Origin: an uncultured Flavobacteriales bacterium
GTDB lineage: Bacteria > Bacteroidota > Bacteroidia > Flavobacteriales_E > Vicingaceae
Length of the DNA: 64,000 bases
Assembly (NCBI GenBank): GCA_905479915.1
Contig: CAJQOH010000014.1
Location: 1 to 64,000 of the forward strand
Direction: 5' to 3'
The notes under the pieces: model-generated
The model's database searches: none
Told to the model about the DNA's origin: nothing
What the model saw: only the letters and a program-made list of their open reading frames with translations
Translations under genes and position numbers: made by a program
In this document: positions 1 to 64,000 of the stretch, piece after piece
Position numbering within the stretch: position 1 is the stretch's first letter
Layout of the letters: every line of letters starts with the position of its first letter

Positions 1-1701
1 ATTAATGTAACGTCTACCAATTATATTGCTGATGACCCTAATTTAATGGATAGGACATTAGGGAAGAAAGCTTTTGAACTCTCCAATCATTTAGGAAATG
101 TACTAGCAACAGTTAGCGATAAAAAGTTCTTGAATCAAACATCAGGAAATGCAAAAGTGTATGCATCATCTTATGAGAATAATGATGGAGGAATATTTGT
201 TAATGGCAGTTATCTTGGAATGCAGAGTACAACACAAGTAAATACCAATACTTATAGTGTAGAACAGAATGAAGCAAGTAGTCCTATAGGACCTAAAGCA
301 ATAATACCTTTAAAATCAGGAGATGTAATAAACAGTACATCAGTTTATTTTTACTTTGAACTTCCTCAAATTGGATCAAATGATGGGCAATTGGTTAGAT
401 CCCTTGTAGATGCAAATGGAGTAGCATTGTACAAAGATGCAGTAGGAACAACAACTAAAGAAGTAGGATTACCACTTTATTTCCCAGCTTCTTGGCAACA
501 ATTAAGCATTGGAGGAACAACAACTATACAGAGTACTTATTATTATGCCGATGGAACAGCTCTTCCAACGTGTGACGCTGTTTATTTAGAAGTTTATACA
601 GAATGTACAGATGGTACAGTATGGTTTGATGATATAAGCTTTAGTGTAACCCCAGCAGTAGAAAGCTATTACACAGCAGATATACAAACTAGACAAATGT
701 ATTATCCGTTTGGTATGGTTATGCCTAATGGGGATAATCTTAATATGGCTGACCATACTTATGGATTCCAAGGTCAGTTAAATGATAATGAGGTTAAAGG
801 TGCTGGTAATTCTGTGAACTTTAAGTATAGAATGCACGACCCAAGATTGGGTAGGTTCTTTGCGGTTGACCCTCTAACAGGAAAATATCCTTATTACACT
901 CCTTACTCTTTTAGTGGGAATCGAGTTATAGATATGATTGAATTAGAAGGTACTGAGCCAACATCACCTAAATATCAATGGTCAGCAAGTGCTGGATTTG
1001 AGTATAAAGGTAACTTTTATAACGATGGCTCAGCTTTGAGTAAGGTTGAAGGTTGGTGGGTTCATCAAAGTTTAGATTCAGATGCTGATGAAATTCATAT
1101 GTTTTGGTCTCCATCAGATGGGGTGTGGAAGGAGTTTACGCCTGTAAAACCAGAGCCCTTAGCTCCAACTGTCACTAGAATTGCCATAAGAGCAATTGCA
1201 ATCCCTGGGATAGCTGTTGCTGGAGCAACGATTCTACCAACATTACTGCCAGAAATAGCAATTGTAAGTGAGGCAGTTGCTCTTGAAACAGCAGCGGCAA
1301 CTATTCCTGTCGTTGATATGGTAGCCTATACAGTTGCTTCGAACCCTGTGGCTACAGGAGCAGTTTTGGAATTCACATCTGGAGTTTTATTAAATGAACC
1401 TATGGAGTTGTCATATTCTTCGGGAAGCCCAGCAGCTGCCTTAATTGGACAAACTATTGGTATTATTAGAACTTTCATTGACGAAGATAAAGCACAAGAT
1501 TTAGAATGTCTTATGTGTCCAGATTTTAATGATGTACAAACATTGCCACAGGATTTTCCGAGAACTGATGCAACCAATGTAGTTCCAGTAACAATTAGAG
1601 CTATCAATACAACAGCAAGGTCGGTTTCTAATCTAAGTAAAGCACCAGCAGCAACAAAAGCAGCAAGTTCTATTGCAAAATCATCTCCTAGATTTTGGTA
1701 A
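1..1701 (+). CDS. RHS/YD-repeat protein, C-terminal part (5' end outside window)
   Basis: The reading frame is open from base 1, so this is the 3' part of a larger gene; the first in-window ATG at 46 is not the true start. The segment carries an RHS-type HLGNVLATVSD motif near the edge, then the RHS-associated core at about 721-957 (MPNGDN, YGFQGQ, RMHDPRLGRFFAVDPLTG, YSFSGN). After the core comes a unique tip (958-1701) with several hydrophobic Ala/Ile/Val-rich helices and no toxin motif I recognise. In this family the conserved part forms a shell around a variable C-terminal, often toxic, tip. Export route and tip activity are unknown. The following small genes could be its partners (inference). 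Confidence 0.85.
   Translation: MNVTSTNYIADDPNLMDRTLGKKAFELSNHLGNVLATVSDKKFLNQTSGNAKVYASSYENNDGGIFVNGSYLGMQSTTQVNTNTYSVEQNEASSPIGPKAIIPLKSGDVINSTSVYFYFELPQIGSNDGQLVRSLVDANGVALYKDAVGTTTKEVGLPLYFPASWQQLSIGGTTTIQSTYYYADGTALPTCDAVYLEVYTECTDGTVWFDDISFSVTPAVESYYTADIQTRQMYYPFGMVMPNGDNLNMADHTYGFQGQLNDNEVKGAGNSVNFKYRMHDPRLGRFFAVDPLTGKYPYYTPYSFSGNRVIDMIELEGTEPTSPKYQWSASAGFEYKGNFYNDGSALSKVEGWWVHQSLDSDADEIHMFWSPSDGVWKEFTPVKPEPLAPTVTRIAIRAIAIPGIAVAGATILPTLLPEIAIVSEAVALETAAATIPVVDMVAYTVASNPVATGAVLEFTSGVLLNEPMELSYSSGSPAAALIGQTIGIIRTFIDEDKAQDLECLMCPDFNDVQTLPQDFPRTDATNVVPVTIRAINTTARSVSNLSKAPAATKAASSIAKSSPRFW
550..614 (+). repeat. 65-bp direct repeat, copy 1 (inside RHS gene)
   Basis: This stretch is identical over all 65 bases to 2598-2662. 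Here it lies within the intact RHS reading frame, about 100 bp before the MPNGDN core motif. Confidence 0.95.
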
Positions 1702-1712
1702 ATTTGTGAACT

Positions 1713-2123
1713 ATGTGGGTAAGAAAAAAGATGGAAGAAATTAAAAAGGAGAAAGAAGGGTTTAAGCCTTCTCTCTCTGCACCTACGGTTGTTTTTATTT
1801 GTACATTAATAGCTATTATCGTTCCAAAAGTTACTGGTATTTCAAGGTCTATTTATAACTCGAAACCAGTTGGTCTTATTGATTTATTGCCTATGATACC
1901 AAAGATATTAGCTATTGCATTGGGTTTGTTTGGGTTAACTTATTTAGTGCAATTTATCAGAAAAAAAAACTTTTTAGTAGAGAAAACTACCACAGTTATT
2001 TGTGATGAATGTAATATGAAAAAAACAGATAATGGAATTAATACTTGCGAGTGTGGAGGTAGTTTTGTTAATATTGACAAGATGAAATGGGTAGAGGAAG
2101 ATTCTAAAAAGGAAAATAAATGA
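1713..2123 (+). CDS. Small membrane protein with C-terminal zinc-ribbon-like motif
   Basis: The predicted 136-residue protein has a Lys/Glu-rich N-terminus, two hydrophobic segments (about residues 25-42 and 63-83) and a soluble tail with two cysteine pairs (CDEC and CEC-GG) that resemble a small zinc ribbon. A start at 1731 (MEEIKK) is as plausible as 1713. It begins 12 bp after the RHS stop and overlaps the next gene by ATGA, so the three are probably co-transcribed. I do not recognise the family. Its position directly behind a variable RHS tip makes an immunity or accessory role possible, but this is positional inference only. Confidence 0.7.
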   Translation: MWVRKKMEEIKKEKEGFKPSLSAPTVVFICTLIAIIVPKVTGISRSIYNSKPVGLIDLLPMIPKILAIALGLFGLTYLVQFIRKKNFLVEKTTTVICDECNMKKTDNGINTCECGGSFVNIDKMKWVEEDSKKENK

Positions 2124-2593
2124 GGTTTATAGTATTGTCTATTGTTATGATTGTAGTGTTTGTTTGTAGTGGGTTTGCTCGTAACAATAACACCTTGTCT
2201 CAAACTTATACCGAACAGGAATTGGTAGTGAAAAAAGTTATGAAACATCTTGAATTAAATGCTGTTGGAGGTGTTTACGAATATTTTGAGCATTGGGATA
2301 GGGTAAAACCTATATTAGCTGAGAGTGTTTTTGAAATAGAGAAGATTAAAGAACGAACAAAACTTTCTATAGTTATGGTGTTGGATGGTGAATATAAAGT
2401 TTACAGATGTCGTTATTCAAACGGTAGTGAAACTTTATTTCAAATAGATTTTCATTATCTTCGAAATTCCAAGAATAGTTCACTTATATTTAATGTCAGC
2501 ACTAAAAATGCTAAAATTTTAGCAAAAGAAAAAGCGTTAAGAATGAATAATAACACAATTCCACCTCCACCACCTAAGTTGAAGAATAGATAA
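2120..2593 (+). CDS. Secreted hypothetical protein
   Basis: The 157-residue product starts with a clear signal peptide (RFIVLSIVMIVVFVCSGFA) and has no lipobox. The mature part is mixed alpha/beta without a recognisable motif and ends in a proline run (IPPPPPK). The start overlaps the previous stop in an ATGA arrangement, which supports translational coupling and fixes the start. It may be a periplasmic partner of the RHS tip upstream (inference). The gene ends only 4 bp before the duplicated RHS sequence at 2598. Confidence 0.7.
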   Translation: MRFIVLSIVMIVVFVCSGFARNNNTLSQTYTEQELVVKKVMKHLELNAVGGVYEYFEHWDRVKPILAESVFEIEKIKERTKLSIVMVLDGEYKVYRCRYSNGSETLFQIDFHYLRNSKNSSLIFNVSTKNAKILAKEKALRMNNNTIPPPPPKLKNR

Positions 2594-2597
2594 TCCA

Positions 2598-2662
2598 GAT
2601 GGAACAGCTCTTCCAACGTGTGACGCTGTTTATTTAGAAGTTTATACAGAATGTACAGATGG
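2598..2662 (+). repeat. 65-bp direct repeat, copy 2 (recombination junction)
   Basis: This is an exact copy of 550-614, in the same reading frame as the orphan RHS tip that follows. Relative to copy 1, a net 99 bp is missing between here and the MPNGDN motif, which keeps the frame. The frame has a stop just upstream (2580-2582) and no start until 2670. Confidence 0.95.
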
Positions 2663-2669
2663 CTCGGTA

Positions 2670-3659
2670 ATGCCTAATGGGGATAACTTAGATATGGCTG
2701 GACATACGTATGGGTTTAATGGCAAAATGAATGATAATGAAATCCATGGGAATGGAAACAGTTTAGATTTCGGAGCAAGGATGTATAACAGTAGACTGGG
2801 AAGATGGTTTGCGACTGATGATTATGAGCATATTTTCACGAGTGTTTCTCCTTATGCATTTGTAAGTAATAATCCAATTAGATACAAAGATATTGGAGGG
2901 ATGTGGCCTGGAGAAGTAAATTTGATGATTATAATAGATGATTTTGCAAAACCATTTGAAGGTGTTACAACATCTGGAAGCTTTACTGTTATAAGAGCAA
3001 GGTCAATGGCGAAAGCACTTGCGTTTATGGAAGTTTATAATGTTGAAAAAAATATAGATAATTTAGTCTTTGAACATCATGGATATGGTAAAGAAGCTGG
3101 TAATAATTCAGGTTTGTTTACAAGTGATAGAGACGCTATTATAGATATTTTACTTAAAAAAGTTGTAGAAGAACCTGGTTTTTATGATAAAGGTTTTGAA
3201 GAACCCTTGGTGCACTTAAATGCTTTGGGTAAAATATTAGGTTATTTAAATGATAATTCGAGTATAGTATTTGGTGCTTGTGGTGGTGGTCGAGAAGATA
3301 AATTAAGGGAGTTATTGTTAAAATATATTATTCAAAAGAATCCGTATAAATCTTTTACATTCTATCTTAATCAAACCAATTCAACATTTAAGACTGATAT
3401 TACTAAGAAAGATAAAGCTAGTGACCAATCTGGTTCAGCTTTTGAACCAACTTTTAATCAGAATTTAATAAGAGATATTGACTATGAATTTGGAGCATTT
3501 ACAAAAACTACTAATGAAGGTCTAGAAAATGGGGTTTTCAACATCAAAATAAGTAATTCAATTATTGGTAATGTTTTAAAAATTATAAATGTAACAAAGC
3601 CTGTAAGAGCTGCTAAAACTATTAAGAGAGAAGTTTATCATTCTGTTAGATTTCTTTAG
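2670..3659 (+). CDS. Orphan (displaced) RHS core with variable tip; HG...AC dyad in tip
   Basis: Residues 1-75 repeat the RHS core (MPNGDN, YGFNGK, RMYNSRLGRWFATDD, SPYAFVSNNP), so this is a displaced C-terminal cassette rather than a full RHS protein. ATG 2670 is the first start, but homology continues in frame back to 2598. The unique tip (about 85-329) contains a strand followed by EHHGYG (second His is residue 137) and a strand followed by FGACGGG (Cys204). This is the His-Gly and Ala-Cys arrangement seen in clan CD cysteine peptidases such as caspases and clostripain. That assignment is a motif-level inference. Without the N-terminal shell, expression and delivery are doubtful; it may be a silent reservoir. 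The lipoprotein gene downstream may be its immunity partner. Confidence 0.75.
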   Translation: MPNGDNLDMAGHTYGFNGKMNDNEIHGNGNSLDFGARMYNSRLGRWFATDDYEHIFTSVSPYAFVSNNPIRYKDIGGMWPGEVNLMIIIDDFAKPFEGVTTSGSFTVIRARSMAKALAFMEVYNVEKNIDNLVFEHHGYGKEAGNNSGLFTSDRDAIIDILLKKVVEEPGFYDKGFEEPLVHLNALGKILGYLNDNSSIVFGACGGGREDKLRELLLKYIIQKNPYKSFTFYLNQTNSTFKTDITKKDKASDQSGSAFEPTFNQNLIRDIDYEFGAFTKTTNEGLENGVFNIKISNSIIGNVLKIINVTKPVRAAKTIKREVYHSVRFL

Positions 3660-3711
3660 TTTTGAGTAAACTATGTTTTAATAATGTATTAAGGAATTCA
3701 AAATATTACCT

Positions 3712-4254
3712 ATGCTGAAAAAAAATAAATTAACATTATTGATGGTTGTAATATCATTATTATCCTGTAATGAGTTTGAAAACTCTCTTAAAATGGAGGC
3801 AAAAGAATTACATAATACTGAATTTATCATTTATAAAGGAACAAATGAATTTAAAGAATTTGTAAATGATAAAACTGTTAATTATAGTGCTGAAATTGCA
3901 AAATTTAAAGATGATAATTTGGATAACTGCATTTTGAAGCATAACTGTGATAGTTTGAACTACAACTATTTAAAAGGAAGTGTAGAAATTGATTATTTTC
4001 ATTTATCATCTGGCTGTATGGATTTTATACCTAAGCTTGTTGTAAAAAAAAACTATTTAATTATAAAATGTCAAAGTATTTATAATGAATCAAATTATGT
4101 TTATGAAAGTGGTGTGTTAAAGTTTGTCGGAGAAAGTAAAGGTTGTAAAAATATTATGCATTGGAAGATTAATATTAGTAATCCTGAATTGGTCGATAAA
4201 AAAATATATTTTATGCCTAAAAAGAATGAAATTTATGAATTAGTTCAAAAATAA
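3712..4254 (+). CDS. Hypothetical lipoprotein, possible immunity protein
   Basis: The 180-residue protein begins with a type II signal peptide ending in a lipobox (SLLSC, Cys19), so it should be lipid-anchored in the envelope. The mature part is rich in Lys, Asn and Tyr, with four further cysteines in the middle (CILKHNC, SSGC). No family is recognised. It lies 52 bp behind the orphan RHS tip and is followed by a terminator, so tip and lipoprotein look like one transferable pair. An immunity role is inferred from position. Confidence 0.65.
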   Translation: MLKKNKLTLLMVVISLLSCNEFENSLKMEAKELHNTEFIIYKGTNEFKEFVNDKTVNYSAEIAKFKDDNLDNCILKHNCDSLNYNYLKGSVEIDYFHLSSGCMDFIPKLVVKKNYLIIKCQSIYNESNYVYESGVLKFVGESKGCKNIMHWKINISNPELVDKKIYFMPKKNEIYELVQK

Positions 4255-4256
4255 CG

Positions 4257-4281
4257 GCCACATTCCAAATGGCACTTTTGG
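4257..4281. repeat. Solo copy of the mobile-element end sequence
   Basis: This 25-bp stretch, containing TTCCAAATGGCAC at 4263-4275, matches the outer ends of the inverted-repeat element at 5036 and 6951. It looks like a footprint or remnant of that element inside the tail of the RHS cassette. Confidence 0.7.
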
Positions 4282-4309
4282 TTTTTAAAAAGGTTAAGAA
4301 TAATAGAGG

Positions 4310-4334
4310 CCTCCTAAATAGTAGGAGGTTTTTT
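4310..4334 (+). terminator. Intrinsic terminator in repeated cassette tail (copy 1)
   Basis: A CCTCCT/AGGAGG stem with a 7-nt loop is followed by six T. The wider tail (4287-4334) is repeated almost exactly at 4989-5035, after the next gene. Confidence 0.8.
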
Positions 4335-4364
4335 AATGAAATAAAATATAAAAAATAGATAAAA

Positions 4365-4952
4365 ATGAAGAATGTAATTATTGTAGTATTAAGTTTAGTA
4401 TTAGGAGTATCAACTTGTTTTGGTCAAAATGTTGGTTCAGGATCTTCTTGGAGTCCTACTGTTGATGCTAGACTAACTAAGTTTTCAAATAAATGGAAAG
4501 GTAAGGATAAAATTATTCATACTTGGGTGGTTAATAAATTTGGTTTTGCTGATTATGGTGTTTTGTATGAAATTACTGATACGTCAATAAACTTAGTCAA
4601 ACCTCGAAATTTGATGCAGAATGATATACCTGTTTTTGGAACTAACTATTCAAATATAAAACATTTGATTTTAAGAGAGGATAGAAGGAAAGGAAAGTAT
4701 ATTCTCAGAGGTATTCCTATAGGAGTTGTAGTTGGTCTTTTGGTAATGGCAGCTGCTATGCCTGATAATCAAGGCCGTTTGGGGCCAAGTCAAGGCGAAT
4801 ACTTGGCTTTTGGGGCTGTTGGAGGAGGAGCTGTCGGTATGTTAGGTGGTTTGTTTATCGGCTCTATGAAACTTAAAATTCCGATAAAAGGTAGTAAAAG
4901 TAACTTTGATAAAAGTAAAGAAAGACTTAGGGCTATATCTATGCAGAAATAA
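4365..4952 (+). CDS. Secreted/membrane hypothetical protein with glycine-rich hydrophobic segment
   Basis: The 195-residue protein has an N-terminal signal peptide ending near STCFGQ. A central domain of about 90 residues resembles a small beta-rich module and ends in a DRRKGK basic stretch. Residues 120-170 hold two hydrophobic, glycine-rich helices (GIPIGVVVGLLVMAAAM and FGAVGGGAVGMLGGLFIG) that could insert in a membrane as a glycine zipper. The family is not recognised. The gene sits between two copies of the same terminator tail, as if it were a separate cassette. Confidence 0.65.
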   Translation: MKNVIIVVLSLVLGVSTCFGQNVGSGSSWSPTVDARLTKFSNKWKGKDKIIHTWVVNKFGFADYGVLYEITDTSINLVKPRNLMQNDIPVFGTNYSNIKHLILREDRRKGKYILRGIPIGVVVGLLVMAAAMPDNQGRLGPSQGEYLAFGAVGGGAVGMLGGLFIGSMKLKIPIKGSKSNFDKSKERLRAISMQK

Positions 4953-4988
4953 ATAGCGACACTCAACTCACAAACATTATATTAGTTC

Positions 4989-5035
4989 AAAAAGGTTAAG
5001 AATAATAGAAGCCTCCTAAATAGTGGGAGGTTTTT
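4989..5035 (+). terminator. Intrinsic terminator in repeated cassette tail (copy 2)
   Basis: This is a near-identical copy of 4287-4334. The hairpin CCTCCT/GGGAGG (5012-5030, with one G-U pair) is followed by five T. It ends exactly where the left arm of the inverted-repeat element begins. Confidence 0.8.
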
Positions 5036-5245
5036 GGTCACATTCCAAATGGCACTTTTGATCTTATTTTAAATTTTTATTGCTGATTATCAGCGACTTA
5101 TGCTTTTGTAAAATATATTCTAAAATGGACTTCAAATACCTTTGAATATAAGAAAGTTTCTTAGAACGCATTAAAATAAGTCGTTTATGACCTCTTGTTC
5201 CAAATGGCACCTGGCTAGCTATCTGTAGCTTGTAGCTACAGACTA
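5036..5245. repeat. Left inverted-repeat arm
   Basis: This arm pairs with the reverse complement of 6742-6951, with scattered mismatches and small gaps. It contains two copies of TTCCAAATGGCAC and ends inward in the REP-like palindrome CTGTAGCTTGTAGCTACAG. Bases 4953-5281 hold no gene; this arm explains most of the stretch. Confidence 0.85.
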
Positions 5246-5281
5246 TTGTTTAAAACATTTAAATATAAATTGAGTGATTAA

Positions 5282-5826
5282 TTACAAATATTCAACTTTC
5301 AAGAGCCCTTCTTCTCCACAATAGTTTTTAGCACTACTGTAGATGTATTCTTCTGGTTTTTCTACCAATCCAGAAACTACAGGGTTCTGATGTATATACT
5401 CAATCTTTTGATCGATAAAGTAATTGCTATACAGCTCAACAGGATGGTTGTCTTGTTTCCAAAATTGATAGTCTTTATTCCTTTTATTGTTTAAACCTTT
5501 ATTTTTGAAAAGTTCCAACATCCAATCCTTTCTGCTTTCTCCAACTTCAGTTTTTATTGATTTAAGAATTTCCTTACTGGTAAATGTTTTGAAATCACGA
5601 ATTACAGCGCTTAACTCATTTTCTTTACAGGATAGTACGCAGTGTACATGGTTACTCATAATAACATAAGCATAAACCTTTAATCCTTTCTCTATCTGAC
5701 AATACAACAAACTGTCTATTAAAATATCCTTATAACGTTTTCGAGTAAATATATCTACCCAGTTAACTACTGTAAAGGTTAAATAATAAATTCCTTTTTG
5801 ATCTCGTATTTTATATCCTCACTCAA
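5282..5826 (-). pseudogene. REP-associated tyrosine transposase (RAYT, IS200-like), 5' end decayed
   Basis: The intact part (ATG at 5710) encodes VIMSNHVHCVL with the His-x-His metal motif of the HUH/Y1 transposases, followed by DFKTFTSKEI, the FWKQDNHPVEL motif and YIHQNPV, all typical of RAYTs. Family sequence continues upstream in the same frame (RDQKGIYYLTFTVVNW, DIFTRKRYKDI) but reaches a TGA near 5820 without an ATG. A TTG at 5826 would give the expected first residues only if one base had been lost just after it, so the start appears destroyed by a frameshift. A shorter protein from 5710 would lack the first beta strand of the fold. REP-like palindromes nearby fit its usual partner DNA. 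Confidence 0.75.
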
Positions 5827-5840
5827 AACTCTTTACCACC

Positions 5841-6530
5841 TTATTTCATTTTGATTTGCCAATTGTTCCATGAGAAATATAACAATACACTATAAGTTAA
5901 CATCTTTTCTGACTTGCTATAACAGATCGTTTTTCTAGATAATCGTTTAATATGGGTTCTTAAATTTAAATTATTACGTTCAATCTTATTGTTACGATAC
6001 CTCCTAGTATCATGGTCGATTGGACTAATCAAGTCAGGGTAAATTTGCAACTTATCTGTTACAATCTTTTTAGGCGATAACCGCTTTAATTTATCAATGA
6101 GCTTAGCTAAATTTTCTTTTGTTCTAGCCCCAATCACTACATCAACAACTTGATTCGTTTTTCTATTGATCGCATAAGTAATCCACTTCACATCTCGCTC
6201 TCTACAACTCGAAACATATGTCCACATTTCATCTACTTCATAAACTTGATTGTATTCAATTAATACTGGCTTCTTAACTTTAGATCCTAAATATTCGATC
6301 CTCTTTAATATCGTTTGTTTGGAATATCCTAAATACCTCGATAATGATGATATCCCCATCGATTCTGCATTTAAAAAGATAATAGACTTATCATCAATTT
6401 CATTATACAATTTATAAGTATAGGCTCTTAATTGATATTTACCACACCCCTTACACTGATAACGCTGCTTGCCATTTCTCACGCACTTTTTAATACAATA
6501 ACCAGTAGAACAATAAATACAATGATGCAT
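5841..6530 (-). CDS. IS1-family transposase
   Basis: The N-terminus has a zinc-ribbon (CIYC ... CKGCGKYQ) and a helix-turn-helix (SSLSRYLGYSKQTILKRI). The DDE-type catalytic part follows: YEVDEMWTYV, IVTDKLQIYPDL and IERNNLNLRTHIKRL-SRKT, the last being a hallmark of IS1 InsB. The frame is open to 6596, but I chose the ATG at 6530 because MHHCIYCS starts the zinc ribbon and the extra 22 codons lie in the REP-like palindrome. The length (229 residues) is normal for single-frame IS1-group transposases. It looks intact and could still be active. Confidence 0.85.
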   Translation of the reverse strand: MHHCIYCSTGYCIKKCVRNGKQRYQCKGCGKYQLRAYTYKLYNEIDDKSIIFLNAESMGISSLSRYLGYSKQTILKRIEYLGSKVKKPVLIEYNQVYEVDEMWTYVSSCRERDVKWITYAINRKTNQVVDVVIGARTKENLAKLIDKLKRLSPKKIVTDKLQIYPDLISPIDHDTRRYRNNKIERNNLNLRTHIKRLSRKTICYSKSEKMLTYSVLLYFSWNNWQIKMK

Positions 6531-6540
6531 AATTTTTAAT

Positions 6541-6590
6541 AATAGTCTGTAGTTCTGTAGCTGCAAGCTACAGACAGCTAACATAACGAA
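6541..6590. repeat. REP-like palindrome
   Basis: CTGTAGCTGCAAGCTACAG with flanking AGTCTGTAG repeats resembles the palindromes at the inner ends of both arms (5221-5245 and 6742-6771). Such palindromes are the usual recognition sequences of RAYT proteins. Confidence 0.65.
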
Positions 6591-6741
6591 TAACAAAATT
6601 CAGTTTCAAATATGATCTGACTAAATGTTCTGACACTGATTATTAATATGTACTAACACATATTTTTTAGATTTTGTAGAGTGTTAATACTTAGAGGATA
6701 TTATTTAGTTTGTAGCTATTTAGTCAGTAGCTGTATGTATT

Positions 6742-6951
6742 TAGTCTGTAGCTGCAAGCTACAGATAGCTAGCCAGGTGCCATTTGGAACAAGAGGTCAT
6801 AAACGACTTATTTTAATGCGTTCTAAGAAACTTTCTCATATCTAAAGGTATTTGAAGTCCATTTTAGAATATATTTTACAAAAAAATAAAGTACTGATAA
6901 TCAGTAATAAAAATTTAAAAAAGGACCAAAAGTGCCATTTGGAATGTGACC
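6742..6951. repeat. Right inverted-repeat arm
   Basis: Reverse complement of the left arm. The inner end is the REP-like palindrome CTGTAGCTGCAAGCTACAG. The outer end GGAATGTGACC abuts an RHS remnant. Bases 6597-6741 inside the element hold only AT-rich sequence and scattered AGTCTGTAG-like words; I see no gene there. Confidence 0.85.
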
Positions 6952-7165
6952 CACTTTCCCAAGGTTTCACAACAGGATCAAGATTCCATCTTCTTGCTGT
7001 TCTCGGATCATATTCCCAGAATGTTGCTGTGTAATGATTTCCTTCGCCCTTAATCTCACCATCACTTTCTTGTCCATTAAACCCATATCTATAGTCTCCG
7101 CTTGATGCGTGTCTATTAGGCATTAGAGAGACCATCTGGATAGTGATAGCCATTGAGGTTCAGTG
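6952..7165 (-). pseudogene. Inverted RHS core remnant
   Basis: On the minus strand a typical RHS core is readable: MPNRHASSGDYRYGFNGQE, GEGNHYTATFWEYDPR, RRWNLDPVVKPWES. It is cut off at the outer end of the right arm, and the frame runs on into the arm (GSHSKWHFW...) for about 36 codons. Upstream the expected YYPFGM motif is broken by a small indel (around 7120-7150). It lies opposite in direction to the RHS sequences at the left of the window, so part of this region has been inverted or joined from elsewhere. Confidence 0.8.
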
Positions 7166-7222
7166 ATATGTGTCTGTTGTTTTTCAAAAAAAGGTTAAAA
7201 TATGCATTTTTTAGAGGTGTTT

Positions 7223-8317
7223 TTAGGCCGATTTTACAGCTGCTATTTTATTAAAAAAGTTATCGGTTTCTTCGTCCATAAAACTCTGTGATAATTCTAC
7301 ATATCTAAAAAATTCTCTGCTATTTGCTGCATGACCCGAAATTTTACGAACCATATATTCTGGCATGCCTAAATTAAGCATATTTGTAATGGCTGTTCTT
7401 CTCATGGTATGTGTAGAAATATGATCAGATAATTTAAAATGAGTTTTCTTCTTAGGGTCTTTATATATAATAACTTGTTTTCCTCTTCTTTCTCTTGTTT
7501 TTATTAATTCAAAATCGTCTGGTATAAGTTTAGCAAAACGTTTTAGTTGTATGTCTAGATAGCCTACACTAACAGTTGGTAAGAATGTGCTTTGCTGGCC
7601 TTTGTACCTTTTTATAATGTCTATGGCGTATTCTGGCAATTTTATCGATGTTTTTGTTTTCGTTTTTTGTGATTTTACGTTTAAGTAGTAACTATTGTTT
7701 TGTATAACGAGGTTTTTTTTGGAAAGTTTTAATAAATCAGAAACCCTTAAGGCTACGGTACATCCAAATACAAAGATGTCTTTCGTTTTCTTTAAATTAT
7801 GTTTGGTAACTAGTGCATCAAATTCTTCGTTGTAAATGATGTAGTTTAGTTGTTTATGATTAAGCGTTATTATGTCAATCTCTTCTTTGGGCGCGTAAAA
7901 TGATTTATGGTAGCTACCTATATTAAGATGTCTTTCTTCGATTAAGTAGTTAAAGAATGTTCTATTTGTTTTAATAACATTGCCAACATAATTGTCATAA
8001 TAGCCCATTTTATTGTACATAAAAAAGGTAAATGATTTGTAGAATTTTTTCCAATAGTTAGCGGCTCTCACTTTTTCTGCTTGTGTAAGGTTGTCGGTAA
8101 TGTATAATTTTAGCTCAAAAGAAGATTGCTCGGCAAATAGTGTAATTATTCTTTTAAAATAAGTATAGGTTTTAACGGTAGAGTAGGTTAGGCGAGTTCC
8201 GTTCTTTTTTAATCTTTTTCCTGATGAAGAATCTTTTATAAAATCATCTAAAAGCTTAAAATATATTTCTTGGCTTAAGGTCTTGTCTTTTTTACGAATT
8301 TTAATAGTGGTTGCCAT
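7223..8317 (-). CDS. Tyrosine recombinase (phage-integrase family)
   Basis: The 364-residue protein has an N-terminal SAM-like core-binding domain (about 20-150) and a catalytic domain with the recombinase signature: Arg in CTVALRVSDLL, HTMRRTAITNML (His-x-x-Arg), GHAANSREFF and the nucleophile Tyr in FFRYVELSQ. All main catalytic residues are present, so it is likely active. It ends next to the RHS remnant and the mobile element and may have shaped this accessory region, although I could not find a convincing pair of att sites. Members of this family do site-specific DNA inversion, excision or integration. It is transcribed alone. Confidence 0.85.
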   Translation of the reverse strand: MATTIKIRKKDKTLSQEIYFKLLDDFIKDSSSGKRLKKNGTRLTYSTVKTYTYFKRIITLFAEQSSFELKLYITDNLTQAEKVRAANYWKKFYKSFTFFMYNKMGYYDNYVGNVIKTNRTFFNYLIEERHLNIGSYHKSFYAPKEEIDIITLNHKQLNYIIYNEEFDALVTKHNLKKTKDIFVFGCTVALRVSDLLKLSKKNLVIQNNSYYLNVKSQKTKTKTSIKLPEYAIDIIKRYKGQQSTFLPTVSVGYLDIQLKRFAKLIPDDFELIKTRERRGKQVIIYKDPKKKTHFKLSDHISTHTMRRTAITNMLNLGMPEYMVRKISGHAANSREFFRYVELSQSFMDEETDNFFNKIAAVKSA

Positions 8318-8400
8318 AATTGTTTTAAACGAATTATAAAGTTAACATTTTTTCAATTTAATGTAACCTTAAGATTGAGAATACGTTTTAAGAGGAAAAC

Positions 8401-8874
8401 ATGAATACTTTTAATGCCATGAAGGCTGTCCTTACATCAATTATTTTCTCGCTTATTGTTAGTGTTAGTGGATTCTCTCAAGTTAGTTTTACCGGTTATT
8501 TGATGGATGCCGATGAGAATAAGATTAAGGATGTAGCTGTAAATTTATACAAGGGCAACGAAAAAGTTTCTACAGAAAAATGGTCAAAAAAGTTTGAGTA
8601 TGATTTGGAATTAGAAACCTATTATACTTTAGAGTTGGTAAAAGAAGGTTTTGTTTCTAAGCGTATAGCCATTTCTACATTTGAAGGAGATAAAGGGGCA
8701 GAGCCGTTTATGTTTGTAATGGAGCTGATTGCTAAAGAAGATGCTGTAAAAGGAATGGACGAAGATTATCCATCAGCATTAATAGAGTATAAGAAGAGAG
8801 AAGGATCGTTTAATTTTGATGTGCAGTATGCAAAGAATATCAAAAAGCAACAAAAGTTAGCGAAGAAAAAGTAA
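8401..8874 (+). CDS. Secreted protein with carboxypeptidase-regulatory-like (Ig-type) domain
   Basis: The 157-residue protein starts with a signal peptide; ATG 8401 follows AAGAGGAAAAC, an unusually good ribosome site for this genome, though Met7 (MKAVLTS) is possible. The mature part (VSFTGYLMDADENKIKDVAVNLYKG ... YTLELVKEGFVSKRI) resembles CarboxypepD_reg-like beta-sandwich modules of Bacteroidota surface proteins. The last 38 codons and the downstream sequence are duplicated at 9941-10177. No enzymatic motif is visible. Confidence 0.65.
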   Translation: MNTFNAMKAVLTSIIFSLIVSVSGFSQVSFTGYLMDADENKIKDVAVNLYKGNEKVSTEKWSKKFEYDLELETYYTLELVKEGFVSKRIAISTFEGDKGAEPFMFVMELIAKEDAVKGMDEDYPSALIEYKKREGSFNFDVQYAKNIKKQQKLAKKK

Positions 8875-8982
8875 GGCTAAAATCCTGACTTTCGCATAAA
8901 GATTCTAACCTTTTCGTATTCTGGAGAGTGTTTTCTATAAAACTCTATTTTATCACCATACATTTTTTCAGTAATAAAAGCA
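8762..8982. repeat. ~220-bp direct repeat, copy A
   Basis: The stretch holds the 3' end of the 8401 gene plus a copy of the 3' end of the minus-strand gene at 10056-10613. It is about 95% identical to 9941-10177, but copy A lacks about 15 bp after CATTTTTTCAG. The gene-free interval 8875-9161 consists of this copy plus AT-rich sequence with a small hairpin. Confidence 0.9.
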
Positions 8983-9050
8983 TGAAATTTCTTAGTTGAA
9001 AGTATAAGAAACAGGAAATTTTTACTTCTTCGTGAAAAAAGATCTTTAAA

Positions 9051-9072
9051 AAATACGTGCTGATACGTATTT
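9051..9072. repeat. Perfect 8-bp inverted repeat
   Basis: AAATACGT, a 6-nt loop and ACGTATTT form a small hairpin about 90 bp before the T9SS cargo gene. It has no T-tract, so it is not a clear terminator; an operator role is possible. Confidence 0.4.
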
Positions 9073-9161
9073 ATAATCAGTGGTAGTATCGTACATGTTA
9101 AGATGTTTTTTATAGATATTTGATAGGTTGTAAATTGGCAACTAACTAAAAATAATATTCT

Positions 9162-9923
9162 ATGAAAAATTTAATTACGGTTTTTTTAATTTTTACAGCA
9201 TTATGTTTAAATGCTACTATAATTTATACAGATGTTTCCCCAGATGAGACTCTAATTGATTCTATTGAAATTGATTTTGATGGTGATAATCAAATTGAAT
9301 TTACCATTAGAACACAGGCAGATGTAAATATGCCTGTAGTTACATGGTTTAACCCTGATGCAGGGTTTGTTATGGTTACTAATGATGAAGTAGAAGGTCT
9401 TACATTTAATACATTAATTGGACCTTCTAGTGATTTTTTGAATAATGGGAATCATGGGGCTATTGATGCTGCCCATGCGACCGTAATTTTTCCAACAGGA
9501 GTAGATACTTATATTGGAGCTACTTTTAAATTAGGTGCAAATATTCATTACGGTTGGATTCGTGTAAACTGGACTTCAAGTACAAAAACACTTATTGTAA
9601 AAGATTATGCTTATGAAGATGTTCCTAATACATCTATTAATGCAGGAGATAAAGGTTTAACTTCCAATATATCAGAAGCTTCTGAAAATAGGGGTGTATC
9701 GGTTTATCCTAACCCTTCTGATGAATTTATAATTATTGACAGTAAAGCCTTTCATAAAATTGATACAATAAGTATTTATTCATTTGATGGGAAACTTGTA
9801 TTGAATAGTAGTACTTTCTTAAATGAAAAAATTAACATTAATCATTTAGAAGAAGGGGGATATATAATTGTTTTAAAATCAATAGAAGGAGATATTTATA
9901 CTGATAAACTAGTTAAGCAATGA
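9162..9923 (+). CDS. Secreted protein with T9SS C-terminal sorting domain
   Basis: The 253-residue protein has an N-terminal signal peptide (MKNLITVFLIFTALCLNA), a beta-rich central part (residues 20-165, containing IEIDFDGDNQIEFTIRT and HYGWIRVNWTS) and a C-terminal type A sorting domain of the type IX system (VSVYPNPSDEFIIID ... GYIIVLKSIEGDIYTDKLVKQ). It should therefore be moved through the outer membrane and released or anchored at the surface. The function of the central part is unknown. The gene lies entirely between the two copies of a roughly 220-bp duplication, so it arrived as an insertion. Confidence 0.85.
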   Translation: MKNLITVFLIFTALCLNATIIYTDVSPDETLIDSIEIDFDGDNQIEFTIRTQADVNMPVVTWFNPDAGFVMVTNDEVEGLTFNTLIGPSSDFLNNGNHGAIDAAHATVIFPTGVDTYIGATFKLGANIHYGWIRVNWTSSTKTLIVKDYAYEDVPNTSINAGDKGLTSNISEASENRGVSVYPNPSDEFIIIDSKAFHKIDTISIYSFDGKLVLNSSTFLNEKININHLEEGGYIIVLKSIEGDIYTDKLVKQ

Positions 9924-9940
9924 CTCTAATTAATTGAGAC

Positions 9941-10177
9941 AAGATTATCCATCAGCATTAATTGAGTATAAGAAGAGAGAAGGGTCGTTTAATTTTGATG
10001 TGCAGTATGCAAAGAACATCAAAAAGCAACAAAAGTTAGCGAAGAAAAAGTAAGACTAAAACCCTGACTTTCGCATAAAGATTCTAACCTTTTCGTATTC
10101 TGGAGAGTGTTTTCTATAAAACTCTATTTTATCACCATACATTTTTTCAGTATTTACATTTTCAGTAATAAAAGCAC
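9941..10177. repeat. ~220-bp direct repeat, copy B
   Basis: Partner of 8762-8982. This copy joins a detached 3' end of the 8401-type gene to the intact 3' end of the minus-strand lipoprotein gene. It keeps the 15 bp (TATTTACATTTTCAG) missing from copy A. Confidence 0.9.
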
Positions 10178-10613
10178 GTAGGTTTTTTGTGGTTACGGTA
10201 TCTTCAGTAAAATTGTTTTCCATGAATGCTGCATCAATAAACTGAATATAGATTTCGTTTTTTCCTGTCCAGCCATACTTTGCGAATAAATACCTGCCTT
10301 CATCTTTGGTTTCTATGTTAAAAAGCTCGTATTCGCCAACTTCTGTAGCGTAAACCCTATAACTTTCTCTAACTTCTAATTTATTGTTCTTGCCAAATTG
10401 TTTGTGGTACACTTGTAAAACCGCTCTTTCTAATTTAGCGATTGACAATTCTTCTCTACCACCTTCCTCATGAAAAGAGACCCATTCGTCAAGTAATTTT
10501 TTATCCGTCTTAATAGACTCTTCGTAAGTGTTTATTTCCACTTTAGATTCGTAGGGGCAAGCCATAAAAGTTAAGCCAACCAATACTAGTGTTATGTAAT
10601 AAAGTTTTTTCAT
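10056..10613 (-). CDS. Hypothetical lipoprotein
   Basis: The 185-residue protein begins with a type II signal peptide and lipobox (TFMAC, Cys19). The rest is charged and soluble (LLDEWVSFHEEGGREELSIAKLERAVLQVYHKQFG), with beta-rich stretches (YRVYATEVGEYELFNIETKDEGRYLFAKYGW) and no motif I recognise. Its 3' end is copied at 8877-8982. Before the insertion of the T9SS gene it was probably the direct convergent neighbour of the 8401 gene. Confidence 0.75.
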   Translation of the reverse strand: MKKLYYITLVLVGLTFMACPYESKVEINTYEESIKTDKKLLDEWVSFHEEGGREELSIAKLERAVLQVYHKQFGKNNKLEVRESYRVYATEVGEYELFNIETKDEGRYLFAKYGWTGKNEIYIQFIDAAFMENNFTEDTVTTKNLRAFITENVNTEKMYGDKIEFYRKHSPEYEKVRIFMRKSGF

Positions 10614-10690
10614 GGTAGAATTAGGCCTGCAAGATACAAAAAAGAGTTGTTACTAGAAGTGTAGGAGGGGAGTAAAAGTAATGGTCTCCG

Positions 10691-12850
10691 TTATTGTTTT
10701 ACAATTCTTTGAATAGAAAGCTCCTTATTGTTTAGGAGCTTAATAAAATAAATCCCTTTAGCATTGTTGCTAAGATCAACAGTAGTTTTGTTATTGCGAA
10801 TGTTTTGTATGTGAACTGTTTTACCGATAACATCTATTATTTCTAGCGTAGCATTATTGAGTGTAGTGTTAAGCTCAATATTAATGTTGTTTGTTGTAGG
10901 GCTAGGGTATATTTTGATGTTTTTAGTGGAGTTTTCTCCTATTCCAGTACACGTACTTACATCAACAATAATGGTATCAGTATTGGTACAGCCGTTTGTT
11001 TCAGTAACATCTACCCAGTAGGTGTAATTTCCTTGGCCTAAAATAGATCCATCAACATTTATTGTTTGGTTGGTTCCGGTAGTACTCCACAAGTAATTGT
11101 TGTAAGTACCAGCATCTAATGTTATGGCCTCATCAATACATATTATGGTGTCTTTACCTAAATCAACAATAGTGTGGTTTAGAGCTGGTAGTGTGTAACC
11201 TGTAGTGGTAAATTCTTGCGTAAAAACATCTACATCAGCACAGCTATATCCCATATCTATTGCAGCCTGTCTAACAGCAATTGCAGCATCTTGTTGGTTG
11301 GTAGAAGAACCAGTCATTGCTAAGCCCTCTAAAAATGCTTTATCTACCTTTTCTCTTCCTAAAATATCATAAATACGCATTAATGAAGTTGCCCAAATTT
11401 GACCGTTTGTATGGATGCTTCCAGTTAAGCCAGTAGGATAGGTAGCAGTATAGTTGGTAATTCTACCATTCCAAAAAGAATTGTGACCATCCCAATTGAA
11501 GAACCATTGGTATTCAGGGTCAGTGCTTGTCCATTGGTTTAAGCTTCTGCTGTAAGATTGTCCCCAATAATCTCCACACCCCTCACTTAAGCCATCAACC
11601 TGAGAACTGTTACCTCCAGTAACCCAATCATGAATACCATGACCCAATTCATGAACAATAACATCAGCATCTTCAGCATCATCAACACCACCTTCACCAA
11701 AAGCTAACCTTCCAGAAGCAGAAGTGTAATGAGAGTTATCAGAACCACCTAAACCATGAGGATCATATTGTACACCTCCAGAATATTGAAAAGGCATTAA
11801 TGTAATTCCTAAGGTTTGATTGATGTATCGCATGCTATGATCAATAATGTAGTACACATTTACAGCTTCAAAAGCATCATCATTTCTATCAAAATTAAAC
11901 GTGCTAGAAGTTTGCGTGAATAATCCGTTGTTTGGAGATTCATGATCTACAATTTCAGCAAAAGGACCTTTTAGTGTGTAAGTTCCTGTAGTTAAGTCAA
12001 TGTCTAGTAGCGTTACCGAAGTTAATGCTGCATCCAATTGTGTGTTGGTAGCATCACTATTGTCAGAGTAGTTACCACCATAAGTAGCATTGGCAAAAGA
12101 AACCGGATCAGATAAAAATACATTTCCGGTACCGTTTACTGGAGCTTTTTTAGCGTGAGTATGTTCCTCATTTTTACAGTTATAATAAAAAGCTTTGTCT
12201 TTAGCACTAATAACGTTACCATTCTGAGCATCAATTAAAACCTCCCAGCTACCAACAGGTATATCACACTCTATCATTACTTTATAGATAAGTTGAGTAG
12301 ATTCTAGTTTGTTGTACACAAATAGGTCTTTACTACTGTATGATAGATTTCCGGTAGCTTTAATTTTGTTTTTTGCAATATCAAATGCCTCATTAGCAGA
12401 TAGGCTAGGTGTAGTGTTGATTTTTTCTACTGAAGGGTCAAAAGTGTTGCCAACATAAGTTACATAGTTGTTGTTGGAGATGTGTATTAAAATTTGAGCA
12501 TCGTAAACAGGTATGTTATTGAGGTATTGTTGGAATCTTATATTATGACCAGAAAGACTACTTTTTTTAAAAATAACCGCTAAATCTGTTATTTTTTCAA
12601 TTTTGAAGCGGTCTTTATTTTTGTTGATCCAATTAAAAGCCATCTTAGAAGGAGTATCTCCAGTAACCTTATCGTTTAAATTAGCCAGTAAAAGCGGAGT
12701 ATTGTTTTTTAGGCTCATTTTTACGCCATCCTTGTGGTAGTAGGCTATCTCCTCTGTAGTTGTTTCTGTATTGGTTGTCTTTTTCTGACCTATACCCGCT
12801 AAAGTAAGGCAGCTGATAAAAGATAACAATAGTATATTCTTTAAATTCAT
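10691..12850 (-). CDS. Secreted M36/M4-like zinc metalloprotease with T9SS sorting domain
   Basis: The 719-residue protein has, in order: a signal peptide (1-21), an FTP/PepSY-type propeptide (about 50-220, containing RFQQYLNNIPVYDAQILIH), a catalytic domain with HELGH (first His residue 400) and the downstream third ligand in GLSEGCGDYWG, a Gly/Thr-rich module (about 560-635, CIDEAITLDAGTYNNYLWS) and a C-terminal type IX sorting domain (IKIYPSPTTNNINIEL ... GIYFIKLLNNKEL). The active-site arrangement fits fungalysin/thermolysin-like peptidases. It should act outside the cell, degrading proteins for nutrition. It is transcribed alone on the minus strand, next to a second secreted protein. Confidence 0.9.
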   Translation of the reverse strand: MNLKNILLLSFISCLTLAGIGQKKTTNTETTTEEIAYYHKDGVKMSLKNNTPLLLANLNDKVTGDTPSKMAFNWINKNKDRFKIEKITDLAVIFKKSSLSGHNIRFQQYLNNIPVYDAQILIHISNNNYVTYVGNTFDPSVEKINTTPSLSANEAFDIAKNKIKATGNLSYSSKDLFVYNKLESTQLIYKVMIECDIPVGSWEVLIDAQNGNVISAKDKAFYYNCKNEEHTHAKKAPVNGTGNVFLSDPVSFANATYGGNYSDNSDATNTQLDAALTSVTLLDIDLTTGTYTLKGPFAEIVDHESPNNGLFTQTSSTFNFDRNDDAFEAVNVYYIIDHSMRYINQTLGITLMPFQYSGGVQYDPHGLGGSDNSHYTSASGRLAFGEGGVDDAEDADVIVHELGHGIHDWVTGGNSSQVDGLSEGCGDYWGQSYSRSLNQWTSTDPEYQWFFNWDGHNSFWNGRITNYTATYPTGLTGSIHTNGQIWATSLMRIYDILGREKVDKAFLEGLAMTGSSTNQQDAAIAVRQAAIDMGYSCADVDVFTQEFTTTGYTLPALNHTIVDLGKDTIICIDEAITLDAGTYNNYLWSTTGTNQTINVDGSILGQGNYTYWVDVTETNGCTNTDTIIVDVSTCTGIGENSTKNIKIYPSPTTNNINIELNTTLNNATLEIIDVIGKTVHIQNIRNNKTTVDLSNNAKGIYFIKLLNNKELSIQRIVKQ

Positions 12851-12959
12851 GTAGTTTATCTAGATTGGCAATAAGCTCTAAATTAGAAAATAATTAAGAG
12901 AAAAGCGAATCAAAATTTTTAATAAGCCATAGAATTGATACTTTTGAGCAAAACGATAG

Positions 12960-14087
12960 ATGTTGAATTTCGAAGATATAAGGCCCTATAACGATGATGA
13001 ATATCATCAAATAATTACAGAGTTATTTGAGGTAGCGCCTTTAATGGCAACAATAGATAACTATTTTGATAATCTTAGTATGACTGAGATTAAAGAGATG
13101 ATGCTTTCTTTTGATACGATACAAGAGTTTCAAAGTAAGATGGTTTGTAGTTTTATTGCTAGAATAATAAAACGTTCTGTAAACAACTTTAGTTATGATG
13201 GGGTTTTAAATTTAAAAAAAGACGAATCTTATTTATTGTTGTCCAACCATAGAGATATTGTTTTAGATTCTGCTTTAATTAATTTCTGTTTAAATGACAG
13301 GGAATACAATACTAGTGAAATAGCAATAGGAAGTAACTTATTGTCTGAAGATTGGATTAAGAAGTTGGTAAGGATTAATAAGAGTTTTATTGTAAAACGA
13401 AACATTCCAAAGCAAGAAATGTTGCCATCATCACAAAACCTTTCTGCGTATATTGATTATACCTTAAAAGAAAAGAAACAATCTGTATGGATTGCACAAC
13501 GAGAAGGTAGAGCTAAAGATGGTTTTGATAAAACAAACCCTGGGTTATTGAAAATGTTTGGAATGTCGGCAAAAGACAATTTGTTAGATCATTTAATTAG
13601 CCTAAACATTAGACCGGTAAGCTTGGCGTATGAATTGGATCCTTGTGATTATCTTAAAGTATCTGAGTTGTTGAAGAAAGCAGCAGGAGAGGAGTATGTT
13701 AAAGCTAAGGGGGAGGATGAGCAAAACATGTTACTTGGTATACAAGGAAATAAGGGTAATATTCATGTTCAGTTTGGTGACTCTATCAATGAAGAAATTA
13801 AAGGCTTTAAAGACATTAAGAATAGAAACGAATTGTTGAAGAATGTTGCAACAGTTATTGATAGAGAAATATACAAGAATTACCACTTGTGGAACTCTAA
13901 CTATGTGGCTTATGATTTGTTACACGAAACAACTAAGTATGTTGCCAATTATGATGCAAATGGTAAAGAGCAATTTTTAGACTACATGTCAGAAAAGTTA
14001 CAAGACCTTGCTGGTAATGAAGCGGCTAAAAAAATGTTCTTACAGATGTATGCCAATCCAACGATAAACGCTGAAGGAGTTAAGTAA
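12960..14087 (+). CDS. PlsC-like glycerolipid acyltransferase family protein
   Basis: The 375-residue protein carries the acyltransferase signature NHRDIVLD (motif I, His and Asp of the NHx4D box) near residue 100 and an EGR motif (IAQREGRAKDG) near residue 182. This marks the PlsC/LPLAT superfamily of membrane-associated acyl-CoA or acyl-ACP transferases. It is longer than typical AGPATs, with about 90 extra N-terminal residues and a helical C-terminus (about 270-375). The substrate is not evident; phospholipid synthesis is the usual role. It converges on the ebfC operon with only 9 bp between. Confidence 0.8.
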   Translation: MLNFEDIRPYNDDEYHQIITELFEVAPLMATIDNYFDNLSMTEIKEMMLSFDTIQEFQSKMVCSFIARIIKRSVNNFSYDGVLNLKKDESYLLLSNHRDIVLDSALINFCLNDREYNTSEIAIGSNLLSEDWIKKLVRINKSFIVKRNIPKQEMLPSSQNLSAYIDYTLKEKKQSVWIAQREGRAKDGFDKTNPGLLKMFGMSAKDNLLDHLISLNIRPVSLAYELDPCDYLKVSELLKKAAGEEYVKAKGEDEQNMLLGIQGNKGNIHVQFGDSINEEIKGFKDIKNRNELLKNVATVIDREIYKNYHLWNSNYVAYDLLHETTKYVANYDANGKEQFLDYMSEKLQDLAGNEAAKKMFLQMYANPTINAEGVK

Positions 14088-14096
14088 ATAAAACGC

Positions 14097-14408
14097 TTAT
14101 TTTCCTAATCCTGGCATCATTCCCATTGCGGCATGACTCATTTCACTTTTTTCTACTCTTTCTGCTTGTTCTAGTGCTCTATTTGCAGCAGTAAGAATGA
14201 TCTCAGCAATTTCTTCTTTGCTTTTTGAAGCATAAAATTCAGGATTAATTTCAATGCTGTTAAGCATTCTGTTTCCGTTAGCAACAACTTTAATGTTACC
14301 ATCTTCGGCTTCACCAACTACAGAGATGTTGTTTAATTTGTGCTTGGTCTCTTCCATTTGACCTTGCATTTTTTCCATCATCTTTTTGTTGAACATATTT
14401 CCTAACAT
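14097..14408 (-). CDS. ebfC: YbaB/EbfC family nucleoid-associated protein
   Basis: The 103-residue protein matches the YbaB/EbfC family over its whole length: Met-rich N-terminus, KMQGQMEETKHKLNNI helix, the central GNRMLNSIEINPE strand pair and a C-terminal helix with a Met/Gly tail. Family members form dimers that bind DNA in the nucleoid and are often next to dnaX/recR; those genes are not here. An unannotated small membrane-protein frame ends 1 bp before its ATG, suggesting a two-gene operon. Confidence 0.9.
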   Translation of the reverse strand: MLGNMFNKKMMEKMQGQMEETKHKLNNISVVGEAEDGNIKVVANGNRMLNSIEINPEFYASKSKEEIAEIILTAANRALEQAERVEKSEMSHAAMGMMPGLGK

Positions 14409-14409
14409 C

Positions 14410-14580
14410 TTATTTGTATTTAGTATTCAGTGTAAACATTGTAATTAGCCAAGCTACCAAACAAAAACCACTTACATATTTCATAATAGGAGATTCTTTT
14501 CCTACCAAAAGTAAGGTTACCACAAGTATTGTTACAAGTATTGCAAGGGCAATGAATTTTATTTTATCTTTTTTTAGCAA
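14410..14580 (-). CDS. Small two-helix membrane protein, TTG start
   Basis: On the minus strand, a frame with no ATG but a TTG at 14580 encodes 56 residues: a basic N-terminus (LKKDKIK), a hydrophobic helix (FIALAILVTILVVTLLLVG), a short KESPIMKYV loop and a second helix (FCLVAWLITMF), then TLNTKYK. This pattern is not expected by chance, and the stop lies 1 bp before the ebfC start, as in an operon. The plus-strand frame at the same place (14414-14602) is a shadow of it. No function is known; no ribosome site is clear. Confidence 0.6.
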   Translation of the reverse strand: MLKKDKIKFIALAILVTILVVTLLLVGKESPIMKYVSGFCLVAWLITMFTLNTKYK

Positions 14581-14755
14581 AGCTTTTATTTTAGAATGGT
14601 GAAATTAAGAAAATTGCCGAATCTTAAGTGTTTTCTAGAGAAATCTAATTGAACCGAAATAATCTCTTTTTTGTCTATATAAAACCGATGGTCATCGAAA
14701 TAATACTTAATTTTGTGGACTACTGGTAATGAATACTTTACCTAAACAAAACATT

Positions 14756-17095
14756 ATGAGAAAGATACAACTTTTAGCATTGTTATTACTTCTAAATGGA
14801 GGTGCATTTTCGCAAGCTTATTTCAAATATTTTAAGCTCGGAGAAAATGCTATAAAAACAGAAGAGTATGCTGTAGCAATAGAAAATTTCACAAAAGTTA
14901 TAGAGCTAAAAGAAAATCATGATAGGGCTTTAAGTTTAAGAGGTGCTTCTTATTTGGCGTTAGGAGATTTAGAGAAAGCTAGAGCAGATTATAAAAGCGC
15001 AACAATCTTTAAACCAAAGGTTGCAGAATACCACAATGGTTTAGGAGAGGTGTACTTTCAATCAAAAAAATATCAAGAAGCATTGGCTTCGTTTGGTTTG
15101 GCCATTAAATACGATAAGAAATTGTTAAGTGCTTATGCCAATAAACTTTATGCACACATTGCTATACAACAATTTACAGAAGCAATAGAGGTAGGTAAAT
15201 TAGGAGTAGTACGATCAAAATCTGCAGAAACATATTACAATTTAGGAGTTGCTCAAGATAGTGCTACTTTATATAAGGATGCGGCATATAGTTTTAGTAG
15301 AGCTAAATTTTACAATTCTAAAATGATTGAAGCACATATCGGAATGGCGCATGCACATATGAAATTAGCTGATTTTCCTAAAGCATTAACAGCATCTGAT
15401 AAATCATTAGAATTAGATCCTGAAAATGTAAATGCATTAATTGTACGAGCAGACATCCATTTAGCGAATAGAAATCCACAGAAAGCAGTAGATGTAATTT
15501 CTAAACTTATTTCTTACCAACCAGATGTGTTAAACTATTATTTAATGCGTGGAGATATGTATCAAGAACTAGGTCAGGGTCAAAATGCAATAGCAGATTA
15601 CTCAAAATCTATATCCATTAAAAATGATGATTACTTTGTGTATTACAAGAGAGCGAAGGCTTATGAGAAAATTTCTGACTACAAATCTGCCATTAAAGAT
15701 TATGAAACCTTAAGAAAACTATCTCCTTATGATGGTAAAGCGATTAAGTTGTACGATGAAGCTAAAAAGAGATTGTACGAGTTGAATAAAGAAGGGAACA
15801 ACCCTGAAATAGTAATGATAGATCCTTTGGTAATTGATGAAGGGATTGTTTCTGTTTCTAAAGGATCGTTACTGTATACAATAAAAGGGAGAATAAAAGA
15901 CCAGAGTAAAATAGAGTTTATTAAGATTAACAGTAAAGATGCTATTTTCAATAAAGATTCTTTAAACCCTTCTTTTGAATTGGAACTAAATATTCAAGAA
16001 AATAAAGACTTAGCAATTACTGCTTTTGATGTGTATCAAAATTCTGAGACTTGGAACTATAAAGTTGTAGAAACGGAAGTAAATCCGCCTGTAGTAAAAT
16101 TGATGGCACCTTATGCTTCTGATGATGGAACCATTTATTTAGATTCTGATGATCCAACATTGTATATTGAAGGGAAGATGATGGATGAGAGTTTGATTAA
16201 AAACATCAACATTGATGGTGCTACGGCAAGTTTTGTTTTAAATGAGAAAAACCCAAAATTCTCTGCATCAATAAACATTAAAAATAAAGATGGTTTTACC
16301 GTTACTTCAGAAGATAAATATGGTAATAAAGTAGAGAAGAAATTTACAATAAATAGAGAGAATGTAGCTTTATTGGCTGATAATCTAATGGGTAAAACGT
16401 GGGTAATCTTTATAGAGAATGCCAACTATAAATCATTTGCGAGTTTAGATGGACCAACTAAAGATGTTACCATGATGAAGTCTGCCTTTGCAAAGTATAA
16501 AGTACACAATGTGGTACACAAAAAGAACATGTCAAAATCTCAATTGGAACGTTTTTTCTCTATTGAACTGAGAGACCTGGTAAAAAGCAATAGAGTAAAC
16601 TCTTTATTGGTTTGGTATGCAGGACATGGTAAGTTTATTAACGAATCTGGTTACTGGATACCTACAGATGCAAAAAGAGATGATGAGTTTACTTACTTTA
16701 ACATTAACAACCTAAAGGCAGGGATGCAATCTTATTCTAAGATAATTACACATACTTTAGTAATCACAGATGCTTGTGAGTCTGGACCATCTTTTTATCA
16801 AGCAATGCGTTCAACATCAGATGATAAAAGCTGTAACGATTGGCAAGCAACAAAATTTAAATCTTCGCAAGTATTTTCTTCTGCAGGGTATGAGTTAGCA
16901 TCTGATAATTCTCAGTTTACCAAAACATTTGCTACTACATTAAATAGTAATCCGAATTCATGTATTCCAATAGAAAAAGTAGTTAAAAGTGTTAAGTCTG
17001 CAGTATCTAAAAATGGTGGAAAACAAAAACCTAAGTTTGGAAAGATTGCTGGGTTAGAAGATGAGAATGGTACCTTCTTCTTTATTAAGAAGTAA
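14756..17095 (+). CDS. Secreted TPR protein with C-terminal caspase-like (C14) domain
   Basis: I start at ATG 14756, which opens a good signal peptide (MRKIQLLALLLLLNGGAFSQ); an ATG at 14729 adds 9 residues in front. The 779-residue product has about eight tetratricopeptide repeats (20-335), two beta-sandwich-like repeats (about 345-540, both with a MIDPLVIDEGIV / LMAPYASDDGTI pattern) and a caspase-like domain with the catalytic dyad in WYAGHG (His624) and ITDACESG (Cys674). Metacaspase-like enzymes of this type cut after basic residues. A signal peptide on a caspase places it in the periplasm. Followed 58 bp later by the propeller-phosphatase gene, so possibly co-transcribed. Confidence 0.85.
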   Translation: MRKIQLLALLLLLNGGAFSQAYFKYFKLGENAIKTEEYAVAIENFTKVIELKENHDRALSLRGASYLALGDLEKARADYKSATIFKPKVAEYHNGLGEVYFQSKKYQEALASFGLAIKYDKKLLSAYANKLYAHIAIQQFTEAIEVGKLGVVRSKSAETYYNLGVAQDSATLYKDAAYSFSRAKFYNSKMIEAHIGMAHAHMKLADFPKALTASDKSLELDPENVNALIVRADIHLANRNPQKAVDVISKLISYQPDVLNYYLMRGDMYQELGQGQNAIADYSKSISIKNDDYFVYYKRAKAYEKISDYKSAIKDYETLRKLSPYDGKAIKLYDEAKKRLYELNKEGNNPEIVMIDPLVIDEGIVSVSKGSLLYTIKGRIKDQSKIEFIKINSKDAIFNKDSLNPSFELELNIQENKDLAITAFDVYQNSETWNYKVVETEVNPPVVKLMAPYASDDGTIYLDSDDPTLYIEGKMMDESLIKNINIDGATASFVLNEKNPKFSASINIKNKDGFTVTSEDKYGNKVEKKFTINRENVALLADNLMGKTWVIFIENANYKSFASLDGPTKDVTMMKSAFAKYKVHNVVHKKNMSKSQLERFFSIELRDLVKSNRVNSLLVWYAGHGKFINESGYWIPTDAKRDDEFTYFNINNLKAGMQSYSKIITHTLVITDACESGPSFYQAMRSTSDDKSCNDWQATKFKSSQVFSSAGYELASDNSQFTKTFATTLNSNPNSCIPIEKVVKSVKSAVSKNGGKQKPKFGKIAGLEDENGTFFFIKK

Positions 17096-17153
17096 CACCT
17101 TTATCAATCAATGCCTTGTATAATGTAGTGTTTGATACTAAAAAGAATTTGAA

Positions 17154-20100
17154 ATGAATTTATCTAAATTGAATTTAATCGGTAAGGTTTTTGTCTTATC
17201 GATTATTCTTTTACTTCCATTTAATGCGCTTAAAGCACAGACCTATCATTTTGACAATTATAGTGTAAAAGAAGGTTTAGCACAATCTAGTGTTTATTCT
17301 ATTGATCAGGATAAGAAAGGATTTGTATGGTTGGGAACTGCAAGTGGTTTATCTCAGTTTGACGGGAAAGAGATCATCAATTATACTACTGAAGATGGTT
17401 TGGCAGACGGTGCTGTAAAAGCCATTTACATTGATACTGCTGATGTAATTTGGTTGGGGCATGCTGATGGAGGGATCTCTAGATTTAAAAATGGAGCAAT
17501 AGAAACCTTATTTAGTATGAGTGCCGATATTACTTCTTTTGCATCTGATGATGAAGGAAATCTTTGGGTAAGCTCTTACGGTGAAGGGGTAATAAAAATA
17601 ACCAATCCCTATCAAGAAGCTAAAGACTCCATTAATTTTCATCAATACAAAGGGCAAGAGGGATTAAGTGACCTTGTTTTTCAGATTACTAAGGTTAAAA
17701 ACGGGAACATCTATTTTGTTACCGATGTAGGAGTTAAAAACTACAACTATCAAAAGGATGATTTTGGTTTCTATAGAGTAAGCAATATGCCATCTTACTT
17801 TCAGATTACCTGCATGTATGAAACAGCAAATGAAGATCAATGGTTTGGTTCGTACAATGGTGGACTTTACCATTATGAAAAGGCTACAGGAAATTTAAAG
17901 ATCTACGATGTTTTAGATGGGTTATCATCCAACTGGGTAAGTACGATTGGCGAAGACCGTAAAGGCAATGTTTGGATAGGGACTTGGGGTGGTGGTATCA
18001 CTAAAATAAATAAAGAGGGCTTACTTATTATCAATAAAGACAAAGGACTTAGAGATGCGCATATCCGATGCATTAAAGAGGATAGAGAAGGCAATGTATT
18101 GATTGGTACAAAAGAGACTGGTTTGTTGGTGTATAAAGGAAGTCAGTTTATTTCTTTTGGAGTTGAGAATGGTTTATTGAACGAGCAGGTTTGGTCAATC
18201 TTAAAAGACAATGAGGGTAAGGATTGGATAGGTACAAATGAAGGTATCTCAGTATTTAAAGACAATCAACTGATTCAAACTTTTTCTGAAGGAAAAGGAA
18301 TGCCTTACCATGAAACACGTTTTATTAAACAAGATCAAAACAACGATATTTGGATAGGAACGTGGGGTGGTGGAGTAATGAAATACAACAAATCTACCAG
18401 ACAGTTTGATATGAATTACATGGTTAATTCTCAAATGAATCAACCGTTAATTACTGCGCTAAACATAGATCAATCCAATAACCTTTGGGTGGGTACCACA
18501 GATGGGTTGGTGTATTATGAGATTGATAATCAAAAGGTAGCTCGATTAACCCAATCGAATGGAATAAGCGGTAATGAGATTTCTACCGTTTTTACAGATG
18601 CTAAAAATATCGTTTGGATTGGCGCTAGAGGTAAAGGACTAACACGAATTGACGGTGCTGAAATTGAAAAAATAGATTTAAAACGTAAAATTACGCCTAC
18701 ATCAATTATTCAAGATCTTGAGGGTAACCTTTGGATTGGAACAGAAGGGAAAGGTGTTTTAGTGTTTGACGGAAAAAAAGTAGTAAAGGAATACAACGTA
18801 AACAATGGCTTGCTTTCGGATTATATTGCTTTATTGAATAGTGATAACAACGGGAATATATGGGTAGGTTCCAATAAGGGATTGAATAAGTACACCGTTA
18901 AAGAAGACCGCTTTTATTCTTTCTCAGAAAAGATGGGGTACGTAGGTATTGAATCTAAACAAAATGCAACCTATAAAGATGGTGACGGAAACTTATGGTT
19001 TGGAACAATTAAAGGAGCCGTAAAATTAAATGTGAAAGATGAAACGGTAAACACATTAGAACCTTTAACGCAAATAACAAAGCTAAGTGTTAACCTAGAA
19101 GATCGGTTAATGGATACGGAGTTGTCTCTTAGTTACAAGGAAAAGTCTATTGTGTTTAATTATTCAAGTATATGCTTAACCAATCCAGAAGAGGTGTATT
19201 ATAAGGTAATGCTTGAAGGGTTAGAGGGCGACTGGAGACCGCCAACACAACAAACCTTTGTTACGTATTCTCCATTGCCACCTGGAGAATATACCTTTAA
19301 AGTTATTGCGAGTAACAACAACGGAATATGGAATTCTACTCCAGTTACCTATAGTTTTGAAATAGTTCCGCCTTTATGGCAAAGACCATGGTTCTTAATT
19401 TTGTGTGCCCTCCTAATACTTGTTTTTATTGTATTCTTTGTAAAAAATAGAGAACGAAAATTGTTAAAAGAAAAAGCGGTACTGGAAGAAAAAGTAGAGG
19501 AACGTACTGCCGAAGTTGTTGAAAAGAGTAAGGAAATTGAGCTGAAGAGCAAAGACATTATTGATAGTATTACCTATGCCAAAAGAATACAAGATGCTAT
19601 TCTTCCAACGGATGATATGTTTACCAATCAACTGCCGCAAACTTTTATTTTGTTCAATCCAAAAGACATCGTTTCTGGAGATTTTTACTGGTTGGCACAA
19701 AAGAGTGGTAAATCGCTTTTTGCAGCAGTAGATTGTACAGGACATGGTGTTCCTGGAGCTTTTATGAGTATTGTAGGGTATAACTTACTGGATAAAATTG
19801 TTGGTGAGTATGGAACAACGGAGCCGCATTTAATTTTAAATGAATTGAATAAAGGTGTTTCGGATACTTTAAGACAAGAGGTAGATTCTGATGCGATTAA
19901 AGATGGAATGGATATTTCCTTATGTACCTTCGATGCTAAAACAGGAATTTTAGAGTATGCCGGAGCATATAACCCTTTATACATTATCACCAACAAGACT
20001 TTAGAGGTAGTAGAAGGAGAGGAGGTTGAACCAAACATGACTGATGAAAATGGATTGATGCTCTATGAAATTAAAGCAAACAGATTTCCTATAGGAAGCT

Positions 20101-20366
20101 ATTCTGAAGAAACCAAAGAGTTTTCTAAGCATTCTTTTAAGCTCAATAAAGGAGATACAGTATACCTTTTCTCTGATGGTTATGCCGATCAGTTTGGTGG
20201 TGTAAAAGGAAAAAAATTCCGTTACAAACAGTTTAAACAGCTGTTACTTTCTATCAATGGCAATACCATGAAAGAACAACATCAAGTATTAAATGATTCT
20301 TTTGTAGATTGGATGGGAGACCTAGAACAAATAGATGATGTAATAGTTATCGGAAGTAGGTTGTAG
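17154..20366 (+). CDS. Propeller sensor with Y_Y_Y domain and cytoplasmic SpoIIE/PP2C phosphatase
   Basis: The 1070-residue protein has a signal peptide, about 12-14 two-component-regulator propeller repeats (30-640; recurring WIGT-GGGI-F patterns such as VWIGTWGGGITKI), a Y_Y_Y domain (about 650-735), one membrane helix (PWFLILCALLILVFIVFFV), a short coiled coil (EKAVLEEKVEERTAEVVEKS) and a SpoIIE-type phosphatase (about 805-1070; DIVSGDFYW, AVDCTGHGVPGAF, DGMDISLC, LFSDGYADQFGG). The metal-binding aspartates are present. It senses something outside and should dephosphorylate a cytoplasmic serine/threonine target, typically an anti-sigma-factor antagonist. No such partner is in the window. 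Confidence 0.9.
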   Translation: MNLSKLNLIGKVFVLSIILLLPFNALKAQTYHFDNYSVKEGLAQSSVYSIDQDKKGFVWLGTASGLSQFDGKEIINYTTEDGLADGAVKAIYIDTADVIWLGHADGGISRFKNGAIETLFSMSADITSFASDDEGNLWVSSYGEGVIKITNPYQEAKDSINFHQYKGQEGLSDLVFQITKVKNGNIYFVTDVGVKNYNYQKDDFGFYRVSNMPSYFQITCMYETANEDQWFGSYNGGLYHYEKATGNLKIYDVLDGLSSNWVSTIGEDRKGNVWIGTWGGGITKINKEGLLIINKDKGLRDAHIRCIKEDREGNVLIGTKETGLLVYKGSQFISFGVENGLLNEQVWSILKDNEGKDWIGTNEGISVFKDNQLIQTFSEGKGMPYHETRFIKQDQNNDIWIGTWGGGVMKYNKSTRQFDMNYMVNSQMNQPLITALNIDQSNNLWVGTTDGLVYYEIDNQKVARLTQSNGISGNEISTVFTDAKNIVWIGARGKGLTRIDGAEIEKIDLKRKITPTSIIQDLEGNLWIGTEGKGVLVFDGKKVVKEYNVNNGLLSDYIALLNSDNNGNIWVGSNKGLNKYTVKEDRFYSFSEKMGYVGIESKQNATYKDGDGNLWFGTIKGAVKLNVKDETVNTLEPLTQITKLSVNLEDRLMDTELSLSYKEKSIVFNYSSICLTNPEEVYYKVMLEGLEGDWRPPTQQTFVTYSPLPPGEYTFKVIASNNNGIWNSTPVTYSFEIVPPLWQRPWFLILCALLILVFIVFFVKNRERKLLKEKAVLEEKVEERTAEVVEKSKEIELKSKDIIDSITYAKRIQDAILPTDDMFTNQLPQTFILFNPKDIVSGDFYWLAQKSGKSLFAAVDCTGHGVPGAFMSIVGYNLLDKIVGEYGTTEPHLILNELNKGVSDTLRQEVDSDAIKDGMDISLCTFDAKTGILEYAGAYNPLYIITNKTLEVVEGEEVEPNMTDENGLMLYEIKANRFPIGSYSEETKEFSKHSFKLNKGDTVYLFSDGYADQFGGVKGKKFRYKQFKQLLLSINGNTMKEQHQVLNDSFVDWMGDLEQIDDVIVIGSRL

Positions 20367-20409
20367 AACATTCAACTATTCTTTAATTTTGAAAATCTAA
20401 ATTAGATTT

Positions 20410-20853
20410 ATGTCAGTAATACGAATTACCAAAGAGTTTCAATTTGAAATGGCACATGCGCTGCTAGGGTATGATGGTCCTTGTAAAAATATACACGGAC
20501 ATTCTTATAAGTTGGATGTAACCGTATTGGGTGATGTAAAAGAAAATACATCAGACTCTGATGAAGGAATGGTAATTGATTTTGGTATTGTAAAGAATAT
20601 CGTAAAAGAGTTAATTGTTGATGAATACGATCATTCTTTGGTTTTAAATGACAAAATGAAAATTGATCCAGCACAGTTTGAGTTTATGAATAAACTTATT
20701 CTAGTTCCTTACCAACCTACTTGTGAATTAATGTTGGTAAGCTTTGCAGAGATGATTAAAGCAAAATTACCTGCTAACATTAGCTTGCATAGTTTGTTGT
20801 TAAGAGAAACTCCTACATCTTACGCAGAATGGTTTGCTTCAGACAACCAATAA
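20410..20853 (+). CDS. queD: 6-carboxytetrahydropterin synthase (QueD/PTPS family)
   Basis: The 147-residue protein has the family zinc site (His16, His29, His31), the catalytic Cys25 in CKNIHGHSYKL, the Asp-His pair in YDHSLVLND and the C-terminal Glu in LLRETPTSYAEW. Length and motifs fit QueD, which acts in queuosine precursor synthesis; the same fold makes 6-pyruvoyltetrahydropterin for biopterin. Its position just ahead of the tyrosine-catabolism genes makes a biopterin role conceivable, but no phenylalanine hydroxylase is in the window. It follows the SpoIIE gene by 43 bp. Confidence 0.85.
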   Translation: MSVIRITKEFQFEMAHALLGYDGPCKNIHGHSYKLDVTVLGDVKENTSDSDEGMVIDFGIVKNIVKELIVDEYDHSLVLNDKMKIDPAQFEFMNKLILVPYQPTCELMLVSFAEMIKAKLPANISLHSLLLRETPTSYAEWFASDNQ

Positions 20854-20900
20854 TCAGATTTTTTATTTAATTGATTTTTATCATTTTTTAGCTTCATTCA

Positions 20901-20914
20901 TTTTTGTATCTTTA
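20901..20914 (+). promoter_or_regulatory. Probable Bacteroidota-type promoter (-7 box)
   Basis: TTTTTGTATCTTTACC gives a good -7 element (TATCTTTA, 20907-20914) for the TAnnTTTG consensus. The start of transcription would fall at about 20920, directly in front of a 21-codon frame and 120 bp before hmgA. Confidence 0.5.
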
Positions 20915-20921
20915 CCTCAAG

Positions 20922-20987
20922 ATGAATTACTTTATTGATCAATACAAATCAAAACTTAAGCAGGAACTGAAAAGGAACCCTGAGTGA
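20922..20987 (+). CDS. Possible leader peptide upstream of hmgA
   Basis: A 21-codon frame (MNYFIDQYKSKLKQELKRNP plus a final E) begins a few bases after the predicted transcription start. It has two Tyr and one Phe codon among its first eight, in front of a tyrosine-degradation operon, and its stop (20985-20987) touches a hairpin that reaches to 6 bp before the hmgA ATG. A leader or attenuator function is speculative; it may be a chance frame. Confidence 0.3.
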   Translation: MNYFIDQYKSKLKQELKRNPE

Positions 20988-21035
20988 TTGATTTTTTGAA
21001 GAATTAATACGTACTATTCATTTAAAAAAATCAAT
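20987..21035 (+). promoter_or_regulatory. Hairpin directly before the hmgA start
   Basis: ATTGATTTTTT (20987-20997) is perfectly complementary to AAAAAATCAAT (21025-21035), with a 27-nt loop. When folded it would sit 5 nt before the hmgA ATG and could limit ribosome access. It starts at the stop codon of the small upstream frame. Confidence 0.4.
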
Positions 21036-21040
21036 TAAAA

Positions 21041-22201
21041 ATGCCTCGATATCATAAGTTAGGAACTATTCCTAAAAAAAGACATACCGTATTTAAAAGT
21101 CCTGAAGACAAATTTTATTACGAAGAATTATTTGGTACAGTTGGTTTTGACGGAATGTCATCATTGTTGTACCATACACAACGTCCAACGCAAGTAAAAG
21201 AAGTAGTGAATTCATATTCTGTAGCTCCTAAAGTTGCTGTAGATAAAAACATGAAATCAATTTCTTTAAAAGGATTTTCTGTACCACCAACAGATGATTT
21301 TTTAGAAAGTAGAAAAACAGTATTGTTTAACAATGATTGCCATATTGTTTTAGCTAGCCCTAAAAAATCGTTAAGAGATTACTTCTATAAAAATACCGAT
21401 TCGGATGAAGTAATTTTTATTCATGAAGGAACAGGGAAACTTAGAACACACTTAGGAAACATCGATTTTGAATATGGAGACTATTTGGTTATTCCAAGAG
21501 GAATGATTTACCAAATAGATTTTGATACTGAAAAAAATCGTTTGTTTATTGTAGAATCTAAAAGTCCAATTTATACCCCTAAAAGGTATAGAAACTGGTT
21601 CGGACAACATTTAGAGCATTCTCCTTATTGTGAGAGAGATTTGCATCCACCAACAGAGTTAGAAACGTTTGATGAAACAGGAGAGTTTCTATTGAAAGTG
21701 AAAAAACAAGACATGATGCATGAATATGTTTATGCAGCACATCCATTTAGTGTAGTAGGATGGGATGGATACAATTTCCCTTATAAATTCTCTATACATG
21801 ATTACGAACCTATTACAGGAAGAGTACATCAACCACCACCAGTGCATCAAACATTTGAGGCTGCTGGTTTTGTGATTTGTTCTTTTGTTCCAAGGTTGTA
21901 TGATTATCATCCACAAGCTATTCCAGCACCATACCATCATAGTAATATCGATTCTGATGAAGTGCTGTATTATGTTGATGGTGATTTTATGAGTAGAAAT
22001 AACATTGATAAAGGTCAGATAACATTGCACCCAGCAGGGATTCCTCACGGACCACACCCAGGAGCAATGGAAAGAAGTATTGGCCATACAGAAACAGAAG
22101 AACTGGCAGTAATGGTTGATACCTTTGCGCCACTAAAAGTAACAGAAGAAGCAGTTAAAATTCAAGATGGAGATTATTTCCAGTCTTGGTTGGAGCATTA
22201 A
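21041..22201 (+). CDS. hmgA: Homogentisate 1,2-dioxygenase
   Basis: The 386-residue protein matches the family over its length: the N-terminal MPRYHKLGTIPKKRHTVF, a cupin-like RmlC fold and the iron-site region with HHSNIDSDEVLYYVDGDF and HPAGIPHGPHPGA. It opens the ring of homogentisate to maleylacetoacetate in tyrosine/phenylalanine degradation, using Fe(II) and O2. It is first in an operon with hpd, with an intervening four-helix-bundle gene between them. The downstream enzymes (isomerase, fumarylacetoacetase) are not in the window. Confidence 0.93.
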   Translation: MPRYHKLGTIPKKRHTVFKSPEDKFYYEELFGTVGFDGMSSLLYHTQRPTQVKEVVNSYSVAPKVAVDKNMKSISLKGFSVPPTDDFLESRKTVLFNNDCHIVLASPKKSLRDYFYKNTDSDEVIFIHEGTGKLRTHLGNIDFEYGDYLVIPRGMIYQIDFDTEKNRLFIVESKSPIYTPKRYRNWFGQHLEHSPYCERDLHPPTELETFDETGEFLLKVKKQDMMHEYVYAAHPFSVVGWDGYNFPYKFSIHDYEPITGRVHQPPPVHQTFEAAGFVICSFVPRLYDYHPQAIPAPYHHSNIDSDEVLYYVDGDFMSRNNIDKGQITLHPAGIPHGPHPGAMERSIGHTETEELAVMVDTFAPLKVTEEAVKIQDGDYFQSWLEH

Positions 22202-22207
22202 TTAAAA

Positions 22208-22632
22208 CAGAAGAGAGAGATTAGAGAATAGATAAGAGAGAGATGAGTAAGGGAAAAAGACATAATTATAAGAGTTTAAAAATTTGGCAACTTGGAATAG
22301 ATATAGCTGATGAAACTTACAATATAGTTAAAACTTTTCCTGATGTTGAAAGATTTGATTTAAGTTCACAAATGAATAGATGTTCAATTTCTATTCCAAG
22401 TAACATAGCAGAAGGTTCTGCAAGAACAAATAAATCTTTTTCTCATTTTTTAGATATTTCTCTAGGATCTTCTTTTGAATTAGGAACACAATTAATATTA
22501 GCGTTTAATAGGAGCTATATTAATGAAACAATATTAACAAAGATTGAAGGAAAATTAGAAGAGTTTCAAAAGATGACAATGGGGTTTCAAAATACCTTGT
22601 AATCTCTTTTCTATTCTCTAACTTCTCCTTTC
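22208..22632. mobile_element. IVS-like insertion with imperfect inverted ends
   Basis: The gene at 22243 is flanked by purine/pyrimidine-rich inverted repeats: 22208-22240 and the complement of 22603-22632, sharing TTAGAGAATAG as perfect core. This resembles the stem that frames intervening sequences carrying four-helix-bundle genes in rRNA genes. It splits the hmgA-hpd operon. Confidence 0.65.
22243..22602 (+). CDS. Four-helix bundle protein (23S rRNA intervening-sequence type)
   Basis: The 119-residue helical protein shows the family pattern: YKSLKIWQLGIDIADETYNIVKTFP, then RFDLSSQMNRCSISIPSNIAEGSAR and a C-terminal helix pair. Homologues form pentameric bundles and are carried by intervening sequences in 23S rRNA genes or scattered in Bacteroidota genomes; the molecular role is unknown. 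Here it lies 41 bp after hmgA and 47 bp before hpd, in the same direction, so it is probably transcribed with them. Confidence 0.9.
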   Translation: MSKGKRHNYKSLKIWQLGIDIADETYNIVKTFPDVERFDLSSQMNRCSISIPSNIAEGSARTNKSFSHFLDISLGSSFELGTQLILAFNRSYINETILTKIEGKLEEFQKMTMGFQNTL

Positions 22633-22649
22633 TTTAAAAAAATAAAATT

Positions 22650-23807
22650 ATGAGTGATATAAAAAACGTAGAATACGGATTAGAAAAAATATTTGAAGGA
22701 GCACAAGATTTCTTACCATTATTAGGAACAGACTATGTAGAGTTTTATGTAGGAAATGCAAAGCAAGCTGCCCACTTCTATAAAACAGCATTTGGATTTC
22801 AGTCTTATGCTTATAGAGGTTTAGAAACTGGCGATAAAGAAACAGTTTCATACGTGCTTACGCAGGATAAAATTAAATTGGTTTTAACAACACCTTTAAA
22901 TTCTAAGAATCCAATTAACGACCATATTGTTAAACATGGGGATGGTGTTAAGGTTGTTGCTTTATGGGTGGATGATGCTAGAAAAGCATACGAAGAAACA
23001 ACATCAAGAGGAGCAAAGTCTTATATGGAACCTACAGTTGAGTCTGATGAGCATGGTGAAGTAGTAAGAGCTGGAATTTATACTTACGGAGAAACGGTTC
23101 ACATGTTTGTTGAACGTAAAAACTACAAAGGACAATTTTTACCAGGTTTTGTAAAGTGGGAGTCTGATTACAACCCTGAATCATGTGGATTAAAATTTAT
23201 TGACCATATGGTGGGTAATGTAGGTTGGAACCAAATGGATGTATGGGTAAAATGGTATGAAGATGTTATGGGGTTTGAAAACTTCTTATCTTTTGATGAT
23301 AAACAAATACATACAGAGTACTCTGCTTTAATGAGTAAAGTAATGAGTAATGGAAATGGTAGAATTAAATTTCCTATTAATGAACCAGCAAAAGCTGCAA
23401 AGAGATCTCAAATTGAAGAATATTTAGATTTTTATGAAGGATCAGGAGTTCAACATATTGCTGTTGCAACAAATGATATCATTGATACAGTTGCTAAACT
23501 AAGAGCAAGAGGAGTAGAATTCTTAAGTACTCCACCAGAAGAGTACTATAGAGCTGTTCCTGGAAGATTAGAAGAACACAGTCATGAATTAAAAGAAGAT
23601 ATCAAAACGTTAATGAGTTTGGGTATTATGATTGATGCGGATGAAGAAGGGTATTTGTTGCAAATATTTACGAAGCCAGTAGAAGATAGACCGACTTTAT
23701 TCTTTGAAATAATTCAACGAATGGGAGCTAGAGGTTTTGGTGCTGGTAACTTTAAAGCTTTGTTTGAATCTATAGAAAGAGAACAAGAAAAAAGAGGGAC
23801 TTTATAA
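22650..23807 (+). CDS. hpd: 4-hydroxyphenylpyruvate dioxygenase
   Basis: The 385-residue protein has the two VOC-type halves of the family. The C-terminal half holds the Fe(II) ligands: His186 (FIDHMVGN), His269 (VQHIAVATND) and Glu353 (FFEIIQRMG), with the closing helix GFGAGNFKALFESIE. It converts 4-hydroxyphenylpyruvate to homogentisate, the substrate of the neighbouring hmgA product, so the two form a functional pair. It is the last gene of the operon; a terminator follows. Confidence 0.95.
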   Translation: MSDIKNVEYGLEKIFEGAQDFLPLLGTDYVEFYVGNAKQAAHFYKTAFGFQSYAYRGLETGDKETVSYVLTQDKIKLVLTTPLNSKNPINDHIVKHGDGVKVVALWVDDARKAYEETTSRGAKSYMEPTVESDEHGEVVRAGIYTYGETVHMFVERKNYKGQFLPGFVKWESDYNPESCGLKFIDHMVGNVGWNQMDVWVKWYEDVMGFENFLSFDDKQIHTEYSALMSKVMSNGNGRIKFPINEPAKAAKRSQIEEYLDFYEGSGVQHIAVATNDIIDTVAKLRARGVEFLSTPPEEYYRAVPGRLEEHSHELKEDIKTLMSLGIMIDADEEGYLLQIFTKPVEDRPTLFFEIIQRMGARGFGAGNFKALFESIEREQEKRGTL

Positions 23808-23814
23808 AAAAAAA

Positions 23815-23843
23815 TGTCACACTGAGCGGAGTTGAAGTGTCTC
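23815..23843. repeat. Dispersed Bacteroidota intergenic repeat
   Basis: TGTCACACTGAGCGGAGTTG followed by AAGTGTCTC resembles a short imperfectly palindromic repeat found between genes in many Bacteroidota genomes (known from general experience; not checked here). It lies right behind hpd. Confidence 0.5.
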
Positions 23844-23860
23844 AAATTAAAACTTAATTA

Positions 23861-23889
23861 AAATCGAAGTTTGTAACTCCGATTTTTTT
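23861..23889 (+). terminator. Terminator of the hmgA-hpd operon
   Basis: An 11-bp stem with one mismatch (AAATCGAAGTT / AACTCCGATTT) and a TGT loop is followed by a T-tract. Confidence 0.75.
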
Positions 23890-23899
23890 ATATCTTTAT
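23870..23899 (+). promoter_or_regulatory. Bacteroidota-type promoter of small membrane gene
   Basis: TTTG at 23870-23873 and TATCTTTAT at 23891-23899, with 17 bp between, match the -33/-7 consensus. The -33 box overlaps the terminator stem. The ATG at 23919 follows about 20 bp later. Confidence 0.55.
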
Positions 23900-23918
23900 C
23901 GCATCAAAAAAAAGAATT

Positions 23919-24101
23919 ATGGCAAAGAGTAAATTAATAGCATTAGGAATTTTAGCAGTTATAGCATTCACATTTTTTCAGTGGGCATTTATCGAATTTT
24001 CGGTACAAACTCAATTGTTACAAGCATTATCTATGGCAGTAACAATAATTGGATCAGTAGTAGCTGTTTTCCTATTCAATAAGGGAGAATCTTCTCACTA
24101 A
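23919..24101 (+). CDS. Small two-helix membrane protein
   Basis: The 60-residue protein has a basic start (MAKSK), two hydrophobic segments (LIALGILAVIAFTFFQWAFI and ALSMAVTIIGSVVAVFLF) and a short polar tail (NKGESSH). It is preceded by a good promoter and AAAAGAATT, and followed by a strong terminator, so it is a real single-gene unit. No family is recognised. Confidence 0.7.
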   Translation: MAKSKLIALGILAVIAFTFFQWAFIEFSVQTQLLQALSMAVTIIGSVVAVFLFNKGESSH

Positions 24102-24146
24102 AGAGAATAAGCAAACATATAGAACGAAATACATTTTCGTTTAGAG

Positions 24147-24180
24147 AAGCATCTTAAGAAATTAGGATGCTTTTTCTTTT
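24147..24180 (+). terminator. Intrinsic terminator
   Basis: AAGCATC / GATGCTT stem with TTTTTCTTTT behind it. It stands between the convergent small membrane gene and the pseudouridine-synthase gene. Confidence 0.75.
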
Positions 24181-24184
24181 CTAG

Positions 24185-24889
24185 TTAATCCTTAAACAAT
24201 TCTCCAGCTTCTTTCCAAAGAGGGTCACCTGGATTTGGTTTAGCAACTATGCTAAAAGGTTCTTTTCCAACAGGGTGTAGGAACTCTATTTTTCTTGCAT
24301 GTAAACTAATGGATGCATCAGGATTAGAGCGATTAAATCCATATTTTAAATCTCCTTTTATAGGGCATCCAATAGTAGAAAGTTGAACTCTTATCTGATG
24401 GTGCCTCCCTGTTAAAGGTTTGATATTGAGCAGGTAATAGTTGTTGAATTGATGTTTTATTTTAAACTCTAATTCAGAGCGTTTTGCATCTTTATATTCA
24501 TGACTATAGGCCATGGACTTATTTTTTTGATGGTTCTTTTTGAGGTAATGAACAATGGTGTCAGCCGGTTTTGCAGGTTTGTTTTTTACAATGGCCCAAT
24601 ATGTTTTTTGAATTTCTTTATCATGAAACATTTTGTTCATTCTAGTTAGCGCTTTACTTGTTTTTGTAAAAACAACTATTCCGCTCGTAGGTCTATCAAT
24701 ACGGTGAGGGCTTCCTAGAAATACTTCTCCAGGTTTATTGTATTTAATTTTGATGTAATCTTTTACGATGTCAATTAAAGGCTTATCACCAGTTTTATCA
24801 CCCTGAACAATGTCTCCAGACCTTTTATTTACAACGATGAGATGATTGTCTTCAAATAAGACGTCAATATTAGGGAGTTGCTTAGACAT
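24185..24889 (-). CDS. RluA-family pseudouridine synthase
   Basis: The 234-residue protein consists of the catalytic domain only, without an S4 domain. It has VLFEDNHLIVVNKRSGDIVQG, the catalytic Asp65 in HRIDRPTSGIVVF, KTYWAIVKNKP and GRHHQIRVQL. These mark the RluA/RluC/RluD family, which isomerises uridine to pseudouridine in rRNA or tRNA. The exact target cannot be read from the sequence. It ends the minus-strand run panB - TPR/PD40 - this gene, with only 2 bp to the gene before it. Confidence 0.9.
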   Translation of the reverse strand: MSKQLPNIDVLFEDNHLIVVNKRSGDIVQGDKTGDKPLIDIVKDYIKIKYNKPGEVFLGSPHRIDRPTSGIVVFTKTSKALTRMNKMFHDKEIQKTYWAIVKNKPAKPADTIVHYLKKNHQKNKSMAYSHEYKDAKRSELEFKIKHQFNNYYLLNIKPLTGRHHQIRVQLSTIGCPIKGDLKYGFNRSNPDASISLHARKIEFLHPVGKEPFSIVAKPNPGDPLWKEAGELFKD

Positions 24890-24891
24890 CT

Positions 24892-26474
24892 TTACTTTTG
24901 AGGTTCTTCTATAGTATCAAATGAAACAGTAATGTTCTGTTGAACTTCTTTTTTATATTGTTTTCTACCAGCAACTATAAATGGTTTTTTAAAGTATCCT
25001 TTGCTTGGTATATCAATTTCGATATCATATCTACCAGGAGGTAGTGCCATTATGAAATCACCATTTGTAGGATGTACTTCATAAATACCATAAATTTCGT
25101 CAGAATTTTTCTTGAAAACTTCAATAATTAGAGCTTGGTTAAATATGTTTGAATCAGCATCAAGAACAAACCCTTTCACAATAGTGTAAGAAGGATCAGT
25201 ATCTTTAAAATCAACTCTGTAAATGTCTAAACCTCCATAAGAATCATCTTTATGCGTAGATACGTAAGCATACTTTTTATTTTTAGAAAATGAAATAGCC
25301 ATGTTGTTGTAGGCTGTATTTAATGGATATCCTACGTTTTGAGGTTTAGACCATTCTTTCTTAGAAAGGTCAAAATGAGATACAAAAATGTCATATCCTC
25401 CCATAGAATTTAACCCTGTAGATGAAAAGTGTAGGGTGTAGCCATTGTTACTTAAGTAGGGGTAAGCTTCATCATATGTTGTGTTAATGGTTTTTCCCAT
25501 GTTTACAGGATCTGCCCATTCTCCATTAGGTAGTTTTCTACAGATGTATAAATCTTGTCTGCCAATTCCTCCAGCTCTATCACTAGAAAAGATTAAGTAA
25601 TTACCATCATTAGATATGGTAGCAGATTCGTGCATTCCTTCATTGCTGTTGATCTTTTTTGATTTAATTGGAGTAGCTTTTTTGTAAGAAGATCTACTCT
25701 TTTTAGAGATTTGTAAGTTGTTTTTACTTTTTGGATTGTTAACATAATACAACATCAGATTTCCATCCTCAGACATTCCTGCAGTTTGTTCATTTCCGTA
25801 AGAGTTCGGCATTCCTATCGATCTTGCCTTGCTCCATTTACCGTATTTGTATTTTGACAGGTAAATATCTGAAGTGTAATATCCTTCTAAATCATAAATA
25901 CGTCCTGTAGTACCCATTCTTCTAGTAGTGTAAAGTAGCATACTTTCGTCAGGAGTAATCATTGGTATGTATTCTCTACCAGCAGAATTAATGTTTTTAC
26001 CGAGGTTTTCAAATTCAATATTAAGTGGCTTTTTATTAATGCTTTTGCATTGTTACACATCTCAATATTTCGATTAGAGATGTCTATTTCTTCTGCTTTT
26101 GCTCCAGTGGTTGCTATATACTTTTTGTATAAAGCAATGGCCTTATCATAACGGTTAGATAAGTGATATGCTCGAGCTAAATGGAAAGAAACTTCAATAG
26201 GTGTAGAAGGATCAGAAGCTACAGATTCTAATATTTTTATAGCATCTGCTACTTCATAAGTGTAAACAAGACAAGTACCAAAACGATATTTTAATTTCTT
26301 ATTGGTAAGGTCTTTTTTGTATTGGTCGCGGTAAATTTCTTTTGCTCGCTCATAGTTTTTGAGGTCGAACATTTTTCCAGGATTATTAGAAATTTCATAA
26401 TTCAATTTCTGGGCAAATACGCCTGTAGAAAAAAGAATGATAAAACAACAAGTGGTAAAGCGTCTTAATTTCAT
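24892..26474 (-). pseudogene. TPR-PD40 propeller envelope protein, interrupted by a -1 frameshift
   Basis: Two adjoining frames form one gene. The first (start 26474, signal peptide MKLRRFTTCCFIILFSTGVFAQ) contains TPR-like repeats (ERAKEIYRDQYKKDLTNKK, YDKAIALYKKY). The second (to 24892) contains PD40/WD40-like repeats (LIFSSDRAGGIGRQDLYI, LHFSSTGLNSMGGYDIFVS, YVSTHKDDSYGGLDIY) and a carboxypeptidase-regulatory-like domain. They join at 26030-26034, where the coding strand has five A; a sixth would restore KKPLNIEFENLGKNINSAGR and the rest. Such proteins usually belong to PorE-like envelope assemblies, though the OmpA domain is absent here. True mutation, phase-variable tract or sequencing error are all possible. 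Confidence 0.85.
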
Positions 26475-26511
26475 CTTTGAAAGATAATAATTTTCAGAGA
26501 TAAACTTTCTT

Positions 26512-27330
26512 TTAATATTGTTCTTTTTCGTTCGGGAAATCTTGAGATTTAACATCTCTAATGTAAGATTCAAACGCACCCTTCATTTCTTCATAAAGAT
26601 TGTGGTATCTTCTTAAAAATCTTGGGCTAAAATCATGCGTGATACCTAACATATCATGAACAACCAATACTTGACCATCTACACCGTTACCAGCACCAAT
26701 ACCAATAACGGGTATTTTAATTGCAGCAGCAACCCTAGTAGCGAGTTCAGAAGGTATTTTTTCCAATACTAAAGCAAAACAACCTGCTTCTTCTAACAAT
26801 TTAGCATCTGCAATTAATTTCTCTGCTTCTTCTTCTTCCTTAGCTCTAACTACATAGGTTCCAAACTTATAGATCGATTGTGGAGTTAGTCCTAAGTGTC
26901 CCATTACTGGAATTCCTGCAGAAAGAATTCTATTTACTGATTCTAAGATTTCATCTCCACCTTCCATTTTAACGGCATGAGCACCAGACTCTTTCATAAT
27001 TCTTATGGCAGAAGATAGTGCTTCAATAGAGTTTCCTTGGTATGTTCCAAAAGGCAAATCAACAACAACTAAAGCACGCTCTACAGCTCTAATAACTGAG
27101 GATGCATGATAGATCATTTGATCCAATGTAATTGGCAGGGTAGTTTCATGTCCTGCCATAACATTAGATGCAGAATCACCTACCAATATTATGTCAACAC
27201 CTGCACTATCAATAATTTTTGCCATAGAAAAATCATATCCAGTTAGCATAGATATTTTTTCGTTTCTCAACTTCATTTCCTGAAGAACATGAGTTGTAAC
27301 TCTTTTTACATTATTTGAATGAATAGACAT
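26512..27330 (-). CDS. panB: 3-methyl-2-oxobutanoate hydroxymethyltransferase
   Basis: The 272-residue protein matches PanB over its full length: [71 protein letters not shown] and HDMLGI. It transfers a hydroxymethyl group from methylene-tetrahydrofolate to 2-oxoisovalerate, the first step of pantothenate and coenzyme A synthesis. The frame of the next minus-strand gene could begin inside panB, but its signal peptide places that start 37 bp downstream of the panB stop. Confidence 0.95.
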
Positions 27331-27363
27331 CTTAACCTTTCCTTTATTTTTTATTACCGCTTA

Positions 27364-27386
27364 ATACCAATACTTACCATTGGTAT
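27364..27386. promoter_or_regulatory. Perfect palindrome between divergent panB and DUF4249-like genes
   Basis: ATACCAAT, a 7-nt spacer and ATTGGTAT form an exact inverted repeat in the 138-bp divergent intergenic region. It may be a binding site of a dimeric regulator; no T-tract follows. Confidence 0.4.
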
Positions 27387-27468
27387 AATTTATTTGATGC
27401 AAAGCTACAAAATCTACTGGTTTATAATTAAAAATGATATTTTTGTATACATATATAAACTATAGATT

Positions 27469-28578
27469 ATGAATAGGCTGCTTTATACTTTGATTTTACT
27501 TGCTTCTGTGATGCTTTTTTCTTGCGAAACAGACATTGATGTTAATGCTCCCTATGAAGATATAACTGTTGTTTATGGTGTTGTTAATCCAGCAGATTCT
27601 AATCATTACATAAAAATTAATAAAGCATTTCTTGGAGATGTTAATGCATTGGATTTAGCTGCGGATGCGAATAACTTCAATTATACTGCAGATGAGATAG
27701 AAATTACTGTTGAAGAGGTTAACAATTCTAATGTGATAAAAACATTCTCTACTGGAGCAGGAACAGTAGTTAGAACTGTTAATGAAATTCCTAAAGATGC
27801 AGGTGTTTTTGACAATACTGATAATGTACTGTATAAATTTGTTGAACCTAATATAAATATAGCGAACGACTATAGAATTAAAATAGTGAATAAAGAAACA
27901 GGTAAAGAGGTTTCTTCAGAAACAGAAATTGTTGGAACATCATACATTGCTTTTCCAGCTTCTAGTAATTCTAATTTTAAGTTTTATATTGTTTCAGGTT
28001 CTTCAGGGAATTTCTTTGATGATACAAAAATTGGAATAACTACTGGTAATTCTGTAGGAAGAGGAAAAGCTACTCTTGTTTTTAATTATATAGAGCATTA
28101 TACAACTGCTAGTATGAAACCATCTGTTGCTAAATCAGTTGAAATGTATTTAGGAGAAGAGGTTGCATCAAGTTCATTAGGTGATGAATCATTAGAGTGG
28201 GGAATAGCAGGGTCAACTTTCTTTACGAATATTCAATCAGCTGTTGCTTTACCAAGTGAAGTTGCAGATTTTTCTCATAGAGAATTGGATAATATTTCTG
28301 TGAAATTTGAGGTTAGTGGTGCTGAATTAAGTACATATATTGCAGTAACTGCTCCATCCAATACCGTTAATCAGGATAAGCCTAATTATACCAACATAAC
28401 TAACGGAATAGGAGTGTTTTCTTCTGAAGGAGAATTAACATACATTTCGTCTAGAATACCAGCAAATGGATTTGTTAATGTTAGTCCTAATACAATAACT
28501 CATTTACAAAGCTTAGGCTTAGGTTTTTGTTTTGGTCTTCCAAGTCCTACGTCTTCTTATGAGTGTAATCAATTGTAA
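27469..28578 (+). CDS. DUF4249-like envelope lipoprotein
   Basis: The 369-residue protein starts with a lipobox signal peptide (ASVMLFSC, Cys19) followed by ETDIDVNAPYEDITVVYGVVNPADSNHYIKINKAFLG. That opening is typical of Bacteroidota DUF4249-type lipoproteins, which often accompany TonB-dependent receptors; no receptor is adjacent here. The rest is beta-rich with a C-terminal cysteine pair (LGFCFGLPS ... YECNQL). The function is unknown. A perfect terminator hairpin follows. Confidence 0.75.
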   Translation: MNRLLYTLILLASVMLFSCETDIDVNAPYEDITVVYGVVNPADSNHYIKINKAFLGDVNALDLAADANNFNYTADEIEITVEEVNNSNVIKTFSTGAGTVVRTVNEIPKDAGVFDNTDNVLYKFVEPNINIANDYRIKIVNKETGKEVSSETEIVGTSYIAFPASSNSNFKFYIVSGSSGNFFDDTKIGITTGNSVGRGKATLVFNYIEHYTTASMKPSVAKSVEMYLGEEVASSSLGDESLEWGIAGSTFFTNIQSAVALPSEVADFSHRELDNISVKFEVSGAELSTYIAVTAPSNTVNQDKPNYTNITNGIGVFSSEGELTYISSRIPANGFVNVSPNTITHLQSLGLGFCFGLPSPTSSYECNQL

Positions 28579-28600
28579 CAAATTGCTGTTATAATCTTTG
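28573..28600 (+). promoter_or_regulatory. Probable promoter of the pigment-cluster plus arm
   Basis: TTG at 28573 and TAATCTTTG at 28592-28600 fit the Bacteroidota -33/-7 pattern. The next gene is the MMPL fusion at 28667. A terminator-like hairpin lies between promoter and gene. Confidence 0.45.
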
Positions 28601-28621
28601 CGCTTCAAACTGAAATAAATT

Positions 28622-28657
28622 AATCAAACAAAGTTATATTTGTTTGATTTTTTATTT
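28622..28657 (+). terminator. Perfect 11-bp terminator hairpin
   Basis: AATCAAACAAA and TTTGTTTGATT pair perfectly around a 6-nt loop, followed by TTTTTATTTT. It ends the DUF4249-like gene but also lies downstream of the predicted promoter for the MMPL fusion, so it could act as an attenuator. Confidence 0.8.
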
Positions 28658-28666
28658 TAAGCATAA

Positions 28667-31600
28667 ATGTTTCCTACACTAATAAATAACAGTATTAATT
28701 TCTTTTCGAAAAGGAAGATATTGTTTGTGATTACTTTACTAGCAGTTTTAGGTGTTTTTGCGTTGGGAATACTTAGAATAAATGTTAACGAAAGCATATT
28801 TTCTATGTTGCCCAAAGGCAATTCATTTGAAAAGTTCAGTAAGCTAATAGATCAAGGAGAACTTACCAATCAGGTTGTATTTACTTTAGATATTGAAAAT
28901 GTTGAAGAAGAGCTCATTGTGGTTGCAGCTTCCTTTTCAGACTCATTAAATAAGTACGGTGCAGAATATTTAAAAGATGTAAAAATAGAAAGACCCAATG
29001 TTGAGACAGAAGTATTCAATTATTTCTATAGCAACCTTCCTGCATTTATTGATCAATCCTATTATGGTTTTATAGATGGTAAAATCCATAAAGATTCAGT
29101 AGGTCCAAACCTATCTGCAGCACAGCAAAATTTAGTATCTCCAGGTAGCTTTATATTTAGAGATTTTATTTTAAAAGATCCATTAGCCATCTCTTCTAAC
29201 TTTTTCAAAGATTTGAATGAACAAAACAATCTATCTAATTTAAATGTAGAGGATGGTTTTGTACTATCAGAAGATAGAAAACAATTAATGGTTACTGCTA
29301 AAACAGTATTTAATGCATCAGATAATAAAAAGAATATAGAATTGTATAATGCATTAAACATTCTTAAAAATAACTGGAATAAAGAGAGACAAAATAACCA
29401 GATGAGTTATTTTGGAACATTTCAAATAGGAGCAGAGAATGGTATACAAGTTAAAAAGGATACATTTTTAACACTGTTAATCACATTGGTTATCATCCTT
29501 TTAATTCTTTTTATTTTTTATAGAAAAATTATCATTCCAATTTACTTTATGTTGCCTCTAGTTTTTGGCGCTTCATTTGCAATGGGAATGATAGGCTTTT
29601 TTACAAGTGAAATATCTGGAATTTCTATTGCTACAGGAGCTGTTGTTTTTGGGATTATTTTAGATTATTCTTTTCATTTCTTTACGCATTTACAACATAC
29701 TAAGTCTATATCCAAAACCATTCAAGAGATTGCATCTCCGTTATTAACAGGCGGATTTACTACAATAATGGCCTTTGTAGCTTTGTTGTTTACCAATTCT
29801 AAAATCTTACAAGACTTTGGTTTATTTGCGGCACTTAGTTTAGCTGGTGCAGCATTTTTCACTTTAATGGGCTTACCAGTAGTACTTAATATATTTAAGT
29901 TCAAGTATGCAGAGACAGCTCGTGAACCATTGGGCTTAAATATTACTATCCCTAGAAAATATAGAAATGCATTTGTTGTAGGAGTGGTGTTGCTAACAGT
30001 TGTATTTTCTTATTACTCATCTGATGTTGAATTTGATGGAGATCTAGATAATCTGAGTTACCACAGTGAGAATTTAAAAGAACAAGAGAATAAATTAATT
30101 GGGATTAATCCTGAACTAGAAAAGAAACTCTACTTTTTTGCAGAAGCTTCTAATTATGAAGCTGCAAATATTGCCAACTTTAATTTATACAATAAGATAA
30201 AAGCGTTTGAACATGATGGAGAAATCAAATCATCATTTTCTACAAGTCAGTTTATCATACCAGACTCTGTAGCCAGTTATCGTTTTAAAATTTGGGAAGA
30301 CTATTGGTTATCTCATCAAGCAGAATTTCTAGTAAATCTTGATAAAACAGCTGATAGTTTAGGATTTAATGCTGCAGCATTTTCAGCATTTAAAAAGTGG
30401 ATCAATTCAACCTCAATTGAAAAAGTTGACAATAGTGAATTGTACAACTCGTTAGGTTTAACTGACTTTATCAATCAAAAAGAACATTCTACAACTTTTA
30501 TAACAACTGTTGTAGTCAATAAAAATTCGATTCAAAAAGTTCAAGAACAACTAACTAGTATCCCCGGAATATCTGCTTTTAATAGGGCAGAAGTAGCTAC
30601 AGATTTACTAACCACAGTAAAGGATGATTTTAACTTTATTCTTCTAGTTTCTTCTTTGCTAGTCTTTATTAGTCTATTAATTGTTTATGGAAGAATAGAG
30701 ATGGCGCTATTTACATTTATTCCTATGGTAATTAGCTGGGTATGGATTTTAGGTATTGCAGGAATGTTTGGACTTAAATTTAACTTTGTAAATATTGTTA
30801 TAGCAACGTTTATTTTTGGATTGGGAGATGATTTTAGCATTTTCGTTACAGATGGTTTACTCAATAAATACAAGTACAAAAAGAACACTTTAGGATCTTA
30901 CAATATGGCCATTATATTGTCGGCTCTAACTACAATGGTAGGGACCGGAGTTTTGTTTTTTGCTGAGCACCCTGCAATTCATTCGGTTTCTATTGTTAGT
31001 GTGCTGGGTATCTTATGCGTATTGTTGGTATCAATTGTTGTACAGCCATTTTTATTCGATTTGTTTGTTCAGGATAGAATTGACAAAAAGAAAATTCCCT
31101 TAACATTTTTAGCATTTGTTGTTTCATTGTTTGAATTCCCTTGGTTTGTGTTTGGATGTTTTGTGAACTATACTTTACTGGCTATTTTATTCATTCTTCC
31201 TTTTCCTAAAAAACATAAAAGATATGTGCTAAATACAGCACTGTCATGGTCTGCATGGAGTGTTATATATTCTGGATTCCATGTAAAGAAAAAAATAGAT
31301 AAAGCACATTTAGATCTAAAAACGCCATCCATTATTATTGCCAATCATACTTCTTTTTTAGATATTTTATTAGCATTATTACTACATCCTAAAATACTTA
31401 TTGTTGTGAAGGGTTGGGTGTACAATTCATTTTTATTTGGACCTATTGTTCGGTATGCGGGGTTTATTTATATTGGCGATGGACCAGAGGAAAACCTAAA
31501 CATTATCAGAGATCGCATCAAAAATGGCTATTCTATTTTGATATTCCCTGAAGGGGCTAGATCGAAAGATGATAAGATTAGACGTTTTCATAAAGGGGCA

Positions 31601-32485
31601 TTCTTTTTGGCAAAAGAATTAAATCTAGACATTACACCATTATTAATTCATGGCGCTTCTTATGTTTTGCCAAAAACAGAATATCTCGTAAAAGAGGGTA
31701 GTCTAAATATGAAAGTTTTACCAAGAATAAAAGCAAGTGATGCTACTTGGGGAGATACTTTTGGAAAACGAACTAAGTCGGTATCTAGCTACTTTAAGGA
31801 AGAGTATTTGAAATTTAAAGATGAGCAAGAATCGGCTAAAGAATTGTTTCCTAGAGTATTTGGGAACTTTGTTTATAAAGGTCCTCTGTTAGAATGGTAT
31901 TTAAAAATTAAATGGAAATTTGAATTTAAAAACTATGATTATTACAATACTTTGTTGCAAGGTAAAACAAGTGTGATAGATATTGGGTGTGGTTATGGTT
32001 ACTTATCTTATTTTTTACATTATAAAGATGAAGATAGAACAATTTTAGGGTTGGATTATGACGATGAAAAAATTGAAATTGCAAAAAATGGTTTTGATAA
32101 AACGGCAAACCTAAATTTTGAAGCAGTTGATGTTACTCGTTATGATTTTAAAACAGCTGATGCGATTTTAATCAATGATGTATTACATTATTTCTCGGAA
32201 GAGAAGCAGGCTAAGCTGTTAGAAAAGTGTGTTTTATCTTTGGCTGAGGGTGGTGTTTTAATAGTTAGAGATGGGATTACCGACCTAGAGGAAAGACATC
32301 AAAAAACAAAATTAACAGAATTGTTTTCTACCAAGCTTTTGTCGTTTAATAAAAAAGAAGAAAGCTTTCATTTCTTTTCGTCAGATTACATTAAAAACTT
32401 TGCAAAAAAACATAACTTGTCCTATCAAATGGAAGAGCAATCAAGTAAGACTTCAAATGTGTTGTTTATCTTGAAGAAAAGGTGA
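28667..32485 (+). CDS. MMPL/RND transporter - PlsC acyltransferase - methyltransferase fusion
   Basis: The 1272-residue protein joins three modules. Residues 1-860 form an MMPL-type RND exporter with two halves, each with one leading helix, a large periplasmic domain and five-helix bundles (about 265-415 and 660-800). Residues about 860-1060 are a PlsC acyltransferase (NHTSFLD with His894, FPEGARSKDD). Residues about 1095-1272 are a class I methyltransferase (VIDIGCGYGYLSYF, LGLDYDDEKI). In flexirubin and aryl-polyene clusters these activities occur as neighbouring or fused genes. The protein probably acylates and exports the polyene at the inner membrane. A frameshift is unlikely, as the frame is continuous. 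Confidence 0.88.
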   Translation: MFPTLINNSINFFSKRKILFVITLLAVLGVFALGILRINVNESIFSMLPKGNSFEKFSKLIDQGELTNQVVFTLDIENVEEELIVVAASFSDSLNKYGAEYLKDVKIERPNVETEVFNYFYSNLPAFIDQSYYGFIDGKIHKDSVGPNLSAAQQNLVSPGSFIFRDFILKDPLAISSNFFKDLNEQNNLSNLNVEDGFVLSEDRKQLMVTAKTVFNASDNKKNIELYNALNILKNNWNKERQNNQMSYFGTFQIGAENGIQVKKDTFLTLLITLVIILLILFIFYRKIIIPIYFMLPLVFGASFAMGMIGFFTSEISGISIATGAVVFGIILDYSFHFFTHLQHTKSISKTIQEIASPLLTGGFTTIMAFVALLFTNSKILQDFGLFAALSLAGAAFFTLMGLPVVLNIFKFKYAETAREPLGLNITIPRKYRNAFVVGVVLLTVVFSYYSSDVEFDGDLDNLSYHSENLKEQENKLIGINPELEKKLYFFAEASNYEAANIANFNLYNKIKAFEHDGEIKSSFSTSQFIIPDSVASYRFKIWEDYWLSHQAEFLVNLDKTADSLGFNAAAFSAFKKWINSTSIEKVDNSELYNSLGLTDFINQKEHSTTFITTVVVNKNSIQKVQEQLTSIPGISAFNRAEVATDLLTTVKDDFNFILLVSSLLVFISLLIVYGRIEMALFTFIPMVISWVWILGIAGMFGLKFNFVNIVIATFIFGLGDDFSIFVTDGLLNKYKYKKNTLGSYNMAIILSALTTMVGTGVLFFAEHPAIHSVSIVSVLGILCVLLVSIVVQPFLFDLFVQDRIDKKKIPLTFLAFVVSLFEFPWFVFGCFVNYTLLAILFILPFPKKHKRYVLNTALSWSAWSVIYSGFHVKKKIDKAHLDLKTPSIIIANHTSFLDILLALLLHPKILIVVKGWVYNSFLFGPIVRYAGFIYIGDGPEENLNIIRDRIKNGYSILIFPEGARSKDDKIRRFHKGAFFLAKELNLDITPLLIHGASYVLPKTEYLVKEGSLNMKVLPRIKASDATWGDTFGKRTKSVSSYFKEEYLKFKDEQESAKELFPRVFGNFVYKGPLLEWYLKIKWKFEFKNYDYYNTLLQGKTSVIDIGCGYGYLSYFLHYKDEDRTILGLDYDDEKIEIAKNGFDKTANLNFEAVDVTRYDFKTADAILINDVLHYFSEEKQAKLLEKCVLSLAEGGVLIVRDGITDLEERHQKTKLTELFSTKLLSFNKKEESFHFFSSDYIKNFAKKHNLSYQMEEQSSKTSNVLFILKKR

Positions 32486-32536
32486 ATTCTTCTATGTAAG
32501 AATAGTTGTGTGAATGAAAAATTATTTTAAAAAAAG

Positions 32537-33616
32537 ATGTTAAAAGAATACTACAGGGATGATTTAAATGCTAGAGAAGCTAAAGAGGAAATTCAGAAGT
32601 TAACCTTCTATCCAATGATGTTTCAGGCTAGTCGTATTATTAAAAGTACTGGAATTTTAAAGGAGGTATATTTAAATAAACGAAAAGGAATATTTCCTGC
32701 TGAAATAGCTGAAAAGCTAAATTTACCTTTGTATGGTGTTACCATTCTACTCGAAACAGGTTTAACAACAGGAATAACTTATTTAAAAAAGAATGATGCA
32801 TTTAGTCTTACTAAAATGGGGTACCACCTCCTTTTTGATGAGGCAACCAATGTGAACATGAATTTTACACATGATGTGTGTTACAATGCACTTTTTGATT
32901 TGGAAGAATCAATTTTGTCTGAAAAGCCGGCTGGTTTGAAAAAGATTGGTGTTGAAGCAGATACGATTTATCCTTATTTGTCTACGTTAGAAGATACGAT
33001 TAAAAAAAGTTGGTTTGAATTTGATCATTATTATTCTGATAGAGCTTTTCCGGATGCATTAAAAGTTGTATTTGAAGATAAACCCGCTCATATTGTTGAC
33101 ATAGGAGGAAATACGGGTAAATGGAGTATAGCTTGTTGTGGATTTAACGATGATGTTAAGATGACCATTATTGATCTTCCAGGACAATGGGAAAAAGCAA
33201 AAGAAAATATTATCTCATTGGGTCTTCAGGATAGAGTTTTTGGACAGGTTGGAGATGTTTTAAGCAAAGATTTATCGTTGCCTGAAAATGTTGATATTGT
33301 TTGGATGAGTCAGTTTTTGGACTGTTTCTCTAAGGAGCAAGTTGTTCATATTCTTTCCAATATTTGTAACAATATGGGAGATGATACATTGATATACATT
33401 CAAGACTTATTCTGGGATAGACAAAGAGATTTTGCTGCAGCTTATTCTTTGCATGGAACAAGTTTATACTTTACAGCTGTTGCCAATGGGAATAGTAAAA
33501 TGTACCATTCAAGAGATATGTATGAGATGATTGATGAAGCAAATTTAGAAGTAATAAAAGATGTGGATGAAGTTGGTAAATTTCATACCATTTTAAAATG
33601 TAGAAAAAAGAAGTAA
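32537..33616 (+). CDS. SAM-dependent O-methyltransferase (plant-type fold)
   Basis: The 359-residue protein has an N-terminal winged-helix-like dimerisation part (FPAEIAEKLNLPLYGVTILLETGL) and a C-terminal Rossmann domain with HIVDIGGNTGKWSIACCGF and DIVWMSQFLDCF. This matches O-methyltransferases of the Methyltransf_2 type. In the pigment cluster it may methylate the aryl head group or the polyene. It follows the MMPL fusion by 51 bp. Confidence 0.8.
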   Translation: MLKEYYRDDLNAREAKEEIQKLTFYPMMFQASRIIKSTGILKEVYLNKRKGIFPAEIAEKLNLPLYGVTILLETGLTTGITYLKKNDAFSLTKMGYHLLFDEATNVNMNFTHDVCYNALFDLEESILSEKPAGLKKIGVEADTIYPYLSTLEDTIKKSWFEFDHYYSDRAFPDALKVVFEDKPAHIVDIGGNTGKWSIACCGFNDDVKMTIIDLPGQWEKAKENIISLGLQDRVFGQVGDVLSKDLSLPENVDIVWMSQFLDCFSKEQVVHILSNICNNMGDDTLIYIQDLFWDRQRDFAAAYSLHGTSLYFTAVANGNSKMYHSRDMYEMIDEANLEVIKDVDEVGKFHTILKCRKKK

Positions 33617-33696
33617 TAACTTAATTAGTTTATTCACTTAACGGAAATGAGATATTTGCACTAGTCTATCTAGTGCTAGATTAAATAAAAGAATCA

Positions 33697-35223
33697 ATGT
33701 CAGTAGAAGAGAAAGAATACGATTTTGTAATTATTGGTAGTGGACTTGGAGGTTTAGAATGTGCTTATATATTAGCAGAAGAAGGACATAGTGTTGTGGT
33801 TCTAGAAAAGAACCATCAGATAGGAGGTAATTTACAAGTATTTAGTAGAGATAAAAGTATATTTGATACTGGTGTTCACTATATAGGTAGTCTTGATGAA
33901 GGAGAGAATTTAGACCAATTTTTTAAGTATTTCGGAATGCGAGATAGCTTAAAGTGGAAGCGAATGGATGAAGATTGTTTTGATCTAATTCGAATTAACG
34001 GGCAAGAATTTAAATATGCTCAAGGATATGAGAAGTTTTCTGCATCTTTAATTGTACAGTTTCCTGAAGAAGAACAAGCCATTGTAAAGTTTTGTGAAGA
34101 GATGAAAGCCATTTGTGAAGACTTTCCTTTATACAACCTTAAATCAATAACAAAAGACAATATTTTTGGAGATATTGAAATGTTAAGCATTAATGCTCAT
34201 GATTTTATAGCCTCCCTAACTTCTAATAAATTATTACAGAATGTGTTGGCAGGAACCAACGCGCTTTATGCTGGAGAAAAAGAAACGACTCCTTGGTTTG
34301 TACACGCATTAATTTTAAATAGTTACTTAACTGGAGCCTATCGTTTAAAGGATGGAGGTTCTCAAATTTCTATCCACCTGAGTAAAGCCATTAGAGCTTT
34401 TGGAGGAGAGGTATTAAAGCGAAAAATTGTTACAGGAGCTAATTATCATGAGGATGGTAGAATTAAAGAAGTGGTGCTGAGCAATGGTGAAACAGTAAAG
34501 GGGAAGAATTTTATTTCTAATGTTCATCCTGCTGTTACAATAGATATTTTTGGAGAGAAAAGGTTTTTAAAACCTTACGTAAGAAGGGTTAAGAATTTAA
34601 AGAACACTTCCTCTTCTTTTATATCACACATTGTGTTTAAAGAGAATACATTTAAATACATGAATTACAATACCTACTCGGTAAATGATGATGATGTATG
34701 GGGTTGTTTAGATTATAACCAAGAGAATTGGCCAAAAGGAATCTTTGTTTGTACACCAGCAAGCTCTAAAAGTGAAGAATATGCAGATTGTATGTCGGTA
34801 ATGGCATATATGGATTATAAAGAGGTAGAACAATGGGAAGATACATTTAATACCATTGCAGAAAAAGGAGAAAGAGGTGATGAGTATGAAGCTTTTAAGA
34901 AAAGGAAAGAAGCAATTTTAGTTGAGGAGGTAGAAAAAATGTATCCTGGAATTAAAGAACATATAAAATCTGTACACAGTACAACTCCTTTAACTTTTAG
35001 AGATTATATTGGAGACAAAACAGGTTCTCTGTATGGAATTGTAAAAGACAGTAATGATCCTGTTAAGGCTGTAATTAACCCAAAAACAAGAATTAAAAAC
35101 TTATCGCTTACCGGTCAAAACATTATTCTTCATGGTGTACTAGGTGCTACTATTGGTGCTTTTGTAACTTGTTTTAATCATGTTGATAAGCACAAGTTAA
35201 TAGAGAAGGTTAGGAATAGTTAG
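33697..35223 (+). CDS. FAD-dependent oxidoreductase, phytoene-desaturase/retinol-saturase-like
   Basis: The 508-residue protein begins with a dinucleotide-binding motif (DFVIIGSGLGGLECAYILAEEGHSVVVLEKN), followed by IGGNLQVFS and FDTGVHYIGS, and ends with LSLTGQNIILHGVLGATIGAF. This is the crtI/retinol-saturase pattern of FAD enzymes. Homologues are standard members of flexirubin-type clusters, where they may desaturate or reduce polyene or ring intermediates. Plus-strand neighbour of the O-methyltransferase (80 bp). Confidence 0.85.
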   Translation: MSVEEKEYDFVIIGSGLGGLECAYILAEEGHSVVVLEKNHQIGGNLQVFSRDKSIFDTGVHYIGSLDEGENLDQFFKYFGMRDSLKWKRMDEDCFDLIRINGQEFKYAQGYEKFSASLIVQFPEEEQAIVKFCEEMKAICEDFPLYNLKSITKDNIFGDIEMLSINAHDFIASLTSNKLLQNVLAGTNALYAGEKETTPWFVHALILNSYLTGAYRLKDGGSQISIHLSKAIRAFGGEVLKRKIVTGANYHEDGRIKEVVLSNGETVKGKNFISNVHPAVTIDIFGEKRFLKPYVRRVKNLKNTSSSFISHIVFKENTFKYMNYNTYSVNDDDVWGCLDYNQENWPKGIFVCTPASSKSEEYADCMSVMAYMDYKEVEQWEDTFNTIAEKGERGDEYEAFKKRKEAILVEEVEKMYPGIKEHIKSVHSTTPLTFRDYIGDKTGSLYGIVKDSNDPVKAVINPKTRIKNLSLTGQNIILHGVLGATIGAFVTCFNHVDKHKLIEKVRNS

Positions 35224-35374
35224 AAATTAACACAAAACTGGATCAAGTTTAACCGTTTAAAAGGAAATTGTGGTTACTAAAAAGACAACGTTCTTTTTAC
35301 ATTAATTTTAGATTTCAAAAAAATGAACAGATATAGAGCCGTGTCAACTCGACTCTCAATTTAACAACTTTTAC

Positions 35375-36910
35375 ATGAAAAGAATAACATTTTTACTTTC
35401 TATATTATTTATTGCTCAACTTGTTTTTGGGCAAGAAAAACTATCTCAAGAAAAAGTCCAAATTGGAGTCCCATATCCGGTAGTAGATGCTGGAATTAAA
35501 AAGTATTTTACTTATAAGAACTTAATTATAAGTGTTAAAGTAGATAGAGGAAAATTCTTTTTACAAACTTACAATACTGACAAGTTAACCTTAGAAAAGG
35601 TTGCAGTTTTTGAAGATTTTCCTAGAGGGTTTCGTATTGAAAAATTCATAGAATTAAAAGATAGAATATTTATACTATACTCTTTATGGGATAGAGCAAC
35701 CGAAAAAGAAAAGTTTTTTACAAGAGAAATTGATCCATTAAAATGTTCTTTTGTTGAGAAAGGGAAGAAACTACTAGAGGTTTCAGGAAAAATATCAAGT
35801 AGATTTTCTTGTTTAACCTCTCATGATAAAGGTAAGCTATTTATCCAGTACCGTAACAAAGCAAAATTTAGAAATGACTCTAAGAATAAAGATGTCATAG
35901 GTATGTGGGTTTATGATGATAATCTCCAGAAACTTTGGGGAGGAGATATTGAAATGCCTTATACTGAAGAAAAAATGGATAATTTACAATACACTATAAA
36001 TTCTGATGGGGATGTATTTTTGTTGGCTATTGTTAGGGATTTGGATGCAGCGCCTGTTTTAAGTGAGAGACGATTAATTAAATTTGCTGGACCCAATGCT
36101 GATATTACTGAAAAGGTTATCAATTTCCCTGAAGGTAAAAGTGGTGGAAATCTTTCTTTCTTTGAAGATGGGACAGGAAGCCTAGTTTTGGCTGGGTATT
36201 CTGGAACAACAGAAGTGGCTAAGATTAATCTTGGAAAAGGAGATGGAGATTTTCAATTCGATTATTATGACATACCATTAGACATCATTAATTTAAACTT
36301 AAAAGCACGGAAAGTAAAAAAGAACAATAAAAAAGAAAGTAAGAATAAGACTGTTGGATTATCGAATTTGGTTCCGACAAATTTATATCTTCATAATGAT
36401 GGTAGTATGGTAGTTGTTGGTGAACAATATTATGTAGTAGTTCATACATCTACAGATGCTAACGGAAATACGCGTACTACATATACCTATCATTATGACG
36501 ATATTTTAGTGACAAAAATTAATAAAGATGGTAGTTTGGCTTGGATGAGAAAATTACCGAAAAGACAACATGGTAAAAAACCACAAGGGAGTATGTCGTT
36601 TAAGCTAATAGAAGGAGTAGATGATTTATACTTTGTATATATGGATAACATTAAGAATCTAGGATTGGGAGATGATGATGAGCCAGTGAGGCATGCAGAT
36701 GGTAAAGGCGGTTTCTTAACTGCATATAAAGTAGGGTATGAAACTGGAAGTGTAAAAAGAATATCCTTATTAGATTCTAGAAATATAAAAGAAATGAAAA
36801 TGTATCAATTCAAACTTTCTAGAATATCTTCAGTAACACCGGATGAATTTGTATTTGAAGTTTACAAAAAGAAAAAAGAAGACGTATTGATTAAAGTGGA
36901 ATTGAAATAA
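35375..36910 (+). CDS. Exported beta-rich hypothetical protein
   Basis: The 511-residue protein has a clear signal peptide (MKRITFLLSILFIAQLVFGQ) and a beta-propeller-like series of strands (for example WVYDDNLQKLWGGDIEMPY, VFLLAIVRDLD, GTGSLVLAGYSG, DILVTKINKDGSLAWMRKL). No catalytic motif is seen. It ends exactly one base before the end of the convergent AMP-ligase gene. It may be unrelated to pigment synthesis; the 150-bp gap before it suggests its own promoter. Confidence 0.65.
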   Translation: MKRITFLLSILFIAQLVFGQEKLSQEKVQIGVPYPVVDAGIKKYFTYKNLIISVKVDRGKFFLQTYNTDKLTLEKVAVFEDFPRGFRIEKFIELKDRIFILYSLWDRATEKEKFFTREIDPLKCSFVEKGKKLLEVSGKISSRFSCLTSHDKGKLFIQYRNKAKFRNDSKNKDVIGMWVYDDNLQKLWGGDIEMPYTEEKMDNLQYTINSDGDVFLLAIVRDLDAAPVLSERRLIKFAGPNADITEKVINFPEGKSGGNLSFFEDGTGSLVLAGYSGTTEVAKINLGKGDGDFQFDYYDIPLDIINLNLKARKVKKNNKKESKNKTVGLSNLVPTNLYLHNDGSMVVVGEQYYVVVHTSTDANGNTRTTYTYHYDDILVTKINKDGSLAWMRKLPKRQHGKKPQGSMSFKLIEGVDDLYFVYMDNIKNLGLGDDDEPVRHADGKGGFLTAYKVGYETGSVKRISLLDSRNIKEMKMYQFKLSRISSVTPDEFVFEVYKKKKEDVLIKVELK

Positions 36911-38188
36911 TTAAACATAAACCAACTTCTCTGGCTTTCTTTTTTCTTGTTTAAAAATCTGTGCGTTTAAATTAACTAAACCAATAAAATGGATATCTGG
37001 AGTTACTCGAATCTTCGATTTGAATGCATTTTTAAGTTTGTTCTGAAACTCTTCATTTTCTAGTTTATCAGATAGTATCACAGTGATGTGGTCATTGCCA
37101 AACTCATTTTTAGAAATTTCTACTTGATACAAGTCAATTTCAGGAGTCATGTCCAATACATCAAAAATAGCAGGAGGGAAGATGGTAGTTCCTTTAAACT
37201 TAATCATTTGTTGTTTTCTTCCAACTACAGGTCCTAAACGAGTAGTGTTGTTGCCACATTTACATGCTTCATAATATACATGACATAAATCTCCTGTTTT
37301 GTAACGGAGCAATGGCATGCCTTCAACTCCTAAGGTAGTTACAATTACTTCTCCTAATTCACCATTTTTAGCGTTGTCACCGTTTTCATTGATTACTTCT
37401 AGTATCAATAAATCTGGATTTAAATGTCCGCCCATCCCTTCAGTACATTCTGTAAATGCAGCACTCATTTCTGTAGAGGCATAAGTAGATGACAATTGAA
37501 CATCCCACAGTGATAGGATTCTTTTACCTAATTCGTTTGGAGTAAAATCTTTGTTTCGGATTGGTTCACCAATACAAACAATAGATTTAACACTTGAGTT
37601 TTTGTAGTCAATACCATTTTCAATAGCGTAATTAATTAGCTTAGGAATAAATGATGGTATTGCAATTAGCACAGTAGGTGAGAAACGTTGGATAGATTCC
37701 CATTGTAAAAAAGGGGATCCAGGACCTGTACGTACAATTCCTGCATTCATTTTTCGAATCCCTTGTTGATAGGCAAGTCCAGCCATAAAGCGTTTGTCTA
37801 TGGTTGTCATGAGCTGATAGATATCTTGAGAAGACCCACCTGCACATTGTAGTGCATGAGCTTCATTTTCTGCTAGTCGATCAACATCATTGTTGGTAAG
37901 GTAAAATGTAACAGGGGCACTCAATGTTCCTGAGGTAGTTACAAAATCTGCAACATCACTTTTATCCACACATAAAAAATCATCATTGTGTTTTGCTAAA
38001 TCATCTTTACAAGTAAAAGGAATTTTTTTAAGGTCGTTAAGAGAGGTAATGGTATTGATATCAATATTGTTCTCAGAAAATAAGCGCTGATAAAATGTAG
38101 AGTTTTCACCAAGGTAATTCAATAAGTGTTGTAGCTTATTGACTTGAGATGTTGTTATTGTTGTATTATCCATTTCTTTGTATTCCAA
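36911..38188 (-). CDS. PaaK-like AMP-dependent ligase of the pigment cluster
   Basis: The 425-residue protein shows adenylate-forming signatures: the phosphate loop VTTSGTLSAPVTFY, STYASTEMSAAF and RYKTGDLCHV, plus a phenylacetate-CoA-ligase-like C-terminal domain (VVGRKQQMIKFKGTTIFPPAIFDVL). A CKCG stretch (about residue 310) may bind zinc. In aryl-polyene clusters this enzyme activates the aryl carboxylic acid starter. It is the last gene of the minus-strand operon. Met6 (MDNTTI) is an alternative start. Confidence 0.85.
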   Translation of the reverse strand: MEYKEMDNTTITTSQVNKLQHLLNYLGENSTFYQRLFSENNIDINTITSLNDLKKIPFTCKDDLAKHNDDFLCVDKSDVADFVTTSGTLSAPVTFYLTNNDVDRLAENEAHALQCAGGSSQDIYQLMTTIDKRFMAGLAYQQGIRKMNAGIVRTGPGSPFLQWESIQRFSPTVLIAIPSFIPKLINYAIENGIDYKNSSVKSIVCIGEPIRNKDFTPNELGKRILSLWDVQLSSTYASTEMSAAFTECTEGMGGHLNPDLLILEVINENGDNAKNGELGEVIVTTLGVEGMPLLRYKTGDLCHVYYEACKCGNNTTRLGPVVGRKQQMIKFKGTTIFPPAIFDVLDMTPEIDLYQVEISKNEFGNDHITVILSDKLENEEFQNKLKNAFKSKIRVTPDIHFIGLVNLNAQIFKQEKRKPEKLVYV

Positions 38189-38248
38189 TTCAGAAATTGT
38201 TAATTCGAGTGTTCTAAGTTTATATCAGAATGTATCGAGAACCAATGC

Positions 38249-39925
38249 TTATTTTTCTTTTAACTCAAGTTGACAAGATACAATTTTCTCTTTGATTATG
38301 TTCTCTTCATCAATAGAAGCAAGGGGTTGTGTTAGGGAGGTGTTGTAGTACTCAATGGCTTTTTTGAAATTACCTTTCTTGCTGTAATAATCACCAAGAA
38401 CCATGTAAGTAATATAGTTGTTGGGATTGGTTTGTATAAACAGTTGTTCATTTTCTGCGGAAATTGAAAAAGGTTTTCCTATCATAACATGCTTTTGGAT
38501 GCGTTGTTTAATGTTTTTATAAACTTCATACTTTTTATATTCAATACTGTTTGTAAAGGGATCAGATGCTATAGTTAAAGAATCAACAATAGAAAAATCT
38601 TTCTTACCATTAAAAACATTGTTTAAATCATAACAGATAAAATCACCCAATTGATAGGGAGGGGTAGATATCCAGAATTGACGTTGATGTGGTTTGAATA
38701 TAATTCCGTGATGTGCTATCAATTGATTTAAAGCTTTTGGGTTTCCAAGCCCAATAAATTCATCATCAATTCCTTTTTGATTTCTTAAAATGCTAATTGC
38801 ATTGGTAAAATCAATAGGGTAGTTGCTGTTTAACAGTTGGTTTGTTCTATCGTAACGGTGTTTAGAATCAGAATTTTTTATGTTGGTAATGTTTACAGAA
38901 TCGTTTAAGAAAATATCGCTCTGGTAATGGTTAGAACAGGTTACCTGATTTTTTCCAGAGTCATAAACGTCCATTTTTTGTGGAGACTTTTCAATAAGAA
39001 TTGTTTTGTTGTCTATAGAAGAACCTATCATTAAGGATTCAGAAACAAAAGTTTCTCTTTTTGCTGCAATGGCAATTGCTTCTTCCGTGTTTTGAGCATA
39101 TTGTAATATTTCTCTCGCCAATAAAGAGATTGGGTCTTTGGCAGTAAATGGAATGTCAGATTTTGATGCGTTTAATGTTACGGTTAATCCTTTTTCATTC
39201 ATACCAGAAACAACTCCGGTTAAACCTGCCCAAGAGTAAGAGGAAAAGGCATATCCTTCAGAAGGTTTTACAAACAAGATGAGTTTGTCTTTGGCGAATT
39301 CATCTCCCATGTAAAAATCAAAATTTCTAGCAATCAATAAAGAGCTATCCGCAGATAATTCATGATTTACAGAGAAAGAGGTACAGCCAACCATGTTTAG
39401 GTCTTTTAGAGCATGTCCAATATCATGAGCCGCATGGTAATTTAAAATACGATAGTATTTAGGGCCTACATAATCGTATTTATCAGAGAATGATTGCGAT
39501 ACACCATATATCTCGGTCAAATTCTCTTCAGGAATAAACTCGTTAATGTCACGGTTAAACCAGGCTACAAACATTTTTAAAAAGAATTGAAAAAATTGAT
39601 TGGGAACAATTTCATCAATTTGGTTAACAAAATCGACTTCTTGTTTTTCCATCAACTCCTTTGCCAATATACCATAGATTAGACCTCTTTCATAAGGTTC
39701 ACCTTCTAGGTACATTTCCCAGATACCGTATTTATTCTTTTTTAACCAGCAGTCGTTTACTGTATAATGATTGGGGGCAACTTCAATTCTTTGATAATCC
39801 TCTATTGAATAATTCGTATCAATAGTAGGAGTAGGCATTTTAATTTCCCAAATGAAATAGATAACAAATACAACCAGCAGGATGGCTGTTGCTTTTAAAA
39901 GGAATTTTAGTATCTTTTTTATCAT
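38249..39925 (-). CDS. C45-family autoproteolytic acyltransferase/hydrolase with TPR tail
   Basis: The 558-residue protein has an N-terminal membrane helix (AILLVVFVIYFIW) and an acyl-CoA:6-aminopenicillanate-acyltransferase-like Ntn domain (about 70-440). The nucleophile is probably Cys181 in NMVGCTSFSV, followed by LLIARNFDFYMGD and WAGLTGVVSGMNEKGLTV. The C-terminus has one TPR-like repeat (GDYYSKKGNFKKAIEYYNTSL). The family cleaves or transfers acyl groups. In flexirubin clusters such a gene occurs repeatedly; it may transfer the polyene acid to its partner alcohol. It shares one base with the GT2 gene. Confidence 0.8.
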   Translation of the reverse strand: MIKKILKFLLKATAILLVVFVIYFIWEIKMPTPTIDTNYSIEDYQRIEVAPNHYTVNDCWLKKNKYGIWEMYLEGEPYERGLIYGILAKELMEKQEVDFVNQIDEIVPNQFFQFFLKMFVAWFNRDINEFIPEENLTEIYGVSQSFSDKYDYVGPKYYRILNYHAAHDIGHALKDLNMVGCTSFSVNHELSADSSLLIARNFDFYMGDEFAKDKLILFVKPSEGYAFSSYSWAGLTGVVSGMNEKGLTVTLNASKSDIPFTAKDPISLLAREILQYAQNTEEAIAIAAKRETFVSESLMIGSSIDNKTILIEKSPQKMDVYDSGKNQVTCSNHYQSDIFLNDSVNITNIKNSDSKHRYDRTNQLLNSNYPIDFTNAISILRNQKGIDDEFIGLGNPKALNQLIAHHGIIFKPHQRQFWISTPPYQLGDFICYDLNNVFNGKKDFSIVDSLTIASDPFTNSIEYKKYEVYKNIKQRIQKHVMIGKPFSISAENEQLFIQTNPNNYITYMVLGDYYSKKGNFKKAIEYYNTSLTQPLASIDEENIIKEKIVSCQLELKEK

Positions 39926-41091
39926 TATTTGCCTTTCCTAAAAACGTTAAAAAGTAGTAGAGATAGGCCTGTAGAAACGATTCCAGCAACTAGTGCTAAA
40001 AGAACAGCCCCTATAAAATATTGTACAAAATTTAAATGTATAGACTCTAAAGTTAAAGAACTTAAAGAAGTTATTTGTGTTTCGTTATCTACAAAAGGTT
40101 TTCCAAATAGGTAACTAAAAAAGATTACAAATGGAATAAAAGGGGGAATGCTAATGTTTGCTGCAGCAACAAATAGAACCTTATTTAATCGAAAGAAAAA
40201 CGTTAATGGAATACCCACTAACAATTGAAATCCCCATATAGGAAATATCCCCATAAAAAATCCAAAACCTATAGAAAGGGATTTTTTCAAGTTGCTCTCG
40301 TTGCTTTTTATAGCTTCTTTTTTTATGCTGTTGATAGCCCTGATTGGTAGATACCACAAGAGGGTTAGGGTAACTAAATACGTATTTAAGATGCTTATTC
40401 TAGTAAAATCTTTGAAGGGTCTAAAATGAGTTACACGTTCATCTGGATCATACAGAACATCAATTTTTACAGGGATGAAAGGCACTTTTTTCCATGCTAA
40501 CTTTACAATAACCTCAATTTCAGTTTCAAACTTATTGGTATAGAGCTTTATTTTTGAAATGGGTTCTAAAGGGTATAGCCTAAATCCTGTTTGAGTATCT
40601 GGAAGGGTTATGCCTGTTTCAACTTTAAACCAAAAATTAGAAAATTTATTGCCAAAAGAGCTTTTGCTAGGCACTCCTTCTTGTTCCATGTTTCTGGAGC
40701 CCATAATGAGTGCTCCAGGATTTTGTTTAGCTGTATCAATAAACAAATGAATATCTTCTGGGTAGTGTTGTCCATCAGAATCAATGGTGATTGCATTTTG
40801 AAATCCCATGTCCCAAGCTTTTACAAAAGCTTTTCTTAAAGATGTTCCTTTGCCTTGGTTGGTAGGGTTTGTAATTAGCGTTATGGTCGATTGATAATCT
40901 TCTAATATTTTATCAGTAGAGTCAGTACTGCCATCATTTACAACAATAATATGGTATCCTAAACCATGTTTAAGAACGCCATCAATTACTCTTTTAAGTG
41001 TTTTGTGATTGTTGTATGTTGGAATAACAATGCAACAACTCAATTCTTTTGAGTTCTCGTCTAAATTTGTATTTGTAAAGTTGTTCGACAT
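39925..41091 (-). CDS. GT2 glycosyltransferase fused to DUF2062
   Basis: The 388-residue protein has a family 2 glycosyltransferase domain (CIVIPTYNNHKTLKRVI, VVNDGSTDSTDKIL, TIDSDGQHYPEDI with the metal-binding Asp, GFRLYPLE) up to about residue 240, then a DUF2062 domain with two to three membrane helices (SIGFGFFMGIFPIWGFQLLVG ... IPPFIPFVIFFSYLFG). The same combination is known in aryl-polyene and flexirubin clusters; the sugar acceptor is not established from sequence. Between the hotdog gene and the C45 gene in the operon. Confidence 0.85.
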   Translation of the reverse strand: MSNNFTNTNLDENSKELSCCIVIPTYNNHKTLKRVIDGVLKHGLGYHIIVVNDGSTDSTDKILEDYQSTITLITNPTNQGKGTSLRKAFVKAWDMGFQNAITIDSDGQHYPEDIHLFIDTAKQNPGALIMGSRNMEQEGVPSKSSFGNKFSNFWFKVETGITLPDTQTGFRLYPLEPISKIKLYTNKFETEIEVIVKLAWKKVPFIPVKIDVLYDPDERVTHFRPFKDFTRISILNTYLVTLTLLWYLPIRAINSIKKEAIKSNESNLKKSLSIGFGFFMGIFPIWGFQLLVGIPLTFFFRLNKVLFVAAANISIPPFIPFVIFFSYLFGKPFVDNETQITSLSSLTLESIHLNFVQYFIGAVLLALVAGIVSTGLSLLLFNVFRKGK

Positions 41092-41100
41092 GCAATGCTA

Positions 41101-41466
41101 CTAAGCATATTTTGCAGTAAACTTAAAGAAAGTAGTGCTTTTGTCTATTGATGTTCCTTGAGCTGAAGTTTTCAAGATGCCATCTTCAGTATGGTGTTTT
41201 AAAACAATGTTGATCTCACCATTTTCATTTGGATTAAGAATGGCCATAAACTTACAACGTCCCATTTCTTTTAGGATACAAGTTCTATCCAGTACGTTTT
41301 CTAAAATTTCTTTTACAATTTGCACCTGAACAACTCCAGGTGTAACAGGGTTTCCAGGAAAGTGGCCTTCAAATATTTTGTGAGAAGCATTCAATTGAAT
41401 TTTAGCTTCAATAGTTCCTTCTACATTGTTTGCCTCAGAGATGGTAAAGAAATCGTTAATTAGCAT
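41101..41466 (-). CDS. Hotdog-fold beta-hydroxyacyl-ACP dehydratase
   Basis: The 121-residue protein has the FabZ/FabA-like active-site segment IFEGHFPGNPVTPGVVQVQ (His35) and the usual central helix. It should remove water from the beta-hydroxyacyl-ACP intermediate to make each conjugated double bond of the polyene. One dehydratase and no ketoreductase are seen in the cluster, so reduction must come from a gene elsewhere. It is 2 bp away from LolA and 9 bp from GT2. Confidence 0.88.
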   Translation of the reverse strand: MLINDFFTISEANNVEGTIEAKIQLNASHKIFEGHFPGNPVTPGVVQVQIVKEILENVLDRTCILKEMGRCKFMAILNPNENGEINIVLKHHTEDGILKTSAQGTSIDKSTTFFKFTAKYA

Positions 41467-41468
41467 GC

Positions 41469-42116
41469 TTAAAGTGTATTAAATATAGATTGTTTAATAG
41501 AGGTGTTAAATTTATCATTAAAAAATTTCATAACACTTTTATCACCAGATTTTTCTAAAAATGTAAGGGTATTTAATCGGGTAGTTGTTTTTGAAAATGA
41601 TATTTCTATAGAATTGAAGAAGGATTGAAGCCTTTTACTTTTTGGTTTTAGCACAATAATATAATTCTTAGAAGAACTAAAGTAATTGCTGTCAAAGTCT
41701 TTACTATCGAATACTTCACCATTAATGAGTCCTAGCATGAGTTCATTGATTTTTCCCATCATTTTATTGGCGCCTTTCAAATCTTTTTCTTTTCCATTGT
41801 CTTTAATCTGAACTTTACCTTCATTAAACAGTAGGATGTAAGATTTAGGAGAAGTTGTTTCCCATCTTAATTTATCGTGTTGTTGGTAATAAAACTTTCC
41901 TTTAGAGACTTGAGGCTCTTTCATAAAGCTTAAATACTTCTTTTGTGTAAAATCTGCTACAATAGATTTGGTAGCTTTAGATTGACTAAGAAGCTTCGTT
42001 TTGAGTTCTTCAGGGTTCTTTAAAGGCGTTCTTTCTTGAGCTGTAAGGTTCAAAGAAAAGATTGTTATTAATAGTATTGCAACTAAATTCTTATTGTCCA
42101 TATGCTTTTTGATCAA
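41469..42116 (-). CDS. LolA-like outer-membrane lipoprotein carrier
   Basis: The 215-residue protein has a signal peptide (NLVAILLITIFSLNLTAQ), then SIVADFTQKKYLSFMKEPQVSKGKFYYQQHDKLRWE, which is the LolA fold signature. In aryl-polyene clusters a LolA relative is thought to carry the product through the periplasm to the outer membrane. The first ATG (42116) overlaps the deacetylase gene by 26 bp; Met6 (42101) is equally possible. Its presence with an MMPL exporter supports a lipid-like envelope product. Confidence 0.85.
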   Translation of the reverse strand: MIKKHMDNKNLVAILLITIFSLNLTAQERTPLKNPEELKTKLLSQSKATKSIVADFTQKKYLSFMKEPQVSKGKFYYQQHDKLRWETTSPKSYILLFNEGKVQIKDNGKEKDLKGANKMMGKINELMLGLINGEVFDSKDFDSNYFSSSKNYIIVLKPKSKRLQSFFNSIEISFSKTTTRLNTLTFLEKSGDKSVMKFFNDKFNTSIKQSIFNTL

Positions 42117-42855
42117 TTAACTCTGGTAAAGAAACAATATTTATGCCGTTGTTTTTGCAATGTTGTATAATATCAGGTAATGTCTCTACGGTAACTTGTT
42201 GGGTGTCGTGAAACAGTAATATGGATCCGTTAAAGATCTTTTTAAGGATTCTACTTTTTAATTGGTTGGGAGCATTCGTTTTAGTATCTAATGATCTAAC
42301 CGACCACCCTATAGATTTTAAACTCAACGCCATTATTGCTCTCTTGTATCTTGGATTGGTAACTCCATAAGGAGGTCTAAAAAACTTAGGGTCTTTATTG
42401 ATAACACTTTTAATTGAATTAGAACATTTTAAAAAATCTTCTCTTAGCAGTGTGGTAGTTGAAGTAGTTAATTTTTTCGTGTGAGAAAAAGAATGGTTTC
42501 CTATGGTGTGACCTTCATCATGAATACGCTTTAACAATTCTTTGTTTGCTTCAATTTTATGTCCGATAACAAAAAATGCTGCTTTAACATTTTCTTTCGC
42601 TAAAATATCTAAAACCTGTGGTGTAAATTGAGGGTCAGGGCCATCATCAAAAGTAATGGCAATACCATCTTTAGAACTTTTATTGATTGAATCGACAAAG
42701 TAGTTGAGCTGTATTAGACCAGATCCACAAATGAGTGATATCACGTAAGCAGTTACTATTCCTAATATGATATAGATAAAATAGGGGTTCTCATAAAAGA
42801 ATCCAGCAATTATTAATGCTATAACGGTAAGCTGTAATGACGATTTATGCTTCAA
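42091..42855 (-). CDS. Polysaccharide deacetylase family protein (NodB domain)
   Basis: The 254-residue protein has two N-terminal hydrophobic helices (about 9-40), then a NodB domain with GIAITFDDGPDPQFTP (catalytic and metal Asp), HTIGNHSFSHTK (His-x3-His metal ligands) and RPPYGVTNPRY. The family removes N-acetyl groups from amino sugars. It overlaps both neighbours by 11 and 26 bp, so it is firmly part of the operon. The substrate in pigment synthesis is unknown. Confidence 0.85.
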   Translation of the reverse strand: MKHKSSLQLTVIALIIAGFFYENPYFIYIILGIVTAYVISLICGSGLIQLNYFVDSINKSSKDGIAITFDDGPDPQFTPQVLDILAKENVKAAFFVIGHKIEANKELLKRIHDEGHTIGNHSFSHTKKLTTSTTTLLREDFLKCSNSIKSVINKDPKFFRPPYGVTNPRYKRAIMALSLKSIGWSVRSLDTKTNAPNQLKSRILKKIFNGSILLFHDTQQVTVETLPDIIQHCKNNGINIVSLPELIDQKAYGQ

Positions 42856-43798
42856 GGGAGTCTAGTAGAGTTAGGCCAATGTTGTTATTGTAGAGGGTGT
42901 TGTAGATCAATACGCTCTTAGTTGTGGCGTTTTGATGAAGTATATCTGTAGCTAGGTGTGTGCTAAAAGCAGCATTTGTTAAATGGTAACCTGTATATTG
43001 TTCTATTGGTGTAACTTTAATTGGACTAAACAACGCTTTGATTTCAGTGGCACCAATGCTTCCGAAAGAATTAGATAGAACAAGATCTATATCGTTTAGC
43101 GATCTATTGTTTTGTGTCAAGAACGCATTAATTATCTCAGAAGGATCAGAACTATTTAACCCTACAGTATAACTATCTACTAAAATAGCTTTACTGTTTG
43201 CTGTTTTGTTGTTGGATAGCATAAAGAAAGATGCTCCAGAAGTAAGGTGGTTGCTTACTCCTTTAAATCCCAACTCGTTAATTAGTTCTCCAAGTAACGG
43301 AATATCTTCATCAGCAGCACCGACTAATACGTTAGAATCTTCTTCATTTAGGCATAAGATAGCGTCAATCAATGAATGTTCAAATGAAAGACTATTCTGC
43401 GTATGTGTGATGTTGTAATTGTGGTTTTTTAGTGCAAGAGAAATTTGTCCGGCAATTGTGTTGTGTGTTGATTGAATGAATGAGGTAGGAGGTATTAATC
43501 CTTTTATTGTCAGTGAGTTGTTTAAAAACTTTTCAGTATCAGATAAGCAACCTAAACCAGTTCCAACGATTATAGCATCTGGGTTTTCAATACCAGATTG
43601 TTCTACACAATCTTTGCTACAAGTTAATCCCATTCTTATGATTTTACTCATCCTACGTATAGCAGAAGGAGCAATAAACTCTTTATAGTTTGGGGTAATC
43701 AATTCACTTCCTTCTTCTAAAACAGTTAGTTCATTGATCCAATTTTCGTTTCGAAATGAATTTTGGTGCGATATGGTTGAACAGGCATTTATATACAT
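42845..43798 (-). CDS. Ketosynthase-like chain-length-factor protein lacking the active-site Cys
   Basis: The 317-residue protein has a ketosynthase-type fold with IVGTGLGCLSDTEKFL and STHNTIAGQISLALKNHNYN, but the position of the catalytic Cys reads NSLSFEHSLIDA, with no Cys. The second half also lacks the HGTGT motif. It thus resembles the chain-length-factor partner (ApeC-like) of the aryl-polyene ketosynthase. It should form a heterodimer with the product of the gene just upstream (43800), whose start-stop spacing is 1 bp. Confidence 0.8.
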   Translation of the reverse strand: MYINACSTISHQNSFRNENWINELTVLEEGSELITPNYKEFIAPSAIRRMSKIIRMGLTCSKDCVEQSGIENPDAIIVGTGLGCLSDTEKFLNNSLTIKGLIPPTSFIQSTHNTIAGQISLALKNHNYNITHTQNSLSFEHSLIDAILCLNEEDSNVLVGAADEDIPLLGELINELGFKGVSNHLTSGASFFMLSNNKTANSKAILVDSYTVGLNSSDPSEIINAFLTQNNRSLNDIDLVLSNSFGSIGATEIKALFSPIKVTPIEQYTGYHLTNAAFSTHLATDILHQNATTKSVLIYNTLYNNNIGLTLLDSLEA

Positions 43799-43799
43799 C

Positions 43800-44978
43800 T
43801 TATACCTTCTTGAATATTACGGATGAACTATTTCCTCCAAACCCTAAAGAGTTTGACAATACTGCATTGACTTCGTTTCTGTCATTCCATTGGGTTTCCG
43901 GTACTAACTTCGTTTCATTAATAGGGATGGAATAGTTTAGATTAGGGAATATCACATTGTTTTGTAATGCAAGCACAGCGTATACAGCCTCTATAGCTCC
44001 AGAAGCAGCTAAGGTATGTCCTGTGTATGCTTTTGTAGAACTAAATGGTGGCACTTTGTCTTTAAAGATATTTATGAATGCTGTTGATTCAGAAAGATCA
44101 TTGTTTGGAGTACCTGTTCCATGTGCATTGATGTAAGAGATGTCACTAGGGTTTAAGTTTGCTTTTTTTAATGCGCCTTCAACCGCAAGAGTAGCACCTT
44201 TACCATCTGGAGATGAGGCTGTTTGATGATAAGCGTCAGTAGTATTGCTCCATCCAACTAAAGAGGCTAGAGGCTTGTTGTTGGTGATGTCTAAGCTCTT
44301 CTTATTTTCTAACAAGATAAAACCACCACCTTCACCTAAATTTAACCCATTTCTATTGTCATCAAAAGGTTTTACCCATTCATCAGAATAGATCATTAAG
44401 GATCTGAACCCTTTTTCAGTAAAATTAGAAAAGCTATCAGAAGCACCAACCAATACACGGTCTAGTTTGTTTTGTTGCATTAAACGAGCCCCAAGCATAA
44501 TTGCATTTGCTCCAGAAGAACAAGCCGTAGAAATGGTATTGATGTATCCAGAAATACCAAGTTCTGCAGCAATACGCTCTGTTGTGTTCCCACTATCATG
44601 CGTGGTGATTAATGAGATGTCAGGATTTTGCTCATTTAATCGCTGTTCGTAATAAATTTCTGTATTGTCCATCCCACCAACAGAAGTACCTGAAATAATT
44701 CCGGTTCTTATTTGACTGTTGTGCTCATTGCCTTTCCAGGCTTCTTTTGCAGCAATTAAACCAAGTATAGATGTTCTAGAGATTGGTGCAGTAAGATTGT
44801 GTTGCTGAATTAACTCTTGATTACTTAATTTAACTTCTCCTGCTAATATTTCTTTTTCTGAAGGAAAGAATTGAAGTGGTTCAATTCCAGTCTTTTGATC
44901 CTTTAGTGATTGGTAGTTTTCTTCAGTATTTAGTCCAATAGCTGAGATTACGCCTACGCCTGTAATGTAAATGCTCAT
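43800..44978 (-). CDS. Beta-ketoacyl-ACP synthase (FabF-like, complete active site)
   Basis: The 392-residue protein has the complete KS triad: Cys153 in STACSSGANAIML, His286 in INAHGTGTPNN and His321 in KAYTGHTLAASGAIE. It elongates the ACP-bound chain by decarboxylative condensation with malonyl-ACP. As a partner to the adjacent chain-length factor it is the likely polyene elongase. Length and motifs are those of FabF. Confidence 0.9.
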   Translation of the reverse strand: MSIYITGVGVISAIGLNTEENYQSLKDQKTGIEPLQFFPSEKEILAGEVKLSNQELIQQHNLTAPISRTSILGLIAAKEAWKGNEHNSQIRTGIISGTSVGGMDNTEIYYEQRLNEQNPDISLITTHDSGNTTERIAAELGISGYINTISTACSSGANAIMLGARLMQQNKLDRVLVGASDSFSNFTEKGFRSLMIYSDEWVKPFDDNRNGLNLGEGGGFILLENKKSLDITNNKPLASLVGWSNTTDAYHQTASSPDGKGATLAVEGALKKANLNPSDISYINAHGTGTPNNDLSESTAFINIFKDKVPPFSSTKAYTGHTLAASGAIEAVYAVLALQNNVIFPNLNYSIPINETKLVPETQWNDRNEVNAVLSNSLGFGGNSSSVIFKKV

Positions 44979-45013
44979 GCAGTTGCTTGTTGGTTAAATT
45001 GAATAACTTGTAC

Positions 45014-45268
45014 TTACTTTTTGTTTTTAGAGATGTAATCAGCCATTGAATTAATGGTAGAAAAAATTTCTTTTCCTTCTTCTGGATTGGCTAATTCGAT
45101 ACCGTAATCATTTTCCATTAAAACGATTAATTCTAAAGCATCAATAGAATCCAAACCTAAACCTTCTCCAAAAAGAGCAGTATCATCATTAATATCTGAT
45201 ACGCTAATATCTTCTAGATTTAAGCGTTCAATAATCTGTTCTTTTAATGTTGCTTTTAAATTTTCCAT
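45014..45268 (-). CDS. Acyl carrier protein of the pigment cluster
   Basis: The 84-residue acidic helical protein has the phosphopantetheine site Ser41 in GLGLDSIDALELIVLMEN and is typical of ACPs in aryl-polyene clusters. The growing chain and the aryl starter are carried here. It is followed by a 35-bp gap to the FabF-like gene and preceded by 1 bp from the KS-like gene at 45270. Confidence 0.92.
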   Translation of the reverse strand: MENLKATLKEQIIERLNLEDISVSDINDDTALFGEGLGLDSIDALELIVLMENDYGIELANPEEGKEIFSTINSMADYISKNKK

Positions 45269-45269
45269 C

Positions 45270-45887
45270 TTAAACTCCTTTATAGATTTTATCTAATGTT
45301 TCTGTATTGAGCGGTAAATTTAGCTGTTTTAAATCTTTTTTAGTCACAAAAAAGAAGAAAGCTTCAATTTTATCTTCATTCACATTGATCCATCCGCCAA
45401 GTACCGCTTCTGCACTTTTTTTAATTAAAATATTGGCGTATTCTGCATAATATTTAGCATCAAAAAGATTTGACACTGTAAACATGTTTTCTCCATACCA
45501 CTTATTTCTTATGGCTATTTCTCCAATAAGAATGTTTGGTAAAGTATATACAAATAATGAAGGGCTTGGAATACCTCCATTGGCATATGATTCTTGAAAC
45601 TTAATGTCAGTAGCAGCACTAGATTTACTATTGGAAAACAACAAAGCAATATCATTTTCTCCATACTTGGATATTTCTGGATTTGCCTGTTTCATTAATT
45701 CTATTCCTAGAAAAGCTATTTTAGAAAGCTGATCCATTTTATGGAACTTGGAATACTTCAGGTCAAGAGAAAGATATATTGCTTTAATAACCTCGTCAAT
45801 AGGCATGGCCTCATAAGAGTTAGAAATAGTTCCATTGATCTTAATGGCGCTATTAGAAATATGGCAATATGAATTGATGTAGTTCAT
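45270..45887 (-). CDS. Short ketosynthase-like protein (N-terminal KS domain only)
   Basis: The 205-residue protein resembles the N-terminal half of ketosynthases (Ketoacyl-synt_2 type): IALLFSNSKSSAATDIKFQESY, SPSLFVYTLPNILIGEIAIRNKW and the closing LGGWINV strand. The catalytic Cys is absent (the region reads FTVSNLFDAKYY), and there is no His motif or second half. Similar short genes sit beside KS genes in aryl-polyene clusters; the role is unknown and may be regulatory or structural. It overlaps the next gene by one base. Confidence 0.7.
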   Translation of the reverse strand: MNYINSYCHISNSAIKINGTISNSYEAMPIDEVIKAIYLSLDLKYSKFHKMDQLSKIAFLGIELMKQANPEISKYGENDIALLFSNSKSSAATDIKFQESYANGGIPSPSLFVYTLPNILIGEIAIRNKWYGENMFTVSNLFDAKYYAEYANILIKKSAEAVLGGWINVNEDKIEAFFFFVTKKDLKQLNLPLNTETLDKIYKGV

Positions 45888-46972
45888 TAAATTTCTCTAA
45901 TAATAGCAGAAGCATTACAACCTCCAAAACCAGAGGCTGTTTTTAAAATAGTGTTTACTTCTTTGTTTAAATTTTCTGTAAGAATATTTATCCCACCAGA
46001 AGTGCCTTCGTTTTGAAAGCCTAAGCTCTGAACTAGGGTGTTGTTTCTGATGGATTGCATGCTTATTGCTGTTTCAATTAGTCCGGCAGCGCCAAGTGTA
46101 TGTCCAAAATACCCTTTAAGACTATTTAAGGGGATATTATTCATGTTAAGTCTTTCAAATGCTATAGACTCCATTTCATCATTAAATAGTGTTCCTGTGC
46201 CATGTGCAGAAATAAAGTCGATGTCTGCAGAAGGTATGTTGGCTAACTCTAATGTTTTTTGAATAGAACGATATAGTCCTTCTCCAGTTCTAGATGGACC
46301 AGATATGTGGTTAGCATCATTCGAAGAGGTTCCTTCAACAAATTCTAACGGCCCTTTTTTAAATGCTGAAGAGTCAGAAGATATTAAGACGCCAGCAGCA
46401 CCTTCACCAAGAGTAATCCCTTTTCTTTCTTTATCAAAAGGTTGACAAGGTTCGTTACTTACGGCATATAAGGATTGAAAACCAAACAATACAAAATCAC
46501 TAATAACATCTGCTCCAATCACAAAGGCATGTTTGTAGATGTTTGCTTGAATATAGTTGTGAGCAGTATTCATCGCTAAAACTCCAGAAATACAGGCATT
46601 AGAAATTACTAATGGAGTGTTTTGTAGGTTGTAGTCTTTTTTTAGTTTCTCAATTGAGTGTTGAATAGGGGTGTCAAGGTTTTCTTGAATATCAGCTTTA
46701 GTGGTACTGACAATAACTATCGTTTCCTTTAAATTAATAAGATTGGCCGAAGAGTCGCTAATAATTGAATCAAGACATTTAGCCAATAAAACATTAAACT
46801 TATTATTTTCGGGGATTGATTTGATTTTAGAAAGGTAAAGGTCTTCTTTGCCAACACCAATACCTTTGGATAAAGAGATTCCTGTTTCGTTTATACGAAC
46901 TCGTTCAAAGTTTTCGGTAGCAGATTCTCCTAAAGGAGAGATTATATTTTCGGAACCAATGTATGTTATCAT
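45887..46972 (-). CDS. Beta-ketoacyl-ACP synthase (second complete KS)
   Basis: The 361-residue protein has Cys127 in VISNACISGVLAM, His256 in ISAHGTGTLFND and His290 in GYFGHTLGAAGLIE, so the active site is complete. It is slightly shorter than FabF. It is the first gene of the minus-strand operon and may load or start the chain. The long upstream intergenic region (46973-47261) carries the promoters for this operon and the divergent signalling operon. Confidence 0.88.
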   Translation of the reverse strand: MITYIGSENIISPLGESATENFERVRINETGISLSKGIGVGKEDLYLSKIKSIPENNKFNVLLAKCLDSIISDSSANLINLKETIVIVSTTKADIQENLDTPIQHSIEKLKKDYNLQNTPLVISNACISGVLAMNTAHNYIQANIYKHAFVIGADVISDFVLFGFQSLYAVSNEPCQPFDKERKGITLGEGAAGVLISSDSSAFKKGPLEFVEGTSSNDANHISGPSRTGEGLYRSIQKTLELANIPSADIDFISAHGTGTLFNDEMESIAFERLNMNNIPLNSLKGYFGHTLGAAGLIETAISMQSIRNNTLVQSLGFQNEGTSGGINILTENLNKEVNTILKTASGFGGCNASAIIREI

Positions 46973-47261
46973 TTTTTAATTAAAGTTGATAAAAGTAAAT
47001 AAAAAAGAGGTGCTCAATTTGATAAACTCTCGATTTTTTTATCGGTATTGTGTATAATAGAAGTTGCTTTATTAATCAAATATTTAGTTGGATGGGGCTT
47101 AGTTTGTAAGGGATGTTTTCAAATAATTTACACATCTGTATTTACACATATCTCATGATAGTATTAACCCTTAAGTTTAGATATTTCATTTCCGGAAAAA
47201 TCCCAAAATGAAACTTGACTGATATATTTTACGTACTTTAACAAGATTAAACACAAGAATT
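46973..47261. other. Divergent intergenic region
   Basis: This 289-bp AT-rich stretch lies between the pigment operon (minus) and the NtrC-H-NOX operon (plus). It holds no gene. A Bacteroidota-like promoter for the plus strand is visible near its right end. I found no clear -24/-12 (sigma-54) sequence. Confidence 0.7.
47214..47242 (+). promoter_or_regulatory. Probable promoter of the NtrC/H-NOX operon
   Basis: CTTGAC at 47214 and TACGTACTTTAAC (-7 like) ending near 47242 are about 16 bp apart, followed 20 bp later by the ATG. Confidence 0.4.
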
Positions 47262-48599
47262 ATGGCCAATTTTAAAATATTTATTGCAGAAGATGACGTT
47301 TGGTACAGTGAGATACTAAGGTATCACTTAGAACTAAATCCGGAGTATGAAGTTAAAACGTTTGATTCTGGGAAAAAATTGATAAAAGCACTGCATGAGA
47401 AACCTGATGTAGTAACATTGGATTACTCTCTTCCTGACACAAATGGTAAAAAACTATTGTCCTTTTTAAAAAAAGAATCTCCAGAAACACAGGTTGTTAT
47501 TATTTCTGGGCAAGACGATATTTCAACTGCTGTTCAACTGTTAAAAGATGGAGCATATGATTATTTGGTTAAAGATGATGATACAAAAGATAGAATTTGG
47601 CAAACGATTTTACACATTAGAGAAAATGCAAGTCTAAAAAATGAGATTAATCATTTAAAAACGGAAGTTCAGAAGAAGTATGATTTTTCAAAATCAATAA
47701 AAGGCAATAGCCCTGGTATTAAAAAAGTATTTAGCTTAATAGAAAAAGCGGTTACCAATAATATTACTGTATCCATTACTGGAGAAACAGGAACAGGAAA
47801 AGAAGTTATTGCAAAGGCAATTCATTACAATTCAGAGCGAAAAAAAGAACCATTTGTTGCAATTAATGTAACAGCAATTCCATCAGAATTAATAGAGAGC
47901 GAATTGTTTGGTCATGAAAGAGGGGCTTTTACAGGTGCACAAACTAGGAGGAAAGGTAAGTTTGAAGAAGCTGGTAAAGGAACTATTTTTTTAGATGAAA
48001 TAGGCGAGATGGATGCCGGGATGCAAAGTAAGCTATTAAGAGTACTACAAGAAAGGGAAGTGGTTAGAATAGGCGGGAATGAAACAGTAAAATTGAGATG
48101 TAGAGTTATTGTGGCAACCCATAGAGATTTATTGGTAGAAGTTAAGAAAGGAAATTTCAGACAAGATTTATATTACCGTTTATTAGGTTTGCCAGTAGAA
48201 TTGCCACCACTAAGAGCTAGAAAAGAAGATGTTTTAATTTTGGCGAAACATTTTATTGAAGAGTTTGCTAAAGAAAATGGAATATCTCCTAAAAAACTCT
48301 CAGAAAAAGCAAATCAAAAACTATTAGGATATAGCTATCCAGGTAATATTAGAGAGTTAAAAGCAGTTATTGAGCTATCTACTGTATTGGCTGATGGAGA
48401 TGAAATAGAAGCTGTAAATATTAATTTTCCATCATCAGACCCTTTAGCAGATTTAACCTTAGAAGAAAAATCATTGAAAGAATATAATAATGTAATCATT
48501 AAACATTTTCTAAATAAATACGATAACAATGTGGTGGAAGCTGCAAAAGCCTTAGATATAGGAAAGTCTACAATTTATAGAATGTTAAAAGAAAATTAA
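47262..48599 (+). CDS. Sigma-54-dependent response regulator (NtrC family)
   Basis: The 445-residue protein has a receiver (about 3-120; FIAEDDVWYSEIL, VVTLDYSLPDTNG with phosphoacceptor Asp, IISGQ, YDYLVKDD), an AAA+ domain (about 140-380; Walker A GETGTGKE, the sigma-54 contact motif GAFTGA, Walker B region GTIFLDEIGEMD) and a Fis-type helix-turn-helix (VVEAAKALDIGKSTIYRML). It activates sigma-54 promoters after phosphorylation. The H-NOX-associated kinase in the same operon is its most likely phosphodonor. Its gene is 12 bp before the H-NOX gene. Confidence 0.93.
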   Translation: MANFKIFIAEDDVWYSEILRYHLELNPEYEVKTFDSGKKLIKALHEKPDVVTLDYSLPDTNGKKLLSFLKKESPETQVVIISGQDDISTAVQLLKDGAYDYLVKDDDTKDRIWQTILHIRENASLKNEINHLKTEVQKKYDFSKSIKGNSPGIKKVFSLIEKAVTNNITVSITGETGTGKEVIAKAIHYNSERKKEPFVAINVTAIPSELIESELFGHERGAFTGAQTRRKGKFEEAGKGTIFLDEIGEMDAGMQSKLLRVLQEREVVRIGGNETVKLRCRVIVATHRDLLVEVKKGNFRQDLYYRLLGLPVELPPLRARKEDVLILAKHFIEEFAKENGISPKKLSEKANQKLLGYSYPGNIRELKAVIELSTVLADGDEIEAVNINFPSSDPLADLTLEEKSLKEYNNVIIKHFLNKYDNNVVEAAKALDIGKSTIYRMLKEN

Positions 48600-48611
48600 A
48601 ATATAGAAATT

Positions 48612-49151
48612 ATGAAAGGAATTGTATTTACAGAGTTTTTAGAGCTAGTTGAAGATAAATTTGGTCTTGAAGTAGTGAATCAAATTATAGATGGTTGTGA
48701 ATTGGATACTGACGGAGTTTACACTTCTGTGGGGACATATAGCCATAAGGACATGTTTAAAATGGTTGCCAAACTATCAGAACTTCAAAATATACCGGTA
48801 CCAGATTTATTGCAAATTTATGGCGAATACTTTTTTGATGTGTTGAGTAAAGGTTATCCTCAATTTATGGATCAACCAAACTCTTTCGTCTTTTTAGAAT
48901 CTATAGACAATTACATTCATCCGGAAGTGTTAAAACTTTATCCAGAAGCTGAATTACCATCATTTGATGCTAAAATGAATAGTGAGAATGAAATGACATT
49001 ACTGTATCAATCATCAAGAAAAATGTCTGACTTTGCCGTTGGTTTAATTAAAGGAGCAGCTGGCTATTTCAATGAAGAAGTAATAGTTGAAAAAGAATTG
49101 AAGGATGGGGATGGAGAAAAAGTTATGCTTAATATTAAAAAGATTGGATAG
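48612..49151 (+). CDS. H-NOX haem nitric-oxide sensor
   Basis: The 179-residue protein has the haem-pocket residues of the H-NOX family: proximal His103 (NYIHPEVLKLYP), the conserved Pro116 and the YxSxR motif at 132-136 (LYQSSRKM). The length is standard. It binds NO on ferrous haem and controls a partner. Located between an NtrC regulator and an H-NOX-associated kinase, it should inhibit or activate that kinase. The kinase gene overlaps it. Confidence 0.93.
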   Translation: MKGIVFTEFLELVEDKFGLEVVNQIIDGCELDTDGVYTSVGTYSHKDMFKMVAKLSELQNIPVPDLLQIYGEYFFDVLSKGYPQFMDQPNSFVFLESIDNYIHPEVLKLYPEAELPSFDAKMNSENEMTLLYQSSRKMSDFAVGLIKGAAGYFNEEVIVEKELKDGDGEKVMLNIKKIG

Positions 49152-51459
49152 GGACAAAGAAATAGAAAATTTAAAAAAGGCACTTAAGCGACAAAAGTTA
49201 GCTAGAAAAGAAGCTGAAAAGATACTCGAGAAAAAGAGTATGAAGTTGTACAATTCTAATCAGAAACTTACAGAGTTAATTGCGAATACCAATCGATTTC
49301 CAGAAGAGAACCCTTCTCCTGTATTGCGTTTTTCAGCTCAAGGGCATGTTTTAATGTACAACAATAAAGCAGGTAAAAAAATTATTGACTTCCTTGACAA
49401 AGCATCCAATACCACTAAAAAGAAATATTTTTTGGGTCAGTTGGAATACTCGTTTAATGAGCAAAAGAATTTTCAGTTTGAATTGGCAGTCGATGATTCC
49501 TTTTTCCTAATTAATGCCGTACCATTTCAGTCAACCAATTATGTTAATATCTACGCAAATGATATAACAGCTATAAAAAAAGCAAATGAAGCAGTTAAGC
49601 AAAGTGAGGGGAAATATCGAGGTGTAATTGAAAACTTGAATTTAGGAATACTGGAAGTGGACAATAATGACAAAATAATAAAAGCATATCCTCAATTCTG
49701 TTCACTTATAGGTTACACTGAAGCCGAGTTGCTCGGCAAATCACCCACGGAGTTATTCTTAGATAAATTATCTAGAAAGATAATGGAAAGAGAAAATGAA
49801 GGTCGATTAAAAGGAAATTCTAGTGTTTATGAAGTTCCCTTAATAAAAAAGAATGGTGATGTAGTTTGGGTAATTATTAGTGGTGCACCATTTTATAATT
49901 CTGATGGAATGCTAGAAGGAACAGTTGGTATTCATTTGGACATTACTGAAAGAAGAATAATGGAGGCTGACCTAAGAGAAGCCAAATTAAAAGCAGAAGA
50001 ATTAAATGAAATAAAAGAAATGTTTTTGGCCAACATGAGTCATGAAATTAGAACTCCCATGAATGCAATAGTTGGAATGTCGGAACTGCTTTCTCAATCC
50101 AATTTGGATGAAACTCAGTCTAAATATTTATCCGCCATAAGTTCTTCATCAAAAAACTTACTGGTTCTAATTAATGACTTGCTCGATTTTTCAAAAATTG
50201 AATCGGGTAATTTATCTTTAGAGATGGCTGAGTTTAACTTGAACAAGTTGATAACAAAAACTATTGAAACAGTTAGTTTAAAAGCTGATGATAATGGTGT
50301 AGATATTGTTTGTGAAATGGACCCTATACTTCCTAAAATGTTGAATGGAGATTCTACAAGGTTAGGGCAAGTTCTACTAAACCTATTAAGTAATGCCGTT
50401 AAATTTACAATAAATGGATCAGTTAAAACTACTGTAAAAGCAACTAGAACTAAAGATGATACATATCAAATAACGTTTGTTGTTAAAGACGAAGGTATAG
50501 GAATTCCAAAAGAAGAGTTAGGGAATATTTTTAATGATTTTTCACAAGCTACAGCATCTACAACAAGACTTTATGGAGGAACAGGATTAGGACTTTCTAT
50601 AAGTCAAAAAATAGTTCGTTTAATGGGAGGAGAACTGGAAGTGGAAAGTGAGTTAAATAAGGGCTCAGAGTTTTTCTTTAGTATTGAGCTGGAAGGTGTT
50701 GATATTGATAATGCAGCGTATGAATTGAGCGACAACTACAGCATTGAAGAAGATTTTAATCAAAGTAAAATACTTCTAGTAGAAGATAACCCAGTAAACA
50801 GCTTGATGGCAACAACAATTCTTGAAAAATGGAATTGTAGGGTTGATTTGGCTGAAAATGGAATAGAGTCTATTGAAAAACTAAACTTAAAATCCTACGA
50901 TCTTATTTTAATGGATATGACCATGCCTAAAATGGGAGGGATAGAAGCATCACAAATCATTAGAAAAGAATTAAAAATTGAAACACCTATAATTGCATTA
51001 ACTGCCAATGCAATTAAAGGAGATCTTGAAAAATGCGTAGCAGCTGGAATGGATGATTACTTATCTAAACCTTATCATCAAATCGATTTGAATCGAGTGC
51101 TAACCAAATGGATAGAGCCTAATAAGGAGATTGTTAAAGAGTCACTAATAAACTTGTCTAAGCTAGAAGAGATGGGAGATCCAGATTTTTTAGAAAAAAT
51201 GTTGAATTTGTTTTTGGTTGAAGCAGGAAAAGATATAACGATAATTAAGAAAGCCATTGAGCAATCTGACTTTGATCAAATTCGTTCAACAGCTCATAAA
51301 ATGAAACCATCAATAAATTACATATGCATTGCTCGATTGTTTGAAGAAGTTAAAGCAATTGAAGTAACTGAAACGAATGATATTTCTTATTTGGATAGAG
51401 TTTCCTCGTTTGTTCAAGATCTTGAATTGGTTTTAAAACAATTAAATCAACGTAAATAG
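49105..51459 (+). CDS. H-NOX-associated hybrid histidine kinase (PAS-HisKA-HATPase-REC-HPt)
   Basis: The 784-residue cytosolic protein has an N-terminal coiled coil (EIENLKKALKRQKLARKEAEKIL), two PAS-like domains (about 55-155 and 165-290), HisKA with His313 (ANMSHEIRTPMN), a HATPase domain (NLLSNAVKFT, GTGLGLSISQKI), a receiver (Asp604 in LILMDMTMPKMGG) and an HPt domain (His731 in STAHKMKPS). No membrane helix is seen. ATG 49105 overlaps H-NOX by 47 bp; a TTG at 49144 (then DRDKEIEN) would overlap by only 8 bp and is a realistic alternative. It should be regulated by the H-NOX protein. Confidence 0.9.
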   Translation: MGMEKKLCLILKRLDRDKEIENLKKALKRQKLARKEAEKILEKKSMKLYNSNQKLTELIANTNRFPEENPSPVLRFSAQGHVLMYNNKAGKKIIDFLDKASNTTKKKYFLGQLEYSFNEQKNFQFELAVDDSFFLINAVPFQSTNYVNIYANDITAIKKANEAVKQSEGKYRGVIENLNLGILEVDNNDKIIKAYPQFCSLIGYTEAELLGKSPTELFLDKLSRKIMERENEGRLKGNSSVYEVPLIKKNGDVVWVIISGAPFYNSDGMLEGTVGIHLDITERRIMEADLREAKLKAEELNEIKEMFLANMSHEIRTPMNAIVGMSELLSQSNLDETQSKYLSAISSSSKNLLVLINDLLDFSKIESGNLSLEMAEFNLNKLITKTIETVSLKADDNGVDIVCEMDPILPKMLNGDSTRLGQVLLNLLSNAVKFTINGSVKTTVKATRTKDDTYQITFVVKDEGIGIPKEELGNIFNDFSQATASTTRLYGGTGLGLSISQKIVRLMGGELEVESELNKGSEFFFSIELEGVDIDNAAYELSDNYSIEEDFNQSKILLVEDNPVNSLMATTILEKWNCRVDLAENGIESIEKLNLKSYDLILMDMTMPKMGGIEASQIIRKELKIETPIIALTANAIKGDLEKCVAAGMDDYLSKPYHQIDLNRVLTKWIEPNKEIVKESLINLSKLEEMGDPDFLEKMLNLFLVEAGKDITIIKKAIEQSDFDQIRSTAHKMKPSINYICIARLFEEVKAIEVTETNDISYLDRVSSFVQDLELVLKQLNQRK

Positions 51460-51518
51460 TTCCCAAAATAGGAAAAACCTTTCCCTTTTTAGAACACATA
51501 AAAACAACAAATTAACGT

Positions 51519-51549
51519 AACCATCTCATAAACAGGTGGTTTTGTTTTT
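51519..51549 (+). terminator. Intrinsic terminator of the NtrC/H-NOX/kinase operon
   Basis: AACCATCT / AGGTGGTT (one G-U pair) with a 7-nt loop, followed by TTGTTTTTT. A weaker hairpin (GGAAAAACCTTTCC) is at about 51470. Confidence 0.7.
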
Positions 51550-51593
51550 TGGAACGCTTTAGGTAAATGTAGGTTTGAATTAAAACTTATATT

Positions 51594-51977
51594 ATGAAAA
51601 AGAAAAAAGTATTCCTCATCAGTTTCAATCAGCTTACTACTGATTTTTGGAAACAGCACTTGAATTTTGAAAATGCTCAATTAAGACACTGGACTAATCC
51701 GGAGCACGGAATTAATAACATAAGTACTGTTTGGCCAGATGTAATAATTATAGACAGTTATTTTGCTAGTGAATCTTACAAAGATGCTTTGAGAAGAATC
51801 TTAAAGTTAAACACCAATCATAAAATATTTTGTTTATCGCCACTTCCAAAGGCTCACGATAAAACAGTTTTTATCGATAAAAGACTTTCTATTTCAAAAT
51901 TAGATGAAGAAGTACTTAGTCAAATCAATGCAGCAATGAAGCCTGCAGAAACAAATCAATTAAAACAAACCGCTTAA
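51594..51977 (+). CDS. Degenerate receiver-like protein
   Basis: The 127-residue protein has a receiver-like alternation of strands and helices: KKVFLISFN (no acidic pair), PDVIIIDSYFASES (Asp in the phosphoacceptor position) and KIFCLSPLPKA. The acidic pair of a true receiver is missing, so phosphorylation is doubtful; it may act as a pseudo-receiver binding partner. It is the first gene after the terminator of the H-NOX operon and 11 bp before the next gene, so it heads the exopolysaccharide operon. Confidence 0.6.
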   Translation: MKKKKVFLISFNQLTTDFWKQHLNFENAQLRHWTNPEHGINNISTVWPDVIIIDSYFASESYKDALRRILKLNTNHKIFCLSPLPKAHDKTVFIDKRLSISKLDEEVLSQINAAMKPAETNQLKQTA

Positions 51978-51988
51978 AACTTATTGTT

Positions 51989-52459
51989 ATGAAAAAGTCA
52001 CCAAAAATATTTATAGTTGAAGATGATGCATTTTATGCCAACCTTCTTAAAAATGAAATTGTTAAAAATAGATTAGGAAAAGTAGAATCTTTCTCAACTG
52101 GAGAGGCTTTTATGGACAATCTTTTTAAAATGCCAGACATCGTGCTGTTAGATCACAATTTAGGATCTATGGAAGGAGTAGATATTTTAAAAAAGATTAA
52201 ATCTATTAACCCAAACATTCAAGTTATTCTATTATCTGCACAAGAAAAAATGCGTATAGCCATTACTTCTCTTAAATACGGTGCTTACGATTATGTAGAA
52301 AAAAATGACTTTGCATTTGACCGAATCAAAGCATTGATTAAAAGGATTGCAAAATTCAATCAAATAGTTGAAGAACACAGACAATTCAAAGTTGCAAAAA
52401 TTGTTTTTACCAGCTTAGTAACCATCATTCTTTCTATAGCTATATACATGCAGTTTTAA
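51989..52459 (+). CDS. Membrane-anchored stand-alone response regulator receiver
   Basis: The 156-residue protein has a complete receiver domain (FIVEDDAFYANLL, IVLLDHNLGSMEG, ILLSAQ, YDYVEKND) followed by a short basic linker and one C-terminal membrane helix (VFTSLVTIILSIAIYMQF). There is no output domain. The sequence resembles the receiver of the NtrC-type regulator at 47262. A receiver tethered to the inner membrane is unusual and could act directly on the export machinery encoded next door, for example the Wzc-like protein (inference). Confidence 0.8.
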   Translation: MKKSPKIFIVEDDAFYANLLKNEIVKNRLGKVESFSTGEAFMDNLFKMPDIVLLDHNLGSMEGVDILKKIKSINPNIQVILLSAQEKMRIAITSLKYGAYDYVEKNDFAFDRIKALIKRIAKFNQIVEEHRQFKVAKIVFTSLVTIILSIAIYMQF

Positions 52460-52495
52460 AACACTTTTAGACCAGACCAATTAATACCAGAAACC

Positions 52496-53224
52496 ATGAA
52501 ATACCTTAGACCAACTCTTTTTTTAGCAACCATAGCTTTATTGTTTAGCTCATGTGCTTATCAAAATATTTTTGAATCAAAAGATCAAAATAGCATTGCA
52601 GACCTTTTAACGGTAGACTCTATTTACCAGCATCTAATTACTGTAGATGACAAGCTAAGTATTAGTGTTTGGAATCATGACAATATGAGTATTGGTTCAT
52701 TATTCGGAATATACAATTCTAATGAGGTTTATGGTAAGTGGGTTATGGTAGATGCTGCGGGTTATATCATGGTTCCAAAAATTGGTAGAGTACGGTTAGG
52801 TGGTTTAACATGTAAAGAAGCTGCAGATAAATTAGCATCACTTTATTCAGAAATTTTAGTTGACCCTAACTTAGTTGTTAAGGTATTGAATAGAGATGTT
52901 ACTATTTTAGGAGAGGTAAGAACACCAGGTAAATACATCTTAGAAAAGGAAAAAAATACTTTAACAGAAATTATAGGCAATGCACAGGGCTTTGAATTTT
53001 ATGCTGAGAAAAAGAAAATTCAATTAATTAGAAATAATAAAAGCTACCAGATAGATTTTACTCAGTTAGTTGACAATAACTATCAGATTCTTGTTCAAGC
53101 AGGAGATGTGATTAATGTACCTACAAGAAAAGGTAAATCAATCGATAAAAAAGCACCCACATTAATTCCGTTTGCTAGTGCATTAACAGCTCTTGCAGTA
53201 ATTGTATCAATAATCTTAAAATAA
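52496..53224 (+). CDS. Wza-like polysaccharide export lipoprotein
   Basis: The 242-residue protein has a lipobox (LLFSSC, Cys20), a polysaccharide export domain (LITVDDKLSISVWNHDNMS ... GKWVMVDAAGYIMVPKIGRVRLGG) and an SLBB-like part (VTILGEVRTPGKYILE). The C-terminus is a hydrophobic helix (FASALTALAVIVSIIL). It should form the outer-membrane export channel together with the Wzc-like protein encoded next. The gene order receiver-wza-wzc-wzx is conserved within this locus. Confidence 0.9.
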   Translation: MKYLRPTLFLATIALLFSSCAYQNIFESKDQNSIADLLTVDSIYQHLITVDDKLSISVWNHDNMSIGSLFGIYNSNEVYGKWVMVDAAGYIMVPKIGRVRLGGLTCKEAADKLASLYSEILVDPNLVVKVLNRDVTILGEVRTPGKYILEKEKNTLTEIIGNAQGFEFYAEKKKIQLIRNNKSYQIDFTQLVDNNYQILVQAGDVINVPTRKGKSIDKKAPTLIPFASALTALAVIVSIILK

Positions 53225-53231
53225 AAGCACC

Positions 53232-55490
53232 ATGGCCTCATTTCAAAACATAAAAAAACAGCTACTGCCTTTAATTAAAGGGTTACCGATAATCATTGTA
53301 ATATTTATCATTTCAATATTTATTGCCAAAAAGATTATTCAATATACGCCAACAATGTATTTATCTATAGCTAAAATAAAGCTGGACAATCAAAAATATG
53401 GTGCCTCTAACAATTTACTATATGAAGATTTTGATGTTTTTACATCTGAAAATAAAATAGAAACTGAAGCAGAATTGTTAGGATCTCATTTATTAATCAA
53501 AAAAGCATTAGAAAAAGTATCTTTTGATATCGCAATTAATCGAGTAGGAAACCTAAGAAATACATCGTTATACCAAAACAGTCCAGTAGTAATTGAGCAT
53601 CGTTTTATTGATTCTGAATTATTTGATGTTCCATTTAAACTAACAGTATTAAATGAAGAGTTAACCTTAGAGTATGAGCATAATGGATTGATAGTAGTTG
53701 AAGCAGGGAAATTAAATAGTGCATTCAATCTGAATGGAAACCAACTAACAATCAATAAAAATGATTCGTTAATTAAATTAAAGAATTTAGAATTGAATGG
53801 TCAATATTCATTTTTAATCTATTCTGAAGAAGGCCTTATTAATAAAGTTAAAGAACAGTTAGATGTAAAAGCTATAGATAAGGAAATGTCTGTGTTGAGG
53901 GTCGTTTTTAAAGATCAAGTACCAAGAAAAACAGCTGACTTTAATAATGCACTTTGTGAAACTTATATTGAAGATTACATCAGTACAAAATCGTATGCAG
54001 CAAATAAAACAGTTGAATTTATTGATCTTAAGCTAGAAGAGATAGGAAAAGATTTAACTAGAGCAGAACAGGAACTTGAAAGCTACAAAATGAAAAATGA
54101 TGTAGTAAACACTCGTCAAGAAACTGAAACTGGATTGAGACAATTGTCTAACCTTAAAATACAATTGGTAAATACTGAAATGAATGAAAAAGCCATATTA
54201 GAATTGGAAGAATACATTAAAAATGGAAACTACTTTGAAGAAACAGCTATCAATTTTGGGTTTGGAGATTTGCTAATGACAGAACTTGTGAAAAAGATGA
54301 AGTTGTGGAATGATGAGAAACAAGATTTATTAATTAAATACAAGGAAGGAAGTGATCAAATAAACGCTGTAAATAATAAAATAGAAGAAGTTAAAAGATA
54401 CATTAAAGAAGCAATAAAGTCTAATAAAAAAGAGATTATAACGAAACGAGCAAAGTTAGAAGCTGAATTAAAAATATTATCCAATCAGTTTGAAGATATA
54501 CCTACAAGAGAAAAGGATTTACAAATTTTGGAGAGAGAGTTTAGGTTGCAAGAATCAGTATATAACTTCTTGTCTCAAAAAAGAATAGAAGCTTTTATTG
54601 CATCAAGTTCTTCAACATCATTCCATAGAATAATTCAACCCGCTTATGCACCAAAATTACCAGCATCACCAAACAAAACGCTAATCACTTTTGTGTGTGG
54701 TTTGTTGGGGTTAATTATTGCTATAGCCTTCGTTTATCTAAGACAATTTGCAAGAGCAAAAGTGATGGATAAAAGTGATTTAGAGCGAAATTCACAACTC
54801 CCTATTGCTGGAATTATTAGAAATGTAAAAACTGATATTGGTAGAGAATATATCACACTTTCAAAATCATTGTTACTAAAAAATGTAATCCAACCCAATC
54901 AGGTAATTGTAGTTGCTTCATCATTAGCACAAGAAGGAAAAACCATAAGTGTAGAAAGTTTAGCTATCGCATTAAGGTCTTTAGGGTATAAAATCTGTTT
55001 AATAGATTTTGATAACATTAATTATGACTTATCAGCTAGCTTTCACAAAACAAAAGATTTTACAACAGTAACAACAAAAGATTTTAACGAAAATGGTCTG
55101 GTTTTAACCACTAAAAATGAAACAGCTCTTTTGGAAGAGAATTATTGGCTGTTCGAAACTAAACTGAATGAATTAAAGGCTTGTTACGACTTTGTAATTA
55201 TTGACACTTCGCCTACAGCTACTTCAATTACTCCGATACAGCTTATGAAATTGGCAGACCTTAATTTGTATAGTGTCAAAGCAAATTCTACACCAATAAG
55301 TTATGTTTCAAATGCAGATTTATTAGAGGATGAATATGAATTAAAAAACATTCAACTTTTATTAACCAATGCTCACAAAGCAAGCAATTATAGTGGGAAC
55401 CTTATTGGATCAAGATTTGAAACACAAGAAAAAAACAAAGGGATTATCAATCGAATTAAACAATACATCAATTACTACTTAATAGCATAA
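53232..55490 (+). CDS. Wzc-like chain-length determinant/tyrosine kinase, degenerate P-loop
   Basis: The 752-residue protein has a Wzz domain (helix 1 about 14-34), a long coiled coil (about 250-430), a second helix (LITFVCGLLGLIIAIAFVYL, about 485-505) and a nucleotide-binding domain. The Walker A reads SLAQEGKT, lacking the usual Gly-Glu; the A' motif reads ICLIDFDNIN without LRRP; Walker B is FVIIDTSPT. The C-terminus lacks a clear tyrosine cluster (only YINYYLIA). It probably controls polysaccharide length and export, but kinase activity is uncertain. Confidence 0.85.
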   Translation: MASFQNIKKQLLPLIKGLPIIIVIFIISIFIAKKIIQYTPTMYLSIAKIKLDNQKYGASNNLLYEDFDVFTSENKIETEAELLGSHLLIKKALEKVSFDIAINRVGNLRNTSLYQNSPVVIEHRFIDSELFDVPFKLTVLNEELTLEYEHNGLIVVEAGKLNSAFNLNGNQLTINKNDSLIKLKNLELNGQYSFLIYSEEGLINKVKEQLDVKAIDKEMSVLRVVFKDQVPRKTADFNNALCETYIEDYISTKSYAANKTVEFIDLKLEEIGKDLTRAEQELESYKMKNDVVNTRQETETGLRQLSNLKIQLVNTEMNEKAILELEEYIKNGNYFEETAINFGFGDLLMTELVKKMKLWNDEKQDLLIKYKEGSDQINAVNNKIEEVKRYIKEAIKSNKKEIITKRAKLEAELKILSNQFEDIPTREKDLQILEREFRLQESVYNFLSQKRIEAFIASSSSTSFHRIIQPAYAPKLPASPNKTLITFVCGLLGLIIAIAFVYLRQFARAKVMDKSDLERNSQLPIAGIIRNVKTDIGREYITLSKSLLLKNVIQPNQVIVVASSLAQEGKTISVESLAIALRSLGYKICLIDFDNINYDLSASFHKTKDFTTVTTKDFNENGLVLTTKNETALLEENYWLFETKLNELKACYDFVIIDTSPTATSITPIQLMKLADLNLYSVKANSTPISYVSNADLLEDEYELKNIQLLLTNAHKASNYSGNLIGSRFETQEKNKGIINRIKQYINYYLIA

Positions 55491-56746
55491 TGTTAAAAAA
55501 GATACAACATATCACTTCAAAAAATACACACCAACTTTTGGTTTTGTCTGACCAGGCATTAGTAAGTGGAGTTAATTTTTTAGTAGGGATCTTGTTAGCG
55601 AGGTTATTAGGTGTAGATAATTTTGGACTATACGCTTTTGGTTGGATGTTGGTTTTGTTTGTAAGCAGTATACAACTGGCCTTTATTGTGTCACCATTAT
55701 TTACACTTTTTCCAAAACATAAAGATCAAATGAATTATTTAAGTGGATCACATTCCGTTCAATTTGCTTTCTCTATTGTCACATTTGCAGTGAGTTTTAC
55801 AGTTGTAAAAGGAGTTTTTATCTATAAGCCAGAATGGCAAATAGAAGGGGTGTTGTACAGTTTACCATTAGTTGCAGCTCTATTTGTTTTGCAAGACTTT
55901 TACCGTAGAGTAAACTTTACGCTAAAAAAATCTGTAAGAAGTATCATTTCAGATGGTATTGCATATGGCGGACAACCCATAGTAATTCTATTGTTAAATT
56001 ATTTTGATGCACTTTCTATTCATCATACATTTTTAGCAATAAGTGTATTGTTTGGGATTTCTATTAGTTACAATTTACTTAAAGTAAAATTCGCTTTTAA
56101 CTATTTAAACTTTAAAAACACCATTGCTGAGAATTGGTCATTCTCTAAGTATTTGGTGGGGACCGCCCTCTTGCAATGGGTTTCTGGTAACTTTTTCATA
56201 ATTGTTGCAGGAGGGCTCCTTGGTCCCGTAGCTATTGGAGCAATAAGAATAGCTCAAAATGTGGTAGGAGTTTTACATGTGCTATTCTCTGCTATGGAAA
56301 ATGTTATCCCTATAAAAGGAGCTGAAATTTTAAGTCAAAAAGGAAGTGCTGAAGCTATTCATTATTTTAAAAAGATGCTCTTTAAAGGAGGATTACTAAC
56401 TTTAACCTTGTTGGTATTAATTGCTATTTTCAGAACACCAATTATAGATTTGTTTTATGGTGTGGATTACCTAGAGTATACCGATCTTTTATTAGGGTTT
56501 ACAGGCTTGTACGTTTTGGTTTTTACAGGTACAATTCTAGGGTTTGTAATTCGAACATTTGAGATGAACCATATCTTTTTCTGGAGTTACATTATTACTA
56601 CGATTTTTAGTCTAATAGCAGCAGAATCTCTTATCCTTGATTATGGAATTTACGGGGTTTTAATAGGTCTTTTTATTACTCAAATTATAAACATTAGCTT
56701 TTATTTACTGAAGCTACATTCAAAACTAAAAACAATATGGAAATAG
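55490..56746 (+). CDS. Polysaccharide flippase (Wzx-type, MOP family)
   Basis: The 418-residue protein has about 11-12 membrane helices, starting with LLVLSDQALVSGVNFLVGIL and LLGVDNFGLYAFGWML, a signature of MOP-superfamily oligosaccharide flippases. It should turn lipid-linked repeat units across the inner membrane. It shares one base with the Wzc gene (TAATG) and overlaps the glycosyltransferase gene by 10 bp. Confidence 0.88.
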   Translation: MLKKIQHITSKNTHQLLVLSDQALVSGVNFLVGILLARLLGVDNFGLYAFGWMLVLFVSSIQLAFIVSPLFTLFPKHKDQMNYLSGSHSVQFAFSIVTFAVSFTVVKGVFIYKPEWQIEGVLYSLPLVAALFVLQDFYRRVNFTLKKSVRSIISDGIAYGGQPIVILLLNYFDALSIHHTFLAISVLFGISISYNLLKVKFAFNYLNFKNTIAENWSFSKYLVGTALLQWVSGNFFIIVAGGLLGPVAIGAIRIAQNVVGVLHVLFSAMENVIPIKGAEILSQKGSAEAIHYFKKMLFKGGLLTLTLLVLIAIFRTPIIDLFYGVDYLEYTDLLLGFTGLYVLVFTGTILGFVIRTFEMNHIFFWSYIITTIFSLIAAESLILDYGIYGVLIGLFITQIINISFYLLKLHSKLKTIWK

Positions 56747-57849
56747 TTCACATTATACTCGGAAAAGCCAATCCCAATAGAATGAATGGTGTAAATAAAG
56801 TAGTAAATAGTTTAGCTACATATCAAGCCGAATTGGGTTATAAAGTTAGTGTTTGGGGAATCACTAAAAACCCAGTACATGATTACCCTGTAAGAAACTA
56901 TGATACCATTTTGTTTAAAGAAACATCTAAATTCTTTATCCCAAAAGGAATTAAAGAAGCGATTTCTAGTAAAGGGTCAGAAACTATATTTCATTTTCAT
57001 GGAGGTTTTATATCGCAATTTGTGTTGATTGCCAAATTTATTTTAAAAAGAAAATTACAATATGTTTTTACTCCACATGGAAGTTACAATACCGTAGCAA
57101 TGGAGCGTAGCAATTGGAAAAAGAAATTGTACATCACTTTTTTTGAAAAAGCATTAGTAGAAAATGCAAAATCGATTCACTTTATTGGTAAAAGTGAAAT
57201 TTCTGGAGCACAACAATTGTTTCAATTGAAAAATTATGAGCTGGTGCCAAATGGACAAAATGCTGAAGAAGTAGAGATTCCTACAAATTCCAAAAAAGAA
57301 AATAAGATTCCCATTTTTGGATTTTGTGGCAGATTAGATATAAAGACTAAAGGTTTAGATATATTATTAAAAGGATTCGCTAAATACCTTGATAATAATG
57401 GTAGAGAAGGGGAGTTGTGGTTGATTGGAGATGGGGGAGAAAGAGGCGAATTAGAAGGTTTGGCACAAAATTTAAACATAATGAGCCAAGTAAAATTTTT
57501 AGGAAGCCTATATGGCAAAGAAAAGATAGAAAAAATGAATCAATTGGATTATTTTATGCTTACATCACGAAATGAAGGATTACCAGGTGTTGTATTGGAA
57601 GCTTCAGTATTGGGGGTTCCTTGTATTGTAAGTGAAGAAACAAATATGGGAGAATACATATCCCAAAATGAAGCTGGAATTACACTGAGTAAAAACCATC
57701 CTTCGGCAGTTGCTGATGCCATGCAGATGGCTTCTTGCTTGAAGGATGTAGGAATTATAAAACACTTTCAAAAAAATGCGATAAGTATGGTAGAAAATCA
57801 ATTCAATTGGAAAACAATAGTTAATCAATTAACAGCAATATATGCCTAA
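56737..57849 (+). CDS. GT4-family glycosyltransferase
   Basis: The 370-residue protein has a GT-B fold: N-terminal Rossmann part with NRMNGVNKVVNSLATYQ and HFHGGFIS, and a C-terminal donor domain (PIFGFCGRLDIKTKGLDIL, LWLIGDGGERGELE, FMLTSRNEGLPGVVLEASVLG with the E-x7-E motif). It transfers a sugar in repeat-unit assembly. The specific sugar cannot be read. Only one glycosyltransferase and no priming phosphotransferase is in the window, so other genes of the pathway lie elsewhere. Confidence 0.88.
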   Translation: MEIVHIILGKANPNRMNGVNKVVNSLATYQAELGYKVSVWGITKNPVHDYPVRNYDTILFKETSKFFIPKGIKEAISSKGSETIFHFHGGFISQFVLIAKFILKRKLQYVFTPHGSYNTVAMERSNWKKKLYITFFEKALVENAKSIHFIGKSEISGAQQLFQLKNYELVPNGQNAEEVEIPTNSKKENKIPIFGFCGRLDIKTKGLDILLKGFAKYLDNNGREGELWLIGDGGERGELEGLAQNLNIMSQVKFLGSLYGKEKIEKMNQLDYFMLTSRNEGLPGVVLEASVLGVPCIVSEETNMGEYISQNEAGITLSKNHPSAVADAMQMASCLKDVGIIKHFQKNAISMVENQFNWKTIVNQLTAIYA

Positions 57850-59137
57850 AAACATCCCATATATTGTTAGAAACATCAGTATTTTATTGGTGATTATTTT
57901 ATGTGTTAAAATAGCAGGATACTTCTGTGTAGTAGAAGACAGGACAATAAACCAAATATTTAAAATTATTGCTAGAGTAGGAATGACAGGATTAATTATA
58001 ATCCTACAATTTCGCTTAATTCGATTAGGATGTCAGCCACTATTTAAATATGAAAATGTATTGGCTCCGGTATTTTATTTGATATACTTATGTATAGCAA
58101 TAGCTTCATTTTCTTGGTCAACAGATCCTGCATATTCTATACTGCAATGGCTCATGACTTTTGAAAGCCTGGTATTTGTATTTGTATTTATGCGTGTTAT
58201 TAGTATGATCAACACTTATTTTCCTGCATATAAAATTGACTTAATCAAAACCTTTACATTGGCTATTTTTCCAATAATGGTCATCTTTATAGCTGGTTCA
58301 TTTATAGATCCCGATCTATTTTATAGAGGAATGCGTGGTGGAGAAGAACAGCGCTTGGGTGGTTATTACATGAATCCGAATGAATTAGGAATGCTCTCCA
58401 GTATAGGTGCAGCAATGACTTATCTCTACTTTCAAAAAGCAAAAAAGAAATTTTTTCCAATCATAGTATTAATTGCTGCAATAGTTGTATTAGTATTAAC
58501 AGCTTCAAGATCATCTGCAATTGGGTTTTTGCTAATTATGGGGATACTTATTTTACAATCTGACAATAAAAAACTGAAAGTTTTCATGTTTATAGGAATT
58601 GCATTGGCAGTACCAGCTATCTTAAAATTTGTAATTTTTAAAGATGGAGGAGGGGTAGAGGAGGTTTTGAGCATGACCGGTCGTATACCTTTTTGGACAG
58701 CATTACTGCAAGAAGGAATAATAAAAGAACCTTTTTTTGGATACGGTTTTATGCGTATTAATTATACAGATTATTTTGAGAGTTTAAATACCTATGCGGC
58801 AAAAATGACCCACAATACTTTTATGCAGGTATTAATGAATTTAGGATTTGTAGGTTTTTTTATTGCTTTTTGGCAATTGGTTTTAACAATCAGAAACTTT
58901 TTTAAAGAAAGAAAAATCAGCCTTTATGGCAACTTCTTCATCGCTTTATTTATACCTGCTTTTATTAACTCATTAACCGAATTTGGAATTTTTGGAGAAA
59001 CCAATTATGGCATACTCTTCTATCAATTTCTCATTTTATTGTTTGTTGTTAAAATTCGAGAAAACCGATCAAAAAAAGAAATTTTATTATTTAACTTATT
59101 TCAAAAAAGATGGAAACTAGACCAAAAATTATTGTAA
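57842..59137 (+). CDS. O-antigen ligase/Wzy-type polymerase family protein
   Basis: The 431-residue protein has about 11 membrane helices, a short periplasmic loop with YRGMRGGEEQRLGGYYMNPNELG and a larger loop (FKDGGGVEEVLSMTGRIPFW ... THNTFMQVLMNLGFVGF). These features are typical of the Wzy_C/WaaL family. Together with Wzx and Wzc it fits a Wzy-dependent polymerase. It overlaps the glycosyltransferase by 8 bp and galE by 28 bp. Confidence 0.85.
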   Translation: MPKNIPYIVRNISILLVIILCVKIAGYFCVVEDRTINQIFKIIARVGMTGLIIILQFRLIRLGCQPLFKYENVLAPVFYLIYLCIAIASFSWSTDPAYSILQWLMTFESLVFVFVFMRVISMINTYFPAYKIDLIKTFTLAIFPIMVIFIAGSFIDPDLFYRGMRGGEEQRLGGYYMNPNELGMLSSIGAAMTYLYFQKAKKKFFPIIVLIAAIVVLVLTASRSSAIGFLLIMGILILQSDNKKLKVFMFIGIALAVPAILKFVIFKDGGGVEEVLSMTGRIPFWTALLQEGIIKEPFFGYGFMRINYTDYFESLNTYAAKMTHNTFMQVLMNLGFVGFFIAFWQLVLTIRNFFKERKISLYGNFFIALFIPAFINSLTEFGIFGETNYGILFYQFLILLFVVKIRENRSKKEILLFNLFQKRWKLDQKLL

Positions 59138-60132
59138 CAGGTGGAGCCGGATTTATTGGCTCACACACAGTGGTAGAATTAATAAATGCAGGTTATATGC
59201 CTGTAATAATAGATGATTTTTCTAATTCTAAAGAATGGATTATAGATCGTTTGTGCATTTTAACTCAGTCAGCAATCATGTATTACAAAGTTGATTGCAA
59301 AAATTATGAAACCATGCATGAGATTTTTACAGGTTTAGGAGATATAGAAGGAATTATTCATTTTGCAGCTTACAAATCAGTGGGAGAAAGTGTTGGTTCA
59401 CCTTTAAAGTATTATCAAAACAATGTAGGTTCGTTAACAACAATTCTCCAGTTAATAGATAAATTTAATATTCCCAAATTAGTATTTTCTTCATCCTGTA
59501 CTGTATATGGTCAAGCAGATCAATTGCCCGTAACAGAACTAACACCTATTAAGAAAGCAGAATCTCCTTATGGATATACCAAACAAGTTGGAGAACAATT
59601 GATTAATGATGTTAAAAAAGAAGGAGCTGTAATATTGCGTTATTTTAATCCCATAGGAGCTCATTCTTCTGGGTTGATAGGTGAATTGCCTAATGGAAAG
59701 CCTGAGAACTTGGTTCCATACATTACACAAACTGCAATTGGAATACGAGAACAGTTACAAGTATTCGGAAACGATTACAATACCCAGGATGGTACCTGTT
59801 TACGAGATTATATACATGTAGTTGATTTAGCTAGAGCTCATGTAAAAGCCTTACAGTATTTAGATGAGAACAGTACAACTGAAACTTTTAATGTTGGTAC
59901 CGGCAAAGGAAATTCTGTATTAGAAATGATTGAAACTTTTGAAAAGGTGAACCAGATTAAACTCAATTATAAAATAGTTCCAAGAAGAATAGGAGATATA
60001 GAGCAAATTTATGCAGATACTACAAAGGCAAACGAAGTGCTAAAATGGAAAGCCAAATACGGCATTAAAGAAGCGCTAAAAGATGCCTGGAAATGGGAGT
60101 TAAACATCCGAGAAATGAAATTTAGTGCCTAA
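59110..60132 (+). CDS. galE: UDP-glucose 4-epimerase
   Basis: The 340-residue protein has the NAD site VTGGAGFIGSHTVVELI, FAAYKSVGESV, the active-site Ser-Ser and Tyr-x3-Lys (FSSSCTVYG, YGYTKQVGE) and the GalE hallmark RYFNPIGAH ... CLRDYIHVVDLA. It interconverts UDP-glucose and UDP-galactose and supplies sugars for the polysaccharide. Last large gene of the export operon. Confidence 0.95.
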   Translation: METRPKIIVTGGAGFIGSHTVVELINAGYMPVIIDDFSNSKEWIIDRLCILTQSAIMYYKVDCKNYETMHEIFTGLGDIEGIIHFAAYKSVGESVGSPLKYYQNNVGSLTTILQLIDKFNIPKLVFSSSCTVYGQADQLPVTELTPIKKAESPYGYTKQVGEQLINDVKKEGAVILRYFNPIGAHSSGLIGELPNGKPENLVPYITQTAIGIREQLQVFGNDYNTQDGTCLRDYIHVVDLARAHVKALQYLDENSTTETFNVGTGKGNSVLEMIETFEKVNQIKLNYKIVPRRIGDIEQIYADTTKANEVLKWKAKYGIKEALKDAWKWELNIREMKFSA

Positions 60133-60211
60133 CTCTTCTCAATTTTGAATAAAATGATTGATACCTTTGTGCAAGCAATTAATACACTCGTTTTTATTCA
60201 AAACAAACCTA

Positions 60212-60412
60212 ATGTACCCTTATCACAATAAAATAAAACAACGGATAAAAAGTCAAGAATTAATCAAGTACGAGTACGTTGATAACTATAAAAACATAAG
60301 TCCATGTTTACTCTTACATTTTTCTACCGATCCTAAAATTAGACCAATCCGAGAACATCGATTTGAAGAGTATGAAATGCTATTTAAAACATTAACACTA
60401 AAACAAATATGA
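60212..60412 (+). CDS. Conserved short hypothetical protein
   Basis: I start at ATG 60212 (MYPYHNKIKQRIKSQELIKY), because the 18 codons before it are poor coding sequence. The 66-residue basic protein has a compact motif LLHFSTDPKIRPIREHRFEEYE that I associate with short proteins found in Bacteroidota. The function is not known. Its TGA overlaps the start of the following TspO-like fragment (ATGA), which suggests a translationally coupled pair. Confidence 0.65.
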   Translation: MYPYHNKIKQRIKSQELIKYEYVDNYKNISPCLLLHFSTDPKIRPIREHRFEEYEMLFKTLTLKQI

Positions 60413-60561
60413 TCTACAGACTTATTATATTCTTGATCATTAATTTTGGAGCACTTGCAATAGGAGGTTTTTTTACAGGAAAAGGGGGCATATTTAGAAT
60501 TTATAGTCAAGTTATTTTAAAGGAAAGTATAAATAAGCTAAAGCTATATTTCAAAAGATAA
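60409..60561 (+). pseudogene. Truncated TspO/MBR family fragment
   Basis: A 50-codon frame begins MIYRLIIFLIINFGALAIGG and continues FFTGKG, which matches the first membrane helix of TspO/MBR proteins in Bacteroidota. The expected continuation (a W-rich PWTPPGW motif) is missing; instead 25 unrelated residues follow and the frame stops at 60559-60561. It is therefore a 3'-truncated remnant. The ATGA overlap with the preceding gene suggests it once formed an operon with it. Confidence 0.6.
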
Positions 60562-61071
60562 TTTATCTGCATTTGAATATTTTAAAAACTGTATAAGCAG
60601 AGGGAATATTTACTTGAGTTTTAAAATTGCTAATAACAAAGCTATATTTTTTTAAAATTTAATGATAAAAACTTTAATGTAGATATGTCTTTATTTTCTG
60701 AATAGATAACCTTTCAAATATGAGTCGGAAAGGTAATTCCTGAGATAATGTAATAGCTGAAAACTTCTTTAAATCTTTTAAAATATATAATGGAAGACCG
60801 TTGGAAGGATAAAACCTCAATAATATTTATTTAATCTATTGATTTTCAGGTGGTTATTTTTTTTATTTTGGTTTGTGAAATTTAAAAAAAGCACCAACAT
60901 TAGCAGATAGTTTTTGTGATTTACGCACAAGAAAGATAAAGACTACGTTTTGTAAAAAAATAGAAAATCAGGGTTAAAATTTAGAAAAAATTAAAAAGGA
61001 ACACCATTAATTCGGTTTCTATGTTTTGTAACGGTCTTAATTTGTCAGAGATAGAGAGAATAGAAGTTATG
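60562..61071. other. Gene-free AT-rich stretch
   Basis: About 510 bp without a credible coding frame on either strand. It holds a small hairpin (ACCTTTC / GAAAGGT, 60711-60736) and the probable broken end of the TspO locus. I see no RNA gene. Confidence 0.6.
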
Positions 61072-61099
61072 AAAAAAAGAGCCAGATAAATCTGGCTCT
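61072..61099 (-). terminator. Strong intrinsic terminator (minus strand)
   Basis: A perfect 9-bp stem (AGAGCCAGA / TCTGGCTCT, loop TAAA), with seven A on the left that become a T-tract on the minus strand. It ends the lipoprotein gene at 61122. Confidence 0.85.
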
Positions 61100-61121
61100 C
61101 AATTATTAAACTGTGTTTAAG

Positions 61122-62570
61122 TTATTTGGTTTTTTTATGTGATGGGTAATTTCGTAATTTCTTACTTCTATTTTCTAATCCAGTTATTTCTGCCCAGTTG
61201 CCTAGGGCAAACATCATTACAAAATCATAATCTACTGCAACAACATTCTTTCCTTGTCTTTTATCTTGAGTTTCAGTACCTGGTTTATTAACATACCATT
61301 CCATCCACTCTTTATTTCCTGGAGAATAAATCTTAGATGGTGGAATTTCATCAATACTAATTGGCGATGGATAAAAATTAACATGACTATTAAATGCTGC
61401 AGTTCCATGACAACTTAAACAAGAAGACGCTGGTGTATACGTTACTGTGTCAGTTGGGTCTCCTCCAGAAATTGTTTGAGGTCCTACAAGGTTAGCTATA
61501 TCAATTGGTCCTGCAAGTCTCCCGCAAAAACCGAGAGTAGCTGCAGTAAAAGCTGGAGCATCTTTATTGATATAGTTTTCTTTCAATTCTTGTTCTGGAG
61601 TATTTACTTCAGGATCAAGTCCCCACATTACACCTAGCAATGTAAATCTATCATAAACTGTTGTACCGTTACTGCTAGCATCATATATATAAGTAGAGAA
61701 AACCCATCCCGTTTCTGGAGAAGCGATTGAATCTTTCACAATAATATCGAATTGGATATAACTTAAATTTTGAACAACATTGGTATTTGTTGTATCATGA
61801 ATCATTGGTCTAAATATATCGAATGTAGAGCAGCCTTTAAGGTATTCTGGCCACTCTGCTTCACTTACAGTTATACCTGCAGCTTTAACAACAATAGCAC
61901 CTTCTTTAAGTTGAGTATTATTGTTTAAGTAATTTGGATGCCAAGGGTCTTTCCAAACTGTTGCTAGAGTTAATGCAGCAACATCATTGTAATAAACTAA
62001 AGCATGGTTTTGAATTGGCTTCTTTATTAGTCCATAAGCAGCAAAGACTGCTGAATCAATAATTTGCCCTGTATAAGAACCTGAAATGGCCTCTCTACCA
62101 GAATAGTTAACTTGATCAGAGGGTACATTTACTGGTACATTTTGTGCCATCCATGGACTTCCATACCAATTGTAGTCATTTCTAGTTTTATTCCATTTTT
62201 TTGCATCATTAAGTAAAACACTCATTCCTGGCCTCACTCTTTCCTTAAGGACTTCCATATATCCTTCTGCAGTTTGCTTATTGATTTCCTTACCATCTAA
62301 ATAAGTAGTCCATGGTGTACTCCAATCAACACTCGCGCTATCAGGAAAATCATGTTTAATATGATAAAGCGTATCAGAATACTCTTCCTTAGTTGGAATT
62401 TCACCGTTATTATCAGCATAAGGTTTACCGTTTAATTCAGTAATAGCATTAATTGCTAATTTGTTGTCACTTTTAACAGGTTCAGTTGAATCTCCACAAC
62501 TGGTTATTGAAAAAGCTAATGTTATAGCGCCTCCAAAAATAATTGTACTCTTTTTCATTTTTCTTTTCAT
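61122..62570 (-). CDS. Lipoprotein with one CxxCH haem-binding motif
   Basis: The 482-residue protein has a lipobox (FSITSC), a long mature part with several Trp/Asn/Tyr-rich segments and, near residue 395, SSCLSCHGTAAF, a c-type haem site. No distal Met ligand can be assigned. I do not recognise the family; it resembles large monohaem-like proteins found in marine Bacteroidota. Start may be Met5 (MKKSTIIFGG). It lies 14 bp behind the SpoIIE gene and so may be part of that signalling operon. Confidence 0.75.
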   Translation of the reverse strand: MKRKMKKSTIIFGGAITLAFSITSCGDSTEPVKSDNKLAINAITELNGKPYADNNGEIPTKEEYSDTLYHIKHDFPDSASVDWSTPWTTYLDGKEINKQTAEGYMEVLKERVRPGMSVLLNDAKKWNKTRNDYNWYGSPWMAQNVPVNVPSDQVNYSGREAISGSYTGQIIDSAVFAAYGLIKKPIQNHALVYYNDVAALTLATVWKDPWHPNYLNNNTQLKEGAIVVKAAGITVSEAEWPEYLKGCSTFDIFRPMIHDTTNTNVVQNLSYIQFDIIVKDSIASPETGWVFSTYIYDASSNGTTVYDRFTLLGVMWGLDPEVNTPEQELKENYINKDAPAFTAATLGFCGRLAGPIDIANLVGPQTISGGDPTDTVTYTPASSCLSCHGTAAFNSHVNFYPSPISIDEIPPSKIYSPGNKEWMEWYVNKPGTETQDKRQGKNVVAVDYDFVMMFALGNWAEITGLENRSKKLRNYPSHKKTK

Positions 62571-62584
62571 TTTTATTTATTAAT

Positions 62585-64000
62585 TTAAATTTTGATTCCA
62601 ATAATAAGAACATCGTCAAGCTGTTCTTCATTTCCTTTCCAAGCATTGAACTTTGTATTGAGTGTTAAATATTGATCTTCTGCTGATAGCTCTCGAATAT
62701 CTTGAAAGATTTGGTATAATTGTTTTTTTTTGAATTTTTTACCCTTTTCTCCTCCAAACTGATCTTGATACCCATCAGTCATCATGTAAAGCATACTTCC
62801 TTTTCCTGGAGTAATATTAGTTTTAGTAAATGTATGATTGTTGGCTCTTGTTCCTCCAATAGGTATTCTATCAGGAGCTAAGTAAGTAAGCTTACCTTCG
62901 TTATTAATAACTACTGCACCATTCATAGCGCCTGAACAATGGACTGTATTTTCTGTATCAACTAAACAAATAGTTAAATCCATTCCATCATTGAGTGGGA
63001 TTTTAGAATGACTAAATGCTCTTGAAATATTTACTTGAAGTTGTGATAAGATTTCACTTGGATCAGAAACTTGTTGAGAATTAATGATATTATTTAAAGC
63101 AAAAGAACCAATAACACTCATTAAAGCTCCAGGAACTCCATGGCCCGTACAATCTGCAGCAATTATAATTTTATCGCCAGTAGGTAGTTCTGTAAAATAG
63201 TAAAAGTCGCCAGATACGATATCTTTAGGTTTGTACAAGATAAAGGAATCTTCGAAAAGATTACTCAGTTCTTTTTTATCAGGCATTGTAGCAAACTGAA
63301 TATTTTTAGCGTAATTAATGCTATCGTATATCTCTTTCGTTTTATGTTCAATAATCTGTGTTTGACTTACCACTTGTTTTGTCCTTTCGTTAACTGCATG
63401 TTCTAAGTTTTCGTATAGTAACACATTCTTTAATGAAACAGTCATCTGAGCACTTAGTAAGTGAAGAATTTCAACTCTTTTTTCATTAAATAAGTTCTCA
63501 GATAAGTTATTTTCAATGTACATAACTCCCATCAATTTTTGTTGATTTATTAAGGGATGACAAATTACAGATTGAACTTTATTTTTAATAAAATATGTAT
63601 CAAAAGAAAATAAATTGTTTCTAGTTACACTGTCAAGAATAATATCTTTTTTCGTTCTAATTACATAATTGATAATAGAGGAAGGGTAATCCTCATTTTC
63701 GACAACATCATTTAATGGGATTCCTTCCATTACATCAGTTTTCCCATTCGAAAACTCTGCTTGTATGGTATGCCCTTTGTCACCATTAATTATCAAAATT
63801 GCTTTAGTAGCCCCCATGTTTTTAACAATAATACCCATCATCTTTTCAAATAATTTTGATTGATTCGTCTCTTCGGCTATTGTTGTTGAAGCTTTGAGAA
63901 TGCTATTAAAATCAAGATCCTTTATTTTTACAGAGGTCATCGATTGTTCACTATTTGAAGAGCCAGTTTCTTCTAGAGTGTTATTTTCATAAAGCGATGT
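62585..64000 (-). CDS. GAF-domain SpoIIE/PP2C phosphatase (5' end outside window)
   Basis: The frame is open to the right edge of the window (residues before the ATG at 63940 read LEETGSSNSEQS), so the start lies beyond it or at 63940. A GAF domain (about 10-180 counted from 63940; VICHPLINQQKLMGVMYIEN), a short coiled coil (ERTKQVVSQTQIIEHKTKEIYDS) and a SpoIIE-type phosphatase follow (DIVSGDFYY, AADCTGHGVPGALM, DGMDLTIC, DGYQDQFGGEKGKK). The phosphatase resembles the one at 17154. It should dephosphorylate a Ser/Thr target in response to a GAF ligand. Confidence 0.9.
   Translation of the reverse strand, partial: TSLYENNTLEETGSSNSEQSMTSVKIKDLDFNSILKASTTIAEETNQSKLFEKMMGIIVKNMGATKAILIINGDKGHTIQAEFSNGKTDVMEGIPLNDVVENEDYPSSIINYVIRTKKDIILDSVTRNNLFSFDTYFIKNKVQSVICHPLINQQKLMGVMYIENNLSENLFNEKRVEILHLLSAQMTVSLKNVLLYENLEHAVNERTKQVVSQTQIIEHKTKEIYDSINYAKNIQFATMPDKKELSNLFEDSFILYKPKDIVSGDFYYFTELPTGDKIIIAADCTGHGVPGALMSVIGSFALNNIINSQQVSDPSEILSQLQVNISRAFSHSKIPLNDGMDLTICLVDTENTVHCSGAMNGAVVINNEGKLTYLAPDRIPIGGTRANNHTFTKTNITPGKGSMLYMMTDGYQDQFGGEKGKKFKKKQLYQIFQDIRELSAEDQYLTLNTKFNAWKGNEEQLDDVLIIGIKI

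What the first reader, a model, noticed from the sequence alone, without database searches (positions are those of the whole stretch)
550..3659. RHS tip cassette displaced downstream by recombination in a perfect 65-bp repeat
Bases 550-614 and 2598-2662 are identical over 65 bp and in the same RHS reading frame. The second copy carries a complete RHS core and a different tip but no upstream shell or start codon before 2670. The net 99-bp loss keeps the frame. This shows exchange of C-terminal tips, with the old tip plus its partner genes kept as a silent spare.
Basis: partly seen in the sequence, partly recalled or inferred. Interest (0 to 1): 0.55.

Follow-up and report, generated by a model that had tools for sequence, protein, structure and literature searches.

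The report
Detached spare RHS toxin tip
Behind a large secreted bacterial toxin-like gene sits a detached second tip, joined to a short copied piece of the main gene; this looks like an ordinary case of the known way in which bacteria swap the business ends of such toxins.

Summary
The 65-bp exact repeat (550-614 = 2598-2662) is real, in the RHS frame and far beyond chance. It belongs to a known kind of locus: an RHS polymorphic-toxin gene with an attached tip and partner genes, then a headless orphan tip module. Position 1 is a contig end; contig C21, sharing 75 exact bases, carries a 2275-aa shell. A second RHS gene of the genome (C20) is 311/327 identical over 388-714 and diverges after the PFG codons into an unrelated tip. 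Among 48 core/tip ends, mostly from other genomes of the order, 2 of 1128 tip pairs are alike. The 99-bp loss reads as a deletion at a TGG microhomology. The orphan copy matches the adjacent gene, not C20, at both differing sites. Tip exchange and an orphan module are supported. That tip 2 was the older, displaced tip is plausible but unproven: no relative of tip 2 was found in 45 order genomes or 394 genomes drawn from the class. 'Silent spare' is inference. Displacement and orphan modules have been in print since 2009-2014.

The parts
1..1701 (+). C-terminal 566 aa of the main RHS gene (open at the contig end; first 75 bp equal the last 75 bp of contig C21, which carries a 2275-aa stop-free shell frame)
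   Evidence: TIGR03696 over cut-off
388..714 (+). pre-core island, 311 of 327 identical to the second RHS gene at the end of contig C20; 40/75 columns just upstream (13 gap columns) and 145/243 just downstream (19 gap columns)
   Evidence: alignment
550..614 (+). repeat copy A (65 bp)
697..951 (+). RHS-associated core A
952..1701 (+). attached tip 1 (249 aa); one partial relative in the order, the N-terminal part of a tip in G040
1713..2123 (+). partner gene of tip 1: 136 aa, two hydrophobic stretches and paired cysteines (by eye), only sub-threshold family matches, function unknown
2120..2593 (+). partner gene of tip 1: 157 aa, hydrophobic N-terminus (by eye), sub-threshold match to the TipC immunity family (E 0.00071, 19.8 bits, cut-off 30)
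2598..2662 (+). repeat copy B, starting 4 bases after the stop of the partner gene
2663..2669 (+). junction: the G-S-V codons of the core follow directly on the 65-bp copy; 99 bp (33 codons) present after copy A are absent; TGG microhomology (read from the alignment)
2661..2900 (+). RHS-associated core B without its YYPFG start
2670..3659 (+). orphan tip 2 reading frame from its first ATG/GTG/TTG; the open frame runs from 2583
3712..4254 (+). candidate immunity gene of tip 2: 180 aa, lipoprotein-like N-terminus (by eye); no match in Pfam, NCBIfam or PADLOC
6845..7159 (-). third RHS core fragment, opposite orientation, truncated where the 210-bp repeat element begins

Best explanation
This is an RHS polymorphic-toxin locus with one attached tip (tip 1) plus its partner genes, followed by a detached orphan tip module (core B, tip 2, candidate immunity gene). 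Most likely a new core-tip-partner cassette was inserted by recombination in the pre-core part of the shell gene, in the manner of the published C-terminal displacement model, so that the former tip and a 65-bp piece of shell were left downstream; a 99-bp in-frame deletion at a TGG microhomology happened with or after it. The orphan has no shell, no start before 2670 and no recognisable promoter, and is probably not delivered by itself. Recombination between the two 65-bp copies would remove 2048 bp and fuse the shell in frame to tip 2. Shown: the repeat, its frame, the missing 99 bp, and tip turnover in this genome and the order. Inferred: the microhomology route, the direction of the event, silence, re-use, toxicity and immunity.
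For: Exact 65-bp repeat in frame. The orphan copy carries the main gene's base at both of the 2 in 65 sites where C20 differs. C14 and C20 genes are 311/327 identical up to PFG, then 145/243, and their tips are not among the alike pairs. Of 48 core/tip ends, 2 of 1128 tip pairs are alike at E 1e-4 against 1072 of 1128 core pairs (the cores were picked by a profile, so their likeness is partly by construction). 21 of 48 have fewer than 60 codons of open frame before the core, 3 of these open at a contig or locus edge. Two other arrays hold exact blocks of 63 and 119 bp before different tips. 47 of 49 matched places in the order have no internal stop. Model and precedent: PMC2935791, PMC3150448, PMC3967940 (passages).
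Against: No genome was found in which tip 2 sits on a shell, so the order of events is unproven. In 9 of 12 pairs compared within six arrays the longest shared exact stretch is only 10-23 bp, so long exact homology is not the rule. The displacement model alone does not explain the 99-bp loss. The orphan's junction falls at the G of PFG, where several other orphan cores also begin, which fits addition of a ready-made cassette as well. Immunity and toxicity are untested, and tip 2 matches no family.
Confidence: 0.65

Rival explanations
1. The orphan was added downstream: tip 2 with its core and immunity gene came in behind tip 1's partner genes, carrying or picking up a 65-bp piece of this shell by illegitimate joining or partial duplication. 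Tip 1 is the older resident.
For: The orphan begins 4 bases after the partner gene's stop, and its junction sits at the G of PFG, near where several orphan cores of other arrays begin, as if a ready-made cassette had been attached to the 65-bp piece at TGG.
Against: Needs a separate source for a 65-bp in-frame piece of this very shell; displacement gives it for free (inference).
Confidence: 0.2
2. Leftover of a tandem duplication of the RHS gene: a second copy with another tip lay downstream and lost its shell by deletion, keeping 65 bp of shell.
For: Two RHS genes with near-identical pre-core islands exist in the genome; duplication of the rhs locus was proposed for Salmonella (PMC3967940, passages).
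Against: Needs two deletions (shell up to 2598, and the 99 bp). No other piece of shell was found between 1702 and 2597: best blastn match to the C21 shell is 13 bp at E 0.20, no tblastn match up to E 1.
Confidence: 0.1
3. Assembly error joining two RHS loci of the genome or of two strains.
For: The genome is a 74-contig draft and several RHS loci lie at or near contig ends; C14 and C21 touch by 75 bp only.
Against: Contigs C33 and C67 overlap by exactly 141 bp, as if words of about 141 were used (inference); a 65-bp repeat would then be spanned. The orphan copy differs from C20 at two sites, so it is not a copy of that contig.
Confidence: 0.05

Closest known systems
rhs C-terminal displacement in enterobacteria (Jackson et al. 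2009, PMC2935791; 12 of 20 passages seen)
   Same: Attached tip, detached tips with core fragments of varying length downstream, identical sequence at the exchange, non-homologous tips
   Different: Not an enterobacterium; here the exact shared stretch is short (65 bp), lies before rather than in the core, and 99 bp are missing after it; the direction of the event is not shown here
Orphan cdiA-CT/cdiI and rhs-CT/rhsI modules (Poole et al. 2011, PMC3150448; 12 of 37 passages) and the evolved Salmonella fusion (Koskiniemi et al. 2014, PMC3967940; 12 of 33 passages)
   Same: Orphan without start or export signal, followed by a small gene, sharing a stretch with the main gene through which a deletion could fuse it (522 bp at 95% in Salmonella)
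   Different: Toxicity, immunity and fusion were tested there, nothing was tested here; no match to the T6SS sheath family PF05943 in this genome
TANFOR polymorphic toxins of Bacteroidetes (PMC7073777; 12 of 19 passages)
   Same: Large proteins with exchangeable C-terminal tips in genomes with T9SS; this genome has 124 Por_Secre_tail matches at E 0.001 or better (150 of 185 candidates scored)
   Different: The C21 shell shows RHS repeats and a sub-threshold DUF6443 match, and no NCBIfam match up to E 0.1, TANFOR included

Membership tests
RHS/YD-repeat polymorphic toxin | RHS repeats and RHS-associated core before a variable tip | tested here: met
   RHS_repeat (38 bits, cut-off 22) on the C21 shell, TIGR03696 over cut-off on both window frames. 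That the C21 shell belongs to the window gene rests on a 75-bp exact overlap.
RHS/YD-repeat polymorphic toxin | Conserved shell or core with unrelated tips in related loci | tested here: met
   2 of 1128 tip pairs alike; C14 against C20
RHS/YD-repeat polymorphic toxin | Tip is toxic and the next gene gives immunity | not testable with these tools
   no family match for the tips; a sub-threshold TipC match for 2120-2593 only
Orphan rhs-CT/rhsI module | Core fragment plus tip without start or export signal, followed by a small gene | tested here: met
   frame 2583-3656 without ATG/GTG/TTG before 2670, gene 3712-4254; absence of an export signal judged by eye
Orphan rhs-CT/rhsI module | Same tip found attached to a full gene elsewhere (seen in many, not all, published cases) | tested here: not met
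   no tip 2 relative in 45 order genomes or 394 other genomes drawn from the class; the one genome-contig hit is a pattern-selected 70-residue stretch of an ATPase-like protein (label by eye) with no RHS context looked for beyond its frames
C-terminal displacement by recombination | Identical sequence at the exchange in attached and detached copies | tested here: met
   65 of 65, but only 148 of 238 columns in the core after it
C-terminal displacement by recombination | Direction: detached tip is the former attached tip | tested here: inconclusive
   no genome with tip 2 to compare
TANFOR polymorphic toxin | N-terminal TANFOR domain (TIGR02542) | tested here: not met
   0 NCBIfam families up to E 0.1 on the C21 shell; note that the same scan also gave no YD-repeat model there, so its sensitivity on this shell is limited

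The most novel reading that the evidence does not exclude
RHS tip cassettes in this lineage may be punctuated and moved by a low-copy REP-like element. A 210-bp element has 4 full-length copies in the genome; its left end begins within 2-5 bases of the stop of a small gene behind an RHS core-and-tip frame in two places (window 4256, a 25-bp partial copy; C33:3820, full) and abuts a truncated third RHS core (window 6951). A REP-associated transposase gene (5282-5710) lies between two inverted copies. Against it: one full copy (C20:1746-1957) lies among genes without RHS features, and the C20 tip module has only a 51-bp partial copy more than 100 bp behind its small gene.
Probability: 0.05. Interest if true: 0.45.

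Novelty: new member of a known kind. Interest (0 to 1): 0.15.

Why it matters
It adds a clear case of tip exchange outside the published enterobacterial examples, with a junction sharp enough to suggest the microhomology of the deletion and a defined 2048-bp excision that could be looked for in long reads. It does not open a new question: displacement, orphan modules and their reactivation are in print.

Tried and rejected
Tip 2 looks by eye like a clan CD (caspase-like) cysteine peptidase (FEHHGYG ... FGACGGG; motif recalled; caspase-like tips are described in passages of PMC3482391). This could not be tested: the best PDB sequence match has E 0.19, and the single-sequence model has mean pLDDT 31.4, so no fold search was made.

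A distant tip 2 relative: the only genome-contig hit (1 of 53 pattern stretches) is a short stretch of an ATPase-like protein in a Candidatus Liptonbacteria genome; rejected as a pattern-selected chance match.

Promoter for 2670: sigma-70-like hits in 1500-5300 are not clearly above shuffles (26 against mean 19.8, sd 4.1; one 9-of-12 hit lies at 2461-2490). The Bacteroidota-type TAnnTTTG (recalled consensus) does not occur in 2400-2700. No support for a separate start, but no proof of silence.

An earlier tip comparison kept a truncated tip 2; it was repeated with the longest copy of each and gave the same two tip pairs. Two of 50 ends, with 24 and 38 aa of tip, were dropped before the count of 48. 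PHROGs was not searched.

Full report
Observation. The repeat is exact over 65 bp, 550-614 and 2598-2662, 2048 bp apart, in the RHS frame in both places. Chance cannot give it (expected about 4e-27 pairs in the window). The core that follows is 1949 bp apart, hence the 99-bp difference.

Setting. The window is the start of contig C14 of a 3.57-Mb, 74-contig genome. The RHS frame is open at position 1 because the contig ends there: its first 75 bp equal the last 75 bp of C21, where a 2275-aa stop-free frame with RHS repeats begins with an N-terminus that looks by eye like a signal peptide. The genome has no match to the T6SS sheath family PF05943 (0 of 1 genome; of 14 control genomes only E. 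coli rings, so a divergent Bacteroidota-type sheath could be missed). It has 124 matches to the T9SS tail family at E 0.001 or better (150 of 185 candidates scored). A Sec and outer-membrane route is therefore likelier than T6SS, and the organism is probably a Bacteroidota (both inferences; no call names it).

Junction. Aligned with the second RHS gene at the end of C20, the main gene is 311/327 identical over 388-714, 40/75 columns just upstream and 145/243 just downstream of PFG. The orphan carries the 65 bp, then GGC TCG GTA ATG, the G-S-V-M that follows PF in the C20 core. The 33 codons from TVWFDD to YYPFG are missing, and both presumed broken ends read TGG, so a microhomology deletion would explain the in-frame loss (my reading of the alignment; the undeleted orphan is not held). 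At the 2 of 65 sites where C20 differs, the orphan has the main gene's base, so the piece comes from this locus or was homogenised with it. Identity is a weak clock: at the C14-C20 divergence zero differences in 65 bp has P about 0.04. Beyond the repeat the only further match of orphan and main gene is in the core (87.8% over 49 columns in blastn; 46% over 137 aa in tblastn from the repeat on), and no shell piece was found between 1702 and 2597.

Relatives. The order as held is one family of 46 genomes including this one. 26 of 46 have pre-core/core matches, at 49 places, 47 without an internal stop. From the loci in hand I collected 50 core/tip ends, 48 with at least 60 aa of tip: 17 have 400 or more aa of open frame before the core, 21 fewer than 60 (three of those open at an edge). 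Tips are alike in 2 of 1128 pairs, cores in 1072 of 1128 (cores were chosen by a profile). Two or more core-bearing frames in a row occur in G016 C115, G041 C18, G043 C5, G030 C52 and this genome's C33; in C33 the second frame keeps 131 aa before its core, so it is not a bare orphan. In all 12 pairs of such frames within six arrays the longest exact shared stretch is 65 bp in the window, 63 in G041, 119 in G030, and 10-23 bp in the other nine. Short exact homology before unrelated tips thus recurs but is not the rule. Tip 2 has no relative in 45 other order genomes or in 394 other genomes drawn from the class, at least 14 of which are of the order; tip 1 has a partial one in G040.

Function. 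Neither tips nor partner genes have a family match over a cut-off; 2120-2593 has a sub-threshold TipC immunity match. No ATG, GTG or TTG lies in the orphan frame before 2670, and promoter scans show nothing clearly above background. The orphan is thus probably not delivered on its own; whether it is transcribed is unknown.

Comparison. Jackson et al. 2009 (PMC2935791, 12 of 20 passages) proposed this displacement, through homologous recombination with circular intermediates. Poole et al. 2011 (PMC3150448, 12 of 37 passages) described orphan modules without start signals and a natural deletion in a Yersinia cdi locus that fuses one to the main gene. Koskiniemi et al. 2014 (PMC3967940, 12 of 33 passages) gave evidence for such a fusion in evolved Salmonella, with 522 bp at 95% shared. 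PMC3482391 (12 of 37 passages) describes recombination with standalone toxin cassettes in general. Searches for this in Bacteroidetes or flavobacteria (14 of 14 papers listed, 12 of 29 listed, no paper) showed no title or abstract start about orphan RHS arrays there; unlisted papers and papers outside this library may hold it. The finding is a member of a known kind.

Noticed in passing
window 5036-5245 and 6742-6951; C20:1746-1957; C33:3820-4030: A 210-bp repeat element with 4 full-length copies and 7 partial matches in the genome; the two window copies are inverted (93%) around a REP-associated tyrosine transposase gene (5282-5710 minus; 74.8 bits, cut-off 80, but Y1_Tnp over its Pfam cut-off) and an IS1-family transposase gene (5841-6596 minus).
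   Followed up: partly
window 5222, 6554, 6745; C20:124642; C33:4007: Palindrome T(N)TGTAGCTNNNAGCTACAGA: 8 places in the genome, these 5 at contig stretches that carry RHS tip modules, the other 3 at C20:1749, C21:78469 and C44:31980.
   Followed up: partly
window 4284-4333 and 4986-5035: 50-bp sequence with a hairpin, repeated at 94% on both sides of the small gene 4365-4952.
   Followed up: no
window 8762-8973 and 9941-10152: 212-bp direct repeat at 98%, spacing 1179, including a 90-bp exact stretch.
   Followed up: no
L066 (G030 C52) 1-119 and 7298-7416: 119-bp exact repeat before two unrelated RHS tips, a longer case of the same phenomenon in a relative; the first copy lies at the contig end.
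   Followed up: no
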